From positions 124,001-188,000 of the forward strand of contig NZ_JAJBZH010000004.1 in the NCBI RefSeq assembly GCF_020551945.1: a DNA stretch of 64,000 nt, given 5' to 3'. This DNA comes from Cellulosimicrobium marinum (GTDB lineage Bacteria > Actinomycetota > Actinomycetes > Actinomycetales > Cellulomonadaceae). Below are positions 1 through 64,000 of the stretch, piece after piece (the first letter of the stretch is position 1; each line of letters starts with the position of its first letter). The notes under the pieces were generated by a model. It saw only the letters and a program-made list of their open reading frames with translations. It was not told where the DNA came from and searched no databases. The position numbers and the translations under genes are program-made.

Positions 1-626
1 AGGCCGTCAACGTCGCGGGCCTCCAGCCGCTCGACGATGTCGGCGTGCGACTCGGCCGAGTCCCGGCGCACCGCGTACTCGTCGCTCACGGTGAAGCTCG
101 CGACCCGCACCTCGACGATGAGGGTGGTCATCCAGCGCAGCAGCCACGGGTTGCCCGCCGCCGCGACGAGCGACCAGTGCAGCGAGAGGTCTGCGTCGCC
201 GATGCGGCGGGCGTCCTGCGAGCGCCCGGCCTCGACGAGGGCGTCGTACGCGTCGCGCACGACGGCGACCTCCGGGTCCGTGGCGCGGGCCACGGCCAGC
301 CGGGCGGCCGTCGTCTCGACCGTGGTGCGGGCGGCGTAGAGGGCGGGGATGCGGTCGCGGCCGATGGTCACGACGCTGAGACCGCGGCCGGGGGTGGACG
401 TGAAGAGCCCTTCCTGGACGAGCCGCTGGGCGGCCTCGCGGAACGGCCCGCGGCTCACGCCGAGCTGGCTCGCGATCTCGACCTCGCGGATCGGCGCACC
501 GACGCGCAGGGCGCCGGAGTACACGGCGTCGCGGAGCTCGCGGGCGATGAGGTCGACCGTCGAGGGGCGCGTCACCGGAGAGAGGAACGGTGCGGTGCCG
601 AGCGGCGCGCGGGAGGTCGGGCTCAT
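1..626 (-). CDS. GntR-family (FCD/FadR-type) transcriptional regulator, 3' end outside window
   Basis: About 208 residues are visible; the C-terminus lies beyond the left edge. The N-terminus is a winged helix (residues about 20-85) with the GntR pattern: 'ARELRDAVYSGALRVG', then 'SQLGVSRGPFREAAQRL'. It is followed by an all-helical FCD ligand-binding domain ('ARTTVETTAARLAVARA', 'DLSLHWSLVAAAGNPWL'). FCD domains usually bind small carboxylates, often with a metal. The ATG is preceded by AGGAG at good spacing. The gene is divergent from the ehuBCDA-like operon, so it probably controls it and itself through the palindromes in the shared intergenic region. The ligand is unknown; ectoine or a breakdown product is an inference from context. 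Confidence 0.88.
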   Translation of the reverse strand, partial: MSPTSRAPLGTAPFLSPVTRPSTVDLIARELRDAVYSGALRVGAPIREVEIASQLGVSRGPFREAAQRLVQEGLFTSTPGRGLSVVTIGRDRIPALYAARTTVETTAARLAVARATDPEVAVVRDAYDALVEAGRSQDARRIGDADLSLHWSLVAAAGNPWLLRWMTTLIVEVRVASFTVSDEYAVRRDSAESHADIVERLEARDVDG

Positions 627-869
627 CGGTACTCCTTCCGTGGGGTCGTGCGGCGTGCCGCGGCGGTCGGGTCGGGGTCCAGGTCACGATCCGGTATCAC
701 ATCATCCCCTGTCTTTCCCCTGTCTCGGGCGTTCCGGTGGTCGGTGCGCGGGTCCGGCCGCGCGGGTCGGGCGGCGGTGCGGTCGGGCGACGTCTGTGCT
801 GGTCACCGCGGCTTTTCGGCGAGCACGCCGCACCGGGTACGTCCGGGCAGGACGCCGCGCGCTCGTCTG

Positions 870-881
870 ATTGTAGACAAT
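870..881. promoter_or_regulatory. Candidate GntR operator (ATTGTAGACAAT)
   Basis: A perfect 12-bp inverted repeat, ATTGT-AG-ACAAT, lies between the divergent gntR and ehuB genes. FadR/FCD-type GntR operators commonly have the form TNGT-N-ACNA, which this fits. It sits 20 bp upstream of the proposed -35 box of the transporter operon. Confidence 0.5.
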
Positions 882-901
882 CCGACGATCAGACGATCGG
901 A

Positions 902-943
902 TTGTCGAACGCTCGACATGCCGCTAGCGTGGACGATCGTCCA
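902..943 (+). promoter_or_regulatory. Promoter of the ehuBCDA-like operon with a palindrome over the start site
   Basis: TTGTCG (902-907) and TAGCGT (925-930) are separated by exactly 17 bp, a sigma-70-type promoter. A perfect 14-bp palindrome, TGGACGATCGTCCA (930-943), starts at the last base of the -10 box and covers the expected start of transcription, a typical repressor position. The mRNA leader would be about 59 nt. Confidence 0.5.
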
Positions 944-995
944 ACCACCCCACGACCGTCCGCGACCGCTCGCGTCGACGGGCACGAAGGGAACC

Positions 996-1952
996 ATGAC
1001 TTCCACGCGAACCACCGCGTCCCGACGCCGCGCGCTCCTCGGAGGCGGCGCGGCAGTCCTCCTCGCCGCCACCACGGCCTGCAGCAGCGTCGACGACGGC
1101 GGCAGCGAGACGTCGGACGGCGAGGGCGGCGGCACGCTCGCCGAGCTCCAGGACTCCGGCAGCATCACCGTCGGCTTCGCCGGCGAGGAGCCCTACAGCT
1201 ACGAGGACGACGGCGGCGAGCTCACCGGCGCGGCCGTGGCGCTCAACGAGGCCGTCTACGCCGAGCTCGGCATCGACACCGTCGAGGGCACCCTCACGGA
1301 GTGGGGCTCGCTCATCCCGAACCTCAACGCGGGCCGCGTCGACTCCATCAGCGCCGGCATGTCGATCCTCCCGGAGCGCTGCGAGCAGGCCGCGTTCTCC
1401 GAGCCGGAGATCATGTACACCACGGCGTTCCTCGTGCCCGAGGGCAACCCGCAGAACCTCACCGACTGGCAGTCCGCCGTCGACGGCGGCGTCACGCTCG
1501 CCGTGATGTCCGGTGCCATCGAGGCCGGGTACGCCGAGCAGACCGACGTGTCGACGCTCGACGTCGGCAGCCCGCAGGACGGCCTCGACGCCGTCGTCGC
1601 CGGCCGCGCCGACGCGTTCGCGCTCACCGGCATCTCGCTGCGCGCGCTCGCCGAGAGCACCGACGCGGCCGTCGAGGCCACCGACGCGTTCGTCGCCGTG
1701 ATCGACGGCGTGCCGCAGATCGGCGCCGGGTCGACCGTCTTCCGCCAGGGCGACACCGACCTCGTCGAGGCGTACAACGAGAAGGCGCAGGAGATCATCT
1801 CCGACCCCGACCGCTACGCCGAGGTGCTCGGGCCGTTCGGCTTCACCGACGCCGAGCGCCCGCCGTCGGGCCTGACCACCGAGATGCTCTGCGAGGGCGA
1901 CCTCGAGGCCATCGCGGACGAGATCGGCCCGGAGCTGGGGCTGGACTCCTGA
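996..1952 (+). CDS. ehuB: Ectoine/hydroxyectoine ABC transporter substrate-binding lipoprotein EhuB
   Basis: A 318-residue extracellular binding protein (SBP family 3). The N-terminus is a Tat-like or Sec lipoprotein signal: twin arginines, a hydrophobic stretch, then the lipobox 'ATTAC' with Cys near residue 29. The mature part reads 'ITVGFAGEEPYSYEDDGGEL', then 'LTEWGSLIPNLNAGRVDSIS' and 'MSILPERCEQAAFSEP'. These match my recollection of EhuB (FGSLIPGLQAGRFD, ITPERCEQVAFSDP) far better than generic amino-acid binding proteins. A GAAGGGA ribosome site precedes the ATG. It is first in a four-gene operon with two permeases and an ATPase. It should capture ectoines as compatible solutes or nutrients; the substrate is inferred from family resemblance. 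Confidence 0.82.
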   Translation: MTSTRTTASRRRALLGGGAAVLLAATTACSSVDDGGSETSDGEGGGTLAELQDSGSITVGFAGEEPYSYEDDGGELTGAAVALNEAVYAELGIDTVEGTLTEWGSLIPNLNAGRVDSISAGMSILPERCEQAAFSEPEIMYTTAFLVPEGNPQNLTDWQSAVDGGVTLAVMSGAIEAGYAEQTDVSTLDVGSPQDGLDAVVAGRADAFALTGISLRALAESTDAAVEATDAFVAVIDGVPQIGAGSTVFRQGDTDLVEAYNEKAQEIISDPDRYAEVLGPFGFTDAERPPSGLTTEMLCEGDLEAIADEIGPELGLDS

Positions 1953-1956
1953 CCTG

Positions 1957-2703
1957 ATGTCCGACGACATCCAGACACTGGTCGACCGGCTGCCCCGCCT
2001 CGGGGACGCACTGCTGGTCACGCTGGAGCTGACGGTCGGCGGCGCGCTCCTCGCGATCGTCGTCGCCTTCCTCCTCGGGTTCGGCTCGCGCGCCCGCTCC
2101 TTGTGGGTGCGCGGGCCGTCCCGGGTCGTCGTGGAGTTCTTCCGCGGCACGTCCCTCGTGGTGCAGCTCTTCTGGATCTTCTACGTGCTGCCGGTGTTCG
2201 GGTACGAGATGGCGGCCCTCGCGGTCGGCATCGTCGCGCTCGGCCTCAACTACGGCGCCTACGGGTCCGAGGTGGTGCGCGGGTCCATCGAGTCCGTCCC
2301 GAAGGGCCAGTGGGAGGCCTGCACGGCGCTCAACATGAGCTGGGCGCACAAGGTGCGCCGCGTGATCTTCCCGCAGGCGTGGGCCCTCATGATCCCCATG
2401 CTCGCGAACCTGCTCATCCAGCTCCTCAAGGGGTCCGCGCTGGCGTACTACATCACGCTGCACGACCTCAACTACTGGACCGACCAGCTGCGCCGCGCCA
2501 CGAACGACATCTTCTTCAGCTACACCGTCGGCCTGCTCGGTTACTTCGCGATCGCCTACCTGCTGACGTGGGGCATGAACTACCTCGAGGAGCGTGCCAA
2601 GCGCCGGCTCGGCCGCGGCACGCGCCCCTCGATCCGTGAGGCGCTGCGCGTCAAGCCCGACGTCGGCCCCGAGGCCATCGCCGGGAAGGGGGTCGCCGCG
2701 TGA
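1957..2703 (+). CDS. ehuC: Ectoine/hydroxyectoine ABC transporter permease EhuC
   Basis: A 248-residue inner-membrane permease of the polar amino-acid type (HisMQ family). It has several hydrophobic helices and the ATPase-coupling loop (EAA-like) 'GQWEACTALNMSWAHKVRRV' followed by 'IFPQAWALMIPML'. The start lies 4 bp after the ehuB stop, so the genes are co-transcribed. The start overlaps nothing and the length is normal for the family. With EhuD it should form the heterodimeric channel that receives ligand from EhuB. The C-terminus is cytoplasmic and basic ('RAKRRLGRGTRPSIREALR'). The substrate assignment rests on the operon context. Confidence 0.82.
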   Translation: MSDDIQTLVDRLPRLGDALLVTLELTVGGALLAIVVAFLLGFGSRARSLWVRGPSRVVVEFFRGTSLVVQLFWIFYVLPVFGYEMAALAVGIVALGLNYGAYGSEVVRGSIESVPKGQWEACTALNMSWAHKVRRVIFPQAWALMIPMLANLLIQLLKGSALAYYITLHDLNYWTDQLRRATNDIFFSYTVGLLGYFAIAYLLTWGMNYLEERAKRRLGRGTRPSIREALRVKPDVGPEAIAGKGVAA

Positions 2704-3347
2704 ACGACGACACCATCTGGCGCTGGGACCGCGCCTGGGAGGTGCTGCCGCACCTCCTCGAAGGCCTGCGCATCACCGTTCTCGCGACCGTGGTCGGCAT
2801 GGTCATCGCCTCGATCCTCGGGCTGCTCATCGCCCTCGCGATGCGCACGCCGACCCGCTGGGTCCGGATCCCGCTGCGGCTCGTCACCGACTTCGTCCGG
2901 ATGACGCCGCTGCCCGTGCAGCTCGTGTTCATCTGGCTCCTGCTGCCGACCGTGCCGTCCCTCGTCATCGGCTGCACCGTCCTCGGCGTCCACTACGCGA
3001 CGTACATGTCCGAGGTGTACCGCGCCGGGATCGAGGCCGTGCCGCGCGGCCAGTGGGAGGCCGCCACCGCGCTCAACCTCCCGCGCTCGCGCACCTGGGT
3101 GGCCGTCGTGCTGCCCCAGGCGGTCCGCAACACCCTGCCGGGCCTCGGGAACTACGCGATCTCCATGTTCAAGGAGACGCCGTTCCTCTTCGTCATCTCG
3201 GTCGTGGAGATGTTCACCGAGGCGCAGAAGTTCGGCGCCAACACGTTCTCGTACATCGAGCCGCTGACGATGGTCGGGCTGCTCTTCCTCCTGGTGAGCT
3301 ACCCGACGTCGCTGCTGGTGCGACGGATGGAGACCCGCCTTGCCTGA
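2700..3347 (+). CDS. ehuD: Ectoine/hydroxyectoine ABC transporter permease EhuD
   Basis: A 215-residue permease, paralogous to the preceding gene. It starts at GTG in a GTGA overlap with the ehuC stop, the usual sign of translational coupling. The coupling loop 'GQWEAATALNLPRSRTWVAV' followed by 'LPQAVRNTLPGLGNYAISMF' is clear. 'DFVRMTPLPVQLVFIW' is the periplasmic-gate helix region common to this permease type. It is the second half of the transmembrane channel of the putative ectoine importer. Confidence 0.82.
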   Translation: MNDDTIWRWDRAWEVLPHLLEGLRITVLATVVGMVIASILGLLIALAMRTPTRWVRIPLRLVTDFVRMTPLPVQLVFIWLLLPTVPSLVIGCTVLGVHYATYMSEVYRAGIEAVPRGQWEAATALNLPRSRTWVAVVLPQAVRNTLPGLGNYAISMFKETPFLFVISVVEMFTEAQKFGANTFSYIEPLTMVGLLFLLVSYPTSLLVRRMETRLA

Positions 3348-3384
3348 GACGACCGCCGAGACCACCACCGCTGGGAGCACGACC

Positions 3385-4170
3385 ATGACCGACACCCCCG
3401 GGACCGTCCCCGCGATCGAGTTCCGCGACGTCGTCAAGAGGTTCGGCGACAACGTCGTGCTCGACGGTCTGAACTTCAGCGTCGCCCAGGGCGACCGCGT
3501 GACGCTCATCGGCCCGTCCGGCTCCGGCAAGACGACGATCCTGCGCCTCCTCATGACGTTGGAGGAGGCGAACGGCGGGCTCATCCTCATCGACGGCGAC
3601 CCGTACACGCACGAGTACCGCGGCGAGAAGTGGGTCGAGGTCCCCGAGAAGCGGCGGCGCGTGGTGCGCAACCGCGTGGGGATGGTGTTCCAGCAGTTCA
3701 ACCTGTTCCCCAACATGACCGTGCTGGAGAACATCATCGAGGCGCCCGTGCACGTCCTGCGCCAGTCGAAGGGCGAGGCGGTCGCTCGCGCCGAGCAGCT
3801 GCTGGAGCAGGTCGGGATGTCGGACAAGCGCGACTTCCGCACCAACCAGCTCTCCGGCGGCCAGCAGCAGCGCGTCGCCATCGCGCGCGCGCTCGCCATG
3901 GACCCCGAGATCCTGCTGCTCGACGAGGTCACCTCCGCGCTCGACCCCGAGATCGTCGCCGACGTCCTCGGCGTCCTGCGCGAGATCGCCGAGACCACGG
4001 ACATCACGATGCTCCTCGTCACGCACGAGATGCAGTTCGCGCGCGAGGTGTCCAACCGGGTGCTCATGTTCGACCACGGACGCATCGTCGAGGAGGCCGA
4101 CCCCGAGACGATGTTCACCGCGCCGAAGCACGAGCGCACGCAGGAGTTCCTCAAGGCCGTCCTCGGCTGA
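3385..4170 (+). CDS. ehuA: Ectoine/hydroxyectoine ABC transporter ATP-binding protein EhuA
   Basis: A 261-residue ABC ATPase with a full motif set: Walker A GPSGSGKT (about residues 43-50), Q-loop 'QQFNLFPNMT', signature 'LSGGQQQR', Walker B 'EILLLDEVTSALDPE' and H-loop 'THEM'. The preferred ATG has GGGAG seven bases upstream. An upstream in-frame TTG at 3340 would overlap ehuD by 8 bases and add 15 Thr-rich residues; it also has a GGAG before it and cannot be excluded. This is the last gene of the operon and a strong hairpin terminator follows. It powers import by EhuC/EhuD. Confidence 0.82.
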   Translation: MTDTPGTVPAIEFRDVVKRFGDNVVLDGLNFSVAQGDRVTLIGPSGSGKTTILRLLMTLEEANGGLILIDGDPYTHEYRGEKWVEVPEKRRRVVRNRVGMVFQQFNLFPNMTVLENIIEAPVHVLRQSKGEAVARAEQLLEQVGMSDKRDFRTNQLSGGQQQRVAIARALAMDPEILLLDEVTSALDPEIVADVLGVLREIAETTDITMLLVTHEMQFAREVSNRVLMFDHGRIVEEADPETMFTAPKHERTQEFLKAVLG

Positions 4171-4180
4171 GCGCACGCCC

Positions 4181-4215
4181 GTCGCCGCCCCGGCTCGTCG
4201 AGCCCGGGCGGCGAC
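4181..4215 (+). terminator. Rho-independent-type hairpin after ehuA
   Basis: GTCGCCGCCC (4181-4190) pairs with GGGCGGCGAC (4206-4215), and GGCTCG pairs with CGAGCC inside, with one C-C mismatch and a tiny loop. There is no U-tract, as is usual in high-GC actinobacteria. It ends the ehu operon before the tRNA promoter (TAGGCT, 4246-4251). Confidence 0.6.
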
Positions 4216-4277
4216 GCGGCTTCGCGCCCCACCCGCCCGGGCGGCTAGGCTGTGCTGCGGCCCTGACCCGGGGCCAC

Positions 4278-4350
4278 GCGCCTGTAGCTCAGGGGATAGA
4301 GCACCGCTCTCCTAAAGCGGGTGTCGGCAGTTCGAATCTGCCCAGGCGCA
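4278..4350 (+). tRNA. tRNA-Arg (anticodon CCT)
   Basis: A complete cloverleaf can be drawn. The acceptor GCGCCTG pairs with CAGGCGC and the discriminator is A. D stem GCTC/GAGC, anticodon stem CCGCT/AGCGG with loop CTCCTAA, T-loop TTCGAAT. Anticodon CCT reads the rare codon AGG. CCA is not encoded. The -10 box TAGGCT lies 26 bp upstream. Confidence 0.95.
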
Positions 4351-4425
4351 CCGACACGACGCTGACGGCGTCGGTGGTCGCGCGTACGGTGGGTGGCGTC
4401 ACGCCGAGCCGAGAGGACGCGCGCC

Positions 4426-4998
4426 ATGACCGACCCGCTCTGGGAACCCCCGCTCGCCGGGACCGACGTCGAGCACCTCGTCGGGACACTCGAACGGCTG
4501 CGGGCGACGTTCCGCTGGAAGGCCGACGGGCTCGACGTCGACCAGCTCCGCGCCCGAGCCGTCCCCACGTCGGAGCTCACCATCGGGGGGCTGCTCAAGC
4601 ACCTCGCGGTGTGCGAGGACGACGTCTTCTCCTGGCGGATGTCGGGCCGCGTCCCGGTCACCTGGGCGTCGGTCCCGGAGGACGACGTCGCGCGGTGGCA
4701 GTTCACCGTCGACCCGGACGAGACGGCCTCGCAGGTCTACGCCCTGTGGGACGCCGCCGTGGGTCGCTCGCGCGTGCGGCTCCGTGAGCTCCTGGCCGAC
4801 GGCGGCCTCGACCAGCCGGGGCACCTCGAGTTCCACGACGCCCGGCCCACCGTGCGGCGGCACCTGCACGACCTCGTCGAGGAGTACGGCCGGCACACGG
4901 GCCACATGGACCTCTTGCGCGAGGCGATCGACGGCCGGGTCGGGGAGGACCCGCCGCCCGACTGGCCGATGCTGCCGCCCGACCCGGCGTCCCCCTGA
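4426..4998 (+). CDS. DinB-superfamily protein (DUF664-like, possibly mycothiol-dependent)
   Basis: 190 residues. The pattern 'LVGTLERLRATFRWKADGLD', 'ELTIGGLLKHLAVCEDDVFS' and 'LHDLVEEYGRHTGHMDLLREAID' is that of the DinB/DUF664 four-helix bundle. The metal-binding histidines lie in the 'KHLAVCE' segment and in 'RHTGHMDLLRE'. Actinobacterial members are often mycothiol- or bacillithiol-dependent transferases or maleylpyruvate-isomerase-like enzymes; the true substrate is unknown. GAGAGGAC precedes the ATG by about 8 bases. It is a single gene between the tRNA and a convergent lipoprotein gene. Confidence 0.75.
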   Translation: MTDPLWEPPLAGTDVEHLVGTLERLRATFRWKADGLDVDQLRARAVPTSELTIGGLLKHLAVCEDDVFSWRMSGRVPVTWASVPEDDVARWQFTVDPDETASQVYALWDAAVGRSRVRLRELLADGGLDQPGHLEFHDARPTVRRHLHDLVEEYGRHTGHMDLLREAIDGRVGEDPPPDWPMLPPDPASP

Positions 4999-5034
4999 CG
5001 AACCCGCCCTGACGCGCCTGCTCTGACACCGCCC

Positions 5035-5427
5035 TCAGTCGAGGACGCGCACCGCCTCGACGTCGCACTGCACCGGGAAGGACTCGGCGCACACCTCGCC
5101 GACCCACACCTCGACCGCGTCGCCGGTCACGACGTCGGCCGGGTCGAGCGCCGCTCCGTCGCGGTCCACGAGGAGCGTGTCGCCCAGGTCGAGCGACATC
5201 CGCTCGTAGTAGGGGTCGGACGGCTCGACGAGCACGGCGCCCTCCCCGGACGACTCCGCGACCCCGGTCACCGTGGGCTCGCGGTCCGGGACGCCCGTGT
5301 CGCCACCCCCACAGGCGGAGAGGCCGGTCGCGACCAGCACGGTCAGCGTGACGGCCAGCGTCGAGGTCGGCGTCGAGGTGCCGGCCGTGGAGCGTCGTGC
5401 GGGGTGGTGAGGGCGTCGTCGGGTCAC
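5035..5427 (-). CDS. Small secreted lipoprotein, unknown function
   Basis: A 130-residue product from a GTG start. It has a basic N-terminus ('TRRRPHHPARRSTAGT'), a hydrophobic stretch and a lipobox ending 'GLSAC' with the Cys followed by three Gly. The mature part, about 90 residues, is acidic and contains 'YYERMSLDLGDTLLVDRDG' and two cysteines near the end ('VCAESFPVQCDVEAVRVLD') that may form a disulfide. I recognise no family. An upstream start would lengthen the N-terminus, but the lipobox position favours this GTG. It lies just downstream of the membrane protein gene on the same strand. Confidence 0.6.
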   Translation of the reverse strand: MTRRRPHHPARRSTAGTSTPTSTLAVTLTVLVATGLSACGGGDTGVPDREPTVTGVAESSGEGAVLVEPSDPYYERMSLDLGDTLLVDRDGAALDPADVVTGDAVEVWVGEVCAESFPVQCDVEAVRVLD

Positions 5428-5494
5428 GGGGTCAGCGTGACCGAGCGCGTCCGCTGCTGTCGACCGTCGTCGACCAGGGGCGGAGAGCGGGAGC

Positions 5495-6571
5495 CTAGGC
5501 CGCGAGCCCGACGCTCGCGGACGGCGTCGGCGTGGGCTCGACCTGCTCGGTGGACCCGGTGTCCTCGCCCGAGGCGTCGCCGCTCTCACCGGTCCCCGTG
5601 CCGGTCCCGGTGCCTCCACCCGTGCCTGCGGAGCCGGCGCCCTCCCCGGGCCCCGCGGTGCCCGACCCGTCGGACCCGGTGCCGGGAGTCGCCGGGTCGG
5701 TGGGCTCCGGCGTCGTCTCGGGCTCCTCGGTCGGCTCGTCCGTCGGGGTGCTCGTCGGGTCCTCGGTGGGCGCGGGGGCCGGGTCCTCGGTGGCGGGGTC
5801 GGTGGGCTCGTCGGCGGGGACGGGCTCCTCGGACGTCGTGCCCGACGGCTCGTCCTGGAGCGGGGTGACGGGCTCCTCGACGGTGGTGGTCCGGCTGATC
5901 GACGTCCCCGAGCCCTCCTGGCCGCGCACCGCGTCGGACAACGGCTTGCCGATCGCGAGCTCCACCACGAGCACCACACCCATGACGACCACGAACAGCA
6001 GCGCCGCCGACGCGGCGAGGACCTTGCCCTTGCCGTAGCGGTCGATGAGACGGAACCACGGTCCCGGGCGCGACGCGTCGTCCCCGGTGTCGGTGGTGGT
6101 CCGGGCCGTGGAGTCGGCCGTCGAGCCGGCCGTGGGGTCGGCGGCGGAGTCCGCGAGGTCCGTCGTCGTGCCGCGCGGGACGCGCACCGCCTCCAGGGTC
6201 TCCGCGCCGCGGGCGCGGGGGAGGGGCTGCGTCTCCTCGCCGCGCGGCACCGGCGTGATCTGCGTGGTCGTCGTCGTGCGCCCGCGCGGGGCGAGGTGGC
6301 TGACGACCGGCTTGAGCTGGGCGTGGGTGCGCTGGATCGAGCGCGTGTAGAAGTAGTTCGCGAGGACGGTGACGACGCTCGCCGCGCCCGCGCCGATGAT
6401 GGTGCCGGCGATGCCGAAGTACGACATGAGCACGGTGGTGCTCACGGCGGCGAGCGCGCTCGCGACGATCTGGGTGAGCGAGAGCTTCGGGGCCTCGGGT
6501 GCCGTCGAGTCGGGCTCGGGCGTCGCGTCGTCGGGCGCGCTCGGGGTGCGGCTGGCGGGGGTCTGGGTCAC
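5495..6571 (-). CDS. Two-helix membrane protein with a long Pro/Thr/Glu/Gly-rich C-terminal tail
   Basis: 358 residues, function unknown. Residues about 30-70 form a hydrophobic glycine-rich hairpin ('GIAGTIIGAGAASVVTVLAN'). A polar linker with repeated 'PRG' follows, then a second transmembrane helix ('VLAASAALLFVVVMGVVLVV') after the basic 'RLIDRYGKGK'. The last 120 residues are low-complexity: 'DEPTDPATEDPAPAPTEDPT', then Gly/Ser/Thr runs. Such tails are typical of cell-wall-spanning linkers and O-mannosylation substrates, and a PMT gene lies in this window. No enzymatic domain is visible. The upstream strand has a possible -10 TACCGT near 6674-6679. Confidence 0.6.
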   Translation of the reverse strand: MTQTPASRTPSAPDDATPEPDSTAPEAPKLSLTQIVASALAAVSTTVLMSYFGIAGTIIGAGAASVVTVLANYFYTRSIQRTHAQLKPVVSHLAPRGRTTTTTQITPVPRGEETQPLPRARGAETLEAVRVPRGTTTDLADSAADPTAGSTADSTARTTTDTGDDASRPGPWFRLIDRYGKGKVLAASAALLFVVVMGVVLVVELAIGKPLSDAVRGQEGSGTSISRTTTVEEPVTPLQDEPSGTTSEEPVPADEPTDPATEDPAPAPTEDPTSTPTDEPTEEPETTPEPTDPATPGTGSDGSGTAGPGEGAGSAGTGGGTGTGTGTGESGDASGEDTGSTEQVEPTPTPSASVGLAA

Positions 6572-7029
6572 GTGGCTGCTCGTCCGGGTCCTCGGGTGGT
6601 GGTGGCCGCCCGCTCGTCCCGCCGGCCGTGGCCGCGCGCGCCGCGGTCCGGCGTCGGGCGCGGGCGTCCCTCCACGGTAGCCCGGCCGTGTGCGCGCCGC
6701 TCAGGGCGCCGGTGAGCGCGACGTGACGGAACGAGGAGATCGTGTGAGGACGGTGTCTCGGGACTTCCGTCCCTGAACCTAGACGCGTGTCGTGGTTTAT
6801 CGTGGGAGGGCCGGGCGACCCGGCGAACCGTCCCCTCGACGGGTCGCCCGGCGACGACGGGCCGGGTCTCGGCCGACGTCGCACCCACCCCTCCACCGGC
6901 CGGTGACCCGGATTTTCCTGTGCTCGTCATGGACAGGTGTCCAAGAGCGATGACAGCGCGAGCGGGTGAATTCGCGCCCACGGCCGTCGCGAGTTGACGC
7001 ACCCTCCTGACAGCGTGCAGACTAGAGCC
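6572..7029. other. Intergenic region with a large inverted repeat and a candidate operator
   Basis: There is no convincing gene. A 13-bp perfect inverted repeat, GCCGGGCGACCCG (6810-6822) / CGGGTCGCCCGGC (6840-6852), has a 17-nt loop and starts right after a possible -10 box TATCGT (6798-6803). It could be the first hairpin of a short transcript. A second perfect palindrome, TGGACAGGTGTCCA (6930-6943), resembles a repressor site. ORFs through the region have no family resemblance. Confidence 0.4.
6994..7023 (+). promoter_or_regulatory. Promoter of candidate small RNA
   Basis: TTGACG (6994-6999) and CAGACT (7018-7023) are 18 bp apart. The predicted start, about base 7030, coincides with the foot of the first hairpin of the candidate RNA. 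TTGACG is one of the best -35 boxes in the window. Confidence 0.5.
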
Positions 7030-7130
7030 CGACGGCGCGCATCGCCTGCCCCCTGCGCGGTGCGCGCCGTCTTCTCGTCCCGGCTCGACGCCGGAAGGCT
7101 GGAGCCCCGGACCTCGGTCCGGGGCTCTTC
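7030..7130 (+). ncRNA. Candidate ~100-nt structured small RNA, family unknown
   Basis: There are three consecutive hairpins and no ORF. H1: GACGGCGCGCA (7031-7041) with TGCGCGCCGTC (7061-7071), an 11-bp perfect stem whose loop contains CTGCCCCCT. H2: CCGGC/GCCGG (7080-7094). H3: AGCCCCGGACC (7103-7113) with GGTCCGGGGCT (7116-7126), a terminator-like stem followed by CTTCGCATTT. A good promoter ends just before H1. The C-rich loop recalls actinobacterial 6C RNA, but the second C-rich loop is missing, so I do not assign that family. It lies in the 774-bp gap before the helicase-like gene. Confidence 0.5.
7103..7126 (+). terminator. Intrinsic terminator of the candidate small RNA
   Basis: An 11-bp perfect GC-rich stem with a 2-nt loop can be extended by a G-C pair and a G-U pair below. 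It is followed by a modest T-rich stretch (TTCGCATTT). Confidence 0.6.
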
Positions 7131-7345
7131 GCATTTGCGCGCCGAGGAGCCATTCCTGCGCGATTCTCACAGGAAACCTTCGGGTTTGCGCCCGCGCGCT
7201 CATGGACGGGCGTCTGGCGCAGTGGGCGACCGTCCCGGCGCGGTCCCCGGCGACCGGACCCAGGCCCGTCGCCGTCCGACCCGGAGCGCGCTCCTGCCCG
7301 GCGTGCCTCGTCCCCGGCGCCCGTCCGCGCGGTTAGCGTCGGAGG

Positions 7346-10300
7346 GTGAACGCCGCAGCCCGAACCAGCTCAGCCGCCCGGAGCGTGGCCGATCCGGACC
7401 GGCTGACACCGGACCCCGCCGGGACGCCCCGCGAGGACGGTGCCGCGCCCGCACCGCAGCGGCCCGCCCTCGTCCCCGAACCGACGACCGCCGACCTCGT
7501 CGAGGACGCCGTGACCCGGTGGCGCGGCGGTCTCGTCGAGCTCGCGGGCGGGTCGTCCCTCGCCGACATCTCGCTCCTCGGCGACGCCGTCGTCGACCTC
7601 ACGGCCGCGCACCCCTCCGGGGTTGCCCAGCTCTTCGCCGGGCGGCCGACCCGGCTGTCCAACCTCTTCCGCGAGGGCGGCTCCCTGCCCGCCGCGCGCC
7701 GTCGGGCCCGCGCGGTCGTCGTCCGCGCCGCCGAGCACGCCCAGCGGTACGGCGTGGCGCCGACCTACCTCGCGATCGGCGTCGCGACCTGGACCGAGGG
7801 GGCCGTCGACCCCGAGCAGGCGGACGACGTCGGAGCCCTCGCCCGGGTCGCCGGACGCGGCCCGACCGTCCACGTGACCGCGGACGCCGCAGGGGACACG
7901 GCGACCCAGGAGCCCGCGGACGAGTCCCGCCCCGGCGAGACCTCTCCTGCCGAGAGCGCCCCGGACGAGAGCTCCCCCCACGACGACACCGCCCGCGAGC
8001 ACTCCGGCCGCGACGACGCCGCCCGTGACGAGGAGTCCCCGGCCGACGCCGCGCCCGACGTGCGCACCGTGCGCGCGCCCGTCCTCCTGCGACCGGTGAC
8101 CGTCACGCCGCGCGGCGACGGCGAGACCGACTACGAGCTCACGCTCGAACCGACGGCGGAGGTCAACCCGCTCCTCGCCCGCACCCTGCGCGCCCACGGC
8201 GCGCTGCTCGACCCCGTGACGCTCGCCCGCAGCACGTTCACGGGCGCGGGGTTCGACCCGGGCGACGCGACCGACCGCATCGCGGCGCTCGGGCGTGCGG
8301 TGCTCGGCGACTTCGAGCTCACCCACCGGGTGCTCGCCGGCACGTTCGTCCACCCCGGCCAGGTGCTCGTCGACGACCTCGACGAGCTCGCCCCGGGTCT
8401 GCCGCGCCACGAGATCGTCGCCGCCCTCGCGGGGGACGACGCCGCCACCGCCCGCCTGCGCCGCGACCTGCCCGCCCCGCGCGTGGGCGACGCGGACCCG
8501 GAGCTGGAGCGCGGCGTCGGGGACCTCGACCCGTCGCAGCGGCACGTCGTCGACGTGCTGACGACGGGGGCGCACCTGTTCGTCGACGCCCCGGCCGGGG
8601 CGGACGTGAGCGGCACCCTCGCCGCGGTCGTCGCCGAGGCGGCCGCGAGCGGGCGGCAGGTCCTCTACGTGCCGGGGCACCGGCGTGCGGCCGACTCGCT
8701 CGTCGCCCGGCTGGAGTCGCTCGGTCTGGGCGGGCTCGTGCTCGACGTCGCCCCCGAGCCCACGTGGCGCGCCGACGTCTCCCACCGTCTGCTCTCGGCG
8801 ATGGCCACCGAGCCCGAGCCGGTGGAGGACGACGAGCTCGCCCGGACCCGCGACGCCCTCCTCGGGTCCCGCGCACGGCTCGCCGGATACATCGAGGCCC
8901 TCCACCTCACGCGCGACCCGTGGCACGTCTCCGCGTACGACGCGCTCCAGGCGCTCGCGCGGCTCGTGGCCCAGCGCCCCGCGCCCGACACGACGGTGCG
9001 CCTGGCGCCCGAGGTGGTGCTCGGCGTCGGGCCGCGGCGCGACGAGGTCGCGGCGGACCTGCGCGAGGCGGCCGAGCTCGGCGTGTTCACCGCGCGCGCG
9101 ACGGCGACCCCCTGGTACGGCGCGGACCTCACGACCGGGGAGGCCGCGCAGGACGCGCTGGTCCGGGTCGAGCGCTTGCGCTCGCACACGCTGCCCCGGC
9201 TGCGCGCGCAGATCGAGAGCGTCGCCGAGGTCACCGGGCTCACGCCCGCGACGACCCTGCGCCAGTGGGGCGACCAGCTCCGCATGCTCGGCGGGATGCG
9301 CGGCACGCTCGACGTGTTCCAGCCCATGATCTTCGAGCGCACCGCGCAGGACATGGTCGAGGCGACGGCGAGCCGTGCGTGGCGCGAGGAGCACGGCGTC
9401 GACATGGGCTGGTTCGCCCGGCGGCGCCTGCGCCGCCGGGCCAAGGACATGGTGCGCCCGGGCGTGCGCGTCCCCGACCTGCACGCGGCCCTCGTCGAGG
9501 TGCAGGCGCAGCGCGCCGTCTGGCAGGCGCAGTGCCCCGGGGGCGGCTGGCCCCGGCTGCCCGAGGGGCTTGCCGGCATCGAGGACACCCACGAGGCCGT
9601 GCGCATCGACACCGAGGAGCTCGAGCCGGTCCTGCGCGGCACGCGGCACGGCGGCGGCCTCCTCGACGCCCCGCTCGACGACCTCGCCGCGCGGCTCGAC
9701 GAGCTCGCCGACGACACCGAGTCCCTCGACCAGCTGCCCCGCCGCACCGCGGTGCGGCGCCGGCTCTCCGCCGCCGGTCTCGACGACCTCGTCGCCGACC
9801 TCACGGCGCGGCGGGTCGAGCCGGACCTCGTGGGTGCCGAGCTCGAGCTCGCGTGGTGGAGCTCGGTGTTCGAGCAGGTGCTCGCCCAGGACCAGGCGCT
9901 CGCCGGCCAGGACGGCGCGGGCCTCGACGCCCTCGCGCGGCGGTTCCGCGACCTCGACCGCACGCACGTCGCGTCGCTCGCGGCACCGGTCCGGGCGGCG
10001 GTGCGCGAGCACCTCGCCACCGCGATGCGCGAGCACCGCGACGAGGCGGAGGACCTGTTCACCGAGCTCCTCGAGGGCCGGCTCGTCAGCCTCCGGGAGA
10101 CGTCGGAGAAGCACCCCGAGGTGCTGCGGCGGCTGCGTCCCGTCCTCGTCGCCACGCCGACCCTCGTCCCGCACCTGCTCCCCGCCACCCGCACGGTCGA
10201 CCTCGTCGTGCTCGACGCCGTCGAGCACGCGCCCGTCGAGCTCGTGCTCTCGGCGCTCGCCCGCGGCCGCCAGGTCGTCGTGGTCGGCGACCGGCGCGCC

Positions 10301-11467
10301 GCGTCCGCCTCGACGGTCGGCGACCTCGCCGACCTGCTGCCTATGGTGCGGCTCCTCGCCGACGGCTCGCGCCGCGACCCGTACGTCACCTCGTTCCTCG
10401 CCGCGCACGGGTACGACGGCGTGCTGCGCCCTTCGCCCCTGCCGCGCGCCGAGGCGCTCGTCCAGCTCGACGTCGTGGACGGCGCGGGGATGCCCGACCC
10501 GGTCTCGGGGGCCGTGGAGAGCACGCAGGCCGAGGTGGAACGGGTCGTCGAGGTCGCGATCGAGCACGCGCTCACCCGCCCCGACGACTCGCTCGCGATC
10601 GTCACCATCAGCACCGCGCACGCCGACCGCATCCGCGACGCCCTCCTCGTCGAGGTGCGCCGCAACCCCGCGCTCGCCGGGTTCTTCTCGACGTCACGGC
10701 CCGAGCCGGTCGTCGTCGCCGACATCTCCGGGGTCGCCGGTCTCGTGCGCGACACCGTCGTGCTGTCCGTCGGCTTCGGCCGCACCCCGCACGGACGCGT
10801 CCTGCACCGGTTCGGCATCCTCGGGACGCCCGGCAGCGAGGCGATGCTCCTCGACACCGTCGGTGCGACCCGGCGACGCCTGCACGTCGTGTCCTGCTTC
10901 ACCGCCTCCGACCTCGACCCCGAACGGCTGCGCGGCCCCGGCGCCCGGCTGCTCGCCGAGGTGCTGGACCTCGCCGAGCAGCGCAGCGGAGCCGCCGACC
11001 AGGTCTTGCTCGGCAACGGCGTGGACGTCGGCGGCAGCCCGGACCGCCTCGTGCTCGACCTCGCCGAGCGGCTGTGGCGCGCCGGCCTCGTCGTCGAGAC
11101 CGACTACGGCATCGGGGACGGCGACCGGGTCCCGCTCGTGGTGGGCCACCCCGACCTGCCGGGCGAGCTGCTCGTCGCCGTGCTGACCGACGACGCGGCG
11201 TACGTCGCGGAGCGCAGCGTGCGCGTGCGCGACCGGCAGATCGGCGAACGCCTCGAACGGCTCGGGTGGACGGTCGCCCAGGTGTGGTCCGCCGCGGCGT
11301 TCCTCGACCCGGCGAAGGAGGCGGAGCGCATCCGGCGCGTCGTGCAGGACGTGCGCGACGCGCGGCTGCCGGAGTCCGGGGGCGTCGCCCAGACCGGCGG
11401 GGGCGACCGGATCGTCGTCGTGCCGGTGCTCGACGACGACGCCGACCACGGCGACGACGACCTCTGA
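7346..11467 (+). CDS. Giant SF1-helicase/nuclease-like protein with eroded catalytic motifs
   Basis: 1373 residues. The layout resembles actinobacterial DUF4011/SF1 helicases fused to a C-terminal REase-like domain (MTES_1575 type). The Walker A equivalent after 'DPSQRHVVDVLTTGAHLFVD' reads 'APAGADVSGT' instead of GPPGTGKT. The Walker B equivalent reads 'VVLDAVEHAP' instead of DEASQ. The C-terminal nuclease-like part keeps the scaffold ('RVRDRQIGERLERLGWTVAQ') but has 'RVPLVV' and 'AVLTDD' where an RIDLAV/ECD-type acidic pair is expected. Residues about 180-240 are an acidic low-complexity linker. The GTG is preceded by TAGCGT-N6, so it may be leaderless. It probably binds something rather than hydrolysing ATP; function unknown. 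Confidence 0.7.
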   Translation: MNAAARTSSAARSVADPDRLTPDPAGTPREDGAAPAPQRPALVPEPTTADLVEDAVTRWRGGLVELAGGSSLADISLLGDAVVDLTAAHPSGVAQLFAGRPTRLSNLFREGGSLPAARRRARAVVVRAAEHAQRYGVAPTYLAIGVATWTEGAVDPEQADDVGALARVAGRGPTVHVTADAAGDTATQEPADESRPGETSPAESAPDESSPHDDTAREHSGRDDAARDEESPADAAPDVRTVRAPVLLRPVTVTPRGDGETDYELTLEPTAEVNPLLARTLRAHGALLDPVTLARSTFTGAGFDPGDATDRIAALGRAVLGDFELTHRVLAGTFVHPGQVLVDDLDELAPGLPRHEIVAALAGDDAATARLRRDLPAPRVGDADPELERGVGDLDPSQRHVVDVLTTGAHLFVDAPAGADVSGTLAAVVAEAAASGRQVLYVPGHRRAADSLVARLESLGLGGLVLDVAPEPTWRADVSHRLLSAMATEPEPVEDDELARTRDALLGSRARLAGYIEALHLTRDPWHVSAYDALQALARLVAQRPAPDTTVRLAPEVVLGVGPRRDEVAADLREAAELGVFTARATATPWYGADLTTGEAAQDALVRVERLRSHTLPRLRAQIESVAEVTGLTPATTLRQWGDQLRMLGGMRGTLDVFQPMIFERTAQDMVEATASRAWREEHGVDMGWFARRRLRRRAKDMVRPGVRVPDLHAALVEVQAQRAVWQAQCPGGGWPRLPEGLAGIEDTHEAVRIDTEELEPVLRGTRHGGGLLDAPLDDLAARLDELADDTESLDQLPRRTAVRRRLSAAGLDDLVADLTARRVEPDLVGAELELAWWSSVFEQVLAQDQALAGQDGAGLDALARRFRDLDRTHVASLAAPVRAAVREHLATAMREHRDEAEDLFTELLEGRLVSLRETSEKHPEVLRRLRPVLVATPTLVPHLLPATRTVDLVVLDAVEHAPVELVLSALARGRQVVVVGDRRAASASTVGDLADLLPMVRLLADGSRRDPYVTSFLAAHGYDGVLRPSPLPRAEALVQLDVVDGAGMPDPVSGAVESTQAEVERVVEVAIEHALTRPDDSLAIVTISTAHADRIRDALLVEVRRNPALAGFFSTSRPEPVVVADISGVAGLVRDTVVLSVGFGRTPHGRVLHRFGILGTPGSEAMLLDTVGATRRRLHVVSCFTASDLDPERLRGPGARLLAEVLDLAEQRSGAADQVLLGNGVDVGGSPDRLVLDLAERLWRAGLVVETDYGIGDGDRVPLVVGHPDLPGELLVAVLTDDAAYVAERSVRVRDRQIGERLERLGWTVAQVWSAAAFLDPAKEAERIRRVVQDVRDARLPESGGVAQTGGGDRIVVVPVLDDDADHGDDDL

Positions 11468-11521
11468 GGGACGACCCGCGGGAACGGTCCGGTGCGCCGA
11501 TTCCGGTGGGACGATGGGGTC

Positions 11522-11740
11522 GTGACGACCTCACCCGATCCCGCGCCCGAGCCTGACCGACCGCGCGCCCGCAGGCCGCGGCGCGCCGTCCGGCGCGGGA
11601 CCGAGACGTCGGCCGTCGCCGGGCTCAGCGAGGACGAGCGCCCCGGGGGCTGGGGCGACGCCGCGCCGTCACCCGAGAGCCGTGGCGCGGACGACGAGCG
11701 CCTGCTCCGCGACGTCCCGCCGCACTACGGCCGGCATTGA
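11522..11740 (+). CDS. Small conserved-looking hypothetical protein
   Basis: 72 residues from GTG, ending 'DDERLLRDVPPHYGRH'. The first half is very basic ('[14 protein letters not shown]'), the second acidic and Pro-rich. I see no known domain. The start at 11522 is favoured because GACGAT-N6-GTG has the leaderless arrangement seen before many genes here; an in-frame GTG at 11492 is an alternative. It lies 54 bp after the helicase-like gene on the same strand and converges with mscL. The motif 'LLRDVPPHYG' may be the conserved functional end. Confidence 0.5.
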   Translation: MTTSPDPAPEPDRPRARRPRRAVRRGTETSAVAGLSEDERPGGWGDAAPSPESRGADDERLLRDVPPHYGRH

Positions 11741-11770
11741 CGCTCGGACAGGACGGTTCAGGCGCTGCGA

Positions 11771-12241
11771 TCAGATCCGGTCGGACGGGCCGGCCGAGGG
11801 GCCGCCCGCCGCCGGACCGCCACCCAGGGAGCCGGTGCCGGGCGCGGAAGCCTGCGCGGCGAGCAGGTCGCGGATCTCCTGGAGGACCCGGACGTCCTCG
11901 GCCGGGGCCTCGGGCTCCGGCTCGACGTCCTTCTTGCGCCGGGCGGCGAGGTGGTTCATCGGCACGACGATGACGAAGTAGATCGCGAGCGCCACGAGCA
12001 GGAACTGCAAGATCGCGTTGAGGATGAGGCCCATGTCGATGGTCGCCTCGTTGATGGGACCGATCATCCAGATGTTCGAGATGTCGGGCTTGCCGAAGAT
12101 CATCGCGATGAGCGGGCTGATGAGCCCGTCGACGATCGCCGTGACGACCGCACCGAACGCGGCACCGATGGCCACGCCGACCGCGAGGTCGATCGCGTTG
12201 CCGCGGAGCACGAACTCCTTGAACCCGTTGAGCATCCCCAT
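11771..12241 (-). CDS. mscL: Large-conductance mechanosensitive channel MscL
   Basis: 156 residues. The N-terminus 'MLNGFKEFVLRGNAIDLAVG' followed by 'VAIGAAFGAVVTAIVDGLIS' is the hallmark MscL TM1 with its glycine/alanine-packed pore helix. TM2 is 'ILNAILQFLLVALAIYFVIV'. The periplasmic loop is short. The cytoplasmic helix 'EDVRVLQEIRDLLAAQ' is followed by a Gly/Pro-rich tail. It is an emergency osmolyte-release valve in the inner membrane. ATG GGG ATG gives two possible starts; the first is taken, with AAGGGA upstream. It converges with the small ORF at 11522-11740. Confidence 0.95.
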   Translation of the reverse strand: MGMLNGFKEFVLRGNAIDLAVGVAIGAAFGAVVTAIVDGLISPLIAMIFGKPDISNIWMIGPINEATIDMGLILNAILQFLLVALAIYFVIVVPMNHLAARRKKDVEPEPEAPAEDVRVLQEIRDLLAAQASAPGTGSLGGGPAAGGPSAGPSDRI

Positions 12242-12341
12242 GGGAGGTCCCTTCACGTCGCTGACCGCGTGGCGACGGCGCCACGACCGTGCAGAGACGA
12301 TCCTGACAACGGTGACGGTGGGCGGCAACAGCGCGCGCAGC

Positions 12342-13055
12342 TCAGGGCACGAGCACGGCGGTCACCTCGCCCCAGCCCGCGACGGCCGCGAGGCGCTCCG
12401 CCTCGCCCGCGCGCACGGCGACGAGGGTGACGTCGGCACCGCCCCCGGACGCGGTCCCGAGCAGGCCGCCGCCCGAGGGTTCCGCAGCCCGGCCAGGGAC
12501 GACGACGGCGCCGCGCGCCAGGTAGGGGTCGTCGGCGCCCGCCTGCGCCCCGGCGTCCGGGGGAGCGGCCAGCCCGGGCGCGACGAGCAGGTCCACGCGG
12601 TCGCCCGGCGCGAGCAGGCCACCGACCGCCGGGTCGAGCCGCACGGGGGCGACGACCGTCCCGTCGGGCGCGGCGGCGACGAGCTCCCCGGCCGCGACGA
12701 GCGACTCCTGGAGGAGCGTCCCCGGGGCGAGGCGGACCGAGGCGGTGCGACCCACCGCGTCGGCGGTCGAGCGGAGCGCGGCGGGGGCAGAGGCGGCCGC
12801 GACCTCGACCAGGCGCACGTCGTCGGAGCCGACCGGCTCCCCGGCCTCCACCTCGCGCGTCGTCAGGACGACGGGGACGGTGTCCGGGGGAGGTGGGCGC
12901 AGCGCGGCGACCGAGGCCGTGGCGGCGAGGCCGCAGCACAGCGCGGCGGCGACGAAGCGCAGGCGCCACCAGGCCGCGCCGAGGAGGCGGCGGGCCGAGC
13001 GCGCACGGGCACGGGCGTCGTCGGGCAGGCGGGGGCCACGGGCGAGGGGGTCCAT
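12342..13055 (-). CDS. SAF-domain membrane protein (CpaB/RcpC-like)
   Basis: 237 residues. There is a cytoplasmic basic N-terminus, one transmembrane helix ('LRFVAAALCCGLAATASVAA'), then a SAF domain: 'VVLTTREVEAGEPVGSDDVR' to 'APGTLLQESLVAAGE'. A second region ('VAPVRLDPAVGGLLAPGDRV', 'DLLVAP') matches the RcpC/CpaB layout. CpaB proteins help assemble Flp/Tad pili, but no pilus genes are nearby, so the role is unclear. The chosen ATG follows TACGGT by 8 bases. It lies upstream of mscL and downstream of the FmdB-like gene, an order I recall from other Micrococcales. Confidence 0.72.
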   Translation of the reverse strand: MDPLARGPRLPDDARARARSARRLLGAAWWRLRFVAAALCCGLAATASVAALRPPPPDTVPVVLTTREVEAGEPVGSDDVRLVEVAAASAPAALRSTADAVGRTASVRLAPGTLLQESLVAAGELVAAAPDGTVVAPVRLDPAVGGLLAPGDRVDLLVAPGLAAPPDAGAQAGADDPYLARGAVVVPGRAAEPSGGGLLGTASGGGADVTLVAVRAGEAERLAAVAGWGEVTAVLVP

Positions 13056-13183
13056 GGGCCGCGACCGTAGCCGGGGCACGGGTGCCGGCCGCCGGAGCCT
13101 GTGGACGGGTGGGGCGCGGGGTCGCGTCCTCCACGAGCGAGGCCGACGCTGTGGTCGACTTTCGGAGGTGGTGTGTCGCGCTC

Positions 13184-13228
13184 GAGGGCCAGGAGCCCGA
13201 GGGCCAGGAGGCCGAGGGTCAGGAGGCC
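13184..13228. repeat. 15-bp tandem repeat, 3 units, spanning the fmdB stop codon
   Basis: GAGGGCCAGGAG(C/G)CC is repeated at 13184-13198, 13199-13213 and 13214-13228, with one further base change in the third unit. It runs from the end of the FmdB-like gene into the intergenic region. Confidence 0.7.
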
Positions 13229-13536
13229 GAGGAGCCCGTCGACGACGAACCGGTCGACGAACCCGAGCTCGACGTCGAGGCGGCCGCGCCGGACGAGGCG
13301 CCGCCCTTCGCGGTCTTCGACGACGAGCCTGACGACGCGCCCGACGACGAGCCCTTCCCCGCGCGCGAGTCGTTGCGGTAGAAGCCCGAGCCCTTGAAGG
13401 TCACGCCGACGGACGAGAACACCTTGCGCAGACGGCCGGAGCACTCCGGGCACACCGTGAGCGCGTCGTCGGTGAAGGCCTGGTGGATGTCGAAGGCGTG
13501 TCCGCAGGCGGTGCAGGTGTAGGCATAGGTGGGCAC
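13219..13536 (-). CDS. FmdB-family zinc-ribbon protein with Ser/Gly-rich tail
   Basis: 105 residues from GTG with a strong GAGGAGAA ribosome site. The N-terminal 45 residues form the FmdB zinc ribbon: 'PTYAYTCTACGHAFDIHQAF', then 'VCPECSGRLRKVF', giving the CxxC...CxxC zinc ligands. 'VTFKGSGFYRND' is the usual C-terminal end of the domain. The last 45 residues are Ser/Gly/Ala repeats. The precise function of these regulators is unknown in most species. Upstream, a -10 box TATGAT abuts a CIRCE element, implying heat-shock control by HrcA. Confidence 0.85.
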   Translation of the reverse strand: MPTYAYTCTACGHAFDIHQAFTDDALTVCPECSGRLRKVFSSVGVTFKGSGFYRNDSRAGKGSSSGASSGSSSKTAKGGASSGAAASTSSSGSSTGSSSTGSSAS

Positions 13537-13602
13537 GGGTTCTCCTCGTTCACGTGACGGCGCCGTGCCGGGGACCGGTCGCTGCCGCCAGGTCGCCACG
13601 GG

Positions 13603-13629
13603 CTGGCACTCGAAACTTCCGAGTGCTAA
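13603..13629. promoter_or_regulatory. CIRCE element (HrcA operator) upstream of the FmdB-like gene
   Basis: Read on the minus strand: TTAGCACTC, nine bases, GAGTGCCAG. The consensus is TTAGCACTC-N9-GAGTGCTAA, so 16 of 18 arm positions match. It directly follows TATGAT (13634-13629), so HrcA would cover the start of transcription of the zinc-ribbon gene. The other flank, the penicillin-acylase gene, has its own -10 box 36 bp away. Confidence 0.8.
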
Positions 13630-13677
13630 TCATACGCGGGGCCGGGCGGGGTGACGGCCCGGGGTAGTCTCGCACCC

Positions 13678-16305
13678 GTGTCTGCCCACGAGAACGCCCC
13701 CGACGGAGAGGCCGCCCCGACCCCGGCCGAGACCCCCCGCCGACGCTCGACAGGCCGCCGGGTCCTCGTCGGCGTCGCGGCGCTGCTCGTCGTGGCCCTC
13801 GTCGCGGGCGCGGCGTTCGTCGTCGTGACGGTGCGTCGTCCGCTCCCGCAGGCCGGGGGCGAGATCCAGCTGTCCGGCCTGGACGCCGAGGTCACGGTGC
13901 TGCGCGACGCGCAGGGCGTGCCCCACGTCTACGCGGACACCCCCGAGGACCTGTTCCGCGCCCAGGGCTACGTGCAGGCGCAGGACCGCTTCTTCGAGAT
14001 GGACTACCGGCGGCACGTCACGGCCGGGCGCCTCGCGGAGCTCGTCGGCGACAACCCCGACGCGATCGCCGCGGACAAGGTCACCCGCACCTTCGGGTGG
14101 CGGGAGGTCGCGGAGGCGGAGTGGGAGGTCGTCGAACCCGAGACGCAGGCCTATCTCCAGGCGTACGCCGAGGGCGTCAACGCCTACCTCGACGACCGCA
14201 GCCCGGGCGAGCTCGGGCTCGAGTACACGGTCCTGGGCCTCCAGGTCGAGGTCACCGACCCGGAGCCGTGGGACCCGATCGACTCGCTCGCGTGGCTCAA
14301 GGCAATGGCCTGGGACCTGCGCGGCAACTACGACGACGAGCTCGAGCGCGCCCTCGCCTACGGCACGATGCAGGACACGGCGCGCGTCGCCGAGCTGTTC
14401 CCCGCGTACCCGAGCGACGTCAACGCCCCGATCCTCCAACCGGGCGAGCTGGAGAACCCGCAGCGCGTCTCGGCCGACCTCACGGCGGAGGGGGAGGAGA
14501 CGTTCGCGTCCGACCACCTCCAGGCCGCCGTCGAGGCCGCGGACCGCGCGCTCGACGCCGTCCCCGTGCTGATCGGCCGCGGCGAGGGCACGGGCTCGAA
14601 CTCGTGGGTCGTCTCGGGCGAGCACACCGCGACGGGGCAGCCGATCCTCGCGAACGACCCCCACCTGAGCCTCGGCGCCCCGGGCATCTGGGCGCAGGTC
14701 GGTCTGCACTGCACCGAGGTCGGCCCCGACTGCGGGTTCGACGTCGCGGGCTTCTCCTTCGCCGGCTTCCCCGGCGTGGTCATCGGGCACAACGCGCAGG
14801 TCGCGTGGGGCCTGACGAACATGGGTGCCGACGTCACGGACTTCTTCATCGAGCGCGTGCGCGACGACACGTACCTGCGCGGCGACGAGTGGGTGCCGCT
14901 CGAGACCCGGACGGAGACGCTGCGCGTCGCCGGCGGGGAGGACGTCGAGCTGGAGATCCGCTCCACCGTGCACGGGCCCGTCGTGTCCGGGGTGGTCGGC
15001 GAGCTCGACGCGGTCACCCAGTCACCGGTCGACGGCACACGGCTCGGGGAGTACGCGGTCGCGCTCCAGTGGACCGCGCTCGAGCCCGGCCGCACCGCGG
15101 ACGCCGTCTTCGCGTTCAACCTCGCCGCGGACGCCGAGGACATGCAGGCCGCCGCGGCGCTGTTCGAGGTGCCGGCACAGAACATCGTGTTCGCCACGAC
15201 CGACGGGCAGATCGGGTACCAGGCCCCCGGGAAGATCCCGGTGCGAGGCTCCGTCTCCGGGCCCGTCGCGTCCGACGGCTCCTGGCCGCGCCCCGGCTGG
15301 GACGAGCGCTACGACTGGCAGGGCTACGTCCCGAGCGAGCAGATGCCGCGCGTCGTCGACCCCGCCGAGGGGTTCGTCGTCGCCGCCAACCAGGCCGTGC
15401 TCCCCGCAGGCGTCGAGCCGTTCCTCACGACCGACTGGGACTACGGCTACCGCGCGCAGCGCATCCGCCAGCTCCTGCAGGACGAGATCGCGGCGGGCCG
15501 CGAGATCGACGTCGACACCATGAACGAGATCCAGGTGGACGACCGCAGCCCGTACGCGGAGGTGCTCGTCCCGATCCTCCTCGACCAGGAGATCGACGAC
15601 GACTTCGCCGCCCAGGGTCAGGAGCTCCTCGCGGACTGGGACTACCGGACCGACACCGACTCCGCCGCGGCCGCGTACTTCGCCGCCGTGTGGCGCAACC
15701 TCCTCGAGCTGACGTTCTGGGACGACCTGCCGGAGTCCGCGCGACCGAACGGCGGGAGCCGGTGGCTCGCCGTCGTGCAGGGCCTGGTCGACAACCCGAC
15801 GGACGCGTTCTGGGACGACCGCGAGACCGTGAGCGTCGTGGAGACGCGGGACGAGGTGCTCACGCAGGCGCTCGTGTCCGCGCGGCTCGACCTCACGGTG
15901 GAGCAGAGCAAGGAGCCGGACGACTGGCGGTGGGGGAACCTCCACGTCCTCGCGCTGCAGCACCCCGTCCTCGGCGGGGAGTCGATCCCGGCGCCGGTCC
16001 GCGACTACGTCAACCCCGACCCCGTCGGCATGCCGGGCGGGTCGTCGATCGTCAACGCCACGGCGTGGGACGCGGCCTCCGGCTCGTTCGAGGTGACCGC
16101 GGGCCCGTCGATGCGCATGGTCGTCGACCTCGACGACCTCGACCGGTCCACGTGGGTGACGGTGACCGGGACGTCGGGCCACCCGGCGTCGCGCCACTAC
16201 GACGACCAGCTCGCGACGTGGGCCCGGGGCGAGACGTTCGCGTGGCCGTTCGGCGTCCAGGCGGTCGCCGACGCGGCCGAGGACGAGCTCACCCTCGTCC
16301 CGTAG
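13678..16305 (+). CDS. Penicillin-acylase-family N-terminal-nucleophile hydrolase
   Basis: 875 residues with one N-terminal membrane anchor ('GRRVLVGVAALLVVALVAGA'). The alpha-like part shows 'GVPHVYADTPEDLFRAQGYV'. The linker ends in 'GEGTGSNSWVVSGEHTATG'; Ser307 of 'SNSW' is the predicted autocatalytic nucleophile that becomes the N-terminus of the beta chain. 'NDPHLSLGAPGIW' and 'VAWGLTNMGADVTDFFIE' are family hallmarks. Members deacylate penicillins, acyl-homoserine lactones or other amides; the substrate cannot be read here. The GTG is preceded by TAGTCT-N7, a leaderless layout; a GTG at 13651 is less likely. The protein is probably extracytoplasmic and tethered. Confidence 0.88.
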   Translation: MSAHENAPDGEAAPTPAETPRRRSTGRRVLVGVAALLVVALVAGAAFVVVTVRRPLPQAGGEIQLSGLDAEVTVLRDAQGVPHVYADTPEDLFRAQGYVQAQDRFFEMDYRRHVTAGRLAELVGDNPDAIAADKVTRTFGWREVAEAEWEVVEPETQAYLQAYAEGVNAYLDDRSPGELGLEYTVLGLQVEVTDPEPWDPIDSLAWLKAMAWDLRGNYDDELERALAYGTMQDTARVAELFPAYPSDVNAPILQPGELENPQRVSADLTAEGEETFASDHLQAAVEAADRALDAVPVLIGRGEGTGSNSWVVSGEHTATGQPILANDPHLSLGAPGIWAQVGLHCTEVGPDCGFDVAGFSFAGFPGVVIGHNAQVAWGLTNMGADVTDFFIERVRDDTYLRGDEWVPLETRTETLRVAGGEDVELEIRSTVHGPVVSGVVGELDAVTQSPVDGTRLGEYAVALQWTALEPGRTADAVFAFNLAADAEDMQAAAALFEVPAQNIVFATTDGQIGYQAPGKIPVRGSVSGPVASDGSWPRPGWDERYDWQGYVPSEQMPRVVDPAEGFVVAANQAVLPAGVEPFLTTDWDYGYRAQRIRQLLQDEIAAGREIDVDTMNEIQVDDRSPYAEVLVPILLDQEIDDDFAAQGQELLADWDYRTDTDSAAAAYFAAVWRNLLELTFWDDLPESARPNGGSRWLAVVQGLVDNPTDAFWDDRETVSVVETRDEVLTQALVSARLDLTVEQSKEPDDWRWGNLHVLALQHPVLGGESIPAPVRDYVNPDPVGMPGGSSIVNATAWDAASGSFEVTAGPSMRMVVDLDDLDRSTWVTVTGTSGHPASRHYDDQLATWARGETFAWPFGVQAVADAAEDELTLVP

Positions 16306-16310
16306 CCCGG

Positions 16311-16943
16311 TCAGGGCAGCCAGCGCCACCCGTTCGGCGTCGCGACGGCGTCGACGGGGCGGTCGTGCGCCTCGCGCGGCAGGGGGCGGTCCGCGGCGTC
16401 GTAGACCTCCTCGGGGAAGACGACGGCCACGACCTTCGCGTCGGGGCGTGCGTGCTCCAGGGCGCGGTCGTACCAGCCGCCGCCCTGGCCCAGGCGCACG
16501 GCCCGCGTGTCGACCGCGAGCGCAGGGGCGACGACCACGTCGGCGAGGCCGATCGCCTCGGGGCCGAGGGGGTCGCTGCCGGGCTCGGGCGGGCGTCCGG
16601 GCGCGCGCACCTGGAGGTCCTCGGGGCCGGCGTACTCCGCCCAGTCGCGCTGCAGCCCCGCGCCGAGGACGGGCAGGAGGATGCGGACGCCGCGGCCCGC
16701 GAGCCGCTCCAGGAGGTCGAGGGTGCCGGGCTCGGCGGGCCGCGCCGCGTACGACGCGACGCAGGTCGCCGCCGCGACCTCGGGGATCGTCTCGACCACG
16801 TCCGCGATGGCGGCGGCCGCTTCCTTGCGGAGCCGCTCGGACCGGGTCTGGCGGTTGGTGCGGATGGCCTTGCGGAGGATCTCCTTCGCGTCCTCGGCTT
16901 CGATGCTTCCGTGCAGGGGGTACGGCTGGACCGGGCCACTCAT
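16311..16943 (-). CDS. 5-formyltetrahydrofolate cyclo-ligase (MTHFS)
   Basis: 210 residues. It converts 5-formyl-THF to 5,10-methenyl-THF using ATP, in the cytoplasm. Hallmarks: basic N-terminal helix 'AKEILRKAIRTNRQTRSERL', 'VASYAARPAEPGTLDLLERL' and the nucleotide/Mg loop 'VRLGQGGGWYDRAL'. The C-terminal 'AVVFPEEVYD' and 'VDAVATPNGW' are also typical. GACAAT lies six bases before the ATG, so the mRNA may be leaderless. It converges with the acylase gene, 5 bp apart, and is divergent from the nucleotidyltransferase-mutase fusion. Confidence 0.92.
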   Translation of the reverse strand: MSGPVQPYPLHGSIEAEDAKEILRKAIRTNRQTRSERLRKEAAAAIADVVETIPEVAAATCVASYAARPAEPGTLDLLERLAGRGVRILLPVLGAGLQRDWAEYAGPEDLQVRAPGRPPEPGSDPLGPEAIGLADVVVAPALAVDTRAVRLGQGGGWYDRALEHARPDAKVVAVVFPEEVYDAADRPLPREAHDRPVDAVATPNGWRWLP

Positions 16944-17066
16944 GTCCCTATTGTCACCCCGCGGGACCCGCCGGGGGTGCACGAGCGGCGGCGCGCCCGT
17001 CCGCGCGGTCGCGGATCGGCGGGTGAGAACGGTGTGGACGAGTTCCGCGCACGGCTCGGGCGGGCC

Positions 17067-17072
17067 TATGAT
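17067..17072 (+). promoter_or_regulatory. Possible -10 box of the mutase-phosphorylase operon
   Basis: TATGAT lies 78 bp before the fusion gene start. The -35 region is weak. The leader that would follow contains no obvious hairpin. Confidence 0.35.
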
Positions 17073-17149
17073 CGGAGCGCGTAGTAGTTCGGACTCCTGA
17101 CAAACACGGTCTCGCCGGGTCCGGCCCACCACCGACCCTGAGGGGCGAC

Positions 17150-19429
17150 ATGACCGCACCGTCCATCGCACCGACCACCGCGGCGAGCGCCGCGTCACCC
17201 GCCGCGCGCGGCGCGTCCGTCCCCCTGGCCGCGGGCGCCCCGCGGGCCGCACGGGCCGCCGTCGTCCTCGCCGCCGGGCACGACGCCGCGTCGCGCGACC
17301 TCCTGACCCGCCCCCTGGGCAGCGCCACCGTCGTGGAGCTGGCCGTCGCGAACGTCCGCAAGATCGTCGACCCGTCGCGCGTCGTCGTCGTGGTCTCGCC
17401 CGACGACCCGACGGTGCGCGAGCTGCTCGGCGAGGACGTCGTCTACGTCGAGCAGGCGGAGCCGCGCGGCACGGGGGACGCGGTCCTCGCGGCGCGGGGC
17501 GCGATCGCGTCGGTCCTCGGCGCCGGTGCCGAGGGCTCCGTCCTCGTCGCGTACGCGGACACGCCGCTCCTGCGCTCCGAGTCGCTCCTCGGCCTGCTCA
17601 CGCGCCACGCGCTGACCGGCGCGGACCTGTCGCTGCTGTCGGCCGTCGTCGACGAGCCGCAGCCGAGCTCGGGCCTCGTGGTCCGCGCGGAGGGCCAGAT
17701 CAGCGCGATCGTCGAGGCCGAGGACCGTGCGGGCGCGCCGGTCGGGGACCGCCCGGAGGTCAACGTCGGGGCGTACGTCGCGTCGCCCGACCTGCTGTTC
17801 CGCGAGCTGGAGACGATGGCGGCGGGCGGGGAGCACCGGCTCACCGAGCTCGCGCGCCGCGTCATCGGCGCGGGTCGTCGCATCTCGTCGTACCGCATCT
17901 ACGACACGGACGAGGTGCGCGGCATCAACACGCCCGCCGAGCTCGAGGAGGCCGCCGACGTCGTCCTCAAGCGCCTGTTCGTGCCGAAGAAGAACACCGA
18001 CACGAAGATCGTGTTCGGCACCGGCGGGTGGCGCGCCGTCATCGGCGAGGGGTACACGCTCGCGAACGTGCGCCGCCTGTGCCAGGCGATCGCCAACGAG
18101 ACGGTGCGGCAGGGGATCGACGGCCGCGGGGTCGTCATCGGCGGCGACCGCCGCTTCCTGTCCCGCGAGTCCGCGATCGCGGCGGCCGAGGTGTTCGCCG
18201 GCAACAACATCGCCGTGACCCTCCTGCCCGACGACGTCCCCACGCCCCTCGTGACGTTCGCCGCCCCCTACCTCGGCGCCGCGTACGGCATCATCGTCAC
18301 GTCGAGCCACAACCCGCCCGAGTGGAACGGCATGAAGGTGTTCCGCGCCGACGGCTCGCTCCCGCTCGACGAGGAGACGGACCGCTACCAGGACGAGGCC
18401 AACGCGCTGTCCGTGGACGACGTCATCACGCTCGACATCGACATCGCGCGCCGCACGGGCGTCGTCGTCGACCGCGTCCTCACCGACCCGTACGTCGACG
18501 CGATCGAGGAGATCATCGACGTCGACGCGGTGCGCGGCTCCGACCTGCAGGTCGTCGTCGACCCGATGTACGGCACGAGCCAGCTCACGCTCGGCACCAT
18601 CCTGTCGGACATGCGGGTGCGCTCGGAGTTCATCCACGCCGCGCACAACCCGCTGTTCGGCGGCGTGGCGCCCGCACCGGACCTGCAGCGCCTGAGCACG
18701 CTCGTCACGATGATCCGCAACGGCGGCGGCCGCTACGACCTGGGCATGGCGACCGACGGCGACTCCGACCGGATCGGCATCGTCGACGAGACCGGCGAGT
18801 ACATCTCGACGAACGACCTCCTGCTCCTCCTCTACTGGTACCTGCACGAGGTCCGCGGGGAGAAGGGCGGCGTCGTGCGCAACCTCGCGACGACGCACCT
18901 GCTCGACCGGCTCGCCGCCCACCTGGGCGAGGAGTCGCGCGAGGTCAAGGTCGGCTTCAAGCACGTCACGGCGGGCATGGAGGAGATCGGGGCGGTGCTC
19001 GGCGGCGAGTCGTCGGGCGGCCTGACGATCCGCGGCTGGATCCTCGGCAAGGACGGCATCTTCGCGTGCGCGCTCGTCGCCGAGATGCTGGCCCGCACGG
19101 GCAAGCGGATCTCCGAGCTGCGCGCGATGATCTACGAGATCACGGGCCGCCTGTACACGCTCGAGGCGGGCGTGCCCGCCACGCCCGAGATGCGCGTCGA
19201 GGTGCCGCGTCGTCTGGAGGCCGAGCCCCTCACGCACGTCGGGCCGTACCCGGTCGTGTCCGTGTCGCACCTCGACGGCACGAAGATCCTCCTCGAGAAC
19301 GACAACTGGGCCCTGCTGCGGTTCTCCGGCACCGAGCCCGTGCTGCGCATGTTCGTCGAGGCGGACACCCCCGAGAAGGCCGCCGAGCTGCTCGACTGGC
19401 TCAAGGGCTTCGTCACCGCCGGCGTCTGA
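17150..19429 (+). CDS. Fusion: degenerate GlmU/GalU-like nucleotidyltransferase + phosphohexomutase
   Basis: 759 residues. Residues about 35-285 follow the sugar-nucleotidyltransferase fold ('AVVLAAGHDAAS', 'EPRGTGDAVLAARGAI', 'VAYADTPLLRSESLL', 'PEVNVGAYV'). The GxGTRM...PK nucleotide loop is gone. From about 290 comes a complete phosphohexomutase: 'KIVFGTGGWRAVIG', phosphoserine S386 in 'TSSHNPPEWNG', metal loop 'DGDSDR', sugar loop 'GGESSGG' and phosphate loop 'RFSGTEPVLRMF'. It is followed 76 bp on by a chitobiose-phosphorylase-like GH94 gene, so it likely interconverts hexosamine- or glucose-1-phosphate and 6-phosphate. The first domain may be regulatory. Confidence 0.78.
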   Translation: MTAPSIAPTTAASAASPAARGASVPLAAGAPRAARAAVVLAAGHDAASRDLLTRPLGSATVVELAVANVRKIVDPSRVVVVVSPDDPTVRELLGEDVVYVEQAEPRGTGDAVLAARGAIASVLGAGAEGSVLVAYADTPLLRSESLLGLLTRHALTGADLSLLSAVVDEPQPSSGLVVRAEGQISAIVEAEDRAGAPVGDRPEVNVGAYVASPDLLFRELETMAAGGEHRLTELARRVIGAGRRISSYRIYDTDEVRGINTPAELEEAADVVLKRLFVPKKNTDTKIVFGTGGWRAVIGEGYTLANVRRLCQAIANETVRQGIDGRGVVIGGDRRFLSRESAIAAAEVFAGNNIAVTLLPDDVPTPLVTFAAPYLGAAYGIIVTSSHNPPEWNGMKVFRADGSLPLDEETDRYQDEANALSVDDVITLDIDIARRTGVVVDRVLTDPYVDAIEEIIDVDAVRGSDLQVVVDPMYGTSQLTLGTILSDMRVRSEFIHAAHNPLFGGVAPAPDLQRLSTLVTMIRNGGGRYDLGMATDGDSDRIGIVDETGEYISTNDLLLLLYWYLHEVRGEKGGVVRNLATTHLLDRLAAHLGEESREVKVGFKHVTAGMEEIGAVLGGESSGGLTIRGWILGKDGIFACALVAEMLARTGKRISELRAMIYEITGRLYTLEAGVPATPEMRVEVPRRLEAEPLTHVGPYPVVSVSHLDGTKILLENDNWALLRFSGTEPVLRMFVEADTPEKAAELLDWLKGFVTAGV

Positions 19430-19505
19430 CCGGCACGGCGCCCGGCCGCTCCGGGCGTCCGCACCACCCGCCACGCCGCACCACCGGATTGGAACCAGAG
19501 CAACG

Positions 19506-21962
19506 ATGCGTTACGGCCACTTCGACACCGCGCGCGACGAGTACGTCGTCGAGCGCCCCGACGTCCCGGTCTCCTGGACGAACTACCTGGGCAGCAAGAA
19601 CCTGTGCACGGTGCTGTCCCACACCGGCGGCGGGTACTCGTACTACAAGAGCTCGCAGTACGGCAGGATCACGCGGTTCCGTCAGAACGGCGTGCCCGTG
19701 GACCGTCCCGGCCACTACGTGTACCTGCGCGACGCGGCGGACGGCGACTACTGGTCGGTGTCGTGGCAGCCGGTCGGCAAGCCGTTCGTCGGCCCGGGCG
19801 AGGAGCTCGACCCGACCGGGGGCGCGGGCCGGTGGACCACGCGGCACGGCCTCGGCTACTCGACGTTCCGCGCCGAGTACAAGGGCGTCGACGCCGAGCA
19901 GACGATCTTCATCCCGGTGGACGACGACGTCGAGGTCTGGGACGTGCGCCTGACCAACACCACGGACGAGGTCCGCGAGCTGTCCGTCGGGTCGTACGTG
20001 GAGTTCAGCTTCCACACCATCACGATCGACAACCAGAACCTGCAGATGTCGCTCTACGCGTCCGGGTCCTCGTACGAGGACGGGATCATCGAGTACGACT
20101 TCTACTACGAGCCGTGGACGTACCACTTCTTCGCGTCGAGCGAGACGCCGTCGTCGTACGACTCGCTGCGCGACAACTTCATCGGGCCGTACCGCAGCGA
20201 GGCGAACCCGATCGCGATCGAGCGCGGCGAGGGCAGCAACGAGTCCGCCACGACGCAGAACCACTGCGGCTCGCTCCAGCACACCGTCACCCTCGCGCCG
20301 GGCGAGACGAAGCGCCTCGTGTACATGCTCGGCTACGGGTCGCGCGACGCCGCGGGCCGCGCGATCCAGGCGAAGTACTCCGACCTCGCGACGGTCGACG
20401 CCGAGCGGGCCCGCCTGCGCGACTTTTGGCGCGCCAAGCAGGACAAGCTGCGGATCCGCACGCCGCACGAGGGCATGAACACGATGATCAACACGTGGAC
20501 GCTGCTCCAGGCGGAGACGTGCGTGCAGTGGTCGCGGTTCGCGTCGTTCGTCGAGGTGGGCGGCCGTGCCGGGCTGGGGTACCGCGACACGGCGCAGGAC
20601 GTCATGAGCGTCATCCACTCGAACCCGGGCAAGACCCGCCAGCGCATCGTCGAGCTGCTGCGCGCCCAGACGGAGGCCGGGTACGGCCTGCACCTGTTCG
20701 ACCCGAAGGCGTTCGACCCGGACGCGGAGAAGCTGCCCGACGTCCCGTCGCCGACGATCGTCCCGACGGTCGACCCGAAGGACCTCATCCACGGTCTCGA
20801 GGACACGTGCTCGGACGACCACCTGTGGCTCGTGCCGTCGGTCGTGGAGTACGTCAAGGAGACGGGCGACCGCGCGTTCCTCGACCTGGAGATCCCGTTC
20901 GCGGAGGGCACGCCCGCGACGGTCTACGACCACCTGGTCAAGGCGCTGGAGTTCTCCGCGGAGCAGGTCGGCCAGAACGGCGTCGCGCTCGGGCTGCGCG
21001 CCGACTGGAACGACTGCCTCAACCTGGGCGGCGGCGAGACGTCGCTCGTGACGTTCCTCCACGCGTGGGCGATCGGCGCGTTCCTCGAGATCGCGCAGCC
21101 GCTCGCCGCCGCGGGGGACGAGCGTGCCGAGGCCGACGTCGCGCGCTTCTCCGCGGAGCGCGAGCGCATCGCGAAGGTCGCCGACGCGCAGCTGTGGGAC
21201 GGCCGCTGGTGGATCCGCGGCTACACGCGCGACGGCGTGAAGATCGGCTCGGCCGAGAACGAGGAGGGCAAGATCTTCCTCGAGCACCAGGCGTGGCCGG
21301 TCATCGCGGGCATCACGAGCCAGGAGCGCGGCGAGGCGTCGATGGACGCGGTGCGCGAGCTCCTCGGTTCCGAGTACGGCAACCACCTCAACTGGCCGGC
21401 GTTCACGAAGGTCGACGACACCGTCGGCTTCGTGACGCGCGTCTACCCGGGCATCAAGGAGAACGCCGCGATCTTCTCCCACCCGAACGCGTGGCCGATC
21501 ATCGCCGAGGCGATGCTGGGCCGCGGCGACGAGGCGGTGCAGTTCTACGACGCGATCCTCCCGTTCAACCAGAACGACAACATCGAGGTGCGCGGCGCCG
21601 AGCCGTACGCCTACGTGCAGTTCCTCTACGGGCGCGACCACGAGTGGTTCGGCAAGGCGCAGAACCCGTGGCTCACCGGCACCGCCGGGTGGATGTACAC
21701 GGCCGTGACGAAGTACGTCCTCGGCGTGCGTCTCGCGCTCGACGGCCTGGTCGTCGACCCGTCGATCCCGAAGGACTGGGACGGGTTCGAGGTGCGTCGC
21801 GAGTGGCGCGGCGCCGTCTACGACATCGAGGTCCGCAACCCGGACCACGTCTCGAAGGGCGTGCGCTCGGTCACGGTCGACGGCGTCGAGCACGACCCCG
21901 CCATCCCGGTCCCCGCGCAGCCCGCGGGCAGCGAGGTGCGCGTCGTCGTCACCCTCGGCTGA
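19506..21962 (+). CDS. GH94 phosphorylase, N,N'-diacetylchitobiose phosphorylase-like
   Basis: 818 residues, cytoplasmic (no signal). It would phosphorolyse a disaccharide to a sugar plus alpha-sugar-1-phosphate. It follows the Vibrio chitobiose phosphorylase pattern as I recall it: 'VPVSWTNYLGSKNLCTVLSH', 'IDNQNLQMSLYASG', 'NHCGSLQHTVTL', 'QAETCVQWSRFASFVEVGGR' and 'NPDHVSKGVRSVTV'. The catalytic region 'LRADWNDCLNLGGGE' holds the general-acid Asp (about D500). These features fit chitobiose phosphorylase better than cellobiose phosphorylase, but substrate needs assay. The upstream mutase would process the sugar-1-phosphate. A 16-bp hairpin terminates the unit. Confidence 0.85.
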   Translation: MRYGHFDTARDEYVVERPDVPVSWTNYLGSKNLCTVLSHTGGGYSYYKSSQYGRITRFRQNGVPVDRPGHYVYLRDAADGDYWSVSWQPVGKPFVGPGEELDPTGGAGRWTTRHGLGYSTFRAEYKGVDAEQTIFIPVDDDVEVWDVRLTNTTDEVRELSVGSYVEFSFHTITIDNQNLQMSLYASGSSYEDGIIEYDFYYEPWTYHFFASSETPSSYDSLRDNFIGPYRSEANPIAIERGEGSNESATTQNHCGSLQHTVTLAPGETKRLVYMLGYGSRDAAGRAIQAKYSDLATVDAERARLRDFWRAKQDKLRIRTPHEGMNTMINTWTLLQAETCVQWSRFASFVEVGGRAGLGYRDTAQDVMSVIHSNPGKTRQRIVELLRAQTEAGYGLHLFDPKAFDPDAEKLPDVPSPTIVPTVDPKDLIHGLEDTCSDDHLWLVPSVVEYVKETGDRAFLDLEIPFAEGTPATVYDHLVKALEFSAEQVGQNGVALGLRADWNDCLNLGGGETSLVTFLHAWAIGAFLEIAQPLAAAGDERAEADVARFSAERERIAKVADAQLWDGRWWIRGYTRDGVKIGSAENEEGKIFLEHQAWPVIAGITSQERGEASMDAVRELLGSEYGNHLNWPAFTKVDDTVGFVTRVYPGIKENAAIFSHPNAWPIIAEAMLGRGDEAVQFYDAILPFNQNDNIEVRGAEPYAYVQFLYGRDHEWFGKAQNPWLTGTAGWMYTAVTKYVLGVRLALDGLVVDPSIPKDWDGFEVRREWRGAVYDIEVRNPDHVSKGVRSVTVDGVEHDPAIPVPAQPAGSEVRVVVTLG

Positions 21963-21977
21963 CCGACACGGCCACGG

Positions 21978-22014
21978 CCACGGCTGCGGGTGGTGGTGCC
22001 ACCCGCAGCCGTGG
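21978..22014 (+). terminator. Intrinsic terminator after GH94 gene
   Basis: CCACGGCTGCGGGTGG pairs perfectly with CCACCCGCAGCCGTGG across a 5-nt loop. It lies 15 bp after the stop codon. Confidence 0.8.
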
Positions 22015-22099
22015 TAGATCCTGTCAGCGAGGCCGGGACGTCCGTGCTTCGGCACGGGAGAGGTGGGCCGACGATGGACCCTGCGCGAGAGGTCGTGCG

Positions 22100-22744
22100 A
22101 TGACGGGACGGCCCGCCCGGGCGTGGACCGTCGCGAAGCCGTGGCCGGTCACGCTGCGCGAGGACGCGCTCGACGGGTCGGTCGTGCTGCGTCCGCTGCG
22201 CCGCCGGGACGGGCAGGCGTGGATGCGCCTGCGCGCGCACAACGCCGAGTGGTTGGAGCAGTGGGAGGCCACGTCGCCGCGCCCGGGCCCCGGCGGGCCT
22301 CCGACCTTCGCCGAGTACGTGCGCGCGCTGTCCGCCCAGGCGCGCAGCGGGTCGTCGCTGCCGTTCGCGGTGGAGTTCGACGGCGCCCTCGTCGGTCAGC
22401 TCACCGTCTCCTCCATCACGTACGGCTCGTTGTGCGGCGCGAGCATCGGGTACTGGGTGAGCGAGCACGTCGCGGGGCGCGGCATCATCCCCACCGCGGT
22501 CGCCATGGCGACCGACTACTGCTTCTCCGTCCTGGGGCTGCACCGCATCGAGATCAACATCCGCCCCGAGAACGGGCCGAGCCTGCGCGTCGTCGAGAAG
22601 CTCGGCCTGCGCGACGAGGGGGTGCGCGAGCGGTTCCTCCACATCCAGGGCGACTGGCGCGACCACCGGACGTTCGCCCTCACGGCCGAGGAGGTGCCGC
22701 ACGGCCTGCTCGCCCGCTGGCAGGCCGCACGCCGAGACCCCTGA
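22100..22744 (+). CDS. GNAT acetyltransferase, RimJ-like
   Basis: 214 residues. It transfers acetyl from acetyl-CoA, in this subfamily to protein N-termini or amino groups. Hallmarks: 'GSVVLRPLRRRDGQAWMRLR', 'GQLTVSSITYGSLCGASIGYW', the CoA-binding 'VSEHVAGRGIIPTAVAMATDY', 'LGLHRIEINIRPENGPSLRV' and 'EKLGLRDEGVRERFLHIQGD'. The last three are typical of RimJ/RimL enzymes. GAGAGG precedes the ATG. It lies directly upstream of the sepX-like gene, an arrangement common in actinobacteria. Confidence 0.88.
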   Translation: MTGRPARAWTVAKPWPVTLREDALDGSVVLRPLRRRDGQAWMRLRAHNAEWLEQWEATSPRPGPGGPPTFAEYVRALSAQARSGSSLPFAVEFDGALVGQLTVSSITYGSLCGASIGYWVSEHVAGRGIIPTAVAMATDYCFSVLGLHRIEINIRPENGPSLRVVEKLGLRDEGVRERFLHIQGDWRDHRTFALTAEEVPHGLLARWQAARRDP

Positions 22745-22815
22745 CCGACGACGCGCACCCCGACACGCCGGGGCGCGTGCGCCCTGCCCGCGACGGCCTC
22801 GCCTACCGTCGGAAC

Positions 22816-24045
22816 GTGGAATCAGCCTCAGGGGTCGTCGCGCTCGCGGTGGTCCTGCTGTGGCTGGGCTACTACGTGCCCCACCGGGTGCGCCAGCGTC
22901 AGCAGCTGCTGGAGGCCCGCACGGAGGACCGGTTCTCCGGTGCGCTGCGCGTCCTCGCCGTCGCGGGGCCACGGCTCGCCGCGCCGGACGGGCTGCGGGT
23001 GGGGCTCGACGGCGCCGCCGCGATCGCGGGTGGACCGACGGGGGAGGTGCGGGCTCTGCTCGGCGCCGCTCCCGCCGTGACGGGGGAGCAGGACCGGCCG
23101 TCCGGCCGGCGGGACGACGAGGAAGAGGACGCCATGCAGACCAGCGTCGGTGCGGCACCCCCGCAGGGTGCGCCTCCCGCCCGTCCTCCCGCGTCACGGC
23201 TCGCCCTGCTCGAACGTCGTGCCGCGGCGGCACGGCGTCGTCTCGCCCTGACCGTCGTGCTGCTGCTCGCGAGCGTCGTGGTGTGGGTCGTCGTCGGTCT
23301 CGGGCTCGCCCCGTGGTGGGCCGGCGCGATCCCGACGGCCCTGCTCGCGCTCGTCCTCGTGCTGGGCCGCCGCGCCGTGCTGTCCGCCCGCCGGGCCGAC
23401 GCCGCGTGGCTGGCCGAGCGGCGTCGCGCCACCCGCCCGGCGCGCGCCCCGGCCGGGGCGCCGGCCGCACCCCGCAACGTCCGGCCCCGTGTCACCGGCC
23501 GGGCCGTGCACGGGTCGCAGGTGAGCACGCAGATGATCCCGCGCGTCACGCCGCAGGACCTCGCGCGGGCCACCGCGACGGCGACGGCGTCGGCCACCGC
23601 GACGGCGACGGCGCAGGGCGCGCCGCGGTCCGCCTCCGCGCGCGAGGCGTCGTCGTCGCGCGCCAGCGGCTCCGACGACGCCGAGGAGGGAGTCCCCGCG
23701 GTCGTGACGCCCGCTCCCGCAGGCGGTGCGGAGACGCCTGTCGTCGCGGAGAACTCCGATGCTGTGGAGGGTTCCGACGGCCCGGAGGTCGAGCACGTGC
23801 CGTCGGGTCGCGCCTGGGACCCGGTCCCGGTGCCGCGGCCGACGTACACGATGAAGGCCCCCGCGCCGCGTCGCGAGCCCGCGCCGCTCACGGACGGTGA
23901 CGTCACCTCCGCGGCGGACGACGCGGCTCCCGTGCCCGTCTCCGCGCCGGAGCCCGCGGACGGAGACGTCCGCAAGCCGTCGACCGAGACCCTCGGCCTG
24001 GCGCTCGACGAGATCCTCGCCCGACGCCGCGCGTCCGGGCAGTAG
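22816..24045 (+). CDS. sepX: Divisome protein SepX/GlpR-like
   Basis: 409 residues. The N-terminus 'SGVVALAVVLLWLGYYVPHR' followed by 'VRQRQQLLEARTEDRFSGAL' is the SepX/GlpR signature: one helix, then a conserved basic segment. Two more helices come near residues 140-190 ('LALTVVLLLASVVVWVVVGL'). The rest is a disordered, charged tail with an Ala-Thr repeat ('RATATATASATATATAQG') and the C-terminal 'STETLGLALDEILARRRASG'. In Streptomyces SepX stabilises FtsZ assembly at septa. The GTG has TACCGT-N6 upstream (leaderless). The gene order rimJ-sepX-tRNA supports the call. Confidence 0.78.
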   Translation: MESASGVVALAVVLLWLGYYVPHRVRQRQQLLEARTEDRFSGALRVLAVAGPRLAAPDGLRVGLDGAAAIAGGPTGEVRALLGAAPAVTGEQDRPSGRRDDEEEDAMQTSVGAAPPQGAPPARPPASRLALLERRAAAARRRLALTVVLLLASVVVWVVVGLGLAPWWAGAIPTALLALVLVLGRRAVLSARRADAAWLAERRRATRPARAPAGAPAAPRNVRPRVTGRAVHGSQVSTQMIPRVTPQDLARATATATASATATATAQGAPRSASAREASSSRASGSDDAEEGVPAVVTPAPAGGAETPVVAENSDAVEGSDGPEVEHVPSGRAWDPVPVPRPTYTMKAPAPRREPAPLTDGDVTSAADDAAPVPVSAPEPADGDVRKPSTETLGLALDEILARRRASGQ

Positions 24046-24113
24046 CGGTGTCCCCCGGGGGCGGCTGGTTTGCGGGACCCCGCCCCCGGGGTGCTAGTCT
24101 GTACACCGCTCAA

Positions 24114-24189
24114 GGGGCTATGGCGCAGTTGGTAGCGCGTCTCGTTCGCAATGAGAAGGTCGGGGGTTCGAATCCCCCTAGCTCCACCA
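24114..24189 (+). tRNA. tRNA-Ala (anticodon CGC)
   Basis: Acceptor GGGGCTA/TAGCTCC includes the G3-U70 wobble that identifies tRNA-Ala. D arm GCGC/GCGC, anticodon loop TTCGCAA, T-loop TTCGAAT. CCA is encoded. A -10-like TAGTCT is at 24095-24100. Confidence 0.95.
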
Positions 24190-24192
24190 GAC

Positions 24193-24229
24193 AGGCCGCT
24201 GATCCGCACGTCGTGCAGATCAGCGGCCT
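24193..24229 (+). terminator. Intrinsic terminator after tRNA-Ala
   Basis: AGGCCGCTGATC and GATCAGCGGCCT form a perfect 12-bp stem around a 13-nt loop that can pair further (GCACG/CGTGC). It lies 3 bp after the tRNA CCA. Confidence 0.8.
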
Positions 24230-24450
24230 TCGTCGTTCTGCGGGCCTCACCGGATCTTCTGCGGGTCCACCCGGCCGAGAGCTCCAGGGCCGGCGCGGTC
24301 GGGCGTGCCGGCGCGGGCGACGACCCGCCGGCGGCGACTGAGGTATCACCGCAGGTCAGCGCCACTGGCGGGGAGGTGGCGGGTGGTTGGCGGGTGCCTG
24401 TCGGGTGCGTGTCGTTCCCGTGTCGGGGGCCGAGAACTAGGTTGATGGCC

Positions 24451-24954
24451 ATGAACACGAACACGACCCGCATCCCCGAGCTCCGACGGTCCCGCGGCTG
24501 GACGCAGGAGCGCCTCGCCGAGGCGTCGAGCGTCGCGGTCCGCACGATCCAGCGCCTCGAGTCCGGGGCCGACGCGTCCCTCGAGAGCCTCTCCCTGATC
24601 GCCGGTGCTCTGGACGTCCCTGTCTCCGAGCTCTTCCAGGAGGTCGCACGGGACGACTTCGCCGCCTCCGTCCAGGCCCTCGACGAGCGCACGCGGGTCG
24701 AGCAGGCGAACGCCCAGCGTGCTCAGCGTGCGCGGGTCGAGCAGGGCTACGACCAGATCTTCTGGGCGGTCGGCGTCGTCCTCTTCCTGGCTGCCGTGAT
24801 CCTCTACCTCACGGACGTCACCGGCTGGCAGGTGGTCCTCGTCCCCGTCCTCGTCGTCGGTGCGGGCCGACCGCTGCTCCAGGGCCTCAAGCAGACGGTC
24901 ATTGGCTCGCGTCTCGACGCGCGGTTCCCGCTGACCGCGTCGGCCGGACGCTAG
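24451..24954 (+). CDS. XRE-family HTH protein with C-terminal membrane helices
   Basis: 167 residues. Residues about 5-65 are a Cro/CI HTH: 'IPELRRSRGWTQERLAEASS', 'VAVRTIQRLESGADASLESL'. A charged helix follows ('RVEQANAQRAQRARVEQGYD'), then two close hydrophobic segments ('IFWAVGVVLFLAAVILYLTD', 'GWQVVLVPVLVVGAG'). This would be a membrane-tethered regulator. TAGGTT (24438-24443) is 7 bases before ATG 24451, so that ATG is preferred over the in-frame ATG at 24445, which lies only 1 base after the box. Its stop shares the CTAG tetranucleotide with the convergent gene. Confidence 0.7.
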   Translation: MNTNTTRIPELRRSRGWTQERLAEASSVAVRTIQRLESGADASLESLSLIAGALDVPVSELFQEVARDDFAASVQALDERTRVEQANAQRAQRARVEQGYDQIFWAVGVVLFLAAVILYLTDVTGWQVVLVPVLVVGAGRPLLQGLKQTVIGSRLDARFPLTASAGR

Positions 24955-25235
24955 GGCCCGTCGTCCCGGTCGACGCGGTAGCGGCGCGTGATGCCCGCGG
25001 TGGCCGTCCCCCAGGTGCTCGCCGCGACGCGCTCCTGGTGGGCGCGGAACGCGGCCTCGTCGACGAAGCACTCGTCGACCCGCCAGACGAGCGGGTCCTC
25101 GGTGGGTGCGACGTCGAACGCCGTGCAGCCGGGCTCGCGGAGCGTCAGCGCGACGTGCCGTGGCAGATGCTCGCGCACGGTCGCGGCCTGCGCGGCGTCG
25201 TCGCAGACGAGCTCACCGGTCAGTCGGACGGGCAC
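24951..25235 (-). CDS. Small ABM-like (antibiotic biosynthesis monooxygenase) dimeric alpha-beta barrel protein
   Basis: 94 residues. The pattern 'LTGELVCDDAAQAATVREHL', 'HVALTLREPGCTAFDVAPTE' and 'VWRVDECFVDEAAFRAHQER' is that of ABM/quinol-monooxygenase-like ferredoxin-fold dimers. 'EPGC' and the xAFxAHQ helix are typical. Substrates range from quinols to heme; none can be assigned here. The GTG is preceded by GAGGAGG, one of the best ribosome sites in the window. It overlaps the convergent HTH gene by 4 bases. Confidence 0.75.
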   Translation of the reverse strand: MPVRLTGELVCDDAAQAATVREHLPRHVALTLREPGCTAFDVAPTEDPLVWRVDECFVDEAAFRAHQERVAASTWGTATAGITRRYRVDRDDGP

Positions 25236-25273
25236 GCGGGCCTCCTCGCTCGGGTCGGGTCGGGCGGGACGAC

Positions 25274-25304
25274 CGAAGGCCCCCGCCGTGGGCGGGAGCC
25301 TTCG
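25274..25304 (-). terminator. Intrinsic terminator after DUF4190-like gene
   Basis: CGAAGGC...GCCTTCG forms the outer stem and CCCGCC/GGCGGG the inner stem, with a GTG loop and one mismatch. It separates the two minus-strand genes. Confidence 0.65.
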
Positions 25305-25337
25305 GGTGCGACGCGGTCGGTCGCGGGTGGTGCGGCG

Positions 25338-25826
25338 TCAGGGGCAGGTGACGTTGACGCCCTCGTAGACGGTCGTGCCGCCGGAGGGGATGCCCTCGCA
25401 GGCCTCGTTGATGATCTGCAGGCCCTGCCAGAAGACGACACCGGAGATGATCGTCCCGATGAGGACGACGGCGCCGATGATGATGCCGGCGAGCGCGAGA
25501 CCGTTGCTGAAGCCGGCCTTCTTCGACTTGTTGAGCGCGACGATGCTCAGGATGATGCCGACGATCGACAGGCAGCCGAGGAACGACAGCACGAAGCCGA
25601 CGATCCCCATGGTCTTGCCCGGGTTCTGGGCGGGGGCGGCGGAGTAGCCGGGCGTGCCGCTGCCGTACTGCGGCGCCTGGGGCGCGCCGTACTGCGGGGC
25701 GGACGGTGCGCCGTACTGCGGTGCCTGCGTGGGCTCCCCGGGCTGGGAGGCGCCGTACGCGGGCGGGCCGGACGGCGTCGGCTGCTGAGGGTCCTGGGGG
25801 CGCTCAGGCTGGTCAGGGGTGGACAT
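25338..25826 (-). CDS. DUF4190-type membrane protein with Pro/Gln/Tyr-rich N-terminus
   Basis: 162 residues. The N-terminal 65 residues are low complexity with repeated 'APQYG(A)' units. Two helices follow: 'MGIVGFVLSFLGCLSIVGII' with 'LSIVALNKSKKAGFSNGLAL', then 'AGIIIGAVVLIGTIISGVVF'. The 'GLALAGIIIG' segment is the DUF4190 hallmark. The C-terminus holds two Cys ('EACEG', 'VTCP') that would face outside. Function is unknown; such proteins are abundant in actinobacteria. GAGGAG precedes the ATG. Confidence 0.72.
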   Translation of the reverse strand: MSTPDQPERPQDPQQPTPSGPPAYGASQPGEPTQAPQYGAPSAPQYGAPQAPQYGSGTPGYSAAPAQNPGKTMGIVGFVLSFLGCLSIVGIILSIVALNKSKKAGFSNGLALAGIIIGAVVLIGTIISGVVFWQGLQIINEACEGIPSGGTTVYEGVNVTCP

Positions 25827-26006
25827 GCAGGTGCTCTCCTCGGATGTGTGTACAGGCGCGGCCAGTATGCCGGTGCTGGTGCCGCCTGACCAGGCCCCGT
25901 CCCGGCGCGCCCGGGAACGACCGGGTGCGGGGCGGGTGCGGCAGGCTCCACCACTCCCTCACACGCGTGGGTCGTCCCGCCGGTGCGGGTGCGCGATGAT
26001 GGAGCC

Positions 26007-27599
26007 GTGAATTCACGGAACGCCCGATTCGTCACGCTCGCCGCATCTGCCGCGCTCGTCGTCGCGGCGGTCCCTCTGCTCGCCGGGTGCGCGACCGGCC
26101 GCGCGGAGGCCGACGGCGGTCCGCGCCCGACGGGCCTGGTGGCCCGCGCGGCCGAGCCCCAGGACACGGCGCTGGTGCTGGGTTCCACGGACGCGGCGGA
26201 GCTGGCGCTGACGGCGAGCCAGGCGTTCTTCGCGACGGCGCCCGTGGTGGTCGTCGCGGCGGCGGGCGACCCGTCGGCGCAGGCCGTCGCCGCGGCCGCG
26301 GCGGCAGAGCTCACGGCTCCGGTGCTGCTCGTGGGGGGTGCGATCTCGGCGGAGGGCCTGCGCACGGAGATCCAGCGGCTGGGCGCGGTCGCGGTGGTCG
26401 AGGTGGGCGAGGAGGCGACGCCGCCCGGCAGCGACGACACGGAGCAGGCCGCCCCGACGACGTCGCTGGACGGCCTCGGGGGCGTGCAGGTGGTGCGCCT
26501 GGACGTGGACGCGCTGACGCCCGACGGCGAGCTCGACCCGCGTGACGTGGACGACCTGCGTGCGGAGCTTCCCGACCGGGGCGACGCGGACGTGCTCACG
26601 GAGGTGCTGGTGCTCGCGCAGCCGGGCGAGACGCAGCTCGCGGCCGTCGCGACGGCGCGGGCGGCAGGCGCGCTCCCGCTGGAGGTCCCGGGCGGTGACC
26701 CGCGGGCGGACGCGGCGGTGGTGGAGGAGATCGCGTCGGCGAAGGCGTTGGCCGTGGTCGGGATCGGTGCCGAGCTCGGGACCTCCGAGGAGCTCGCGTG
26801 GCGCGTGCGGGCGGCGGAGTCGGGGGCGCTGCTGCCGTCGGGCTCGCAGCTCGTGCTGCCGGGCGAGACGCGCGCGGTGGTCGTGGAGGCGGACCCGGTG
26901 ACGCCTGCGCTGGAGGCGGTCCCCGCGGAGGTGGCGGACGCCGCCCTCGCGCGGGCGTCGGACGCGGCGGACGCGTTCGCGGCGCAGGACGAGCGGACGA
27001 CCGTCCCCGTGGTCGAGGTGGCCGCGACGCGCCTCTCGTCCGTGGCGGGCGAGGACGGCGACTACTCCACCGAGGTTCCGAGCGCGGCCCTGCGCCCCTT
27101 CGTCGAGGCGGCGGCGGACGCGGGCGTCCACGTGCTGCTGCGGTTCGAGCCGGGCGGGTCGACGTTCGAGGAGCAGGTCGCGGAGTACGCGGACCTCCTC
27201 GCCGACCCGGGGACGGGCGTCGTCCTGGACGTGTCCTCCCGCGACGTGGACGGGTGGCCCGAGGTGGTGGGCGCGGACGAGGTCGACGCCGCGGTGCGCG
27301 GCGTGGGGGAGGTCGTGCGTGCCGAGGGGACGCCGCAGAAGCTCGTGGTGCTGCGCCTGCCGGAGGTGGGTGCGGTCGAGGACCTCGCGGGGACGCGGGT
27401 CGGTGACGGCGAGGTCGCGGTCGTCGTGCAGGCGGTCGCGAGCGGGTACACGCAGCGGGTCGCGCTGTGGGACGAGGTGAACGCTGCGCTCCCGGAGGGC
27501 ACGCTCGCGGGGTGGACCACGGGGTCGCAGGACCCGGCGCGCGACGTCGCGGGCGTCCTCGCCCTGGACCCGGCCCCGCGGTACGTCGCCGCTCCCTGA
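26007..27599 (+). CDS. Secreted lipoprotein, divergent paralog A of the pair flanking GH20
   Basis: 530 residues from GTG with a lipobox 'PLLAGC' near residue 27. The first half resembles cell-wall-binding repeat 2: 'DTALVLGSTDAAELALTASQ', 'ELTAPVLLVGGAISAEGLR', 'IQRLGAVAVVEVG'. The C-terminal 200 residues align with the lipoprotein at 29252-31033, but key positions differ: 'VVLDVSS' for LALDPEW, 'VVLRLPE' for LLHQFR and 'LAGWTTG' for WWGWKNF. It keeps 'EDGDYS' and 'GTPQKLVVL'. It is probably an inactive binding version. GATGAT-N6 before the GTG suggests a leaderless mRNA. Function is unknown. Confidence 0.65.
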   Translation: MNSRNARFVTLAASAALVVAAVPLLAGCATGRAEADGGPRPTGLVARAAEPQDTALVLGSTDAAELALTASQAFFATAPVVVVAAAGDPSAQAVAAAAAAELTAPVLLVGGAISAEGLRTEIQRLGAVAVVEVGEEATPPGSDDTEQAAPTTSLDGLGGVQVVRLDVDALTPDGELDPRDVDDLRAELPDRGDADVLTEVLVLAQPGETQLAAVATARAAGALPLEVPGGDPRADAAVVEEIASAKALAVVGIGAELGTSEELAWRVRAAESGALLPSGSQLVLPGETRAVVVEADPVTPALEAVPAEVADAALARASDAADAFAAQDERTTVPVVEVAATRLSSVAGEDGDYSTEVPSAALRPFVEAAADAGVHVLLRFEPGGSTFEEQVAEYADLLADPGTGVVLDVSSRDVDGWPEVVGADEVDAAVRGVGEVVRAEGTPQKLVVLRLPEVGAVEDLAGTRVGDGEVAVVVQAVASGYTQRVALWDEVNAALPEGTLAGWTTGSQDPARDVAGVLALDPAPRYVAAP

Positions 27600-27627
27600 C
27601 CGCACCGGGGCGCGTCCCGGGGTCCTC

Positions 27628-27656
27628 TTGGTTCCGCGCGCGGAGCGCGTTACGGT
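27628..27656 (+). promoter_or_regulatory. Promoter of the GH20 gene
   Basis: TTGGTT (27628-27633), exactly 17 bp, then TACGGT (27651-27656). The expected start is near 27663, giving a leader of about 75 nt that carries the palindromic operator. Confidence 0.55.
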
Positions 27657-27674
27657 GGCGTCCTCGCAAACGCC

Positions 27675-27686
27675 CGAATCGATTCG
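27675..27686. promoter_or_regulatory. Candidate LacI-type operator upstream of GH20
   Basis: CGAATCGATTCG is a perfect 12-bp palindrome with a central CG, the usual shape of LacI-family sites. It lies just downstream of the predicted transcription start, a road-block position. The regulator is not in this window. Confidence 0.5.
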
Positions 27687-27737
27687 ATCACGGCGTGGCG
27701 AGCGTCAGACCACCCCGACGACGACGAGGTTCCTCCG

Positions 27738-29177
27738 ATGGTCTCCCTCCTCCCGCAGCCGCTGGACGTCCGCACCAGCGGCGCGTCCCTGACCCTGGCC
27801 GGGGTCCGCGTCCAGGCGGACGTCCCGGACGCCCCCGACCTCGCGGACCTCGCGGCCGGCCTCCTCGCCGACGTCGCGGGCGCCCCGGGTGCCGGGTCGC
27901 CCACCCCGGTCGCGCTCCGCCTCGACCCCGCGGCGGGCCCGGCGGGGTCCACCTCCGCGGAGCGGTACTCGCTCGTCGTCGACGCCGACGGCGTGGTCGC
28001 CACCGCGGCGCAGCCCGCCGGCCTGCTGCACGCGGTCCGGTCGCTGCGCCAGCTCGTCGAGCGGGACGACGACGGCGCCGGCCGGGTCCCGCACGCCGTC
28101 GTGCACGACGCGCCGCGCTACCCGTGGCGCGGCCTGTCCGTCGACCTGGCGCGCACCTTCTTCGGGCCGGACGCCCTGCGCGCCGTGATCGACGTCATGG
28201 GCGCGTACAAGCTCAACGTGCTGCACCTGCACCTCACGGACGACCAGGGCTGGCGCATCGAGTCGCCGTCCCGGCCCGAGCTCGCGAAGCTGTCGTCGGG
28301 GGGCGACTGCGCGGGCGGCACGGGCGGGTACCTGTCCCTCGCGGACTTCCACGCGCTGCAGGAGTACGCGGCGCAGCGGTACGTGACGGTGGTCCCGGAG
28401 ATCGACGTCCCGGGGCACATCAACGCCGCGACGCACGTCTACGGCGAGCTCGTGCCCGACGGGACGCCGACGGACGAGTACTTCGGCATCGAGGTCGGGT
28501 TCTCCCGGCTGACGTTCGACCTGCCGGCGACGGAGCCGTTCCTGCGGGACGTGTTTACCGACCTCGCGCACGCCACCGACGGCGAGTACGTCCACCTCGG
28601 CGGCGACGAGGTGCTGAAGATGGAGCCCGCCGAGTACGGGCGGTTCGTCGAGCTGTGCGAGCGCGTGATCCTCGAGGCGGGGAAGAAGCCCGTGGCGTGG
28701 CAGGAGGCGGCGCGTGCGCCGCTGCGGCCGGGCACGGTCGTGCAGTACTGGGACACGCACCCGATGGACCTCACGTACCTCGTCGACGCGGCGAAGGCGG
28801 GGGCGCGCATCCTCATGTCGCCCGCGAACAAGGTGTACCTCGACATGAAGTACACCGCGGACTTCCCGCTCGGCCAGGACTGGGCGGGGCTCGTCGAGCT
28901 GCGCGACTCCTACGACTGGGACCCCGAGCACGTGGTCGACGGCATGCCCGCCGACGCCATCGAGGGTGTCGAGGCGGCCGTGTGGACCGAGCGGATCGCG
29001 ACGACCGACGAGCTGTTCACGATGCTCCTGCCGCGGCTGTCCGCGGTCGCCGAGGTCGCGTGGACCGCGCCCGACCGCAAGGACTGGGAGGACTACCGGC
29101 GGCGCGTGGCGGTCGAGGCCGCGTCCTGGCGCCGCGACGGCCGCGCGTTCCACCCGTCGCCGCAGGTCGACTGGTGA
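27738..29177 (+). CDS. GH20 beta-N-acetylhexosaminidase
   Basis: 479 residues without a signal peptide, so intracellular. It removes terminal GlcNAc/GalNAc from oligosaccharides by substrate-assisted catalysis. An N-terminal GH20b-like domain (to about 120) precedes the barrel: 'DAPRYPWRGLSVDLARTFFG', 'KLNVLHLHLTDDQGWRIES', 'VTVVPEIDVPGHINAATHVY', catalytic pair D290-E291 in 'VHLGGDEV', 'KPVAWQEA', 'VVQYWDTH' and 'AVWTERIATTDELFTMLLPR'. It sits between two paralogous lipoproteins and 6 kb from the chitobiose phosphorylase gene, which suggests a role in chitin-oligosaccharide use. Confidence 0.93.
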   Translation: MVSLLPQPLDVRTSGASLTLAGVRVQADVPDAPDLADLAAGLLADVAGAPGAGSPTPVALRLDPAAGPAGSTSAERYSLVVDADGVVATAAQPAGLLHAVRSLRQLVERDDDGAGRVPHAVVHDAPRYPWRGLSVDLARTFFGPDALRAVIDVMGAYKLNVLHLHLTDDQGWRIESPSRPELAKLSSGGDCAGGTGGYLSLADFHALQEYAAQRYVTVVPEIDVPGHINAATHVYGELVPDGTPTDEYFGIEVGFSRLTFDLPATEPFLRDVFTDLAHATDGEYVHLGGDEVLKMEPAEYGRFVELCERVILEAGKKPVAWQEAARAPLRPGTVVQYWDTHPMDLTYLVDAAKAGARILMSPANKVYLDMKYTADFPLGQDWAGLVELRDSYDWDPEHVVDGMPADAIEGVEAAVWTERIATTDELFTMLLPRLSAVAEVAWTAPDRKDWEDYRRRVAVEAASWRRDGRAFHPSPQVDW

Positions 29178-29251
29178 CCCGCGGGGGCGGGTGAGGCACC
29201 TCACCCGCACCCCGGTCGCGCGCCACGGCGCGCGTTGCCACCATCGATGAG

Positions 29252-31033
29252 GTGCTCGTCCCCGTGCCTCCGCCCGCCCCGTCCCGTCCCACCGCGTCGT
29301 CCGGTCCCACCGCCCCGTCCCGTCGCGGTGCCCGACGCCGCGTGGTCGCCCTCGCGGCGACGCTCGCCCTCGCCGTGGGGGTCGCGGGGTGCACGGGCGG
29401 GACGCCGCAGCCCGCGCCGTCGGACGCCACGAGCAGCACGACCGCGCCGCCGCGTCCCGTCGCGCGCGGCGCCGCGCCAGAGGGTGTGACGACGCTCGAC
29501 GAGCAGGACGCGTCGCTCCTCGCGCTCGCCACGAGCCGGACGTTCTTCGAGGCGGCGCCGCTCGCCGTCCTGGTCGACACGGCGGGGGACGACGGGTCGA
29601 CCGCTGCCGCGGCGGCGGGCGCGCTCGCCGAGCAGGTCGGGGCGCCCGTGCTCGTGACCGGGGGCGCGGCGAGCGACGACGACCTCGTGGCCGAGCTCGA
29701 CCGCCTGGGCGCGGTCGGGACGGTGCGCGTCGGCCCGCCGCCTGCGGACGCGACGGCCGAGCCGACCGCCGACCCGACCGACGCCACCACCGACCCGACC
29801 ACCGACGCCCCGACCGATGAGGACACCGACGCCCCGACCGGGGCTGCCCCGCAGGACCTCGGCCGCGCGACCGTGTCGGTCGACCCGGGCGACGTGCTCG
29901 CCGACGACGGCACGCCCGACGACGCGGCGCTGGCGGCCGCGGTGGACGCCGCGCGTGCGGAGCTCCCGCCCGTGGGCGAGACCGAGCGCGTGACCGGGGT
30001 GCTCGCGCTCACCGACCGGGCGACGACCCCGGGGAGCGTGCTCGCCGGGGCGACGGCCCGCGCGTCGGGCGCCCGGGTGCTGGACGTGCCCGGGGGCGAC
30101 CCGCGTGCGACGTCCGCCACCGTCCAGGGCGTGCACGACGCGCGGGCGGAGGGCGCGACGTCGGGCACCGTGGGGCTCGGTCCCTCGTTCGGGACGGGCG
30201 ACGACCTGGCGTGGCGCGTGGAGACCGCCGCGACGGGGGCGGAGCTGCCCGGCGGGGGCCAGGTCGCCCTGCCGGGCCGCACCTACGTGGCGCTGTACGG
30301 GGCGCCGGGAGCCCCGGTGCTCGGAGTGCTCGGCGAGCAGGACGTCCCGGCCACGATCGCCCGCGCGCAGGAGCACGCCGCGGCCTACGAGGCGCTCACC
30401 GACCAGCCCGTGGTCCCGACGCTCGAGATCATCACCACGGTCGCGTCCGGGTCGGCGGGGGACGACGGCAACTACTCCAACGAGCGGTCCGCGGACCTCG
30501 TGCGGCCCTACGTCGACGCCGCGCGTGATGCGGGGGTCTACGTCGTGCTGGACCTCCAGCCGGGCCGTACCGACTTCCTCACGCAGGCGCGGGAGTACGA
30601 GGACCTGCTGCGCGAGCCGCACGTCGGCCTCGCGCTCGACCCGGAGTGGCGGCTCGCCCCGGACGAGGTGCACCTGGAGCAGATCGGGTCCGTCGACGTG
30701 GACGAGGTGAACGCCGTCGGGGACTGGCTCGCCGACATGGTGCGCGAGCACGACCTGCCGCAGAAGATCTTCCTCCTGCACCAGTTCCGCACGTCGATGA
30801 TCACGGACCGCGACCGCCTCGACACCGCGCACCCGGAGCTCGCGGTCGTGATCCACGCCGACGGGCAGGGCGGCCAGGCGGCGAAGGCCGCGACGTGGCG
30901 CCGGCTGCACGAGGACGCGCCGCCCGGGGTGTGGTGGGGCTGGAAGAACTTCTACGACGAGGACGCGCCCATGCTCACGCCCGAGCAGACGTGGCAGGTC
31001 GAGCCCACACCGGACTTCGTGAGCTACCAGTGA
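29252..31033 (+). CDS. Secreted lipoprotein with conserved actinobacterial C-terminal domain, paralog B
   Basis: 593 residues; lipobox 'VGVAGC' near Cys48 after a long Pro/Ser-rich N-terminus. A cell-wall-binding-repeat-like region ('EQVGAPVLVTGGAASDDDLV') is interrupted by a Thr/Asp/Pro linker ('DPTDATTDPTTDAPTDEDTD'). The C-terminal 210 residues contain 'DDGNYSNERSADLVRPYVDA', 'YVVLDLQPGRTDFLTQAREY', 'VGLALDPEWRL', 'LPQKIFLLHQFR', 'VIHADGQGG' and 'WWGWKNFYDED'. I recall this as a widespread uncharacterised actinobacterial domain; its alternation suggests a TIM-barrel enzyme with acidic residues (inference). It follows the GH20 gene by 74 bp. Confidence 0.72.
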   Translation: MLVPVPPPAPSRPTASSGPTAPSRRGARRRVVALAATLALAVGVAGCTGGTPQPAPSDATSSTTAPPRPVARGAAPEGVTTLDEQDASLLALATSRTFFEAAPLAVLVDTAGDDGSTAAAAAGALAEQVGAPVLVTGGAASDDDLVAELDRLGAVGTVRVGPPPADATAEPTADPTDATTDPTTDAPTDEDTDAPTGAAPQDLGRATVSVDPGDVLADDGTPDDAALAAAVDAARAELPPVGETERVTGVLALTDRATTPGSVLAGATARASGARVLDVPGGDPRATSATVQGVHDARAEGATSGTVGLGPSFGTGDDLAWRVETAATGAELPGGGQVALPGRTYVALYGAPGAPVLGVLGEQDVPATIARAQEHAAAYEALTDQPVVPTLEIITTVASGSAGDDGNYSNERSADLVRPYVDAARDAGVYVVLDLQPGRTDFLTQAREYEDLLREPHVGLALDPEWRLAPDEVHLEQIGSVDVDEVNAVGDWLADMVREHDLPQKIFLLHQFRTSMITDRDRLDTAHPELAVVIHADGQGGQAAKAATWRRLHEDAPPGVWWGWKNFYDEDAPMLTPEQTWQVEPTPDFVSYQ

Positions 31034-31037
31034 CGCG

Positions 31038-32741
31038 TCAGATCCAGCTCGGCAGCCACATGTGCATGTTCCAGAACCAGTACGGCACCTGCCACCCCGA
31101 CCAGAGCGGGTAGAAGAACACGCTGACCACCCCGATCACGGCGAGCAGCACCCCGATGCCCCGGCGCACCAGCCGGCGCCCCGAGGACCTCTCCGTCCGT
31201 TCGAGCGCGACCGTGAGCACGTACACCAGCGTGAGGACCACCCACGGCGTGAACACGATCGAGTAGAAGGTGAAGATGGTCCGCTCGGCGTAGACGAACC
31301 ACGGCACCCACCCGGCGACGAGCCCGCTGAGCACCGCGAGCGCCCGCCAGTCCTTGAGCCGCCACAGCAGGACGAGCGTCACGAGGACGGCCGCCGCCGC
31401 CGTCCACCACAGGACCGGGTTGCCGAGGGACGTGATGGCGCGGGCGCACCGCTCGACCTCGCAGCCCTCCTGGCCGGGGTCGTAGGAGCGCCAGTAGAAC
31501 GACGTCGGCCGCCACTGGACGATCCACCCGAGCGGGTGCGACTCGTAGGGGTGCTCCGACGTCAGGCCCGTGTGGAACGTCCACATGCTCGTGTGGTACT
31601 CCCACAGCGAGCGCAGCGCGGGCGGGAGCCACTGCACGCCCTCGCCGGGGTTCTCGAGCGCCCACTGGCGCATGTACGCGCCGGGGGAGCGGAACCACGA
31701 CGTCCAGGTCGCGAGGTAGGCCAGGGCGGCGGTGGGGAGCATGACGAGGGCGGCGGGGATCGCGTCGACGAGCAGCGCGTCCTCCCACCACCGCTCGATC
31801 CCGGCGGTGCGGCGGGCGGTCGCGTCCCACAGGACCGACAGCACGGCGAACACGGCGAGGAAGTACAGCCCCGACCACTTCACCCCGCACGCGAGGCCGA
31901 GCGACACGGCCGCTGCGAACCGCCACCACCGCCAGCCGAGCCGGGGCCCGTACCGGCCGATCGTCCCGCCCGCGTCGAGGATCGCCCCGCAGCGCTCCGC
32001 GAGGCGCCGTCGTGCCTGCTCGCGGTCCAGCAGGAGGAACACGAACGCGAGGAGCACCCAGAACATGAGCATGTTGTCGAGCAGCCCGGTGCGGGCGTGC
32101 ACGATCGCCTCGCCGTCGACCGCCATGAGCGCGCCCGCGACGATCCCCATGGCCGTCGACGCGAACAGCCGTCGCGCGGCCCACGCCACGAGCACCACGG
32201 CGAGCACCCCGACGACCGCGGACGCGAGGCGCCACGACACCGGGTCGTCCGCACCGCCCATGACCTTCATGCCGGCGGCGATCATCCACTTGCCGAGCGG
32301 CGGGTGGACCACGTAGTCGGCGGTCGGGAGGTACGAGTCCACGTCGCCGGCCTCGAACGCCGGGTTGGGCTCCTCCGGCCAGTCGGCCTCGTACCCCACC
32401 TGGAGCAGCGTCCACGCCTGCTTCACGTAGTACGTCTCGTCGAAGACCAGGGTGTCCGGGCGGCCCACGTGCCACAGCCGCAGCACCGCCGCGACCACCG
32501 CCACGATCGTGACGCCCAGCCAGGCCCACAGGCGGTCGTGCGCGGTGGCGCCCAGCGCGAGGCGGCGCGGGCCCAGGAGGGCCAACAGGAGGCGCTCGCG
32601 GTGCGTCGGGGCCGGGGCGTCCGGGGCGCTCACCGGCGCGGCACCGGGGGGCGCGCCGCCCTGCGCGGCCGCCGGGGCGTCGTCGGGCACGGGAGGGAAC
32701 GGGCTCGACGCGGGACGCGCGTCCACGGGCGGCTGGGACAC
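31038..32741 (-). CDS. pmt: Dolichyl-phosphate-mannose-type protein O-mannosyltransferase (GT39)
   Basis: 567 residues, a multi-pass membrane enzyme that mannosylates secreted proteins from polyprenyl-phosphomannose. The first extracellular loop carries the catalytic 'TLVFDETYYVKQAWTLLQVG' with the DE pair. 'ADYVVHPPLGKWMIAAGMKV' is a PMT hallmark, as is the C-terminal 'TSFYWRSYDPGQEGCEVERC' region. About ten hydrophobic helices are visible. TACCAT-N7-GTG favours the start at 32741; the ATG at 32750 adds 'MAC'. It is divergent from rsmI, as in many actinobacteria. Pro/Thr-rich secreted proteins in this window are likely targets. Confidence 0.92.
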   Translation of the reverse strand: MSQPPVDARPASSPFPPVPDDAPAAAQGGAPPGAAPVSAPDAPAPTHRERLLLALLGPRRLALGATAHDRLWAWLGVTIVAVVAAVLRLWHVGRPDTLVFDETYYVKQAWTLLQVGYEADWPEEPNPAFEAGDVDSYLPTADYVVHPPLGKWMIAAGMKVMGGADDPVSWRLASAVVGVLAVVLVAWAARRLFASTAMGIVAGALMAVDGEAIVHARTGLLDNMLMFWVLLAFVFLLLDREQARRRLAERCGAILDAGGTIGRYGPRLGWRWWRFAAAVSLGLACGVKWSGLYFLAVFAVLSVLWDATARRTAGIERWWEDALLVDAIPAALVMLPTAALAYLATWTSWFRSPGAYMRQWALENPGEGVQWLPPALRSLWEYHTSMWTFHTGLTSEHPYESHPLGWIVQWRPTSFYWRSYDPGQEGCEVERCARAITSLGNPVLWWTAAAAVLVTLVLLWRLKDWRALAVLSGLVAGWVPWFVYAERTIFTFYSIVFTPWVVLTLVYVLTVALERTERSSGRRLVRRGIGVLLAVIGVVSVFFYPLWSGWQVPYWFWNMHMWLPSWI

Positions 32742-32782
32742 GCAGGCCATGGTAGGGGCAGGCGTGTGGAACCCTGGACGCC

Positions 32783-33676
32783 ATGACCTCCGCGCCCGCC
32801 GATCCCGCCGTGCCCGACGCCGCCACGACCCCGCGCGAGGCGGGTCACCTCGTGCTCGCGGGCACCCCGATCGGCAACGCCGAGGACGCCAGCCCGCGGC
32901 TGCGGCGCCTGCTCGCGGAGGCGGACGTCGTCGCCGCGGAGGATACCCGGCGGCTGCGCGCCCTCGCGGCGCGCGTCGGGGTGGAGGTCGGCGGCCGGGT
33001 CGTGAGCTTCCACGAGCACAACGAGGCCGAGAAGGCCGACGACCTGCTCGACGTGGTCGACGACGGCGGGACCGTGCTCGTCGTGTCCGACGCCGGGATG
33101 CCCAGCGTGTCCGACCCCGGCTTCCGGGTCGTCGCGCGCGCCGTGGAGCGCGGCGTGCCCGTGACGGCCGCGCCCGGCCCGAGCGCCGTGCTCACCGCGC
33201 TCGCCCTGTCCGGGCTGCCCACCGACCGGTTCTGCTTCGAAGGGTTCCTGCCCCGCAAGGCGGGGGAGCGGGCGCGCACGCTCGCCGCCCTCGCGGACGA
33301 GCCCCGCACCCTCGTGTTCTTCGAGGCGCCGCACCGCGTCGCCGAGACCCTCGCCGCGATGGCCGACGCGTTCGGCGCCGACCGGCCCGGCGCCGTCGCG
33401 CGCGAGCTCACCAAGACGTACGAGGAGGTGCTGCGCGGCGACCTCGCGGAGCTCGCGGAACGCGCCGGCGCGGAGCCGCTGCGCGGGGAGATCTGCGTCG
33501 TCGTCGGTGGTGCCCCGGCGCGCGGACCGGTGCCCGTCGCCGACCTCGTCCCCGAGGTGCTCGCGCGTGTCGACGGCGGGGAACGGCTCAAGACCGCCGT
33601 CGCCGACGTCGCCGACGCCGCCGGCGTGCACAAGCGCGACCTGTACGCGGCGGCGCTCGCGGCCCGGGGCCGCTGA
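32783..33676 (+). CDS. rsmI: 16S rRNA (cytidine(1402)-2'-O)-methyltransferase RsmI
   Basis: 297 residues. It methylates C1402 in the ribosomal decoding centre using SAM. Family motifs: 'GHLVLAGTPIGNAEDASPRL', 'AAEDTRRLRAL', 'VVSFHEHNEAEKA', 'VLVVSDAGMPSVSDPGFRVV', 'PGPSAVLTALALSGLPTDRF' and 'FEGFLPRK'. The C-terminal 'RLKTAVADVADAAGVHKRDL' is the usual helical tail. The start fits the family length. It lies 41 bp from the divergent pmt start, so the promoters overlap. Confidence 0.95.
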   Translation: MTSAPADPAVPDAATTPREAGHLVLAGTPIGNAEDASPRLRRLLAEADVVAAEDTRRLRALAARVGVEVGGRVVSFHEHNEAEKADDLLDVVDDGGTVLVVSDAGMPSVSDPGFRVVARAVERGVPVTAAPGPSAVLTALALSGLPTDRFCFEGFLPRKAGERARTLAALADEPRTLVFFEAPHRVAETLAAMADAFGADRPGAVARELTKTYEEVLRGDLAELAERAGAEPLRGEICVVVGGAPARGPVPVADLVPEVLARVDGGERLKTAVADVADAAGVHKRDLYAAALAARGR

Positions 33677-33695
33677 GCGCCGCCGCGCGGGGCGG

Positions 33696-34223
33696 TCAGC
33701 CCCCGATCGCCTTGAGCGTGCCCGTGACCTTCTCCAGCTCGCCGTGGTACACGAGGCACAGGATCTCGCGGTCGCCCGTCGCCCAGCTCTCGGCCGTCGG
33801 GTACATGGGCCAGTAGTCGTACGCCGACTCCTCGTACGCGGCGCCGACGAAGCCCTCGAACTCCCCGAGGCAGCGCTCGTCCGCCTCCGCCTCGACGACC
33901 TCGAGACCGGGGTAGTCGCCGTCGTCGAGCAGGACGGACGCGTACACCTCGTTGTCGTGCGGCTCGCCGCACGGGACGACGGCGACCGTCGAGATCTCCT
34001 CCGCCTCGGTGCTCGACGCGTCCTCGGCGTCGTCGGTGCAGTCGCCGACGGCGATGGAGAACACGTCGGCGGCGTCGTCCGCCTCGGTGATCGCGCCCGC
34101 CTCGTCGCGCACGGGCTCGGAGCCGGGCAGCAGGACGCCGCAGGCGGACGTGGCGAGGAGGCAGGAGGTGACGAGCAGGACGGCGGCAGGGCGCACCGGA
34201 CGGCGCAGGGCAGGGCGTGACAT
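33696..34223 (-). CDS. Septum-formation-domain-like lipoprotein
   Basis: 175 residues with lipobox 'LLATSAC' (Cys28). The mature part resembles the actinobacterial 'septum formation' domain: 'DVFSIAVGDCTDD', 'ISTVAVVPCGEPHDNEVYAS', 'ADERCLGEFEGFVG', 'YDYWPMYPTAESWATGDREI' and 'LCLVYH'. The four Cys in these segments likely pair. The biochemical role of the domain is unknown. It lies downstream of the nicotinamidase gene on the same strand, with 105 bp between, and converges with rsmI. Confidence 0.72.
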   Translation of the reverse strand: MSRPALRRPVRPAAVLLVTSCLLATSACGVLLPGSEPVRDEAGAITEADDAADVFSIAVGDCTDDAEDASSTEAEEISTVAVVPCGEPHDNEVYASVLLDDGDYPGLEVVEAEADERCLGEFEGFVGAAYEESAYDYWPMYPTAESWATGDREILCLVYHGELEKVTGTLKAIGG

Positions 34224-34328
34224 GGGGTTCGCTCTCGGAACGGTGTCGTCGGCCCGGTGCCGACGACGGCAGGGCGAGAGTAGTGCCTCGCGCCGACACC
34301 GGGAACCGGATTCCGCGCCGCCGCGACC

Positions 34329-34925
34329 TCAGACGTCGTCGCTGGTCACGAGGGTCACACCCGCCGCGGCGAGCTCCTCGCGCGCCGCCGCGCCGAGCTC
34401 CGGCGTGACCGGCACCGTGAGGTCGGTCAGCACGCGCGTGGCGAGCCCCAGCGCGTGCGCGTCGAGCGCCGTCGCACGCACGCAGTGCGACTCCGCGATC
34501 CCCACGACGTCGACCGCCTCGACCCCGGCCCCGCGCAGCACGTCGGCGAGCGTCCGGCCGTCCGTCTCGACCCCCTCGAACCCCGAGTAGGCGGCCTCGT
34601 ACTCGCCCTTCTTCACCGACGCGTCCGGCGCGAGGTCCGCGAGCGCCGGGTGCAGCTCGGCGTTCGGCGAGCCCGCGACACCGTGCGGGGGCCACGTGTC
34701 GACGAAGTCCGGCGTCGCGCTCCAGTGGTCGCCCGGGTCGACGTGCCAGTCCTGCGTCGTCACGACGAGGTCGTACCGGTCGCGGTGGTCCCGCGCGTGG
34801 TCCGCGATGCGCCGCGCCACGGCGTTCCCGCCCTCCACGCCGAGCTCGCCGCCCTCGCAGAAGGTCGGCTGGACGTCGACGACGATCAGGGCGCGCCGCG
34901 CACGGGAGGCCAGGTTCTCGCTCAT
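34329..34925 (-). CDS. pncA: Nicotinamidase (isochorismatase family)
   Basis: 198 residues. It hydrolyses nicotinamide to nicotinate for NAD salvage. Catalytic Asp lies in 'LIVVDVQPTFCEGGELGVEG', Lys in 'ASVKKGEYEAAYSGFEG' and the nucleophile Cys in 'GIAESHCVRATALDAHALG'. 'TTQDWHVDPGDHW' holds the metal ligands and 'WPPHGVAGSPNAELHP' is diagnostic. CAGAGT-N7 before the ATG suggests a leaderless start. It is divergent from a MarR-like gene, 75 bp away. Confidence 0.9.
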   Translation of the reverse strand: MSENLASRARRALIVVDVQPTFCEGGELGVEGGNAVARRIADHARDHRDRYDLVVTTQDWHVDPGDHWSATPDFVDTWPPHGVAGSPNAELHPALADLAPDASVKKGEYEAAYSGFEGVETDGRTLADVLRGAGVEAVDVVGIAESHCVRATALDAHALGLATRVLTDLTVPVTPELGAAAREELAAAGVTLVTSDDV

Positions 34926-35000
34926 GGTGCCCACTCTGCCACCCGGTGCGACAGTGAGGGCAGGCGCGGCCCGCGCGGACGTCGACCACGAGGAGGACCC

Positions 35001-35432
35001 ATGACGGACGACCGCCCGATCGGCTACTGGCTCAAGCTCGTCGACCGGCTCATCGACGAGAACGTCGACGGCGTGTTCCACCACTCCGGCCTGACCCGGC
35101 GGCACTGGCAGGTGCTCAACACGATCCGGGACGGCGTGAGCGAGGAGACCGCGGTCGACGGCGTCCTCTCGCCCTTCACCGGGGCGGGCGCACCCGGCGG
35201 GCAGGCCGCGGCCGTGACCGCGGAGGTCGACGACCTCGTGCGGCGCGGCTGGGTCGCGCGCGGCGACGCCGGCCTCCACGTCACCGTCGCAGGCAACCAT
35301 GCGTACCACGACCTGCTCGACGCGGTGTCGCGCACCCGCGAGCAGGTCGCGGAGGGCATCAGCCCCGAGCAGTACGCCACCACGGTCGCCACCCTCCAGC
35401 GCATGGCGCGCAACCTCGGCCGCACCCCCTGA
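35001..35432 (+). CDS. MarR-like winged-helix protein
   Basis: 143 residues. 'GYWLKLVDRLIDENVDGVFH' is followed by 'SGLTRRHWQVLNTIRDGVSE' (helices of a MarR dimer/HTH), 'VTAEVDDLVRRGWVAR' (recognition area) and the wing 'DAGLHVTVAGNHAYHDLLDA'. It is a DNA-binding regulator of unknown target, perhaps the divergent pncA. The ribosome site AGGAGGA is near-perfect. A large hairpin terminator starts at its stop codon. Confidence 0.72.
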   Translation: MTDDRPIGYWLKLVDRLIDENVDGVFHHSGLTRRHWQVLNTIRDGVSEETAVDGVLSPFTGAGAPGGQAAAVTAEVDDLVRRGWVARGDAGLHVTVAGNHAYHDLLDAVSRTREQVAEGISPEQYATTVATLQRMARNLGRTP

Positions 35433-35480
35433 CCTGTCAGCACCCCACGGGTCCAGGGGCCGACGACGCGCTGACAGGTC
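35431..35480 (+). terminator. Large hairpin terminator after the MarR-like gene
   Basis: GACCTGTCAGC (35431-35441) and GCTGACAGGTC (35470-35480) pair perfectly. CCCC/GGGG inside extends the structure. It overlaps the stop codon. Confidence 0.7.
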
Positions 35481-35599
35481 GGGGGAGGCGCGCCGCGAGA
35501 CACGACCACGCGGCGTCGGGCAGCAGGCGTACGCTGCGAAACCCGCGACCCGCGCGCACCCCCGCGCGCGGGGGCGTCCCACGGAGCAGGAGCACTGCG

Positions 35600-36784
35600 A
35601 TGGAGTTCCGCCGGATCCCCGGTCTGCCGCCCTACGTCTTCACCATCATCGACGGGCTCAAGATCGAGGCACGCCGAGCAGGACGCGACGTCGTGGACCT
35701 CGGGTTCGGCAACCCCGACCTGCCGAGCCCGCAGGTCGCGGTCGACAAGCTTGCCGAGGCCGCGCAGAACTCCCGCAACCACCGCTACTCCGCGTCGCGC
35801 GGCATCCCCAAGCTGCGCGAGGCCGTCGCCGGGCTGTACCGGCGCCGGTTCGGCGTCACCCTCGACCCCGACACCGAGATCATCTCGACCATCGGCGCCA
35901 AGGAAGGCTTCAGCCACCTCATGTGGGTGCTGCTCCAGCCGGGCGACGTCGCCCTCGTCCCCACGCCGAGCTACCCCATCCACATCTGGGGCCCGTACTT
36001 CGCCGGCGCCGACGCGCGCCAGGTCCCCATCGGCGACGGGACCGACGCCGCGGGGTACATCGACCGCATCATCGAGGCGTGGGAGCTCGGCTGGCCCAAG
36101 CCGCGCGTCGTCGTGCTGTCGTTCCCGCACAACCCCACGACGACGGTCGCGACCAAGGAGGAGCTCCAGCGCCTCGTCGACTGGGCCCGCGACAAGGACG
36201 TCGTGCTCGTGCACGACCTCGCCTACGCCGACATGACGTTCGACGGGTTCCGCCCCCCGTCGATCATGGAGTGCGACGGCGCCCGCGAGGTCGCCGTCGA
36301 GCTGTACTCCATGACGAAGTCGTTCTCCATGGCGGGCTGGCGCGTCGCGTTCCTCGTGGGCCGCAAGGACGTGGTCGGCGCGCTCGCGAAGCTCAAGAGC
36401 TACCTCGACTACGGCACGTTCCAGCCCATCCAGATCGCCGCGACCGTCACCCTCAACGAGGCCACCGAGCACCCGCAGGAGATCTCCTCGGTGTACGAGT
36501 CGCGTCGCGACGCCCTGCACGACGGCCTCCAGCGCATCGGCTGGGACATCCACAAGCCCGGCGGCACGATGTTCGCCTGGGCCCGCATCCCCGAGCCCTA
36601 CCGAGACATGGGCTCGATCGAGTTCGCGACGCACCTCGTCACCGAGTGCGACGTCGCCGTGTCGCCCGGCGTGGGCTTCGGTCCCGGCGGCGACGAGTTC
36701 GTGCGCTTCGCGCTCATCGAGAACGAGCACCGCATCGGCCAGGCGATCCGCGGCCTCCGGCGCGGCCTCACCCGCCTTCAGTAG
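35600..36784 (+). CDS. PLP-dependent class I/II aminotransferase, AlaC-like
   Basis: 394 residues. The N-terminus 'RRIPGLPPYVFTIIDGLKIE' and 'DLGFGNPDLPSPQVAVDKL' match alanine/glutamate-pyruvate transaminases of the AlaC group. PLP contacts: 'IGAKEGFSHL', 'PTPSYPIHIWG', 'VLSFPHNPTTTVATKEEL', 'VVLVHDLAYADMTFDGF' and Lys240 in 'YSMTKSFSMAGWRVAF'. The Arg for substrate carboxylate is in 'EFVRFALIENEHRI'. The likely reaction is alanine plus 2-oxoglutarate to pyruvate plus glutamate; substrate range is not certain. A -10 box TACGCT lies at 35530-35535 and GGAG precedes the ATG. Confidence 0.85.
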   Translation: MEFRRIPGLPPYVFTIIDGLKIEARRAGRDVVDLGFGNPDLPSPQVAVDKLAEAAQNSRNHRYSASRGIPKLREAVAGLYRRRFGVTLDPDTEIISTIGAKEGFSHLMWVLLQPGDVALVPTPSYPIHIWGPYFAGADARQVPIGDGTDAAGYIDRIIEAWELGWPKPRVVVLSFPHNPTTTVATKEELQRLVDWARDKDVVLVHDLAYADMTFDGFRPPSIMECDGAREVAVELYSMTKSFSMAGWRVAFLVGRKDVVGALAKLKSYLDYGTFQPIQIAATVTLNEATEHPQEISSVYESRRDALHDGLQRIGWDIHKPGGTMFAWARIPEPYRDMGSIEFATHLVTECDVAVSPGVGFGPGGDEFVRFALIENEHRIGQAIRGLRRGLTRLQ

Positions 36785-36786
36785 CC

Positions 36787-36812
36787 CTGGTCTCGCAAGG
36801 TAGTACCGGGGT
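36787..36812 (-). repeat. Unit of the GGTACTACCT repeat family
   Basis: On the minus strand it reads GGTACTACCTTGCGAGACC, matching 15 of 19 positions at 58354-58372 and resembling the three tandem units at 37018-37080. It lies directly after the aminotransferase stop. Confidence 0.45.
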
Positions 36813-36848
36813 TCTCGTGCCCGACGGCGCGGGGTCGCCTCGGGTGTC

Positions 36849-36937
36849 GGGGCGGGTGGGGCGCCGCGTCTTCCCACCGCCGCTCGTCCCTCGCGGCTCC
36901 CGCCAGACCCGCCACGACGCGGCGCCCCACCCACCCC
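36849..36937 (+). repeat. Palindromic element copy 1 (45-nt core, paired arms)
   Basis: Arms 36854-36870 and 36916-36932 are perfect 17-bp complements, with four more pairs outside after one mismatch. The 45-nt core (36871-36915) differs from copy 2 at only 2 positions, while the arms differ in sequence. Inner hairpin GCCGC/GCGGC. It lies between the aminotransferase gene and a convergent membrane protein gene. Confidence 0.85.
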
Positions 36938-37017
36938 TCCCGGTGCCGTCCCACCCGGGGTGACCGCTCGCCGTCGGGCACCACCGACCAAGGACTGGGC
37001 CGTTGCCGGCGCACCTG

Positions 37018-37080
37018 GGTACTACCTCGGCAGACTGCGGTTCTACCTGGGCGGACTGCGGTACTCCCTCGGGACGGGGC
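37018..37080 (+). repeat. Three tandem 21-bp units of the GGTACTACCT family
   Basis: Units at 37018-37038, 37039-37059 and 37060-37080 begin GGTACTACCTCGG, GGTTCTACCTGGG and GGTACTCCCTCGG. The first two end in (C/G)(A/G)GACTGC. Confidence 0.7.
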
Positions 37081-37091
37081 GCGGCGGCGCG

Positions 37092-37526
37092 TCAGGCCGG
37101 GGAGGCGCTGGGCGGGGTCTGCCGGCGGCGCTGCTGGTAGCCGTCCACGCGGCGGCCTGCGGCGGCGACGGCGCGGTCGTCGACGAGGTCGTAGACGATC
37201 GTGCCGACCCAGACGATCAGCGTGGCCCACACCCAGGTCCAGAACCCGTCGATGTCGAACCCGCTCGACGGAGAGAGCAGCGCCGTGACGACGAGCGAGC
37301 CCAGGACGGTGACGAGGCCGAGGGTCCACGTCCAGCCATGGACGTGCTCGCCGAGGAGCCGCACGACGAGCGGGCGCAGCACCGTGATCGTGACGGTGAA
37401 CAGCGCGACGGCGACGACGCCCCACAACCAGCCGATGCGCATCCCGTCGAGCACGAGGTTCGCGACGAGGAGGGTCACGCCGTAGGCGATGGCGGCGACG
37501 ACGAAGCTGAGCACCTTCGCTCTCAT
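37092..37526 (-). CDS. Phage-holin-4_2-like small membrane protein
   Basis: 144 residues with four hydrophobic helices: 'VLSFVVAAIAYGVTLLVANL', 'WGVVAVALFTVTITVLRPLV', 'WTLGLVTVLGSLVVTALLS' and 'TWVWATLIVWVGTIVYDLVD'. 'VLDGMRI' between helices 1 and 2 is typical of family PF04020 (phage_holin_4_2), which despite its name is chromosomal and of unknown role. The charged C-terminus is Arg/Gln-rich. GGGAGG precedes the ATG. It is divergent from the sugar-dehydrogenase-like gene. Confidence 0.75.
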   Translation of the reverse strand: MRAKVLSFVVAAIAYGVTLLVANLVLDGMRIGWLWGVVAVALFTVTITVLRPLVVRLLGEHVHGWTWTLGLVTVLGSLVVTALLSPSSGFDIDGFWTWVWATLIVWVGTIVYDLVDDRAVAAAGRRVDGYQQRRRQTPPSASPA

Positions 37527-37656
37527 CTCGGCCTCCCTGGGGCCGGGGCCGTGCGGATCACAGCCTTGTGCTTCCAGTGTCCCGCGACGCACGCGATCTG
37601 CTCGTCGAACGGGTGGCGCGGGTGCGGGCAGGACGATCGGCCCTGACGATGGGTGC

Positions 37657-38919
37657 ATGCCCACCGCCCACCGCCCTGCCCGCCGCGCGGCGGCGGGCGT
37701 CGTCCTCGTGGGACTGCTCGCGGCGTGCACGGGCGACAACGCAGGGGACGGGGAGCCCGCGCCGTCGGGCACGACGAGCACCCCGACCACCCGGACGCCG
37801 ACCGCGGAGACACCGACCACCGAGCCGCCCGAGACGTCCGACCCGCCCGACGGCGGCGCGCTGGTCGTCGTGCCGCAGGTCGAGGCCGAGGTCGAGGACG
37901 TGGCGACGGGCCTCGACGCGCCGTGGGGGATCGCGGCCCTGCCCGACGGGCACCTGCTCGTGTCGCAGCGCGACGAGCGGTCCCTCGTCGTCGTCGACCC
38001 GGCGACGGGGCAGACCCGGCCCGTCGGAGGGGCGGGGGCGCAAGAGCTGCGCGACGGCACGGTCACGGGCGGCGAGGCGGGCCTGCTCGGCGTCGCCGTG
38101 GGGCCCGACGACGGGGACGCACCGGGCGAGGTGTTCGTGTACCGGACCGCGGCGGACGGCAACGAGGTGCTGCGCGGCACGCTGGACGGCACCGAGCTGT
38201 CCGCCCTCGACGTCGTGCTCGACGGCATCCCGGCCGCGCAGTTCCACGACGGCGGGCGGCTCGCGTTTGGGCCCGACGGCCACCTCTACGTCGCGACGGG
38301 AGACGCCACGCAGCAGGGCGTGGCGCAGGACCCCGGGTCGCTCGGCGGGAAGATCCTGCGGGTCACCGTCGACGGGCGCGCCGCTCCGGGCAACCCCGAC
38401 GGGTCGCCGGTCTGGAGCCTCGGGCACCGCAACGTCCAGGGGATCGCGTGGGACGCGACGGGCCGGATGCTCGCGAGCGAGTTCGGCCAGGACACGTGGG
38501 ACGAGCTCAACGTCGTGGAGCCGGGCGGGAACCACGGGTGGCCCGACGTCGAGGGGACGGGCGGCGCGGACCAGGGGTTCGTGGACCCGGTGGCCACGTG
38601 GGGAACCGACGAGGCCTCGCCCAGCGGGCTCGCCGCGACGCGCGAGGGCGCCTACCTCGCCGGGCTGCGGGGCGAGACGCTGTGGCGCGTGCCGTTCGCC
38701 ACGCCCGACGGCGGTGCGTCGCCCGACGCGTTCGGCGAGCCGCAGCCGCTGCTCACGGACCACGGCCGGCTGCGCGCGGTGCTGGTCGACCCGGCGACGC
38801 CCCTCGGGGACGACGGCGCGTCCGTGCTGTACGTCCTGACGAGCAACACCGACGGCCGGGGGGACGTGCGCGACGGCGACGACCGCCTCCTGCGGGTCAC
38901 GCTCACGCCCGCGGGCTGA
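37657..38919 (+). CDS. PQQ-dependent sugar dehydrogenase-like (GSDH) lipoprotein
   Basis: 420 residues. Lipobox 'GLLAAC' near Cys24, then a Thr/Pro linker ('SGTTSTPTTRTPTAETPTTE'). From residue 70 a six-bladed beta-propeller: 'VATGLDAPWGIAALPDGHLL', 'GEAGLLGVAV', 'FHDGGRLAFGPDGHLYVATG', 'LGGKILRVTVDG', 'SLGHRNVQGIAWD', 'LNVVEPGGNHGWPDVEG' and 'SPSGLAATREGAYLAGLRGE'. These are glucose/sorbosone dehydrogenase (soluble sGDH-like) motifs; it would oxidise aldoses outside the cell if PQQ is available. GACGAT-N6-ATG suggests a leaderless mRNA. Confidence 0.85.
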   Translation: MPTAHRPARRAAAGVVLVGLLAACTGDNAGDGEPAPSGTTSTPTTRTPTAETPTTEPPETSDPPDGGALVVVPQVEAEVEDVATGLDAPWGIAALPDGHLLVSQRDERSLVVVDPATGQTRPVGGAGAQELRDGTVTGGEAGLLGVAVGPDDGDAPGEVFVYRTAADGNEVLRGTLDGTELSALDVVLDGIPAAQFHDGGRLAFGPDGHLYVATGDATQQGVAQDPGSLGGKILRVTVDGRAAPGNPDGSPVWSLGHRNVQGIAWDATGRMLASEFGQDTWDELNVVEPGGNHGWPDVEGTGGADQGFVDPVATWGTDEASPSGLAATREGAYLAGLRGETLWRVPFATPDGGASPDAFGEPQPLLTDHGRLRAVLVDPATPLGDDGASVLYVLTSNTDGRGDVRDGDDRLLRVTLTPAG

Positions 38920-38953
38920 CCGGAGCCGCGGGGACGCGCCGTGGCCAGCCGGT

Positions 38954-38982
38954 TTGGCGCTCGATAACGAATCGGTTACGGT
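38954..38982 (+). promoter_or_regulatory. Promoter of first DUF348/Apf-like gene, with shared operator in the spacer
   Basis: TTGGCG (38954-38959), 17 bp, TACGGT (38977-38982). The spacer contains TCGATAAC and ATCGGT, nearly identical to the promoter at 45973-46001. Read on the other strand it is a direct repeat with 11-bp period (GTAACCGA, GTTATCGA), the form of MtrA-type response-regulator sites. Confidence 0.6.
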
Positions 38983-39167
38983 CGGGTGTCCCGGCGTGCG
39001 GTGGAGTCCGCGAGGGTGTATGCGCCCAGGTCGGGACACGGCGGTCGCTCGCCCGGCGCGAGCGACGACGCCGGAGGACCGCCGGATCGGCGGATCGACC
39101 TCGGCGACCACGTGCCCCCGGCACGACACACCGCACGAGAGGCGCGACCGCGCCACGTCGACCGCCC

Positions 39168-40460
39168 GTGCCCGGGACCTTCGACGACTGGACCAGCGTG
39201 CAGCACCCCTTCCGACCGCGCACCAGCGCGCCCACGAGCCCGACCGAGCCCACCGGCACCACCCCCGCCGAACCGCCCGCCACCCGGGCCGCCGCGCGCG
39301 CCGCCACCACCCGCACCACGCGGCGCCGCCGCTGGGTCGGCGTCGCCGCCGCGACCGTCGTCACTCTCGTCGGGTCCGGCGCCGTCGCCTACGGCGAGGC
39401 GCAGAAGACCGTGACGATCGACGTCGACGGCGAGATCCGCACCCTCACCACCCTCGCCGGGTCCGTGCAGGGCGCCCTCGACGCCGCCGGCGTGACCGTC
39501 GACTCCCGCGACGTCGTCGCACCCGACCCCGACACCGCCCTCGACGACGGCGCCGACGTCGTCGTCCGCCTCGGCAAGAAGGTCACCGTCCAGACCGACG
39601 ACGAGCAGTCCGACGTCTGGCTCACCGCGCTCGACGCCGACGAGGCCCTGCGCACCCTCGCCGACCGCGGAGGCGACGTCCACCTCGTCGCGTCCCGCTC
39701 CGGGGACCGCGCCTCCCTCGACCTCGACCTCGACACCGACGGCCCCGTCGACGTCGTCGCCGACGGCGAGACCACCGTCGCGCCCGACGGCGGCGTGGGC
39801 GTCCCCGCGCTCCTCGCCGAGCGCGACATCGAGCTCGGCGACCTCGACCGCGTCAGCGTGCAGCGCGTCGCGAAGCCCGCCGAGGGAGAGCCCACCGTCG
39901 CCCTCGTCGTGCAGCGCGTCACCGTCGAGCGCGAGGAGACGACCGAGGCCGTCGCCTACGAGACCGTCGAGAAGACCGACGCCGACCGGTACAGCGACGA
40001 CCCCGCCGTCGAGCAGCGCACCGGTTCGAAGGGCGTGCGCACCACCGTCGCCGACGTCACCCTCGTCGACGGCGTCGAGGAGTCCCGCGACGTCGTCTCC
40101 GAGAAGGTCACGAAGAAGCCTGTCGACCGCGTCCTCGTGCGCGGCACCAAGGAGCGCCCCAAGGACCCGCGCGCCATCGGCCGGGCTCTCGCCGCCGAGC
40201 GGGGCTGGACCGGTGCGCAGTGGACGTGCCTGGAGAACCTGTGGACCAAGGAGTCCAACTGGAACCCTTCGGCCGACAACCCGACGTCCAGCGCCTACGG
40301 CATCCCCCAGGCGCTGCCCGGGTCCAAGATGGCGAGCGCCGGCGCCGACTGGGCCACCAACCCCGCGACCCAGATCTCCTGGGGCCTCGGCTACATCGCC
40401 TCCGTCTACGGCACCCCGTGCGGCGCCTGGTCGCACTCCCAGGCGGTCAACTGGTACTGA
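39168..40460 (+). CDS. DUF348-G5 cell-wall protein with Apf-like lytic transglycosylase domain (Rpf-like 1)
   Basis: 430 residues. An N-terminal transmembrane anchor ('RRRWVGVAAATVVTLVGSGA') is followed by DUF348 repeats ('KTVTIDVDGEIRTLTTLAGS', '[20 protein letters not shown]') and a G5-type domain ('VAYETVEKTDADRYSDDPAV', 'VTLVDGVEESRDVV'). The last 95 residues are not a classical Rpf domain but the Apf-like fold: 'ENLWTKESNWNPSADNPTSS', 'AYGIPQALPGSKMASAGADW'; E362 is the likely catalytic acid. It should cleave peptidoglycan. The start is uncertain: GTG 39168 keeps 'DDWT' shared with the paralog; GTG 39198 is the alternative. The leader is about 180-210 nt. Confidence 0.8.
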   Translation: MPGTFDDWTSVQHPFRPRTSAPTSPTEPTGTTPAEPPATRAAARAATTRTTRRRRWVGVAAATVVTLVGSGAVAYGEAQKTVTIDVDGEIRTLTTLAGSVQGALDAAGVTVDSRDVVAPDPDTALDDGADVVVRLGKKVTVQTDDEQSDVWLTALDADEALRTLADRGGDVHLVASRSGDRASLDLDLDTDGPVDVVADGETTVAPDGGVGVPALLAERDIELGDLDRVSVQRVAKPAEGEPTVALVVQRVTVEREETTEAVAYETVEKTDADRYSDDPAVEQRTGSKGVRTTVADVTLVDGVEESRDVVSEKVTKKPVDRVLVRGTKERPKDPRAIGRALAAERGWTGAQWTCLENLWTKESNWNPSADNPTSSAYGIPQALPGSKMASAGADWATNPATQISWGLGYIASVYGTPCGAWSHSQAVNWY

Positions 40461-40489
40461 GCCGGAGCCCCTAGGCCGGTGGTCCGCAG

Positions 40490-40540
40490 TCGGGTCGGGT
40501 CGGGTCCGGTCGGGTCCGGTCGGTCCGGTCCGGTCCGCGG
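40490..40540. repeat. Simple GGGTC/GGTCC tract
   Basis: Tandem five-base units (CGGGT, then CCGGT) run for about 50 bp, starting 30 bp after the preceding stop codon and ending next to palindromic copy 2. Confidence 0.7.
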
Positions 40541-40546
40541 TCCTGC

Positions 40547-40627
40547 ACCGAGAGGGCGCGGGTCTTCCATCCGCCGCTCGTCCCTCGCGGCTCCCGCCAG
40601 ACCCGCCACGACCCGCGCCCTCTCGGT
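40547..40627 (+). repeat. Palindromic element copy 2
   Basis: Perfect 18-bp arms (40547-40564 and 40610-40627; ACCGAGAGGGCGCGGGTC and its complement) enclose a 45-nt core (40565-40609). The core is almost identical to copy 1, but the outer arm sequence is unrelated. Confidence 0.88.
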
Positions 40628-40775
40628 TCCGGCCCGCTCGACCGGTACGTCACCACCGCGCGGCCTCGTCCCGCACCTCGCCCTCGCGCCGCTCGCCGGC
40701 GCTTCCGGGCCGGGGTGCGGGACGTCGTCGTCCCGGAGCGACCGCACCAGGTGGGCCGACAGCCGAGGGCGGGAC

Positions 40776-40863
40776 GGGGTGGGAGGCGGCGGGCCGTGGT
40801 GGGCCTGGCGGGAGCCCCGCGAGGCACGAGCGGGCGGATGGTAGGCCCACCGCCTCCCACCCC
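40776..40863 (-). repeat. Palindromic element copy 3 (48-nt core)
   Basis: Arms 40776-40795 and 40844-40863 pair at 19 of 20 positions. The core 40796-40843, read on the minus strand, matches copy 4 apart from one extra C and two extra G on the two sides of its inner hairpin and an A-to-G change matched by a T-to-C change in the arm. Confidence 0.85.
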
Positions 40864-40865
40864 GG

Positions 40866-40923
40866 GACGTCCGCAACCGAGCGGCGCACGGCGAGACGTC
40901 CGCAACCGAGCCGCGCACGGCGA
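40866..40923. repeat. 29-bp tandem duplication
   Basis: 40866-40894 and 40895-40923 begin GACGTCCGCAACCGAGC and are nearly identical. They lie just upstream of the metG promoter. Confidence 0.85.
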
Positions 40924-40967
40924 GACGACGGCCGACGCCGGGGGACGGACGACTAGGATCGGGCCCC

Positions 40968-42761
40968 ATGACCCACATCCTCTCGGCCGTGGCGTGGCCG
41001 TACGCGAACGGCCCGCGCCACATCGGTCACGTCGCAGGTTTCGGTGTCCCGTCCGACGTCTTCAGCCGGCACATGCGGATGGCGGGTCATGACGTGCTCA
41101 TGGTGTCGGGCACGGACGAGCACGGCACGCCGATCCTCGTGCAGGCGGACAAGGAGGGTGTGAGCCCGCAGGAGCTCGCGGACCGCTACAACCGCGTGAT
41201 CACCAAGGACCTCGCGGACCTGGGCCTCTCCTACGACCTGTTCACCCGGACGACGACGCGCAACCACTACGCCGTGGTGCAGGAGATGTTCCGCACGGTG
41301 CACAAGAACGGCTACATGGTGGAGCAGTCGTCGATGGGCGCGATCTCGCCGTCGACGGGTCGTACGCTGCCGGACCGGTACATCGAGGGCACGTGCCCCA
41401 TCTGCGGGTACGACGGCGCGCGCGGCGACCAGTGCGACAACTGCGGCAACCAGCTCGACGCGATCGACCTCATCAACCCGGTGAGCCGCATCAACGGCGA
41501 GACGCCGAAGTTCGTCGAGTCGAACCACTTCTTCCTCGACCTGCCGGCGTTCGTGGACGCGCTGGGGGACTGGCTGCGCACGCGGACGGCGTGGCGCCCG
41601 AACGTCCTGAAGTTCTCGCTCAACCTGCTGGACGACGTGCGCCCGCGCGCGATGACGCGTGACATCGACTGGGGCATCCCCGTGCCGCTGGAGGGCTGGG
41701 AGTCCAACCCGAGCAAGCGCCTGTACGTGTGGTTCGACGCGGTGATCGGGTACCTGTCGGCGTCGATCGAGTGGGCGCGGCGCACGGGCGACCCCGACGC
41801 GTGGCGCGCGTACTGGAACGACCCGGAGGCCCGCTCGTACTACTTCATGGGCAAGGACAACATCACGTTCCACTCCCAGATCTGGCCGGCCGAGCTGCTG
41901 GCGTACGACGGTCGCGGGAACAAGGGCGGCGCTCCGGGCCCGTACGGGAACCTGCAGCTGCCGACGGAGGTCGTGTCGAGCGAGTTCCTCAACGTGGAGG
42001 GGCAGAAGTTCTCGTCGTCGCGCGGCGTCGTGATCTACGTGCGGGACATGCTCGCGCGCTACCAGCCGGACGCGTTCCGCTACTACGTGGCGTCGGCGGG
42101 ACCGGAGACGCAGGACGTCGACTTCACGTGGGCGGACTTCCAGCGCCGCACGAACGACGAGCTGGTCGCGGGCTGGGGCAACCTCGTGAACCGCACGGCG
42201 AACCTCGTCCACAAGAACTTCGGTGCGATCCCGACGCCGACCGAGCGGCAGCCGATCGACGAGGGCGTGCTCGCGACGACGACGACGGCGTTCGGCCGGG
42301 TGGGTGACCTCATCGCGTCGCACCGGCAGCGCGCCGCCGTGGCCGAGGCCATGAAGACGGTCGGCGAGGTGAACAAGTACGTGTCGGACACCGAGCCGTG
42401 GAAGCTCAAGACGGACCCGGACCGCCTCGCGACGGTGCTGCACACGGTCACCCAGGCGGTGAGCGACCTCAACACGATCCTGTCGCCGTTCCTCCCGCAC
42501 TCGGCGCAGAAGGTGCACGAGGCGTTCGGCGGCACGGGCACGTTCGCGCCGCAGCCGCGCATCGAGGAGGTCACCGACCTCGACGACGACTCGCGCCACT
42601 ACCCGGTCATCACGGGCGACTACCGCGCGGACGGCGTCCCGGGGTGGGAGCCGCGCGCCGTCGTCCCGGGGACCCCGGTGGGGAAGCCGACGCCGGTCTT
42701 CACCAAGCTGGACGACTCGATCGTCGAGGAGGAGCTCGACCGACTGCGCGAGTCCGCCTGA
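40968..42761 (+). CDS. metG: Methionyl-tRNA synthetase
   Basis: 597 residues; charges tRNA-Met in the cytoplasm. The class I signature HIGH is in '[13 protein letters not shown]'. The second signature is '[10 protein letters not shown]' in place of KMSKS, as in many MetG1-type actinobacterial enzymes. A zinc knuckle is visible: '[18 protein letters not shown]'. '[10 protein letters not shown]' is the methionine pocket region. There is no C-terminal tRNA-binding (EMAP) extension. TAGGAT lies 8 bases before the ATG, so the leader is minimal. tatD follows on the same strand but is separated by palindromic copy 4. Confidence 0.97.
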
Positions 42762-42796
42762 CCTGGTGCGGCACCCGGTCGGCCGCTCAGGGCGGG

Positions 42797-42897
42797 TTCA
42801 GGGTGGGGCGGGACGTCGCGGGTCGTGGTGGGTCTGGCGGGAGCCGCGAGGCACGAGCGGCGGATGGTAGACCCGCGACGTCCCGCCCCACCCTGAA
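42797..42897 (-). repeat. Palindromic element copy 4 (28-bp arms)
   Basis: The longest copy: arms 42797-42824 and 42870-42897 are perfect 28-bp complements around a 45-nt core (42825-42869). Read on the minus strand the core differs from copy 2 at 3 positions. It sits 36 bp after the metG stop and 54 bp before tatD. Confidence 0.9.
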
Positions 42898-42950
42898 ACC
42901 TCCGTACCCCATGTGGGTTCGCGCACGGCAGGACGAGAAGGAGCTGACGC

Positions 42951-43982
42951 ATGGCGAAGCAGCGTGAGCGCGGGTGGCCGCCGGACCCTGAGCCGCTGCC
43001 CGTCGCGGTGGTGGACAACCACACGCACCTGGAGTCGATCGCGCACGTCCTGCCCGACGACGTCCTGCCCCCGAGCCCGGCGGCGCACCTGGAGCGTGCG
43101 GCGGCCGTGGGGGTGGAGCGGGTGGTGCAGGTCGGGTGCGACCTGCTCTCGGCCCGGTGGACGGACGCCCTCCTGCGGGGCGACGAGACGGTCTGGGGTG
43201 AGCCCGCGACGTCGGCCCCCGACCCTGCGCCGTCCCACGCCGAGCATGCGGTCGGCGCCCGTTCCGGCCCGTCGGCGGGCGACGACGGCATGGTCGGCGA
43301 GGTGCGACGGGTGCTCGGGGCCGTGGCGATCCACCCGAACGAGGCGGTCCTCCACGGTGGGGTCCGCGAGGTGGGGCCCGACGGGCTGGAGCCCGACCCG
43401 CGGCCGCACCACGCGACGTCGCTCGACGACGCGGTCGCCGAGATCGCGCGCATCGCGCGGCAGAACGACCGGGTGCGGGCCGTCGGCGAGACGGGGATGG
43501 ACCTGTTCCGCACCGGCCCCGAGGGCGAGCGTGTCCAGCGGGCGTCGTTCCGGGCGCACGTCGCGCTCGCGAAGGAGCTCGGTCTCGCGCTGCAGATCCA
43601 CGACCGCGACGCCCACGCCGAGGTGCTCGACGTGCTCGCGCGGGACGGGGCCCCGGAGCGTACGGTGTTCCACTGCTACTCCGGCGACGCGGAGATGGCG
43701 CGGTTCTGCGCCGCGCAGGGCTGGTACCTGTCGTTCGCGGGGCCGGTGACGTTCCGCGCCAACGACGAGCTCCGGGCCGCGCTGCGCGAGGTGCCGCCCG
43801 GTCAGGTGCTGGTCGAGACGGACGCCCCGTACCTCACGCCGCACCCGTACCGGGGCCGCCCGAACGCCCCGTACGTGCTGCCGCAGACGGTCCGGACGGT
43901 CGCGGAGGTCCTGGACCTCCCGCTGCCGGCGGTGTGCGAGCGGCTCGCCGCGACGTCGGAGGCCGTCTACGGCCCGTGGTGA
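42951..43982 (+). CDS. TatD-family metal-dependent DNase
   Basis: 343 residues. Metal ligands are in 'VVDNHTHLESI', 'AVGETGMDLFRTG', 'LALQIHDRDAHAEVLDVL', 'TVFHCYSGDAEMARFCA' and 'VLVETDAPYLTPHPYRGRPN'. The family acts as 3'-5' exonuclease on damaged DNA or RNA; the exact role here is not proven. About 45 extra residues, Pro/Asp/His-rich ('GEPATSAPDPAPSHAEHAVG'), are inserted after strand 2, making it longer than the usual 260-280. GAGAAGGAG precedes the ATG. Placement between metG and an Rpf-like gene is standard in actinobacteria. Confidence 0.92.
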   Translation: MAKQRERGWPPDPEPLPVAVVDNHTHLESIAHVLPDDVLPPSPAAHLERAAAVGVERVVQVGCDLLSARWTDALLRGDETVWGEPATSAPDPAPSHAEHAVGARSGPSAGDDGMVGEVRRVLGAVAIHPNEAVLHGGVREVGPDGLEPDPRPHHATSLDDAVAEIARIARQNDRVRAVGETGMDLFRTGPEGERVQRASFRAHVALAKELGLALQIHDRDAHAEVLDVLARDGAPERTVFHCYSGDAEMARFCAAQGWYLSFAGPVTFRANDELRAALREVPPGQVLVETDAPYLTPHPYRGRPNAPYVLPQTVRTVAEVLDLPLPAVCERLAATSEAVYGPW

Positions 43983-43998
43983 CGGGCGGCCCGACGCC

Positions 43999-44523
43999 TC
44001 AGTGCCGCGACCGGGCCGCGGCGTGCGACGTCCGGCCGGCGCGGACCGTGCGCCAGATCCCGACGACGCAGGCACCGAGCACCAGTGCGACACCCACGCC
44101 GATCAGCACGGCGAACGGGCCGCCGTCGGTGAAGATCGTCGCCGTCGCCCCCGCGGCGAGGACGAGGCAGCCGGCCCCGGTCCACACGAGCATCCGCTCG
44201 CCCTCCCGGTAGACCGCCTGGGCGTTGTCCTCGGTGATCGTCAACGGGTAGTTGAACGCGCGGGGGAACGGGGACAGCCCGAGGCACAGGGCCGCGCACG
44301 CGACGAGCACGACGACGGCGAGCGCACCCTCCAGGGGCGAGCCGAAGCGGTCGGGGTTCCCGGCCGCGTCCACGTGGACGGGGACCTGATCGTCGGCGCG
44401 GACCGCGAGGGCCACCGCGACCGCGACGACGACGCCGCGGCCCGCCCAGGACAGCAGCCGGACGAGGCGGGTGAGGGCGTCGGTCTCGTACGTGCGCGCG
44501 GGGCGGGGAGTCGTCGTCGGCAT
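43999..44523 (-). CDS. DUF1648-like membrane protein
   Basis: 174 residues with four predicted helices ('GVVVAVAVALAVRAD', 'ALAVVVLVACAALCLGLS', 'MLVWTGAGCLVLAAG', 'FAVLIGVGVALVLGACVVGI'). 'VPVHVDAAGNPDRFGSPLEG' is the DUF1648 motif (H-x3-G-x-PDR-x-G), found near antibiotic-sensing and SdpI-like immunity proteins. The function here is unknown. TAGGGT-N7-ATG indicates a leaderless start. It is convergent with tatD and divergent from the second Apf-like gene. Confidence 0.68.
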   Translation of the reverse strand: MPTTTPRPARTYETDALTRLVRLLSWAGRGVVVAVAVALAVRADDQVPVHVDAAGNPDRFGSPLEGALAVVVLVACAALCLGLSPFPRAFNYPLTITEDNAQAVYREGERMLVWTGAGCLVLAAGATATIFTDGGPFAVLIGVGVALVLGACVVGIWRTVRAGRTSHAAARSRH

Positions 44524-44604
44524 CGGCACCACCCTAGCCGCAGGGTTCTGACGCCGGGTCCCACGCCGGGTGCCACGCCGGTCCGCTCGCCGGTCAGCCG
44601 CCGG

Positions 44605-44634
44605 TTTCGTCCCGGTGCCGGGCTCCGCTACCGT
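44605..44634 (+). promoter_or_regulatory. Promoter of the second Apf-like gene
   Basis: TTTCGT (44605-44610), 18 bp, TACCGT (44629-44634). It lacks the GATAAC operator found before the other two family members. Confidence 0.4.
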
Positions 44635-44718
44635 CTGTGCCTGAGCGCCGTCGACGGCGCCCCGGGCGCCACCGCGTGCGGCGACCACCCCGAGCGCCAC
44701 CCGACCGAGGAGATGCGT

Positions 44719-45885
44719 GTGCTCGCACCTGACGGAACGACCCGCCGCCGCGTGCAGCGGCTCGTCGCGCAGGGCGTCGTCGTGGTCGGGCTGGTCGGGG
44801 TGACGGGTGCCTTCGCCACCCTGCACAAGAGCGTGACCCTCGACGTCGACGGCGAGCTCTACGACGTGTCGGCCTACGGGCGCACCGTCGCCGAGGTGCT
44901 CGACTACCAGGACGTGGCGGTCGCGCCGGACGACCTGGTGGAACCCGCGCTCGACCGGTCCGCGCGCGACGGCGGCACGATCGTCGTCCGGACGAGCCAG
45001 GACGTCACCGTCGAGATCGACGGCCGTCTCCAGACGATCTCGACGACGGCGCGCACCGTGGGTGAGCTGCTGACCTACCTGGGGCCTCGTGCCGAGAACG
45101 CGGTGACGAACGTGTCCCGCTCCGCCGCGCTGGGCCGCGAGCCGGTGCGGGTCTCCACGCTGAAGACGGTGCACGTGGCCGTCGACGGCGCGGTCCTGCC
45201 GATCACGACGGCCGAGGCGACGGTGCGCGGCGTGCTCGTCGCGGCCGGGATCGTGCTCGGTGAGGACGACGACACGTCCGTGCCGCTGGACGCCGCCGCG
45301 GTGGACGGGATGCTCGTCATGGTGAGCCGCGCGGCGTCGTCCTCCGCGACGGTCACCGAGGTGCTGCCGTTCGCCACGGAGGAGGTCGAGGACCCGAACC
45401 TGCCGGAGGGCCACCGGGTGGTGGTGCAGTCGGGTCGGGTCGGCGAGGCCGTGACGACGTACGCGGTGCAGTCGCTGGGCGGGGCGGAGGTGTCCCGGAC
45501 GGTGCTGACGCGGTCGGTGACGACGGAGCCGCGCGACGAGATCATCAAGGTCGGGACGATGGACGTCTCCGTCTCGGTGGACCCCGGCTCGGCACGCGCG
45601 ATCGGCCGTTCGCTGGCCGCGCAGCGCGGGTGGGGTGACGACCAGTTCGTCTGTCTCGACAAGCTGTGGACCAAGGAGAGCAACTGGCGGGTCGACGCGG
45701 ACAACCCGAGCTCGTCGGCGTACGGGATCCCGCAGGCGCTGCCGGGGTCGAAGATGGCGAGCGCGGGCGCGGACTGGATGACGAACCCGGCCACGCAGAT
45801 CACGTGGGGTCTCGGGTACATCGAGGGTCGGTACGGGACGCCGTGCTCGGCGTGGTCGCACTCCGTCTCCGTCGGCTGGTACTGA
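44719..45885 (+). CDS. DUF348-G5 cell-wall protein with Apf-like lytic domain (Rpf-like 2)
   Basis: 388 residues. GTG 44719 is preferred because GAGGAG sits six bases upstream; ATG 44713 would abut the site. One transmembrane anchor ('LVAQGVVVVGLVGVTGAFAT'), three DUF348 repeats ('SVTLDVDGELYDVSAYGRTV', 'DVTVEIDGRLQTISTTARTV', 'TVHVAVDGAVLPITTAEATV'), a G5 domain ('VLPFATEEVEDPNLPEGHRV') and a C-terminal domain nearly identical to that of the protein at 39168-40460 ('DKLWTKESNW', 'SSSAYGIPQALPGSKMASAG'; E320). It occupies the position next to tatD where RpfB usually lies. Probable muralytic enzyme. Confidence 0.82.
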   Translation: MLAPDGTTRRRVQRLVAQGVVVVGLVGVTGAFATLHKSVTLDVDGELYDVSAYGRTVAEVLDYQDVAVAPDDLVEPALDRSARDGGTIVVRTSQDVTVEIDGRLQTISTTARTVGELLTYLGPRAENAVTNVSRSAALGREPVRVSTLKTVHVAVDGAVLPITTAEATVRGVLVAAGIVLGEDDDTSVPLDAAAVDGMLVMVSRAASSSATVTEVLPFATEEVEDPNLPEGHRVVVQSGRVGEAVTTYAVQSLGGAEVSRTVLTRSVTTEPRDEIIKVGTMDVSVSVDPGSARAIGRSLAAQRGWGDDQFVCLDKLWTKESNWRVDADNPSSSAYGIPQALPGSKMASAGADWMTNPATQITWGLGYIEGRYGTPCSAWSHSVSVGWY

Positions 45886-46235
45886 CGTCGTCGGGCGTGA
45901 ACGTGTCGTGGAGGCTGCCCTGACATTCGGGGATGAAAGCGGACAGAACCTCTCATCCTAGCGGCGCATCGCTTGGTCTTCGATAACAGATCGGTTACGG
46001 TCGATCGTCGCTCGTACGTCAGCCGTGCCGTCGCCGCCCCCGACCAGGGTGCCCGACGACCGGACGACGACCGGGCGGTGCGCCGCCGTCGGGCCCTGGG
46101 GAAGGGGTGTCGAGGAGGCGCTGGCAGCCGGATCGGCCGCTCGAGACCCGCGGGCCCGCACCACCTCGGTGCGACCACGGTGCGCGCACGCGTGCGCACC
46201 CGCCGCGGGTGGTGCAACCGCGCCGTCGAGCTCCC
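45886..46235. other. Promoter and long leader of the RpfB-like gene
   Basis: 350 bp with no gene. The promoter at 45973-46001 is followed by about 230 nt of GC-rich leader able to form hairpins. The last 30 nt before the start (CGCGCC, GTCGA, then CCCGTGCCCGGGA) resemble the leader end of the gene at 39168-40460. Confidence 0.5.
45973..46001 (+). promoter_or_regulatory. Promoter of rpfB-like gene, with shared operator in the spacer
   Basis: TTGGTC (45973-45978), 17 bp, TACGGT (45996-46001). The spacer and -10 region match the promoter at 38954-38982 except at two adjacent positions plus the -35 edge. Confidence 0.6.
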
Positions 46236-47687
46236 GTGCCCGGGAACCACGACGACTGGACCCGAGTGAACAACCCCTTCCACCGGACCGCGGACGCGGC
46301 CGGAGCGCCCGAGAGCGCCGACACCACCCAGCCCCTCGACCTCTCCGACCCCACCGCCGCGCAGGGCGACACGAGCCCCGCGGCCACGACGGCCCGCCGT
46401 CGTCGCTGGCCCCTCGTCGCCGGCGCGACCGCCGTCGTCCTCCTCGCCACCGGTGCCGTCGCCTACGGCAACGCGCGCAAGACCGTCGAGCTCGACGTGG
46501 ACGGCAAGACCGTCTCCGTCACCACCTTCGCCGGCTCCGTCGCGGGCCTCCTGGAGGAGCAGGGCGTCAGCGTCGGCGAGCGCGACCTCGTCGTCCCCGA
46601 CGCCGACGCCGCGCTGCGCGGCGGGAGCGACGTCGTCGTGCGCTACGGCCGCGAGGTGCCCGTCCAGGTCGACGGCGAGCAGTCGTCCGTGTGGCTCACC
46701 GCCCTCGACGCCGACGAGGCCCTCACCACCCTCGCCTCGCGCGGCAGCGACGTGCGTCTCGTCGCGTCGCGCTCCGGCGAGCGCGCCTCCCTCCCGATCC
46801 GTCTCGACGCCGACGGTCCCGTCGCCGTCGTGGCCGACGGCGAGACGCAGGTCGCGCCCGACGGCAGCATCGGCATCGACGCGATCCTCGACCAGCAGGG
46901 CGTCGAGCTCGGCGACCTGGACCGCGTCCACGTCGAGAAGCTCGACGACGCGTCGCAGACCGAGGGCGGGGCGTCCGAGGACGCCCAGGCCACCGACACC
47001 GAGGCCACCGACACCGAGGCCGTCGAGACCGAGGCCACCGGCCCGGCGCTCGCCGAGGCGGGCGTCTCGCTCGTCGTCCAGCGGGTGAAGGTCGAGGAGG
47101 TCGCCAAGGAGAAGGCCGTCGACTTCACGACCGTCACGAAGGAGGACGCGGACCGGTACGAGGACCTCGCGCCGGTCGTGCAGCAGGAGGGCAAGAAGGG
47201 CGTCCACACGACGGTCTACCGTGTCACGACGGTCGACGGCGAGGAGGAGTCCCGCGAGCTCGTCTCGAAGGGCGTCACGGAGCCTGCCGTGGACGAGGTC
47301 GTCGTGAAGGGCACCAAGGAGCGCCCGGCGCCCGAGCCGGAGCCGGCCCCGGCGCCGTCGAGCAGCTCGTCGAGCTCGTCCGGCGGCTCGTCGTCGAGCG
47401 GGTCCTCGTCGTCCGGCTCCTCGTCGAGCGGGTCGCAGGGTTCCGCCCCGGCAGGCGTGTGGGCGCAGCTCGCGCAGTGCGAGTCCGGCGGCAACCCGGC
47501 GACGAACACCGGCAACGGCTACTACGGCCTCTACCAGTTCTCGCTGCCGACCTGGCAGGCGATGGGTGGCTCCGGTCTCCCGTCGGAGGCGTCCGCCGCC
47601 GAGCAGACGCAACGCGCGCAGGCGCTCCAGGCCCAGTCGGGCTGGGGCCAGTGGCCCGCGTGCGCCCGCAAGCTCGGGCTGCTCTGA
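46236..47687 (+). CDS. Resuscitation-promoting factor, RpfB-like
   Basis: 483 residues. Transmembrane anchor '[20 protein letters not shown]', DUF348 repeats ('[20 protein letters not shown]'), an acidic repeat '[17 protein letters not shown]', a G5 domain ('[20 protein letters not shown]'), a Pro/Glu hinge and a Ser/Gly linker of about 30 residues. The C-terminus is a true Rpf transglycosylase: '[20 protein letters not shown]', '[20 protein letters not shown]', with catalytic E416 and Cys pair. It cleaves peptidoglycan and promotes resuscitation from dormancy. Start GTG 46236 or 46266. A 16-bp hairpin terminates it. Confidence 0.88.
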
Positions 47688-47708
47688 GCACGGCCTGCGG
47701 TACCACCG

Positions 47709-47741
47709 CGAAGGGCGGGACGCGACGCGTCCCGCCCTTCG
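47709..47741 (+). terminator. Intrinsic terminator after rpfB-like gene
   Basis: CGAAGGGCGGGACGCG and its exact complement flank a single A: a perfect 33-nt palindrome, 21 bp after the stop. Confidence 0.85.
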
Positions 47742-47785
47742 TCGTCCCCGTCTTCCCCCGCGGGGGGTCGGTAGGCTCTGACCTC

Positions 47786-48676
47786 ATGAGCGACACCCGA
47801 GGCGCCCTGCTGGGACCGGCCGAGATCCGCGACCTGGCAGGGCGCCTCGGCGTGCGCCCCACGAAGACCCTGGGCCAGAACTTCGTGCACGACGGCGGCA
47901 CGGTCCGCAAGATCGTGCGCGCGGCCGACGTGCGTCCCGGCGAGCGCGTCGTCGAGGTGGGGCCGGGTCTGGGCTCGCTCACCCTGGGGCTCCTGGAGGC
48001 GGGGGCGAGCGTCGTCGCGGTGGAGATCGACCCCGTGCTCGCCGCGCGCCTGCCGGCGACGGTGGCCGCGCACGTCCCCGACGTCGGGGACCGTCTGGAG
48101 GTCGTCGGCGCGGACGCGCTCGACGTGACGTCCCTGCCCGGCGAGCCGCCCACGGCCCTGGTCGCGAACCTCCCGTACAACGTCGCGGTGCCGGTGCTGC
48201 TCACGTTCCTGGAGCGCTTCGACTCGCTCGAGCGGGTGCTCGTCATGGTCCAGGCGGAGGTCGCGGACCGGCTCGCGGCGCCGCCCGGCAGCAGGACGTA
48301 CGGTGTCCCGTCGGTCAAGGCCGCCTGGTACGCCGCGGCGCGCCGTGCCGGGACGGTGGGGCGCGCCGTCTTCTGGCCGGTGCCGAACGTGGACTCCGCG
48401 CTCGTCGCGCTCGACCGGCGCGAGCCCCCGGCCACGACCGCGACGCGCGAGGAGGTCTTCGCGGTGGTCGACGCCGCGTTCGCCCAGCGGCGCAAGATGC
48501 TGCGGTCCGCGCTCGCGGGCGTCGCGGGCTCGTCCGCCGCCGCGGCCGCCGCGCTCGAGGCCGCGGGGGTCGACCCGCAGGCGCGGGGCGAGACGTTGGA
48601 CGTGACCGCGTTCGCGCGCATCGCCGAGCAGCTGTCGCGCCCGGGTGGCGACGGAGCGGGCACGGTGGAGGCGTGA
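47786..48676 (+). CDS. rsmA: 16S rRNA (adenine(1518)-N6/adenine(1519)-N6)-dimethyltransferase
   Basis: 296 residues (KsgA). It dimethylates two adenines in 16S helix 45 during small-subunit maturation, using SAM. Motifs: '[20 protein letters not shown]', '[20 protein letters not shown]', '[13 protein letters not shown]', the NPPY-type '[14 protein letters not shown]' and '[20 protein letters not shown]'. The C-terminal domain ends '[11 protein letters not shown]' and '[15 protein letters not shown]'. TAGGCT lies 8 bases before the ATG. ispE overlaps its stop by 4 bases, as in many actinobacteria. Confidence 0.97.
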
Positions 48677-49611
48677 GCCCCCACCTCGCCGCCGCGCCGC
48701 CGCCCTTCGTGCGGGTGCGCGCGCCCGGGAAGGTGAACCTGTCGTTGCGGGTGGGCGCCCTCCAGGACGACGGGCACCACCCGCTCGTGACGATCTTCCA
48801 GGCCGTGGGGCTCAGCGAGGAGGTCGTCGCGCACCAGGTCGCGCCGGGCTCCGGGGTCTCGTTGAGCGTCGAGGGGCTCCAGGCCGACCTCGTCCCGACG
48901 GACGACACCAATCTCGCGTGGCGCGCCGCCGAGGCCCTCGCGGCGCACGTGGGGATCGACCCCGACGTGCGGCTCCAGGTGGTCAAGGGCGTGCCGGTCG
49001 CGGGCGGCATGGCGGGCGGGTCGGCCGACGCCGCGGCGGCGCTCGTCGCGTGCGACGCGCTGTGGGAGACGGGGCTGTCGCGTGCCGAGCTCGTGCGCCT
49101 CGCGTCCGGGCTGGGCGCGGACGTCGCGTTCGGCCTCGTGGGGCACACCGCCGTCGGCACGGGCCGGGGGGACGTGCTCACGCCCGCGATGACGCGGGGG
49201 GAGTTCCACTGGGTGTTCGCCGTGCAGGCCGAGGGGCTCTCGACGCCCGTGGTGTTCCGGACGTTCGACGACACCGTCGGCGGCCCGGACGAGCCCGAGC
49301 TCGCCGCCGACACCGCGCTCATGCAGGCTCTGCGCGCCGGCGACCCGGTGGGTCTCGGCAGGGCCCTGCACAACGACCTGGAGGGTCCGGCGCTCGCCCT
49401 GCGGCCCGAGCTCGGGCGCACGCTCGACGTCGCGCGCGAGGCGGGGGCGCTCGGCGCGATCGTCTCCGGTTCCGGCCCCACGGTCGCCGCGCTCGCCCGC
49501 AGCCGCCAGCACGCGCTCGCGATCGCCGCGTCCTGGACGGCGGCCGACGCGTGCGACAGCGTCTGGTGCACGACCGCACCGGCCGCGGGGGCGCGCGTCG
49601 TCGCGCGCTGA
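48673..49611 (+). CDS. ispE: 4-diphosphocytidyl-2-C-methyl-D-erythritol kinase
   Basis: 312 residues; ATP-dependent GHMP kinase of the MEP isoprenoid pathway. '[16 protein letters not shown]' is the substrate strand and '[20 protein letters not shown]' the ATP loop. '[20 protein letters not shown]' holds the catalytic Asp, and '[14 protein letters not shown]' is GHMP motif 3. The GTG start is in a GTGA overlap with rsmA, so translation is coupled. Length is normal. Confidence 0.96.
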
Positions 49612-49685
49612 GCGCCCGTCGTCGGGCCCGGGCTGCGTCGTCGGACGGCGGCACCGCGGGCGGCCCGGCCCGACCCGGCCCGCCG

Positions 49686-50717
49686 TCAGGCCCCGGCGTG
49701 GGTGCGCAGCCACTCCCGCTGGCGGTCGAACCGGAAGCCCTGGCCGCCCTCGTGGCCGTTGTACGGGTACACGTCGATCTCCCGTGCGGTGCCCGCGGCA
49801 CCGGGCCTCGCCGACCCCCACGCGTTGTACGCCGCGTACACGGTCGAGGGCGGGCAGGTGACGTCCATGAGCGCGACGGAGAACAGCGCGGGCGCCGTCG
49901 CGCGCCGTGCCAGCAGGGCGACGTCGACGTAGGAGAGGGTGCGGAACACCGCCTCCTCCGCGTCGCGGTGCACCGCGAGGTAGCGGACCACCTCCGCGTA
50001 CGGGTCGCTGTCCGTGATCGCGACGGCGCGGCGGAAGTGGGCGAGGAACGGGACGTCGGGCATCGCCGCGACGAGCCCGTCGACCAGGCCGGCGACGGCG
50101 ATCGCGATGCCGCCGCCCTGGCTCGTGCCCGTGACCGCCACGCGCGCGGGGTCGACGCCCGGCAGGGTGCGCACGGCGTCCACGGCCCGCACGCCGTCGG
50201 TGAGCACGCGCCGGTAGTAGTGGTCGCGGGGGTCGTTGATGCCGCGCGTGAGGTAGCCCGGCGTCGCGGGGCCCGAGCCGACCGGGTCGGGCGTCGCGCC
50301 GCCGCTGCCCCAGCGGCTGCCCTGCCCGCGCGTGTCGACGACGAGGTGCGCGAAGCCGGCGTTCGCCCAGGTGAGGTGCTCGTGCGGGCGCCCGCGACCG
50401 CCGCCGTACCCGATGAACTCGACGACGACCGGCAGCGGGTCGCGCTCGCCCGTCTCGACGGCGCGCGCGGCGTCGGCCGGTCGCACGAGCCACGCCCGGA
50501 TCGGGTGGCCGCCGAACCCGGGGAACGTCACGTCGTCGACCACGACGAGGCCGAGCCCCGTCTCGACGCGCTCCAGGCGGACCGTCTCGGCGAGGTCGCC
50601 GCCCGCCGTCCGCGACTCGGCCAGCGTGCCCGCCCAGAAGACGTCCAGGTCGTCGGGCTCAGGGATCGCGGGCTCGTAGGCCTCGAGGTCGGCGAGGGGC
50701 AGGTCGAAGTGCGGCAC
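49686..50717 (-). CDS. Carbohydrate esterase family 7 (acetylxylan esterase / cephalosporin-C deacetylase)
   Basis: 343 residues, no signal peptide. The N-terminal CE7 pattern is 'MPHFDLPLADLEAYEPAIPE' and 'DLDVFWAGTLAES'. The signature RGQ lies in 'VVDTRGQGSRWG', the nucleophile Ser199 in 'VAVTGTSQGGGIAIAVAG', Asp in 'ALMDVTCPPSTVYAAYN' and His in 'YPYNGHEGGQGFRF'. The enzyme removes acetyl groups from xylo-oligosaccharides inside the cell. It converges with ispE and is divergent from the ABC-F gene. All catalytic residues are present. Confidence 0.92.
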   Translation of the reverse strand: MPHFDLPLADLEAYEPAIPEPDDLDVFWAGTLAESRTAGGDLAETVRLERVETGLGLVVVDDVTFPGFGGHPIRAWLVRPADAARAVETGERDPLPVVVEFIGYGGGRGRPHEHLTWANAGFAHLVVDTRGQGSRWGSGGATPDPVGSGPATPGYLTRGINDPRDHYYRRVLTDGVRAVDAVRTLPGVDPARVAVTGTSQGGGIAIAVAGLVDGLVAAMPDVPFLAHFRRAVAITDSDPYAEVVRYLAVHRDAEEAVFRTLSYVDVALLARRATAPALFSVALMDVTCPPSTVYAAYNAWGSARPGAAGTAREIDVYPYNGHEGGQGFRFDRQREWLRTHAGA

Positions 50718-50795
50718 GGCAGGACCCTACCCGCCGGTCCGGCCACGGCCGGCGGTATTTCCGGCTCGTGCGCGGGGGCGCCTACGCTCGTCCGT

Positions 50796-52691
50796 GTGGC
50801 TCACCTCCTCGGCGCGGACGGCGTCTCGCTGACCGTCGGCACCCGCACCCTGCTCGACGACGTCTCCCTCGGCCTCGACGACGGCGACCGGGTCGGCATC
50901 GTCGGCCCCAACGGGGCGGGCAAGTCCACGCTCCTGCGCCTCCTCGCGGGGACCCAGGTGCCCGACGGCGGTCGCGTCACCCGGGTCGGCGGGCTGCGGG
51001 TCGGCCTGCTCGACCAGCGCGACGACACCGGCGCCGGGGCGTCGATCCGCGACCTCGTCCACGGCGACGCGGCGACGCACGCCTGGGCGTCCGACGCGAG
51101 CGTCCGCGCCGTGCACGACGGTCTCCTCACCGACCTCGACCTCGACGCCCCGGCGGGCACGCTCTCGGGCGGCCAGCGCCGCCGGGTGGCGCTCGCGGCC
51201 CTGCTCGTCGCGGACCACGACGTCCTGTTCCTCGACGAGCCCACGAACCACCTCGACGTCGAGGGGGTCGCGTGGCTCGCCGAGCACCTGCGGGAGCGGT
51301 TCGCGCGGCCGGGTGCGCGGGGGGCGCTCGTCGTCGTCACGCACGACCGGTGGTTCCTCGACGCGGTGTGCTCGCGCATGTGGGAGGTGCGGGGCGACGG
51401 GACCGGGCAGGTCGAGGGGTACGAGGGCGGGTACGCCGCGTACGTGCTGGCGCGTGCCGAGCGGCAGCGCACCGCGGCCGTCGCCGCGGAGAAGCGCGAC
51501 AACCTGCTCCGCAAGGAGCTCGCGTGGCTGCGGCGCGGGGCGCCCGCGCGCACGAGCAAGCCGAAGTTCCGGCTCGACGCGGCGGCGGCCCTCATCGCCG
51601 ACGTGCCGCCGCCGCGCGACACCATGGAGCTCACGCGCACCGCGACGAAACGCCTCGGCAAGGACGTGCTCGACCTCGAGGACGTCACCGTGAGCGTTCC
51701 CGCGCGACCCGTGACCGACCCGGCCCCCGGCGCGTCCGGGGAGACGGGAGACGGTGCGGGGGAGCGGCGCGTGCTGCTCGACGACGTGACGTGGCGGCTC
51801 GGGCCGGGGGACCGGTACGGGGTGGTCGGCGTCAACGGCGCGGGCAAGACGACGCTCCTCGCCCTCCTCGCGGGCCGGCGCGAGCCCGACGCGGGCCGGG
51901 TCAGGCGCGGCAAGACCGTGCACGTCGCCGAGCTGACACAGGACGTCGGCGAGCTCGACGACATCGCCGGGCGCCGCGTCGTGCAGGTGATCGAGGACGA
52001 GAAGCGGTCCGTCGTCGTGGACGGCAAGGAGCTCACCGCGTCCCAGCTCGTCGAACGGCTGGGTTTCACGCGCGAGCGCGCGCAGACCCTCGTGCGCGAC
52101 CTCTCCGGCGGCGAGCGGCGCCGCCTCCAGCTCCTGCGGCTCCTCGTCGCGGAGCCGAACGTGCTGCTGCTCGACGAGCCCACGAACGACCTCGACACCG
52201 ACACGCTCGCCGCCCTGGAGGACCTGCTCGACGGCTGGCCGGGCACGCTCGTCGTCGTCTCCCACGACCGCTACCTGCTGGAGCGCGTCGCCGACCGCCA
52301 GGTGGCCCTGCTCGGCGACGGCCGCGTGCGCGACCTGCCGGGCGGCGTCGAGCAGTACCTCGACCTGCGGCGGGCGGCGCTCGCGAGCGGTCCGGCACCC
52401 GCCGCCGGAGCCCCGGCGGCCGGCGCCCGCGACGGGGGCGTCGAGCAGGCAGAGCCGGTCCCGGTGGGGCCGAGCGCCGCGGAGGTCCGTGCGGCGAAGA
52501 AGGAGATCAACCGCATCGAGCGCCGCCTGACCAAGGTGGCCGAGCTGGAGGCGCGCCTCCACGACAAGATCGCCGCGCAGGCGACCGACTACGCCGCGGT
52601 GGCGGAGCTCGACGGCCAGCTCCGCGAGCTCGCGGCGGAGAAGGACGAGCTCGAGGCGGCCTGGCTGGAGGCCGCGGAGGTCGCCGGCTGA
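50796..52691 (+). CDS. ABC-F family ATPase (ribosome-associated type)
   Basis: 631 residues, two ABC domains, no membrane segment. Domain 1: 'GIVGPNGAGKSTLLRLLAG', 'LSGGQRRRVALAALL', 'VLFLDEPTNHLDV'. Domain 2: 'GVVGVNGAGKTTLLALLAG', 'LSGGERRRLQLLRLL', 'VLLLDEPTNDLD'. The linker is helical ('AEKRDNLLRKELAWLRRGAP') and the C-terminus is a coiled coil ('AAKKEINRIERRLTKVAELE'), as in Uup-like proteins. Members bind the ribosomal E site or branched DNA. TACGCT-N7-GTG indicates a leaderless start. It follows the rsmA-ispE block as in other actinobacteria. Confidence 0.93.
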   Translation: MAHLLGADGVSLTVGTRTLLDDVSLGLDDGDRVGIVGPNGAGKSTLLRLLAGTQVPDGGRVTRVGGLRVGLLDQRDDTGAGASIRDLVHGDAATHAWASDASVRAVHDGLLTDLDLDAPAGTLSGGQRRRVALAALLVADHDVLFLDEPTNHLDVEGVAWLAEHLRERFARPGARGALVVVTHDRWFLDAVCSRMWEVRGDGTGQVEGYEGGYAAYVLARAERQRTAAVAAEKRDNLLRKELAWLRRGAPARTSKPKFRLDAAAALIADVPPPRDTMELTRTATKRLGKDVLDLEDVTVSVPARPVTDPAPGASGETGDGAGERRVLLDDVTWRLGPGDRYGVVGVNGAGKTTLLALLAGRREPDAGRVRRGKTVHVAELTQDVGELDDIAGRRVVQVIEDEKRSVVVDGKELTASQLVERLGFTRERAQTLVRDLSGGERRRLQLLRLLVAEPNVLLLDEPTNDLDTDTLAALEDLLDGWPGTLVVVSHDRYLLERVADRQVALLGDGRVRDLPGGVEQYLDLRRAALASGPAPAAGAPAAGARDGGVEQAEPVPVGPSAAEVRAAKKEINRIERRLTKVAELEARLHDKIAAQATDYAAVAELDGQLRELAAEKDELEAAWLEAAEVAG

Positions 52692-52730
52692 CGGCGCCGA
52701 GCGGGACCCGCCGCGCGCCGTCGTGCAGGA

Positions 52731-52750
52731 GCCCGCGCTACCGCGCGGGC
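52731..52750. terminator. Bidirectional hairpin between ABC-F and MFS genes
   Basis: GCCCGCGC and GCGCGGGC pair around a TACC loop. It overlaps the stop codon of the convergent MFS gene. Confidence 0.55.
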
Positions 52751-54030
52751 GCGCTCCGGGGCCCGGTGAGGACGACCCCGATCACCGCCATGACCGTCAG
52801 TGCGCCGAGCACGACGGCGACCGGGACGGTCCATGTGCCCGTGGCGGTGTGCAGCGCACCGGCGGCCGTCGGTGCCGCCGCGGCGAAGCAGTACCCCACG
52901 GACTGCACCGTCGCGGACGCCTGGCGTCCCCGCTGCACCGTGGGGAAGCGGCGGGCGACGAGCGTGAAGACGACGACGAAGTTCGCGGCCTGCGCGATCC
53001 CCGCGGCCGACGCCCAGACCGCCCACGCGGCCGGGGCGACGAGCAGCCCCAGCGGCAGGGTGAGCCACAGCACGGCGATGCCGACGAACGTCTGCCGCAA
53101 CGACAGGCGGCGGACCGCGAGCGGCACGGCCAGACCGCCGACGATCGCGAACCCCTGGAACAGCGACGCCGCCCCGCCCGACGCGGACTCCGGCACGCCC
53201 GCGAGCTCCTCGAGCACGAGGGGCAGCCAGGCCGTCAGCGCGTAGAAGCTCGACGACTGCAGGGCGAACAGCGCGCACAGGGCCCAGGTGAACGGCGTCG
53301 CGAGGACGTGCCGCTCCGGCCGTGTGCCCGGCGTCGTTCCCGGGGTCGAGCCCGGGGTCGAGCCCGACGACGAGGTCGGCGGCGTCGCGGTCGGCGCGGG
53401 CGGGCCGGTGGGCGCACCTCTGCGCGGGGCCTCGGGCGGCACGGCGCGCCACCACCACACGAGCGCGACGACCGCGAGCACGGACCACGACGCGAGCGCC
53501 CAGCGCCACCCCACCGCCCCGGCCAGCGGCGCGGTGAGCGCCGTCGTCGCGACCGTCCCCACGTTGATCGCCGCCGTGTAGAGGCCGGTCACGGTGCTCA
53601 CGTGCCCGGGGAAGTCCCGTTGCGCGATCATCGGGACGGCGAGGTTCGCCGTGGTGATCCCCAGGCCCAGCAGCACCGTGCCCGCGAACGTCCCGGCGGC
53701 GAGCGAGCCCGTCACACCCGACAGGTCCGCCGACCGCAGGATCGTGCCCGCGAGCACCAGGGCCAGGGCCACCGCCACCGCCGTGCGCAGCGACGACCGG
53801 CCGAGCAGGCCCGCGACCGCCGGCGTCGCGAGCGCGAAGCACAGCACCGGGATCCCGGTGAGCAGCCCCGCCGCGGCGGCCGTGAGGTGGAGGTCCGCCG
53901 CGACGTCGGACACCACCGGAGGCACCGCCGTGAGCGGCGCCCGCAGGTTGAGCGCGACGAGGAGCACCGCGACGAGCAGGACGCCGTCGATCCCGCCGCG
54001 GAACGGCGCGGCCGGACGAGGCGTCGTCAT
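52738..54030 (-). CDS. MFS transporter, CynX/NimT-type
   Basis: 430 residues, twelve helices. The N-terminal 'LLVALNLRAPLTAVPPVVSD' with 'AAGLLTGIPVLCFALATPAV' is the CynX/NimT pattern (cyanate or nitroimidazole-resistance transporters). The central cytoplasmic loop contains 'GSTPGSTPGTTPGT', encoded by a short tandem repeat. The C-half shows 'SSSFYALTAWLPLVLEELAG' and 'QSVGYCFAAAAPTAAGALHT'. Substrate unknown. The 61-bp gap to the next minus-strand gene suggests possible co-transcription. Confidence 0.85.
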   Translation of the reverse strand: MTTPRPAAPFRGGIDGVLLVAVLLVALNLRAPLTAVPPVVSDVAADLHLTAAAAGLLTGIPVLCFALATPAVAGLLGRSSLRTAVAVALALVLAGTILRSADLSGVTGSLAAGTFAGTVLLGLGITTANLAVPMIAQRDFPGHVSTVTGLYTAAINVGTVATTALTAPLAGAVGWRWALASWSVLAVVALVWWWRAVPPEAPRRGAPTGPPAPTATPPTSSSGSTPGSTPGTTPGTRPERHVLATPFTWALCALFALQSSSFYALTAWLPLVLEELAGVPESASGGAASLFQGFAIVGGLAVPLAVRRLSLRQTFVGIAVLWLTLPLGLLVAPAAWAVWASAAGIAQAANFVVVFTLVARRFPTVQRGRQASATVQSVGYCFAAAAPTAAGALHTATGTWTVPVAVVLGALTVMAVIGVVLTGPRSAPAR

Positions 54031-54090
54031 GGGGCTCCCGGGGGCGAGGTGGGCGGTGGGAGGGCCGTGGTCCCGCCCCCGGTCCGTCGG

Positions 54091-54861
54091 CTACACGAGC
54101 GGCGACGACGAGAGCGCGAGCACGAGCCCGGCCACGCCAGCGTAGAGGCCGCTCGCGAGGAGGAGCGCGGCCAGCGGCCGCCAGCCCGCACGCCCGCGCA
54201 GGACGACCCACGCGCCGAGGGCCCACGACAGGCCGAGGAGGACCAGGCTGAGGACGTCGTCCTCGGCCGTGCTCTCCACCGTGCCACCCGCCAGCCGCCA
54301 GACCACGGCCACCACCGCGGTCACCGCCCCGGCCACGCCGAGCGCCGCCGTGACCCCGCGGAGCGCACGACCTGGCGCGTCGTCGGCCGGCGCCCCGCCG
54401 CGCAGCACCTGGTGACCCTCCGGGTGGAGGCCGACGAACACCGCCGCCGACGCGGCGACCCACACCGCGGAGAACGCCACCATGGGCGCGACGTCGTGCC
54501 CCTGGACGAGGGCCGACACCCACGAGAAGGCGCCCGACAGCGCGACGCTCCCGCCCGCCCACGCGACCAGCCCCGACCGTCGCGACGGACGCACCGCGAG
54601 AACGACGAGCGCCGCGGCGACCACGACGAAGAACAGCCCCGCGGCGGCGTCCGCGAGCCGGTGCAGCTCCGGCGTGCGGTCCCACCCGTGGTCGGTGGTG
54701 TCGGGGAGGACGACCCACGGCGCGAGCAGGCCGCGCCACGCCCCGAACCCGACGACCAGGAGGAGCGCCAGCACGACGCAGAGCACGCGGAACACGGCGA
54801 GACGAACGGCGTGGAGCGCCGCACCGGCCGGTGCGGGGAGGACGGTCTCGGAAGCGGTCAT
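54091..54861 (-). CDS. Multi-pass membrane protein, unknown function
   Basis: 256 residues with about seven helices, e.g. 'VFRVLCVVLALLLVVGFGAW', 'AAAGLFFVVVAAALVVLAV', 'MVAFSAVWVAASAAVFVGL' and 'LAALLLASGLYAGVAGLVLA'. A loop reads 'LPDTTDHGWDRTPELHRLAD'. I recognise no family. GAGAGGGA precedes the ATG. It lies upstream of the MFS gene on the same strand and divergent from the sensor kinase gene, with 237 bp between. Confidence 0.65.
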   Translation of the reverse strand: MTASETVLPAPAGAALHAVRLAVFRVLCVVLALLLVVGFGAWRGLLAPWVVLPDTTDHGWDRTPELHRLADAAAGLFFVVVAAALVVLAVRPSRRSGLVAWAGGSVALSGAFSWVSALVQGHDVAPMVAFSAVWVAASAAVFVGLHPEGHQVLRGGAPADDAPGRALRGVTAALGVAGAVTAVVAVVWRLAGGTVESTAEDDVLSLVLLGLSWALGAWVVLRGRAGWRPLAALLLASGLYAGVAGLVLALSSSPLV

Positions 54862-55098
54862 GGTGCGTCCCTCTCGTCGGGGCCGCGGCCGTCGGTGGCG
54901 CGGCGGGACCACCACCGTGGGACGCCCGACCGTCCCGGGCACAGGGACCCGCGCCGCACGGTCCCGGGCGTCTCGCCCGCCCCGGGGTCGTCCGCGCCCG
55001 GTCGGCCGGGCGGCCGTCCCGGACGGGCGGGCGGACCGCCCGGCCCGGCAGCCCGCGTCCCGCTACCGCACCGCGCCCCGGCCCGCCACACTGAGGAC

Positions 55099-57135
55099 AT
55101 GCGGGTCCGCCGGGCGGTCGTGGGCGTCGCGTCCGTCGCGGCGGCCGCGCTCACCGTCGTGGCCGCGAGCGCCGAGCTCACCGTCCAGGCCGCCGCAGGA
55201 GCGCCGTGGACGACGACGGTCCCCGCGGTGGTCCTGGCGACGGTCGCGGCCGCGTGGTTCGCCGCCGGGGCGTACCTGGCGCTCGTGCGGCCGGGCAACG
55301 CGCTCGGTCCGCTCCTCGCGTCGGTCGGCCTCGTGACGCAGCTCGGGGTGGCGGGCGACGCGGTGGAGCGGGCGGGCTGGGCGTCGTGGTCGTCGACGGC
55401 CGGCGGCCGTACGGTCGACCTCCTCGCGGGCCTGGCGCTGTACCTCGTCCTCGCGCTGCTCCCCGTCTGGTACCCGTCCGGGCGCGTCGTGGGGCGTGCG
55501 CCCCTGGTCGTGGCGGGGCTCGCGGTGACCGGTGCCGTGCTGCTGCAGGCGCAGTGGTGGCGGGCGCAGGTCGACCCCGCGTGGACGTGGGCGTTCGGCG
55601 ACCCGGGGTCGTCCACGGCCCTGGGGTGGTACCTCGCGGTCCCCGTCGTGCTCTACGGGGCCGGCGTCGTCGGCGCGTGGGGGGTGTGCGTCGTGCGCCT
55701 CGTGCGCGCCCGGTACCCGGAGCGTCAGCAGCTCGCGTGGCTGCTCGTCGCGGTCGTCGTGCTCGTCGTGACGATGGCCCTCGGCGGGTCGCCCGCCGCG
55801 CAGGCCGCGCAGGCGGCCGCGCTGCTCGGGCTCCCGTTCGCCGTCGGGGTCGGGGTCGTGCGGTACCGGCTGCTCGACGTCCGCACCGCGGCGCCGCGGG
55901 TCCTCACCGCGGTGGCGCTCGCGGCCGCGGTCGCGGCCGCGTACGGGGTGACGACGGCGCTCGCCGGGACGCGCCCGGGCGCGACGGGCCTGCAGGTGGT
56001 CGTGGTGGGTGTCGTCGCGCTCGCGCTCCTCCCCGTGCACGCGCGCCTGCGCCGGCTCGTGGACCGGTTCGTGTACGGCACGCGCGCGGACCCCGTGCGT
56101 GCGGCCACGGGCCTGCGGGCCGCGGTGGCGGACGCCGGGGAGGAGGTCCCGCTCGACGCGGCGCTGGCCGAGGTCGCGGTGGCGTTCCTCGCCCCGGCGG
56201 CCCGCGTCCGGGACCCGGACGGCGCGGTCGCGGCACAGGTGGGCAGCGCCGACGCCTGGCAGGAGGACGAGCCGTGCCTGACGGCCGACCTCGTGGTCGC
56301 CGGTGACGTGCTCGGGTCGCTCGAGCTCGCAGCGCGCCGACCGGGCGAGCGGTACACCCGTGCCGACCGTGCGGCGCTCACCGCGATGGCGGGCACGGTC
56401 GCGCTCGTCGTCCGCGGGACCGCGCTCGCCGCGGAGCTCGAGGCGCAGCGCGACGCCGTCCTCGGTGCGTCGCGCGTCGCGCGCGAGCGGCTGCGGCAGG
56501 ACCTGCACGACGGTCTCGGGCCGTCCCTCACCGGGCTGCGCCTGGGCCTGGACGCGCTCGCGGACGCGCTGGCCGCGGGCGCGGTCGACCGTGCCGCCGA
56601 CCTCGTCGCGGTGCTCGGGGAGGAGGTGGACCGGTCCGTCGGCGAGGTGCGGCGCATCATCGACGACCTGCGACCGCTCGACCTGGTCCACGCGGACCTG
56701 TCGACGGCGCTGCGGCGTCGGCTGTCGACGTCGCTGCCGGTGCCCGTCACGGTCCGTGCGGGTGCGCTGCCGCCGCTGCCCGCCGTCCTGGAGGACGCCG
56801 TGTTCCGTGTGGTCACGGAGGCCGTGGCGAACGCGCGACGCCACGCCGCGGCCCGCTCCGTCGTCGTGCACGTCCGGGTCGAGGGGTCGACACTCGTCGC
56901 GAGCGTCGCGGACGACGGGTGCGGCCTGCCGGACGACGCGCGGCCGGGGGTCGGCCTGCGCTCGATGCGAGCGCGAGCCGAGGACCTGGGCGGCGCGCTG
57001 TCGATCGCGGCAGGGCCGGGCGGGACCGTCGTCACGCTCCGCGTCCCGCTGACGGAAGACGGTCCGGCGCACCACGCGCCGAGCCGTCGGGAGCAGCTCA
57101 CGGCGCGGGACCAGCTGACCGGGGCGGACGCGTGA
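55099..57135 (+). CDS. NarL-type sensor histidine kinase
   Basis: 678 residues. The N-terminal half has about ten helices without a large external domain. A GAF-like segment follows ('ACLTADLVVAGDVLG' region, preceding 'YTRADRAALTAMAGTVALVV'). The HisKA_3 box is 'RERLRQDLHDGLGPSLTGLR' with His470. The HATPase part shows 'FRVVTEAVANARRHAAARSV', 'VADDGCGLP' and 'GVGLRSMRARAEDLGGAL'. The next gene is its response regulator, overlapping by GTGA. The signal is unknown. CACACT-N7-ATG and GAGGAC both precede the start. Confidence 0.9.
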   Translation: MRVRRAVVGVASVAAAALTVVAASAELTVQAAAGAPWTTTVPAVVLATVAAAWFAAGAYLALVRPGNALGPLLASVGLVTQLGVAGDAVERAGWASWSSTAGGRTVDLLAGLALYLVLALLPVWYPSGRVVGRAPLVVAGLAVTGAVLLQAQWWRAQVDPAWTWAFGDPGSSTALGWYLAVPVVLYGAGVVGAWGVCVVRLVRARYPERQQLAWLLVAVVVLVVTMALGGSPAAQAAQAAALLGLPFAVGVGVVRYRLLDVRTAAPRVLTAVALAAAVAAAYGVTTALAGTRPGATGLQVVVVGVVALALLPVHARLRRLVDRFVYGTRADPVRAATGLRAAVADAGEEVPLDAALAEVAVAFLAPAARVRDPDGAVAAQVGSADAWQEDEPCLTADLVVAGDVLGSLELAARRPGERYTRADRAALTAMAGTVALVVRGTALAAELEAQRDAVLGASRVARERLRQDLHDGLGPSLTGLRLGLDALADALAAGAVDRAADLVAVLGEEVDRSVGEVRRIIDDLRPLDLVHADLSTALRRRLSTSLPVPVTVRAGALPPLPAVLEDAVFRVVTEAVANARRHAAARSVVVHVRVEGSTLVASVADDGCGLPDDARPGVGLRSMRARAEDLGGALSIAAGPGGTVVTLRVPLTEDGPAHHAPSRREQLTARDQLTGADA

Positions 57136-57794
57136 GCGGCCCGGTCCGGGTGGTCCTCGCCGACGACCACCCCATGTTCCGCTTCGGGCTCCGGGCCGCG
57201 CTGGACGCCGTCGAGGAGGTCGAGGTGGTGGGCGAGGCGGCGGACGGCGCCGAGCTGGTCGCCCTGGTCGCGCGCCTGCGGCCCGACGTCGCCCTGACCG
57301 ACCTCGCGATGCCGGGCACGGACGGCACGACCGCGGTGGCGCAGATCTCGGCGCGCTTCCCCGACGTCGCGACGCTCGTGCTCACCATGTCGGACTCGGA
57401 CGACGCGGTGCTCGGCGCCCTCCGCGCGGGCGCACGCGGCTACCTGCTCAAGGACGCCCGGCGCGAGGAGATCGTGCTCGCGATCCGCACGGTCGCCGCC
57501 GGGTCCACGGTGTTCGGTGCGAGGGTGGGCCGCCGCGTCGTGCACGGGGCGACGACACCGCCGACGTCGCCCGCGGACCTGTTCCCCGGCCTCACGCGGC
57601 GGGAGACGCAGGTGCTGGAGCTCGTCGCCGTGGGGCGGTCCAACCGGGAGATCGCCCGCTCGTTGTCCCTCGCCGAGAAGACCGTGCGGAACGTCGTGGC
57701 AACCGTCCTCGCGAAGCTCGGCCTGCGCGACCGCACCGCGGCCGTCCTCCTGGCGCGCGAGCGCGGCCTGGGGGTGGCTCAGTCGTCGAACTGA
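57132..57794 (+). CDS. NarL/FixJ-family response regulator
   Basis: 220 residues. Receiver domain: 'VVLADDHPMFRFGLRAALDA', phosphoacceptor D57 in 'VALTDLAMPGTDG', Thr in 'LVLTMSDSDD', Lys in 'GYLLKDARREEI'. The output domain is LuxR-type: 'GLTRRETQVLELVAVGRSNR', 'EIARSLSLAEKTVRNVVATV'. The start overlaps the kinase stop, so the two are translationally coupled. Its 3' end overlaps that of the convergent marR gene by 16 bases. Targets may include the neighbouring transporter genes (inference). Confidence 0.93.
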   Translation: MSGPVRVVLADDHPMFRFGLRAALDAVEEVEVVGEAADGAELVALVARLRPDVALTDLAMPGTDGTTAVAQISARFPDVATLVLTMSDSDDAVLGALRAGARGYLLKDARREEIVLAIRTVAAGSTVFGARVGRRVVHGATTPPTSPADLFPGLTRRETQVLELVAVGRSNREIARSLSLAEKTVRNVVATVLAKLGLRDRTAAVLLARERGLGVAQSSN

Positions 57795-58291
57795 CCGACG
57801 ACGGTGCGCAGCAGCGCGGCGAGCGCGGGACGTTCGCCGGGGGCGAGGGCGTCGAGGATGCGGGCCTCCACGGCGAGCAGGTCGGTCATCGCGGTGTCGA
57901 CGCGCTCCAGCCCCTCGGCGGTGAGTTCGACCAGCACGCCTCGCCGGTCGTCGGGGGAGCGACGGCGCACCACGAGCCCGCGGGCCTCGAGCCGGTCGAT
58001 CCGGTTCGTCATCGTGCCGCTCGTGACGAGGGTCTGCGTGACCAGCGCGCCCGGCGAGAGCCGGTACGGGGCCCCGGCGCGCCGCAGCGCGGACAGCACG
58101 TCGAACTCCCACGTCTCCAGGTGCCCCCGCGCGAACGCGGTCCGGCGGGCCCGGTCGAGGTGGCGGGCGAGACGGTCGACGCGCGAGAACACGGTGAGCG
58201 GCTCGAGCTCGAGGTCGGGCCGCTCGTGCTGCCACGCGGCGACGATGCGGTCGACCTCGTCCGCGCGCTCGCCGCCGGGGTGCTGCTCCAT
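57779..58291 (-). CDS. MarR-family transcriptional regulator
   Basis: 170 residues. 'VFSRVDRLARHLDRARRTAF', 'LETWEFDVLSALRRAGAPYR', 'LSPGALVTQTLVTSGTMTNR' and 'IDRLEARGLVVRRRSPDDRR' are the standard MarR winged-helix segments, with the wing 'DRRGVLVELTAEG'. TACCCT-N6-ATG indicates a leaderless start. A 17-bp palindrome lies 28 bp upstream of the start codon. It is probably a repressor of itself; other targets are unknown. Confidence 0.92.
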   Translation of the reverse strand: MEQHPGGERADEVDRIVAAWQHERPDLELEPLTVFSRVDRLARHLDRARRTAFARGHLETWEFDVLSALRRAGAPYRLSPGALVTQTLVTSGTMTNRIDRLEARGLVVRRRSPDDRRGVLVELTAEGLERVDTAMTDLLAVEARILDALAPGERPALAALLRTVVGQFDD

Positions 58292-58318
58292 GACGCGAGG
58301 GTACTCGATATGTCTCGA

Positions 58319-58335
58319 CGTCAAGACTCTTGACG
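58319..58335. promoter_or_regulatory. Candidate MarR operator
   Basis: CGTCAAGA-C-TCTTGACG is a perfect 17-bp inverted repeat just upstream of the -10 box of the marR gene, in the -35 region. Confidence 0.65.
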
Positions 58336-58352
58336 GTCCATCACGCCACGTG

Positions 58353-58389
58353 AGGCAGTACCTCGCGGGACCGGGGTACTCCCTCGGCG
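58353..58389 (+). repeat. Two units of the GGTACTACCT repeat family
   Basis: GGCAGTACCTCGCGGGACC followed by GGGGTACTCCCTCGG. The first matches the single unit at 36787-36812, the second the third tandem unit at 37060-37080. It sits against the stop codon of the ABC permease gene. Confidence 0.5.
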
Positions 58390-59637
58390 TCAGGCGGTGC
58401 GCAGGGCGTCCTTGAGCCGGACGCGGGCACCGGTGCGGAGCACGGCGTTGGAGTAGATCCTCGCGGCGAGCCACACGAGCACGGGGACGACGGCGACGGA
58501 CAGGCCGAGCGCGAGGAGCACCTCCCACGTCTCGGCGCTGCCGAGCGCGATGCGCACCGGCATGAGGAGCGGCGAGCACAGCGGCACGTACGACAACCAG
58601 ACGACGAGGGGGTTGTCGGGCGCCCACGGCGCGACGGACACGCCGACGACGTACGGCACGACCATGAGGAACGTGACGGGGGTGGTGACGGCGCCGACGT
58701 CCTCCTGCCGGGAGACGAGCGCGCCGAGCGCGGCCATGAGCAGGGCGTAGGAGACGAAGCCGACGACGAACCACACGAGCGCCCACACGGCGGCGGTGCC
58801 GAGGTCGATGGTCGACGTGTCGACGAGGCCGAGCCCGAGCGCCGTCCCGACGCCCGCGGCGACGACGAGCGCGACCTGCCCGAGCCCGACGAGCCCGATG
58901 CCGAGCACCTTGCCGGCCATGAGGTGCCAGGGGCGCACGCTGGCGAGCAGGAGCTCGACGACGCGGCTCGTCTTCTCCTCGACGACGCCCTGGGCGATGA
59001 GCTGGCCGCTGATCATGATGGCCATGAACAGCAGGATGCCGGTGACGAGCCCGGTGACGTAGCGGGCGGGGTCGAACTCGCTGGGTTCGCCGACGGTCCG
59101 CACGGAGGGCGCGGCGGTGGCGACGTCGCCGGCGACCTGGGCGGGGTCGCCGCCGAGCGCGGTGACGGCGTCGGCGAGGGCGGTCTGCTGGGCGAGCGTG
59201 GTGAAGACGGGGGCGAGGGCGTCCCCGAGGCCGGTGTCGACGACGACGGTCCAGTCGTCGGGGGTGCCGGTGACGACGGCGTCGAGGTCGCCGTCGCGCA
59301 CCTGCTGCTCGCCGGCGGCGTCGTCGGTGACGTCGACGGTCTCGATCTGCGTCCCGAGCGCGTCGCCGGTGGCGGTGATGCTCTCGGCGAGCGGGGCGGT
59401 GGAGGTGGTGAGGCCGACGCGCTGCGCGGTGGGTCCGGAGGACGTCGCGAGGTTGAGCACGAACCCGCCGAGCACGACGACGACGACGAGCAGGACGGTG
59501 AGCCAGACGAAGGAGCGGGACCGCAGGCGGGTCATGATCTCGCGCCCGGCGACGAGGCGGATCGCGCCCCAGGAGGAGAGGGAGCCGCCGGTGGCGGTCG
59601 CGGCGGGGGTCTCGGTGCGGGGTCGGGTCGTGGTCAT
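58390..59637 (-). CDS. ABC-2-type exporter permease (NatB-like)
   Basis: 415 residues. One N-terminal helix ('SFVWLTVLLVVVVVLGGFVL'), an external domain of about 150 residues, then five helices, e.g. 'YVTGLVTGILLFMAIMISGQ', 'WALVWFVVGFVSYALLMAAL' and 'WEVLLALGLSVAVVPVLVWL'. 'GVVEEKTSRVVELLLASVRP' is the ABC-2 coupling hallmark. It pairs with the upstream ATPase through an ATGA overlap. Family members export Na+, peptides or drugs. Substrate unknown. Confidence 0.9.
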   Translation of the reverse strand: MTTTRPRTETPAATATGGSLSSWGAIRLVAGREIMTRLRSRSFVWLTVLLVVVVVLGGFVLNLATSSGPTAQRVGLTTSTAPLAESITATGDALGTQIETVDVTDDAAGEQQVRDGDLDAVVTGTPDDWTVVVDTGLGDALAPVFTTLAQQTALADAVTALGGDPAQVAGDVATAAPSVRTVGEPSEFDPARYVTGLVTGILLFMAIMISGQLIAQGVVEEKTSRVVELLLASVRPWHLMAGKVLGIGLVGLGQVALVVAAGVGTALGLGLVDTSTIDLGTAAVWALVWFVVGFVSYALLMAALGALVSRQEDVGAVTTPVTFLMVVPYVVGVSVAPWAPDNPLVVWLSYVPLCSPLLMPVRIALGSAETWEVLLALGLSVAVVPVLVWLAARIYSNAVLRTGARVRLKDALRTA

Positions 59638-60590
59638 GCGGGGACCTCCTGGCCCGTGGTGGTCTGCGCGTCGTCGGCGGGCGAGCTCACGACGTCCCGG
59701 TACAGCTCGGTGAGGGAGGGGCGCTGGCGGGCGAACTCCCGCACGGGCCCGGCGGCGAGCGCGGCGCGCAGGACGGCCTGCTCGCGCCCGGGCGACCCGT
59801 CGTGGGCGGCGTCGGGGGTGAGCTCGACGACGGTGCGCGACCCCTCGAGGACGACGGCCCGCGCGTCGGGCACCGCCCCGATCCACGACGCGCCGGGTGG
59901 GCCGTCGACGACCCACCGCTCGGTGTCGGTGCTGCGCAGCTCGTCGATGGTGCCGACCTCGACCATCGCGCCGTCCTTGATGATGCCGACCCGGTCGCAG
60001 AGGCGTTCGACGAGGTCGAGCTGGTGGGAGGAGAAGACGACGGGGACGCCGGCGTCGGCGCGGTCGCGCAGGACCCCGCTCATGACGTCGACGGCGACGG
60101 GGTCGAGCCCGGAGAACGGTTCGTCGAGCACGAGGAGGTCGGGGTCGTGGGTGAGCGCGGCGGCGAGCTGGACGCGTTGCTGGTTGCCGAGCGACAGCTT
60201 CTGCACCTCGTCGGCGACGCGCGCGTCGACGCCGAGGGTGCGGGTCCACCGCGCGGTCGCCTCGCGGGCCGCGGCGGCGTCGAGGCCGTGCAGGCGGGCG
60301 AGGTAGGTGAGCTGGTCGCCGACACGCATGCGGGGGTAGAGGCCGCGTTCCTCGGGCATGTAGCCGATGCGGCGGCGCGCGTCGTGGTCGAGGGGGCGGC
60401 CGTCCCACCGCACCTCGCCCGCGTCGGCCGCGAGGACGCCGAGCACGATCCGCATGGTCGTCGTCTTCCCGGCGCCGTTGGAGCCGACGAAGCCGAAGAT
60501 CTCGCCGGCGCGCACGTCGAAGGACGTGCCGCGCAGCGCGCGGACGTCACCGTAGGACTTGGTGAGGCCGTCGATCTCGAGGGTCGCCAT
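59634..60590 (-). CDS. ABC exporter ATP-binding protein (NatA-like)
   Basis: 318 residues. Walker A 'GFVGSNGAGKTTTMRIVLG', Q-loop 'IGYMPEERGLYPRMRVGDQ', signature 'LSLGNQQRVQLAAAL' (LSGGQ variant), Walker B 'LLVLDEPFSGLDPVAVDV', H-loop 'VVFSSHQLDLVERLCDR'. The C-terminal 90 residues form the DUF4162-like extension common to this exporter type. It is followed by its permease with coupled translation. The next gene upstream is a TetR regulator on the same strand, which may control it. Confidence 0.93.
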   Translation of the reverse strand: MATLEIDGLTKSYGDVRALRGTSFDVRAGEIFGFVGSNGAGKTTTMRIVLGVLAADAGEVRWDGRPLDHDARRRIGYMPEERGLYPRMRVGDQLTYLARLHGLDAAAAREATARWTRTLGVDARVADEVQKLSLGNQQRVQLAAALTHDPDLLVLDEPFSGLDPVAVDVMSGVLRDRADAGVPVVFSSHQLDLVERLCDRVGIIKDGAMVEVGTIDELRSTDTERWVVDGPPGASWIGAVPDARAVVLEGSRTVVELTPDAAHDGSPGREQAVLRAALAAGPVREFARQRPSLTELYRDVVSSPADDAQTTTGQEVPA

Positions 60591-60651
60591 GGGTCCAGGG
60601 AACCACCGTCGGTCCGGGGGCGCCCGGGACATTCGTCACGAGTCGTGGCGG

Positions 60652-61293
60652 TCAGGTCGGCTTCGTCGTGGTGATGAGGCGGGGGCGCTTCTCCATGTCG
60701 GCGAGGCCGTTCCACGCGAGGTTGACGAGGTGCGCGGCGACCTCGGTCTTCTTCGGGGAGCGGGCGTCGAGCCAGTACTGCCCGGTGAGCGCGACCATCC
60801 CCACGAGCATCTGCGCGTAGATCGGCGCGACCTTCGGGTCGAGGCCCCGCGACTTGAACTGGTCGGCGAGGAGGTGCTCCACCTGCGTCGCGACGTCGCC
60901 GATGAGGCTGGAGAACGTGCCGGTGGCCTGCGCGACGGGGGAGTCGCGCACGAGGATGCGGAACCCGTCCTCGGACGCCTCGATGTACGACAGCAGGGCG
61001 AGGGCGGTGCGCTCCAGCAGCACCTTCGGGTGCCCGCCCTCGTCGAGCGCGCCCGACAGCGCCGCGGTGAGCGCCTGCACCTCGCGGTCGACGACGACGG
61101 CGTAGATGCCCTCCTTGCCGCCGAAGTGCTCGTACACGACGGGCTTGGACACCTCGGCGCGCGCCGCGATCTCCTCGACGCTCGTCCCCTCGAACCCCTT
61201 CTCCGCGAACAGGCCGCGGCTGACGGCGAGGAGCTGCTCGCGCCGTTGGCTCGCGGTCATGCGGGAACGGGGGGTGCGTCGGGTGTCGGCCAC
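60652..61293 (-). CDS. TetR/AcrR-family transcriptional regulator
   Basis: 213 residues. HTH: 'MTASQRREQLLAVSRGLFAE', 'KGFEGTSVEEIAARAEVSKP', 'VVYEHFGGKEGIYAVVVDRE'. The C-terminal ligand domain is helical ('VLLERTALALLSYIEASEDG', 'FRILVRDSP', 'YAQMLVGMVALTGQYWLDAR'). CATGAT-N6-GTG supports the GTG start; an internal ATG at 61260 would remove 11 residues. It may regulate the adjacent ABC exporter or act more widely; it ends 62 bp upstream of the ATPase gene. Confidence 0.9.
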   Translation of the reverse strand: MADTRRTPRSRMTASQRREQLLAVSRGLFAEKGFEGTSVEEIAARAEVSKPVVYEHFGGKEGIYAVVVDREVQALTAALSGALDEGGHPKVLLERTALALLSYIEASEDGFRILVRDSPVAQATGTFSSLIGDVATQVEHLLADQFKSRGLDPKVAPIYAQMLVGMVALTGQYWLDARSPKKTEVAAHLVNLAWNGLADMEKRPRLITTTKPT

Positions 61294-61490
61294 GGGTCCA
61301 TCATGCCGTGCCGTCGTGCGCGGGCCCGGGACGGGTGTGGCGCGGCCCACGCCCGGTGCGCGGTGCGGAACGTCACGAGTCGGGCGCTCGCGGCGTCGGG
61401 CACGACCGCCGACCTGGCAGACTGTCCCTGGACGCACCTGCCGCGGCAGAGGGGGCCGTACCCGGCGCCCGTCGCGCGCCCGGGGTCCGG

Positions 61491-61562
61491 TCCGCCTTGG
61501 TGTAATCGGCAGCACAAGGGTTTTTGGTGCCCTTGGTCCAGGTTCGAGTCCTGGGGGCGGAG
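61491..61562 (+). tRNA. tRNA-Gln (anticodon TTG)
   Basis: Acceptor TCCGCCT/GGGCGGA with discriminator G, D stem GTGT/GCAC, anticodon stem AGGGT/GCCCT with loop TTTTGGT, T-loop TTCGAGT. CCA is not encoded. A possible -10 box CAGACT is at 61418-61423. Confidence 0.93.
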
Positions 61563-61592
61563 CACGTGCCATCGAACCCGAGGGGAACACCC

Positions 61593-63260
61593 ATGGAAGC
61601 TCGGCTGGGTACCGACACGACCGTCGCTCCCGCTGCCGTGATCGTCCTCGCCGCCGGCGAGGGTACGCGGATGAAGTCGTCCACCCCGAAGATGCTGCAC
61701 ACGATCGCGGGCCGCAGCCTGCTCGGTCACGTGCTCGTCGCCGCCCGGTCGCTCGACCCCGAGCTGCTCGCCGTCGTCGTGCGGCACGAGCGCGACCGGG
61801 TCGCGGAGCACGCGCAGAGCGTCGACGCCGGCGTGCTCGTCGTCGACCAGGACGAGGTCCCGGGGACGGGGCGGGCCGTGCAGTGCGCGCTCGCAGCGCT
61901 CGACGCGAAGCTGCACGCGCAGGCCGTGGTCGACGGCGTGCCCGACGGCGCGGAGGGCCGCGGTCTCGGTGACGGGCTGGAGGGGCCCGTGGTGGTCACC
62001 GCGGGCGACACCCCGCTCCTGGACGGCGGCACGCTCGCCCAGCTCCTCGCCGCGCACGTCGCGGACGGCAACGCGGTGACGATGCTCACGACCGAGCTCG
62101 CGGACGCGACCGGCTACGGCCGCGTGGTGCGCGACGCCGCCGGGGACGTGCAGCGCATCGTGGAGCACAAGGACGCGTCGGCCGACGAGCGGGCGATCCG
62201 CGAGATCAACGCGTCGATCTACGTGTTCGACGCCGCGGTGCTGCGCCGGGGTCTCGGCACCCTGGGGCGCGACAACGCCCAGGGCGAGGTGTACCTCACG
62301 GACGTCGTCGCGGCGGCCCGCGCCGAGGGCGACACCGTGCGTGCGCTGCTGTCCGACGACCCGACGGTGGTCGAGGGCGTCAACGACCGCGTCCAGCTCG
62401 CGACGCTGCGCGCCGAGCTGAACCGCCGGGTCCTCGAGGACTGGATGCGCGAGGGCGTCACGGTGGTCGACCCGGCCACGACGTGGGTGGACGTCGACGT
62501 CGAGCTCGCGCGCGACGTGACCCTCCTGCCGGGCACGCAGCTCCACGGCGCCACGGTCGTCGCCGAGGGCGCGACGATCGGCCCGGACACGACGCTCACG
62601 GACACCGAGGTGGGCCCCGGCGCGACGGTGACGCGCACCCACGGCAGCCTCGCGGTGCTCGGCGCGGGGACGAGCGTCGGACCGTTCGCCTACCTGCGCC
62701 CGGGCACGGTGCTCGGCGCGCAGGGCAAGATCGGCACGTTCGTGGAGACGAAGAACGCGGAGATCGGCGAGGGGTCGAAGATCCCGCACCTGTCCTACGT
62801 GGGGGACGCGACGATCGGCGACCACACGAACGTCGGTGCCGCGTCGGTCACGGTGAACTACGACGGCGTGCACAAGCACCGCACGGTGATCGGCTCGCAC
62901 GCGCGCACGGGCGCGGACAACATGTTCGTCGCCCCGGTGACGGTGGGCGACGGCGCGTACACCGCGGCAGGCTCCGTGATCCGGCGCGATGTGCCCGCGG
63001 GCGCGCTCGGCGTGAGCGGCGGCCAGCAGCGCAACATCGACGGCTGGGTGGAGCGCCGCCGGGCCGGGACCGCCGCGGCGCGGGCCGCGGCGGCCGCGCG
63101 CGCGACGGACCCCGAGACCCCGGTCGTGGGCGCGCAGGCGCAGGCCCAGCTCGCCGACCACTCGGCCGCGGCGACCGCCGACCGGCCCAGCCCGCCCCCG
63201 CCCGGCCCGGACCTCGAGAGCACGCTCGACGCGATGCGCAGCGCGCGCACCACGGACTGA
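61593..63260 (+). CDS. glmU: Bifunctional GlcNAc-1-P uridyltransferase / GlcN-1-P acetyltransferase
   Basis: 555 residues. N-domain: 'VIVLAAGEGTRMKSSTPKML', 'VPGTGRAVQCAL', 'TAGDTPLLDGGTLAQLL', 'REINASIYVF', 'GVNDRVQLA'. C-domain is a left-handed beta-helix of hexapeptide repeats, with the acetyltransferase site in 'VETKNAEIGEGSKIPHLSYV' and 'NYDGVHKHRTVIGSHARTGA'. It makes UDP-GlcNAc for peptidoglycan and other glycans. An extra 80-residue Ala/Pro tail is predicted disordered, typical of actinobacteria. GAGGGG precedes the ATG. It is followed by prs, as usual. Confidence 0.97.
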   Translation: MEARLGTDTTVAPAAVIVLAAGEGTRMKSSTPKMLHTIAGRSLLGHVLVAARSLDPELLAVVVRHERDRVAEHAQSVDAGVLVVDQDEVPGTGRAVQCALAALDAKLHAQAVVDGVPDGAEGRGLGDGLEGPVVVTAGDTPLLDGGTLAQLLAAHVADGNAVTMLTTELADATGYGRVVRDAAGDVQRIVEHKDASADERAIREINASIYVFDAAVLRRGLGTLGRDNAQGEVYLTDVVAAARAEGDTVRALLSDDPTVVEGVNDRVQLATLRAELNRRVLEDWMREGVTVVDPATTWVDVDVELARDVTLLPGTQLHGATVVAEGATIGPDTTLTDTEVGPGATVTRTHGSLAVLGAGTSVGPFAYLRPGTVLGAQGKIGTFVETKNAEIGEGSKIPHLSYVGDATIGDHTNVGAASVTVNYDGVHKHRTVIGSHARTGADNMFVAPVTVGDGAYTAAGSVIRRDVPAGALGVSGGQQRNIDGWVERRRAGTAAARAAAAARATDPETPVVGAQAQAQLADHSAAATADRPSPPPPGPDLESTLDAMRSARTTD

Positions 63261-63327
63261 ACCGGCAGACTGCCCCCTACGACTCCCGACCGACCCGCCC
63301 CGCCCGGACACCGAAGGAAAGCACCGC

Positions 63328-64000
63328 ATGAGCAGCACGATCGCCGGAAACGGGGACAAGTCCCTCGTCCTCGTCTCGGGGCGCGCGCACCCCGAGCTCG
63401 CCACCGACGTCGCCCGCGAGCTGGGCATCGACCTGCTCCCCACCACCGCGTACGACTTCGCGAACGGGGAGATCTACGTCCGGTTCGGGGAGTCGGTCCG
63501 CGGCGCGGACGTCTTCGTCCTGCAGAGCCACACCGCGCCGATCAACCAGTGGATCATGGAGCAGCTGCTCATGGTCGACGCCGCGAAGCGCGCCTCGGCC
63601 CGCACGATCACCGTCGTGCAGCCGTTCTACGGGTACGCCCGCCAGGACAAGAAGCACCGGGGCCGCGAGCCGATCTCGGCCCGCCTCATGACGGACCTGT
63701 TCACCGCCGCCGGCGCGGACCGCCTCATGAGCGTGGACCTGCACGCCGCGCAGACGCAGGGCTTCTTCGACGGCCCGGTGGACCACCTGTGGGCCATGCC
63801 GATCCTCACGGACTACGTGCGCACGCGCGTCGACACGTCGAACGTCACCGTGGTCTCCCCGGACGCGGGCCGCATCCGCGTCGCGGAGCAGTGGGCCGCG
63901 AAGCTCGGTGGCGGGCCGCTCGCCTTCGTCCACAAGACGCGTGACATCACGCGCCCCAACCAGGCCGTCGCGAACCGCGTCGTCGGCGAGGTCGAGGGGC
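63328..64000 (+). CDS. prs: Ribose-phosphate pyrophosphokinase, 3' end outside window
   Basis: The first 224 residues are present. The enzyme makes PRPP from ribose-5-phosphate and ATP. 'SLVLVSGRAHPELATDVARE', 'FANGEIYVRFGESVRGADVF', 'QSHTAPINQWIMEQLLMVDA', 'PFYGYARQDKKHRGREPISA' and 'VDLHAAQTQGFFDGPVDHLW' are canonical, including the flexible-loop and ATP-binding residues. GAAGGAAAG precedes the ATG. It runs off the right edge before the PRPP signature. It forms an operon with glmU (67 bp gap). Confidence 0.97.
   Translation, partial: MSSTIAGNGDKSLVLVSGRAHPELATDVARELGIDLLPTTAYDFANGEIYVRFGESVRGADVFVLQSHTAPINQWIMEQLLMVDAAKRASARTITVVQPFYGYARQDKKHRGREPISARLMTDLFTAAGADRLMSVDLHAAQTQGFFDGPVDHLWAMPILTDYVRTRVDTSNVTVVSPDAGRIRVAEQWAAKLGGGPLAFVHKTRDITRPNQAVANRVVGEVEG

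Follow-up and report, generated by a model that had tools for sequence, protein, structure and literature searches.

The window analysed here is the whole 64,000-nucleotide stretch of Cellulosimicrobium marinum DNA, and it holds four copies of an intergenic hairpin, each consisting of paired arms (the outer stem, P1) around a core (Table 1). Copy 1 begins 64 nt past the stop of the plus-strand gene at 35600-36784, copy 2 lies between a plus-strand gene ending at 40460 and metG (40968), and copy 4 separates metG from the next gene in the metG-tatD gap; the window gene names metG, tatD and rpf were assigned by eye from the sequence, without a family search. All four copies of the original prediction are present, and a covariance model finds each of them, a recovery that is partly circular because the 24 training copies of the model include these four. 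As predicted, the arms are perfect or near-perfect complements within each copy. The prediction of a shared inner core was also confirmed, with one refinement. The core recurs beyond chance, since a core 27-mer allowing up to three mismatches gave 3 matches against none in 100 shuffles, and a core 20-mer at the same tolerance gave 4 matches against a shuffle mean of 0.28, with no shuffle reaching 4. The refinement is that the inner stem of copy 3 (P2) is unlike that of the other copies, and P2, too, varies and covaries.

Table 1. Hairpin copies and surrounding repeats, in window positions (S, strand as defined in the text; last column, strand and E value of the match)
Feature	Position	S strand	Parts and context	P1 pairing	Covariance-model match
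Copy 1, whole hairpin	36849..36937	-	P1 arms 36849-36870 and 36916-36937; core 36871-36915; P2 36879-36883/36893-36897; 9-nt loop 36884-36892; convergent gap	22 bp, 95%	36841-36945 (+, 1.1e-17)
Outer inverted repeat enclosing copy 1	36817..36981	none	36817-36846 / 36952-36981; 87%		
21-22 bp repeats of GAGGTAGTACC type flanking copy 1	36790..37069		inverted orientation, one side versus the other		
Copy 2	40547..40627	-	P1 arms 40547-40564 and 40610-40627; core 40565-40609	18 bp, perfect	40547-40627 (+, 6.1e-17)
Copy 3	40776..40863	+	P1 arms 40776-40795 and 40844-40863; P2 differs	~20 bp, one mismatch (A.C on S)	40766-40873 (-, 3.9e-15)
Copy 4	42797..42897	+	P1 arms 42797-42824 and 42870-42897; core 42825-42869	28 bp, perfect	42795-42899 (-, 5.6e-21)

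Architecture, compensatory change and the constrained strand

The architecture was derived from 24 aligned copies of this genome and comprises a long outer stem P1 of ~28 bp, which differs in sequence from copy to copy, an asymmetric conserved internal loop whose two sides have ~8 (TACCATCC) and 18 (TCCCGCCAGRCCCGCCAC) conserved nt, a short variable inner stem P2 (GCCGC, GCGGC, GGACC, GCGCG and others) and a conserved 9-nt apical loop (TCGTNCCTC). We refer to the reverse strand of the alignment carrying TACCATCC, TCCCGCCAGRCCCGCCAC and TCGTNCCTC as S; in RNA form, S reads 5'-P1(~28 bp)-GUGGYGGGYCUGGCGGGA-P2-GAGGNACGA-P2'-GGAUGGUA-P1'-3', and GGAG and GTAG occur within its core. Among 66 non-redundant copies, P1 pairing by position was 71-100% over the first 27 positions, 64% at position 28 and ~30% from position 31 on, and the helix had a median length of 28 bp (quartiles 26 and 30), falling between 24 and 33 bp in 50 of the 66. 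This narrow spread, together with the differing sequences, indicates that the length of P1 is held and its sequence is free. The S hairpin is stable (mean minimum free energy of -80.2 kcal/mol over the 66 copies), and the 16 nt following the hairpin contained no run of four T on either strand in any of these copies (0/66); lacking a U-tract, the element is not a standard intrinsic terminator. Column profiles were almost flat outside P1, revealing no conserved flank motif, and no promoter motif was seen by eye 5' of S. A pseudoknot between the conserved 5' strand of the internal loop and the S 3' flank was considered and rejected (complementarity score 5.86 versus 6.05 for shuffled sequence).

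Both stems covary. In the 24 copies of this genome we counted 111 double-changed cells in P1 and P2, compared with 32.5 after shuffling and at most 38 when partners were slid by 1-3 columns; in 37 copies from several genera the corresponding values were 129, 41.2 and at most 44. Further, the arms diverge between relatives with compensating changes. At 19 orthologous loci, 61 paired positions had changed on both arms versus 17.8 expected under independent change, and 51 of these are Watson-Crick pairs in both species and 10 are not. The one-sided changes at these loci led to an S-strand G.U in 11 cases, to an S-strand A.C in none and to another mismatch in 15, and 2 positions were unpaired in both species. 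The 19 loci were drawn from 32 orthologue clusters as one pair each, the most diverged in arms; clusters whose arms are nearly identical, or whose pairs are all shifted in register, are not among them. Some double changes in the 32-cluster comparison came from register shifts. At one locus the same pair is U-A in G012 (L318), U.G in G002 (L073) and C-G in G011 (L088), and the locus pairs L101/L197 and L334/L391 each show 7 double changes and no single ones. The arm differences between G012 and G016, compared by eye, are mostly single and uncompensated, as expected at short range for genomes this close (98.3% identity over one 12-kb region). The rpf-metG gap, which holds the element twice in this genome, contains it in 5 of 16 relatives (twice in G015 and once each in G003, G005, G009 and G013), with arms that differ among species yet pair in each. 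In 8 of the 16 relatives simple hairpins without the core were seen there by eye, implying that a plain hairpin may serve in this gap. We conclude that P1 and P2 covary and that P1 is maintained by compensatory change in place.

The defects that remain in P1 differ between the strands. Read on the forward strand, the isolated wobble-type defects were 37 A.C versus 7 G.T in 71 copies of this genome and 36 A.C versus 3 G.T in 87 copies from elsewhere, which on S amounts to 73 G.U versus 10 A.C, unfiltered. Ten of the 81 parsed copies of this genome were left out of this count because they offered no 12-bp helix in register; these are cut or tandem copies and a subtype whose P1 has an asymmetric break. 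In the 66 non-redundant copies, which still share descent, the wobble defects on S were 24 G.U versus 5 A.C (p=5e-4), 20 copies having only the G.U kind and 3 only the A.C kind; P1 in this set has 42 further isolated mismatches of neither wobble type. Copy 3 of the window carries one defect of the minority kind. Differences in the flanks, compiled over 40 orthologous flank sides, were unbiased (50 A/G versus 58 C/T), and a mutational strand bias therefore does not explain the wobble bias. The mean folding energy is -80.2 kcal/mol for S and -72.1 kcal/mol for its complement, S being the more stable strand in 65 of 66 copies, although S is purine-rich and part of its extra computed stability may be compositional. 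No one-sided wobble bias would be seen if the element were simply a DNA palindrome or cruciform. Overall, the pairing constraint acts on S and not on its complement, and the one-sided stem wobbles over unbiased flanks indicate that S is selected in a folded, single-stranded form, of which RNA is the simplest. Selection for pairing of a structured RNA or single-stranded DNA, the second of two readings first proposed for these repeats, is thus borne out by the covariation, the compensatory changes and the wobble bias.

Copy number, distribution and spread

The core recurs throughout the genome, with 75 strict pattern matches (0 with a reversed-pattern control), and the repeats do form a family, as had been claimed. 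The covariance model gave at least 90 matches in this genome (G000) at E<=1, at least 83 of them at E<=1e-4, and we place the family size in this Cellulosimicrobium genome at about 75-85 copies. The element is present in 17 of 17 Cellulosimicrobium genomes searched, with at least 12-86 matches each. Outside the genus, at least 1 of 22 genomes in a first sample had it, and in a sample of the order at least 17 of 297 genomes (this one included), from at least 10 of 95 genera, were positive. All of these model-based counts are lower bounds, as the best 150 candidates were scored in this genome, the best 101 per genome in the genus and the first sample, and the best 17 per genome in the order sample. 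Among the matches listed, those outside the genus came from Luteimicrobium, Oerskovia, Isoptericola, Antribacter, Actinomyces, a Sphaerisporangium record, Microbacterium and a Jatrophihabitans bin; the Microbacterium match (L183) is atypical. Distribution across the other Actinomycetales is patchy. Phylum-wide, the strict pattern was positive in 1 of 396 genomes, namely this one, only about a dozen of the 396 being from the same order. Viral contigs gave no match to the strict pattern, and viral carriers of the element were rejected on this ground. Rfam 15 returned only mir-3940 for window positions 36000-43500, at 26.3 bits against a cut-off of 84 (E 0.17), and a single tRNA, outside the element, for nine loci from other genera; no description of the element was found in open PubMed Central papers. 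The element represents a new family of structured intergenic elements, and its near-constant centre on a long stem that is free in sequence yet stays paired points to an uncatalogued structured RNA.

Copies of the element multiply. One expanded subfamily with a single arm pattern occupies 18 places in G012 and 22 in the G016 loci, its arms and flanks being common to the copies and a 21-bp array adjoining; here, at least, the arms were brought along and not taken from the target. Copy 1 belongs to a comparable subfamily with 7 further loci in this genome, 2 of them cut by contig ends and 1 sharing part of the flank only. By flank similarity, 33 of 33 fetched G012 loci have a partner locus in G016, although five pairs are low-scoring (1675-2409 bits) and in L374 the pattern missed the core. 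Conversely, in a check for recent mobility, which was rejected, 3 of 36 G016 loci had no G012 partner; one of these does match a G012 region at 95% identity that includes the hairpin position, and for another the match stops at the array edge. A gene common to three G012 loci encodes an IS110-family transposase (Pfam). We rejected it as an autonomous partner because G016 has the same hairpins without the insertion sequence, which lies inside the flanking 21-bp repeats and is therefore a guest, not a parent.

At metG-tatD the two genes lie within 2 bp of each other in 14 of 16 relatives, the exceptions being G008 (56 bp) and G013 (187 bp of array repeats), and the covariance model found no hairpin at this site in any of the 16. 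Copy 4 was thus probably gained in this genome, and where the genes abut no prior palindrome is possible. The original prediction also envisaged a REP-like mobile unit inserted into palindromes and suggested looking for a linked REP-associated (Y1) transposase. A search for Y1_Tnp (PF01797) had no match in this genome or in any of the 17 genomes of the genus, the same search being positive in 5 of 14 control genomes. With no Y1 match, a subfamily that carries its own arms, a near-constant P1 length and abutting genes at metG-tatD, this proposal is not supported, and the term REP-like is valid only for the abundance of the element and its placement at gene 3' ends.

Placement at gene ends and proposed function

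We examined 131 copies with called neighbours from this and other genomes, some of which are orthologous to each other, with G016 records recurring among the other Cellulosimicrobium loci. Genes were called with a codon-usage-based caller, and 32 copies with a predicted gene overlapping the core and 6 at edges were dropped. In total, 57 copies lie between convergent, 72 between tandem and 2 between divergent genes; the tandem copies are 30 S-sense (in the direction of the genes) and 42 S-antisense. This genome alone has 25 convergent, 13 S-sense tandem, 21 S-antisense tandem and no divergent copies; of the window gaps of at least 90 bp, 8 of 28 are divergent. S is directed into the 3' end of the next gene in 99 of the 131 copies, and in convergent gaps its 3' side is nearer to a gene than its 5' side in 53 of 57, whereas tandem gaps taken by themselves show a weak bias towards S-antisense copies (42 versus 30). 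In the convergent and antisense-tandem classes the hairpin edge lies a median of 23-81 bp, depending on the group, from the stop codon of the nearby gene, and in most classes the S 5' side is gene-free over a longer distance. By eye, neighbours in other genera look unrelated, giving no sign of a linked gene family. We conclude that the element is placed at the 3' ends of genes and is rare in divergent gaps. Few S-leader positions and an S 3' side near the next gene, mostly antisense to it, are the pattern expected of a stop signal in the S direction, but placement alone fits equally a 3'-UTR hairpin of a neighbouring gene on the other strand.

Our preferred reading, tentative and with a probability of roughly 0.48, is a structured RNA read from S that acts as a stop for polymerase transcribing in the S direction; the RNA part rests on computed evidence, and the stopping of polymerase is what we infer. 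RNA polymerase would enter in the S direction by readthrough from a convergent or upstream gene or by antisense transcription begun near a neighbour's promoter. As it emerges, the S hairpin, probably aided by a factor binding the conserved loops, would stop or release the enzyme ahead of the next gene, in most cases one that the polymerase would otherwise enter antisense from its 3' end. P1 would need length and pairing but not sequence, and the core would be the recognition part. Given that a U-tract is missing from all 66 copies, stopping would need a factor or another mechanism. Against this reading, the 42 S-antisense tandem copies require a postulated S transcript. We are more doubtful of the wider proposal of a one-directional, factor-dependent class of stop signals in Actinomycetales, in which a conserved RNA core on a ~28-bp stem of any sequence, at ~80 gene ends per genome, would act as an antisense barrier read by a putative dedicated RNA-binding protein.

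The same proximity to stop codons would suit a 3'-UTR hairpin of the nearby gene, whose mRNA would then be the complement of S and would be terminated or protected by the hairpin, and excerpts of PMC8269248 describe structured 3' ends lacking U in Streptomyces clavuligerus. On that strand, however, the stem wobbles would be mostly A.C and not G.U (24 versus 5), and in 65 of 66 copies this strand has the less stable fold, making this reading quite unlikely. It is even less probable that S encodes an independent small RNA or a self-cleaving RNA: two variable stems framing conserved loops do resemble a ribozyme or a protein-binding RNA, and the S 5' side is, as noted, gene-free over a longer distance in most classes, but no promoter motif beside S was seen by eye, ~80 copies are positioned by neighbouring gene ends and no Rfam ribozyme or small RNA matched in window positions 36000-43500 or the nine loci of other genera.

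The element could alternatively be a REP-like non-autonomous DNA element, with an S single-stranded DNA hairpin recognised in trans by a putative transposase, the constraint reflecting mobility and gene 3' ends being safe landing sites. HUH substrates also fold strand-specifically, and the high copy number, the patchy distribution (at least 10 of 95 genera in the order sample), the subfamilies of near-identical copies with common flanks and the presence of copy 4 here but not at metG-tatD of relatives all agree with such an element. We nevertheless consider it unlikely, as Y1_Tnp has no match in any of the 17 Cellulosimicrobium genomes, each of the 33 G012 loci fetched has a partner in G016, viral contigs lack a strict match and the arms are kept by compensation at fixed sites, which a dead insertion does not need. 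A mobile core inserted into pre-existing palindromes, which could account for copies that share ~16 bp of inner arm and have outer arms that differ yet pair, is barely credible in view of the rather constant length of P1, the subfamily that brings its arms along and the metG-tatD junction, which in 14 of 16 relatives is too tight to hold a palindrome. Arms kept as a plain palindrome were not found at metG-tatD, the one site so compared for an empty site, and the same arms joined without a core were not seen at orthologous sites in the few gaps compared. Arm complementarity could also arise without selection, via template switching between the arms during replication, which, according to excerpts of PMC8794818, has been proposed to create and maintain RNA hairpins; the two locus pairs with 7 double and zero single changes each would fit. 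Template switching does not alone yield the one-sided G.U bias or the U-A, U.G, C-G series, and the G012/G016 arm differences are mostly single and uncompensated by eye, so this explanation is weakened and, in our view, very improbable.

In our judgement, how transcription ends and how antisense transcription is limited between the packed genes of GC-rich actinobacteria is poorly understood. With a fixed core on a free, covarying stem, repeated dozens of times within a single genome in known orientations, the element supplies natural replicates of one signal and makes the stop-signal question experimentally testable. The element is further a clean natural example of compensatory evolution via G.U on a single identified strand.

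Comparison with known systems

Integron attC sites and IS200-IS605 ends are recognised by structure on one strand, with a largely free stem sequence, and our element is alike in both respects; it is unlike them in that no cassette arrangement was seen around the copies and no Y1 enzyme was found. REP/BIME elements with their RAYT (Y1) transposases are likewise dispersed intergenic palindromes in many copies at gene 3' ends, sometimes in inverted pairs. REPs have a conserved stem with a GTAG/GGAG head; here GGAG and GTAG occur in the S core. The REP stems themselves are conserved, whereas here the stem is free and the centre conserved, the stems are kept by compensation in place and the genus has no Y1 match. 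In both cases insertion sequences land in or beside the repeats, REPs serving as insertion sequence targets in the excerpts of PMC1525189. The element resembles intrinsic terminators in being a strong GC-rich hairpin at gene ends, in convergent and tandem gaps, but differs in its conserved 45-nt core, which has internal and apical loops, and in its strand-specific pairing constraint. The missing U-tract is shared with 3' ends mapped in S. clavuligerus, which, according to the excerpts of PMC8269248, include highly structured ones lacking U and bidirectional ones. Finally, judged by excerpts of PMC2864571, the element is like the candidate motifs of structured RNA found by comparative genomics, and the Rfam families that grew out of such work, in having covariation-supported stems around conserved loops with no linked gene family seen; unlike those motifs, it is without an Rfam match in the stretches tested, occurs in dozens of copies per genome and is tied to gene 3' ends.

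Hairpin copies at contig ends and in a Sphaerisporangium record

As the hairpin lies at or across the end of several contigs in the window's genome, G000, some of its copies there may be misassembled. On contig 12 of G000 (~51939-52081), we noted three partial copies (L017, L018, and L024) arranged in tandem with a spacing of 63 bp, which adjoin a G and N run in the assembly. Further, four hairpin loci (L187, L202, L241, and L246) come from a record that carries the name Sphaerisporangium cinnabarinum ATCC 31213. The elements in this record closely resemble those of Cellulosimicrobium, so its name may be wrong or its sequences may be a mixture.

Other repeats and neighboring genes

Besides the hairpin, a second repeat family was seen, consisting of tandem 21-22 bp units (GAGGTAGTACCGNGGT...), which either stand alone or are found on both sides of the hairpin in inverted orientation. 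In the window, metG and the next gene lie between two similar secreted proteins, which appear by eye to be Rpf-like and whose DNA matches at ~74%.

Repeats and genes accompanying the hairpin (gene names by eye)
Feature	Location	Position relative to hairpin
GAGGTAGTACCGNGGT-type 21-22 bp repeats	window 36790-37069	
GAGGTAGTACCGNGGT-type 21-22 bp repeats	G013 (another Cellulosimicrobium genome), metG-tatD gap	
GAGGTAGTACCGNGGT-type 21-22 bp repeats	many loci of G012 and G016	
29-bp tandem repeat	window 40866-40927	immediately past copy 3
GTCCG-type short repeat	window 40489-40537	ahead of copy 2, in same gap as 29-bp repeat
Secreted Rpf-like proteins (by eye)	window 39168-40460 and ~44752-45885	

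IS110-family insertions beside the hairpin

At three loci of the Cellulosimicrobium genome G012 (L375, L376, and L377), an insertion sequence lies within the 21-bp array adjoining the hairpin, whereas the arrays at the counterparts in G016 (L378, L379, and L380) are uninterrupted. The single copy examined was assigned to the IS110 family by its matches to PF01548 and PF02371.

Two G012 hairpin sites, L325 and L329, have almost identical left halves (99% over 1150 bp, IS110 included) and differing right flanks. Because the common part is mostly IS110, the pattern may reflect insertion of the element together with exchange between copies.

The insertion point within the array unit is nearly identical at the three interrupted sites (near GAGGTAGAGC^CGTGGTC). 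Further, a GAGGTAGAG sequence is found again close to the left end of the IS110 element, as would be expected of a target-matching guide RNA.
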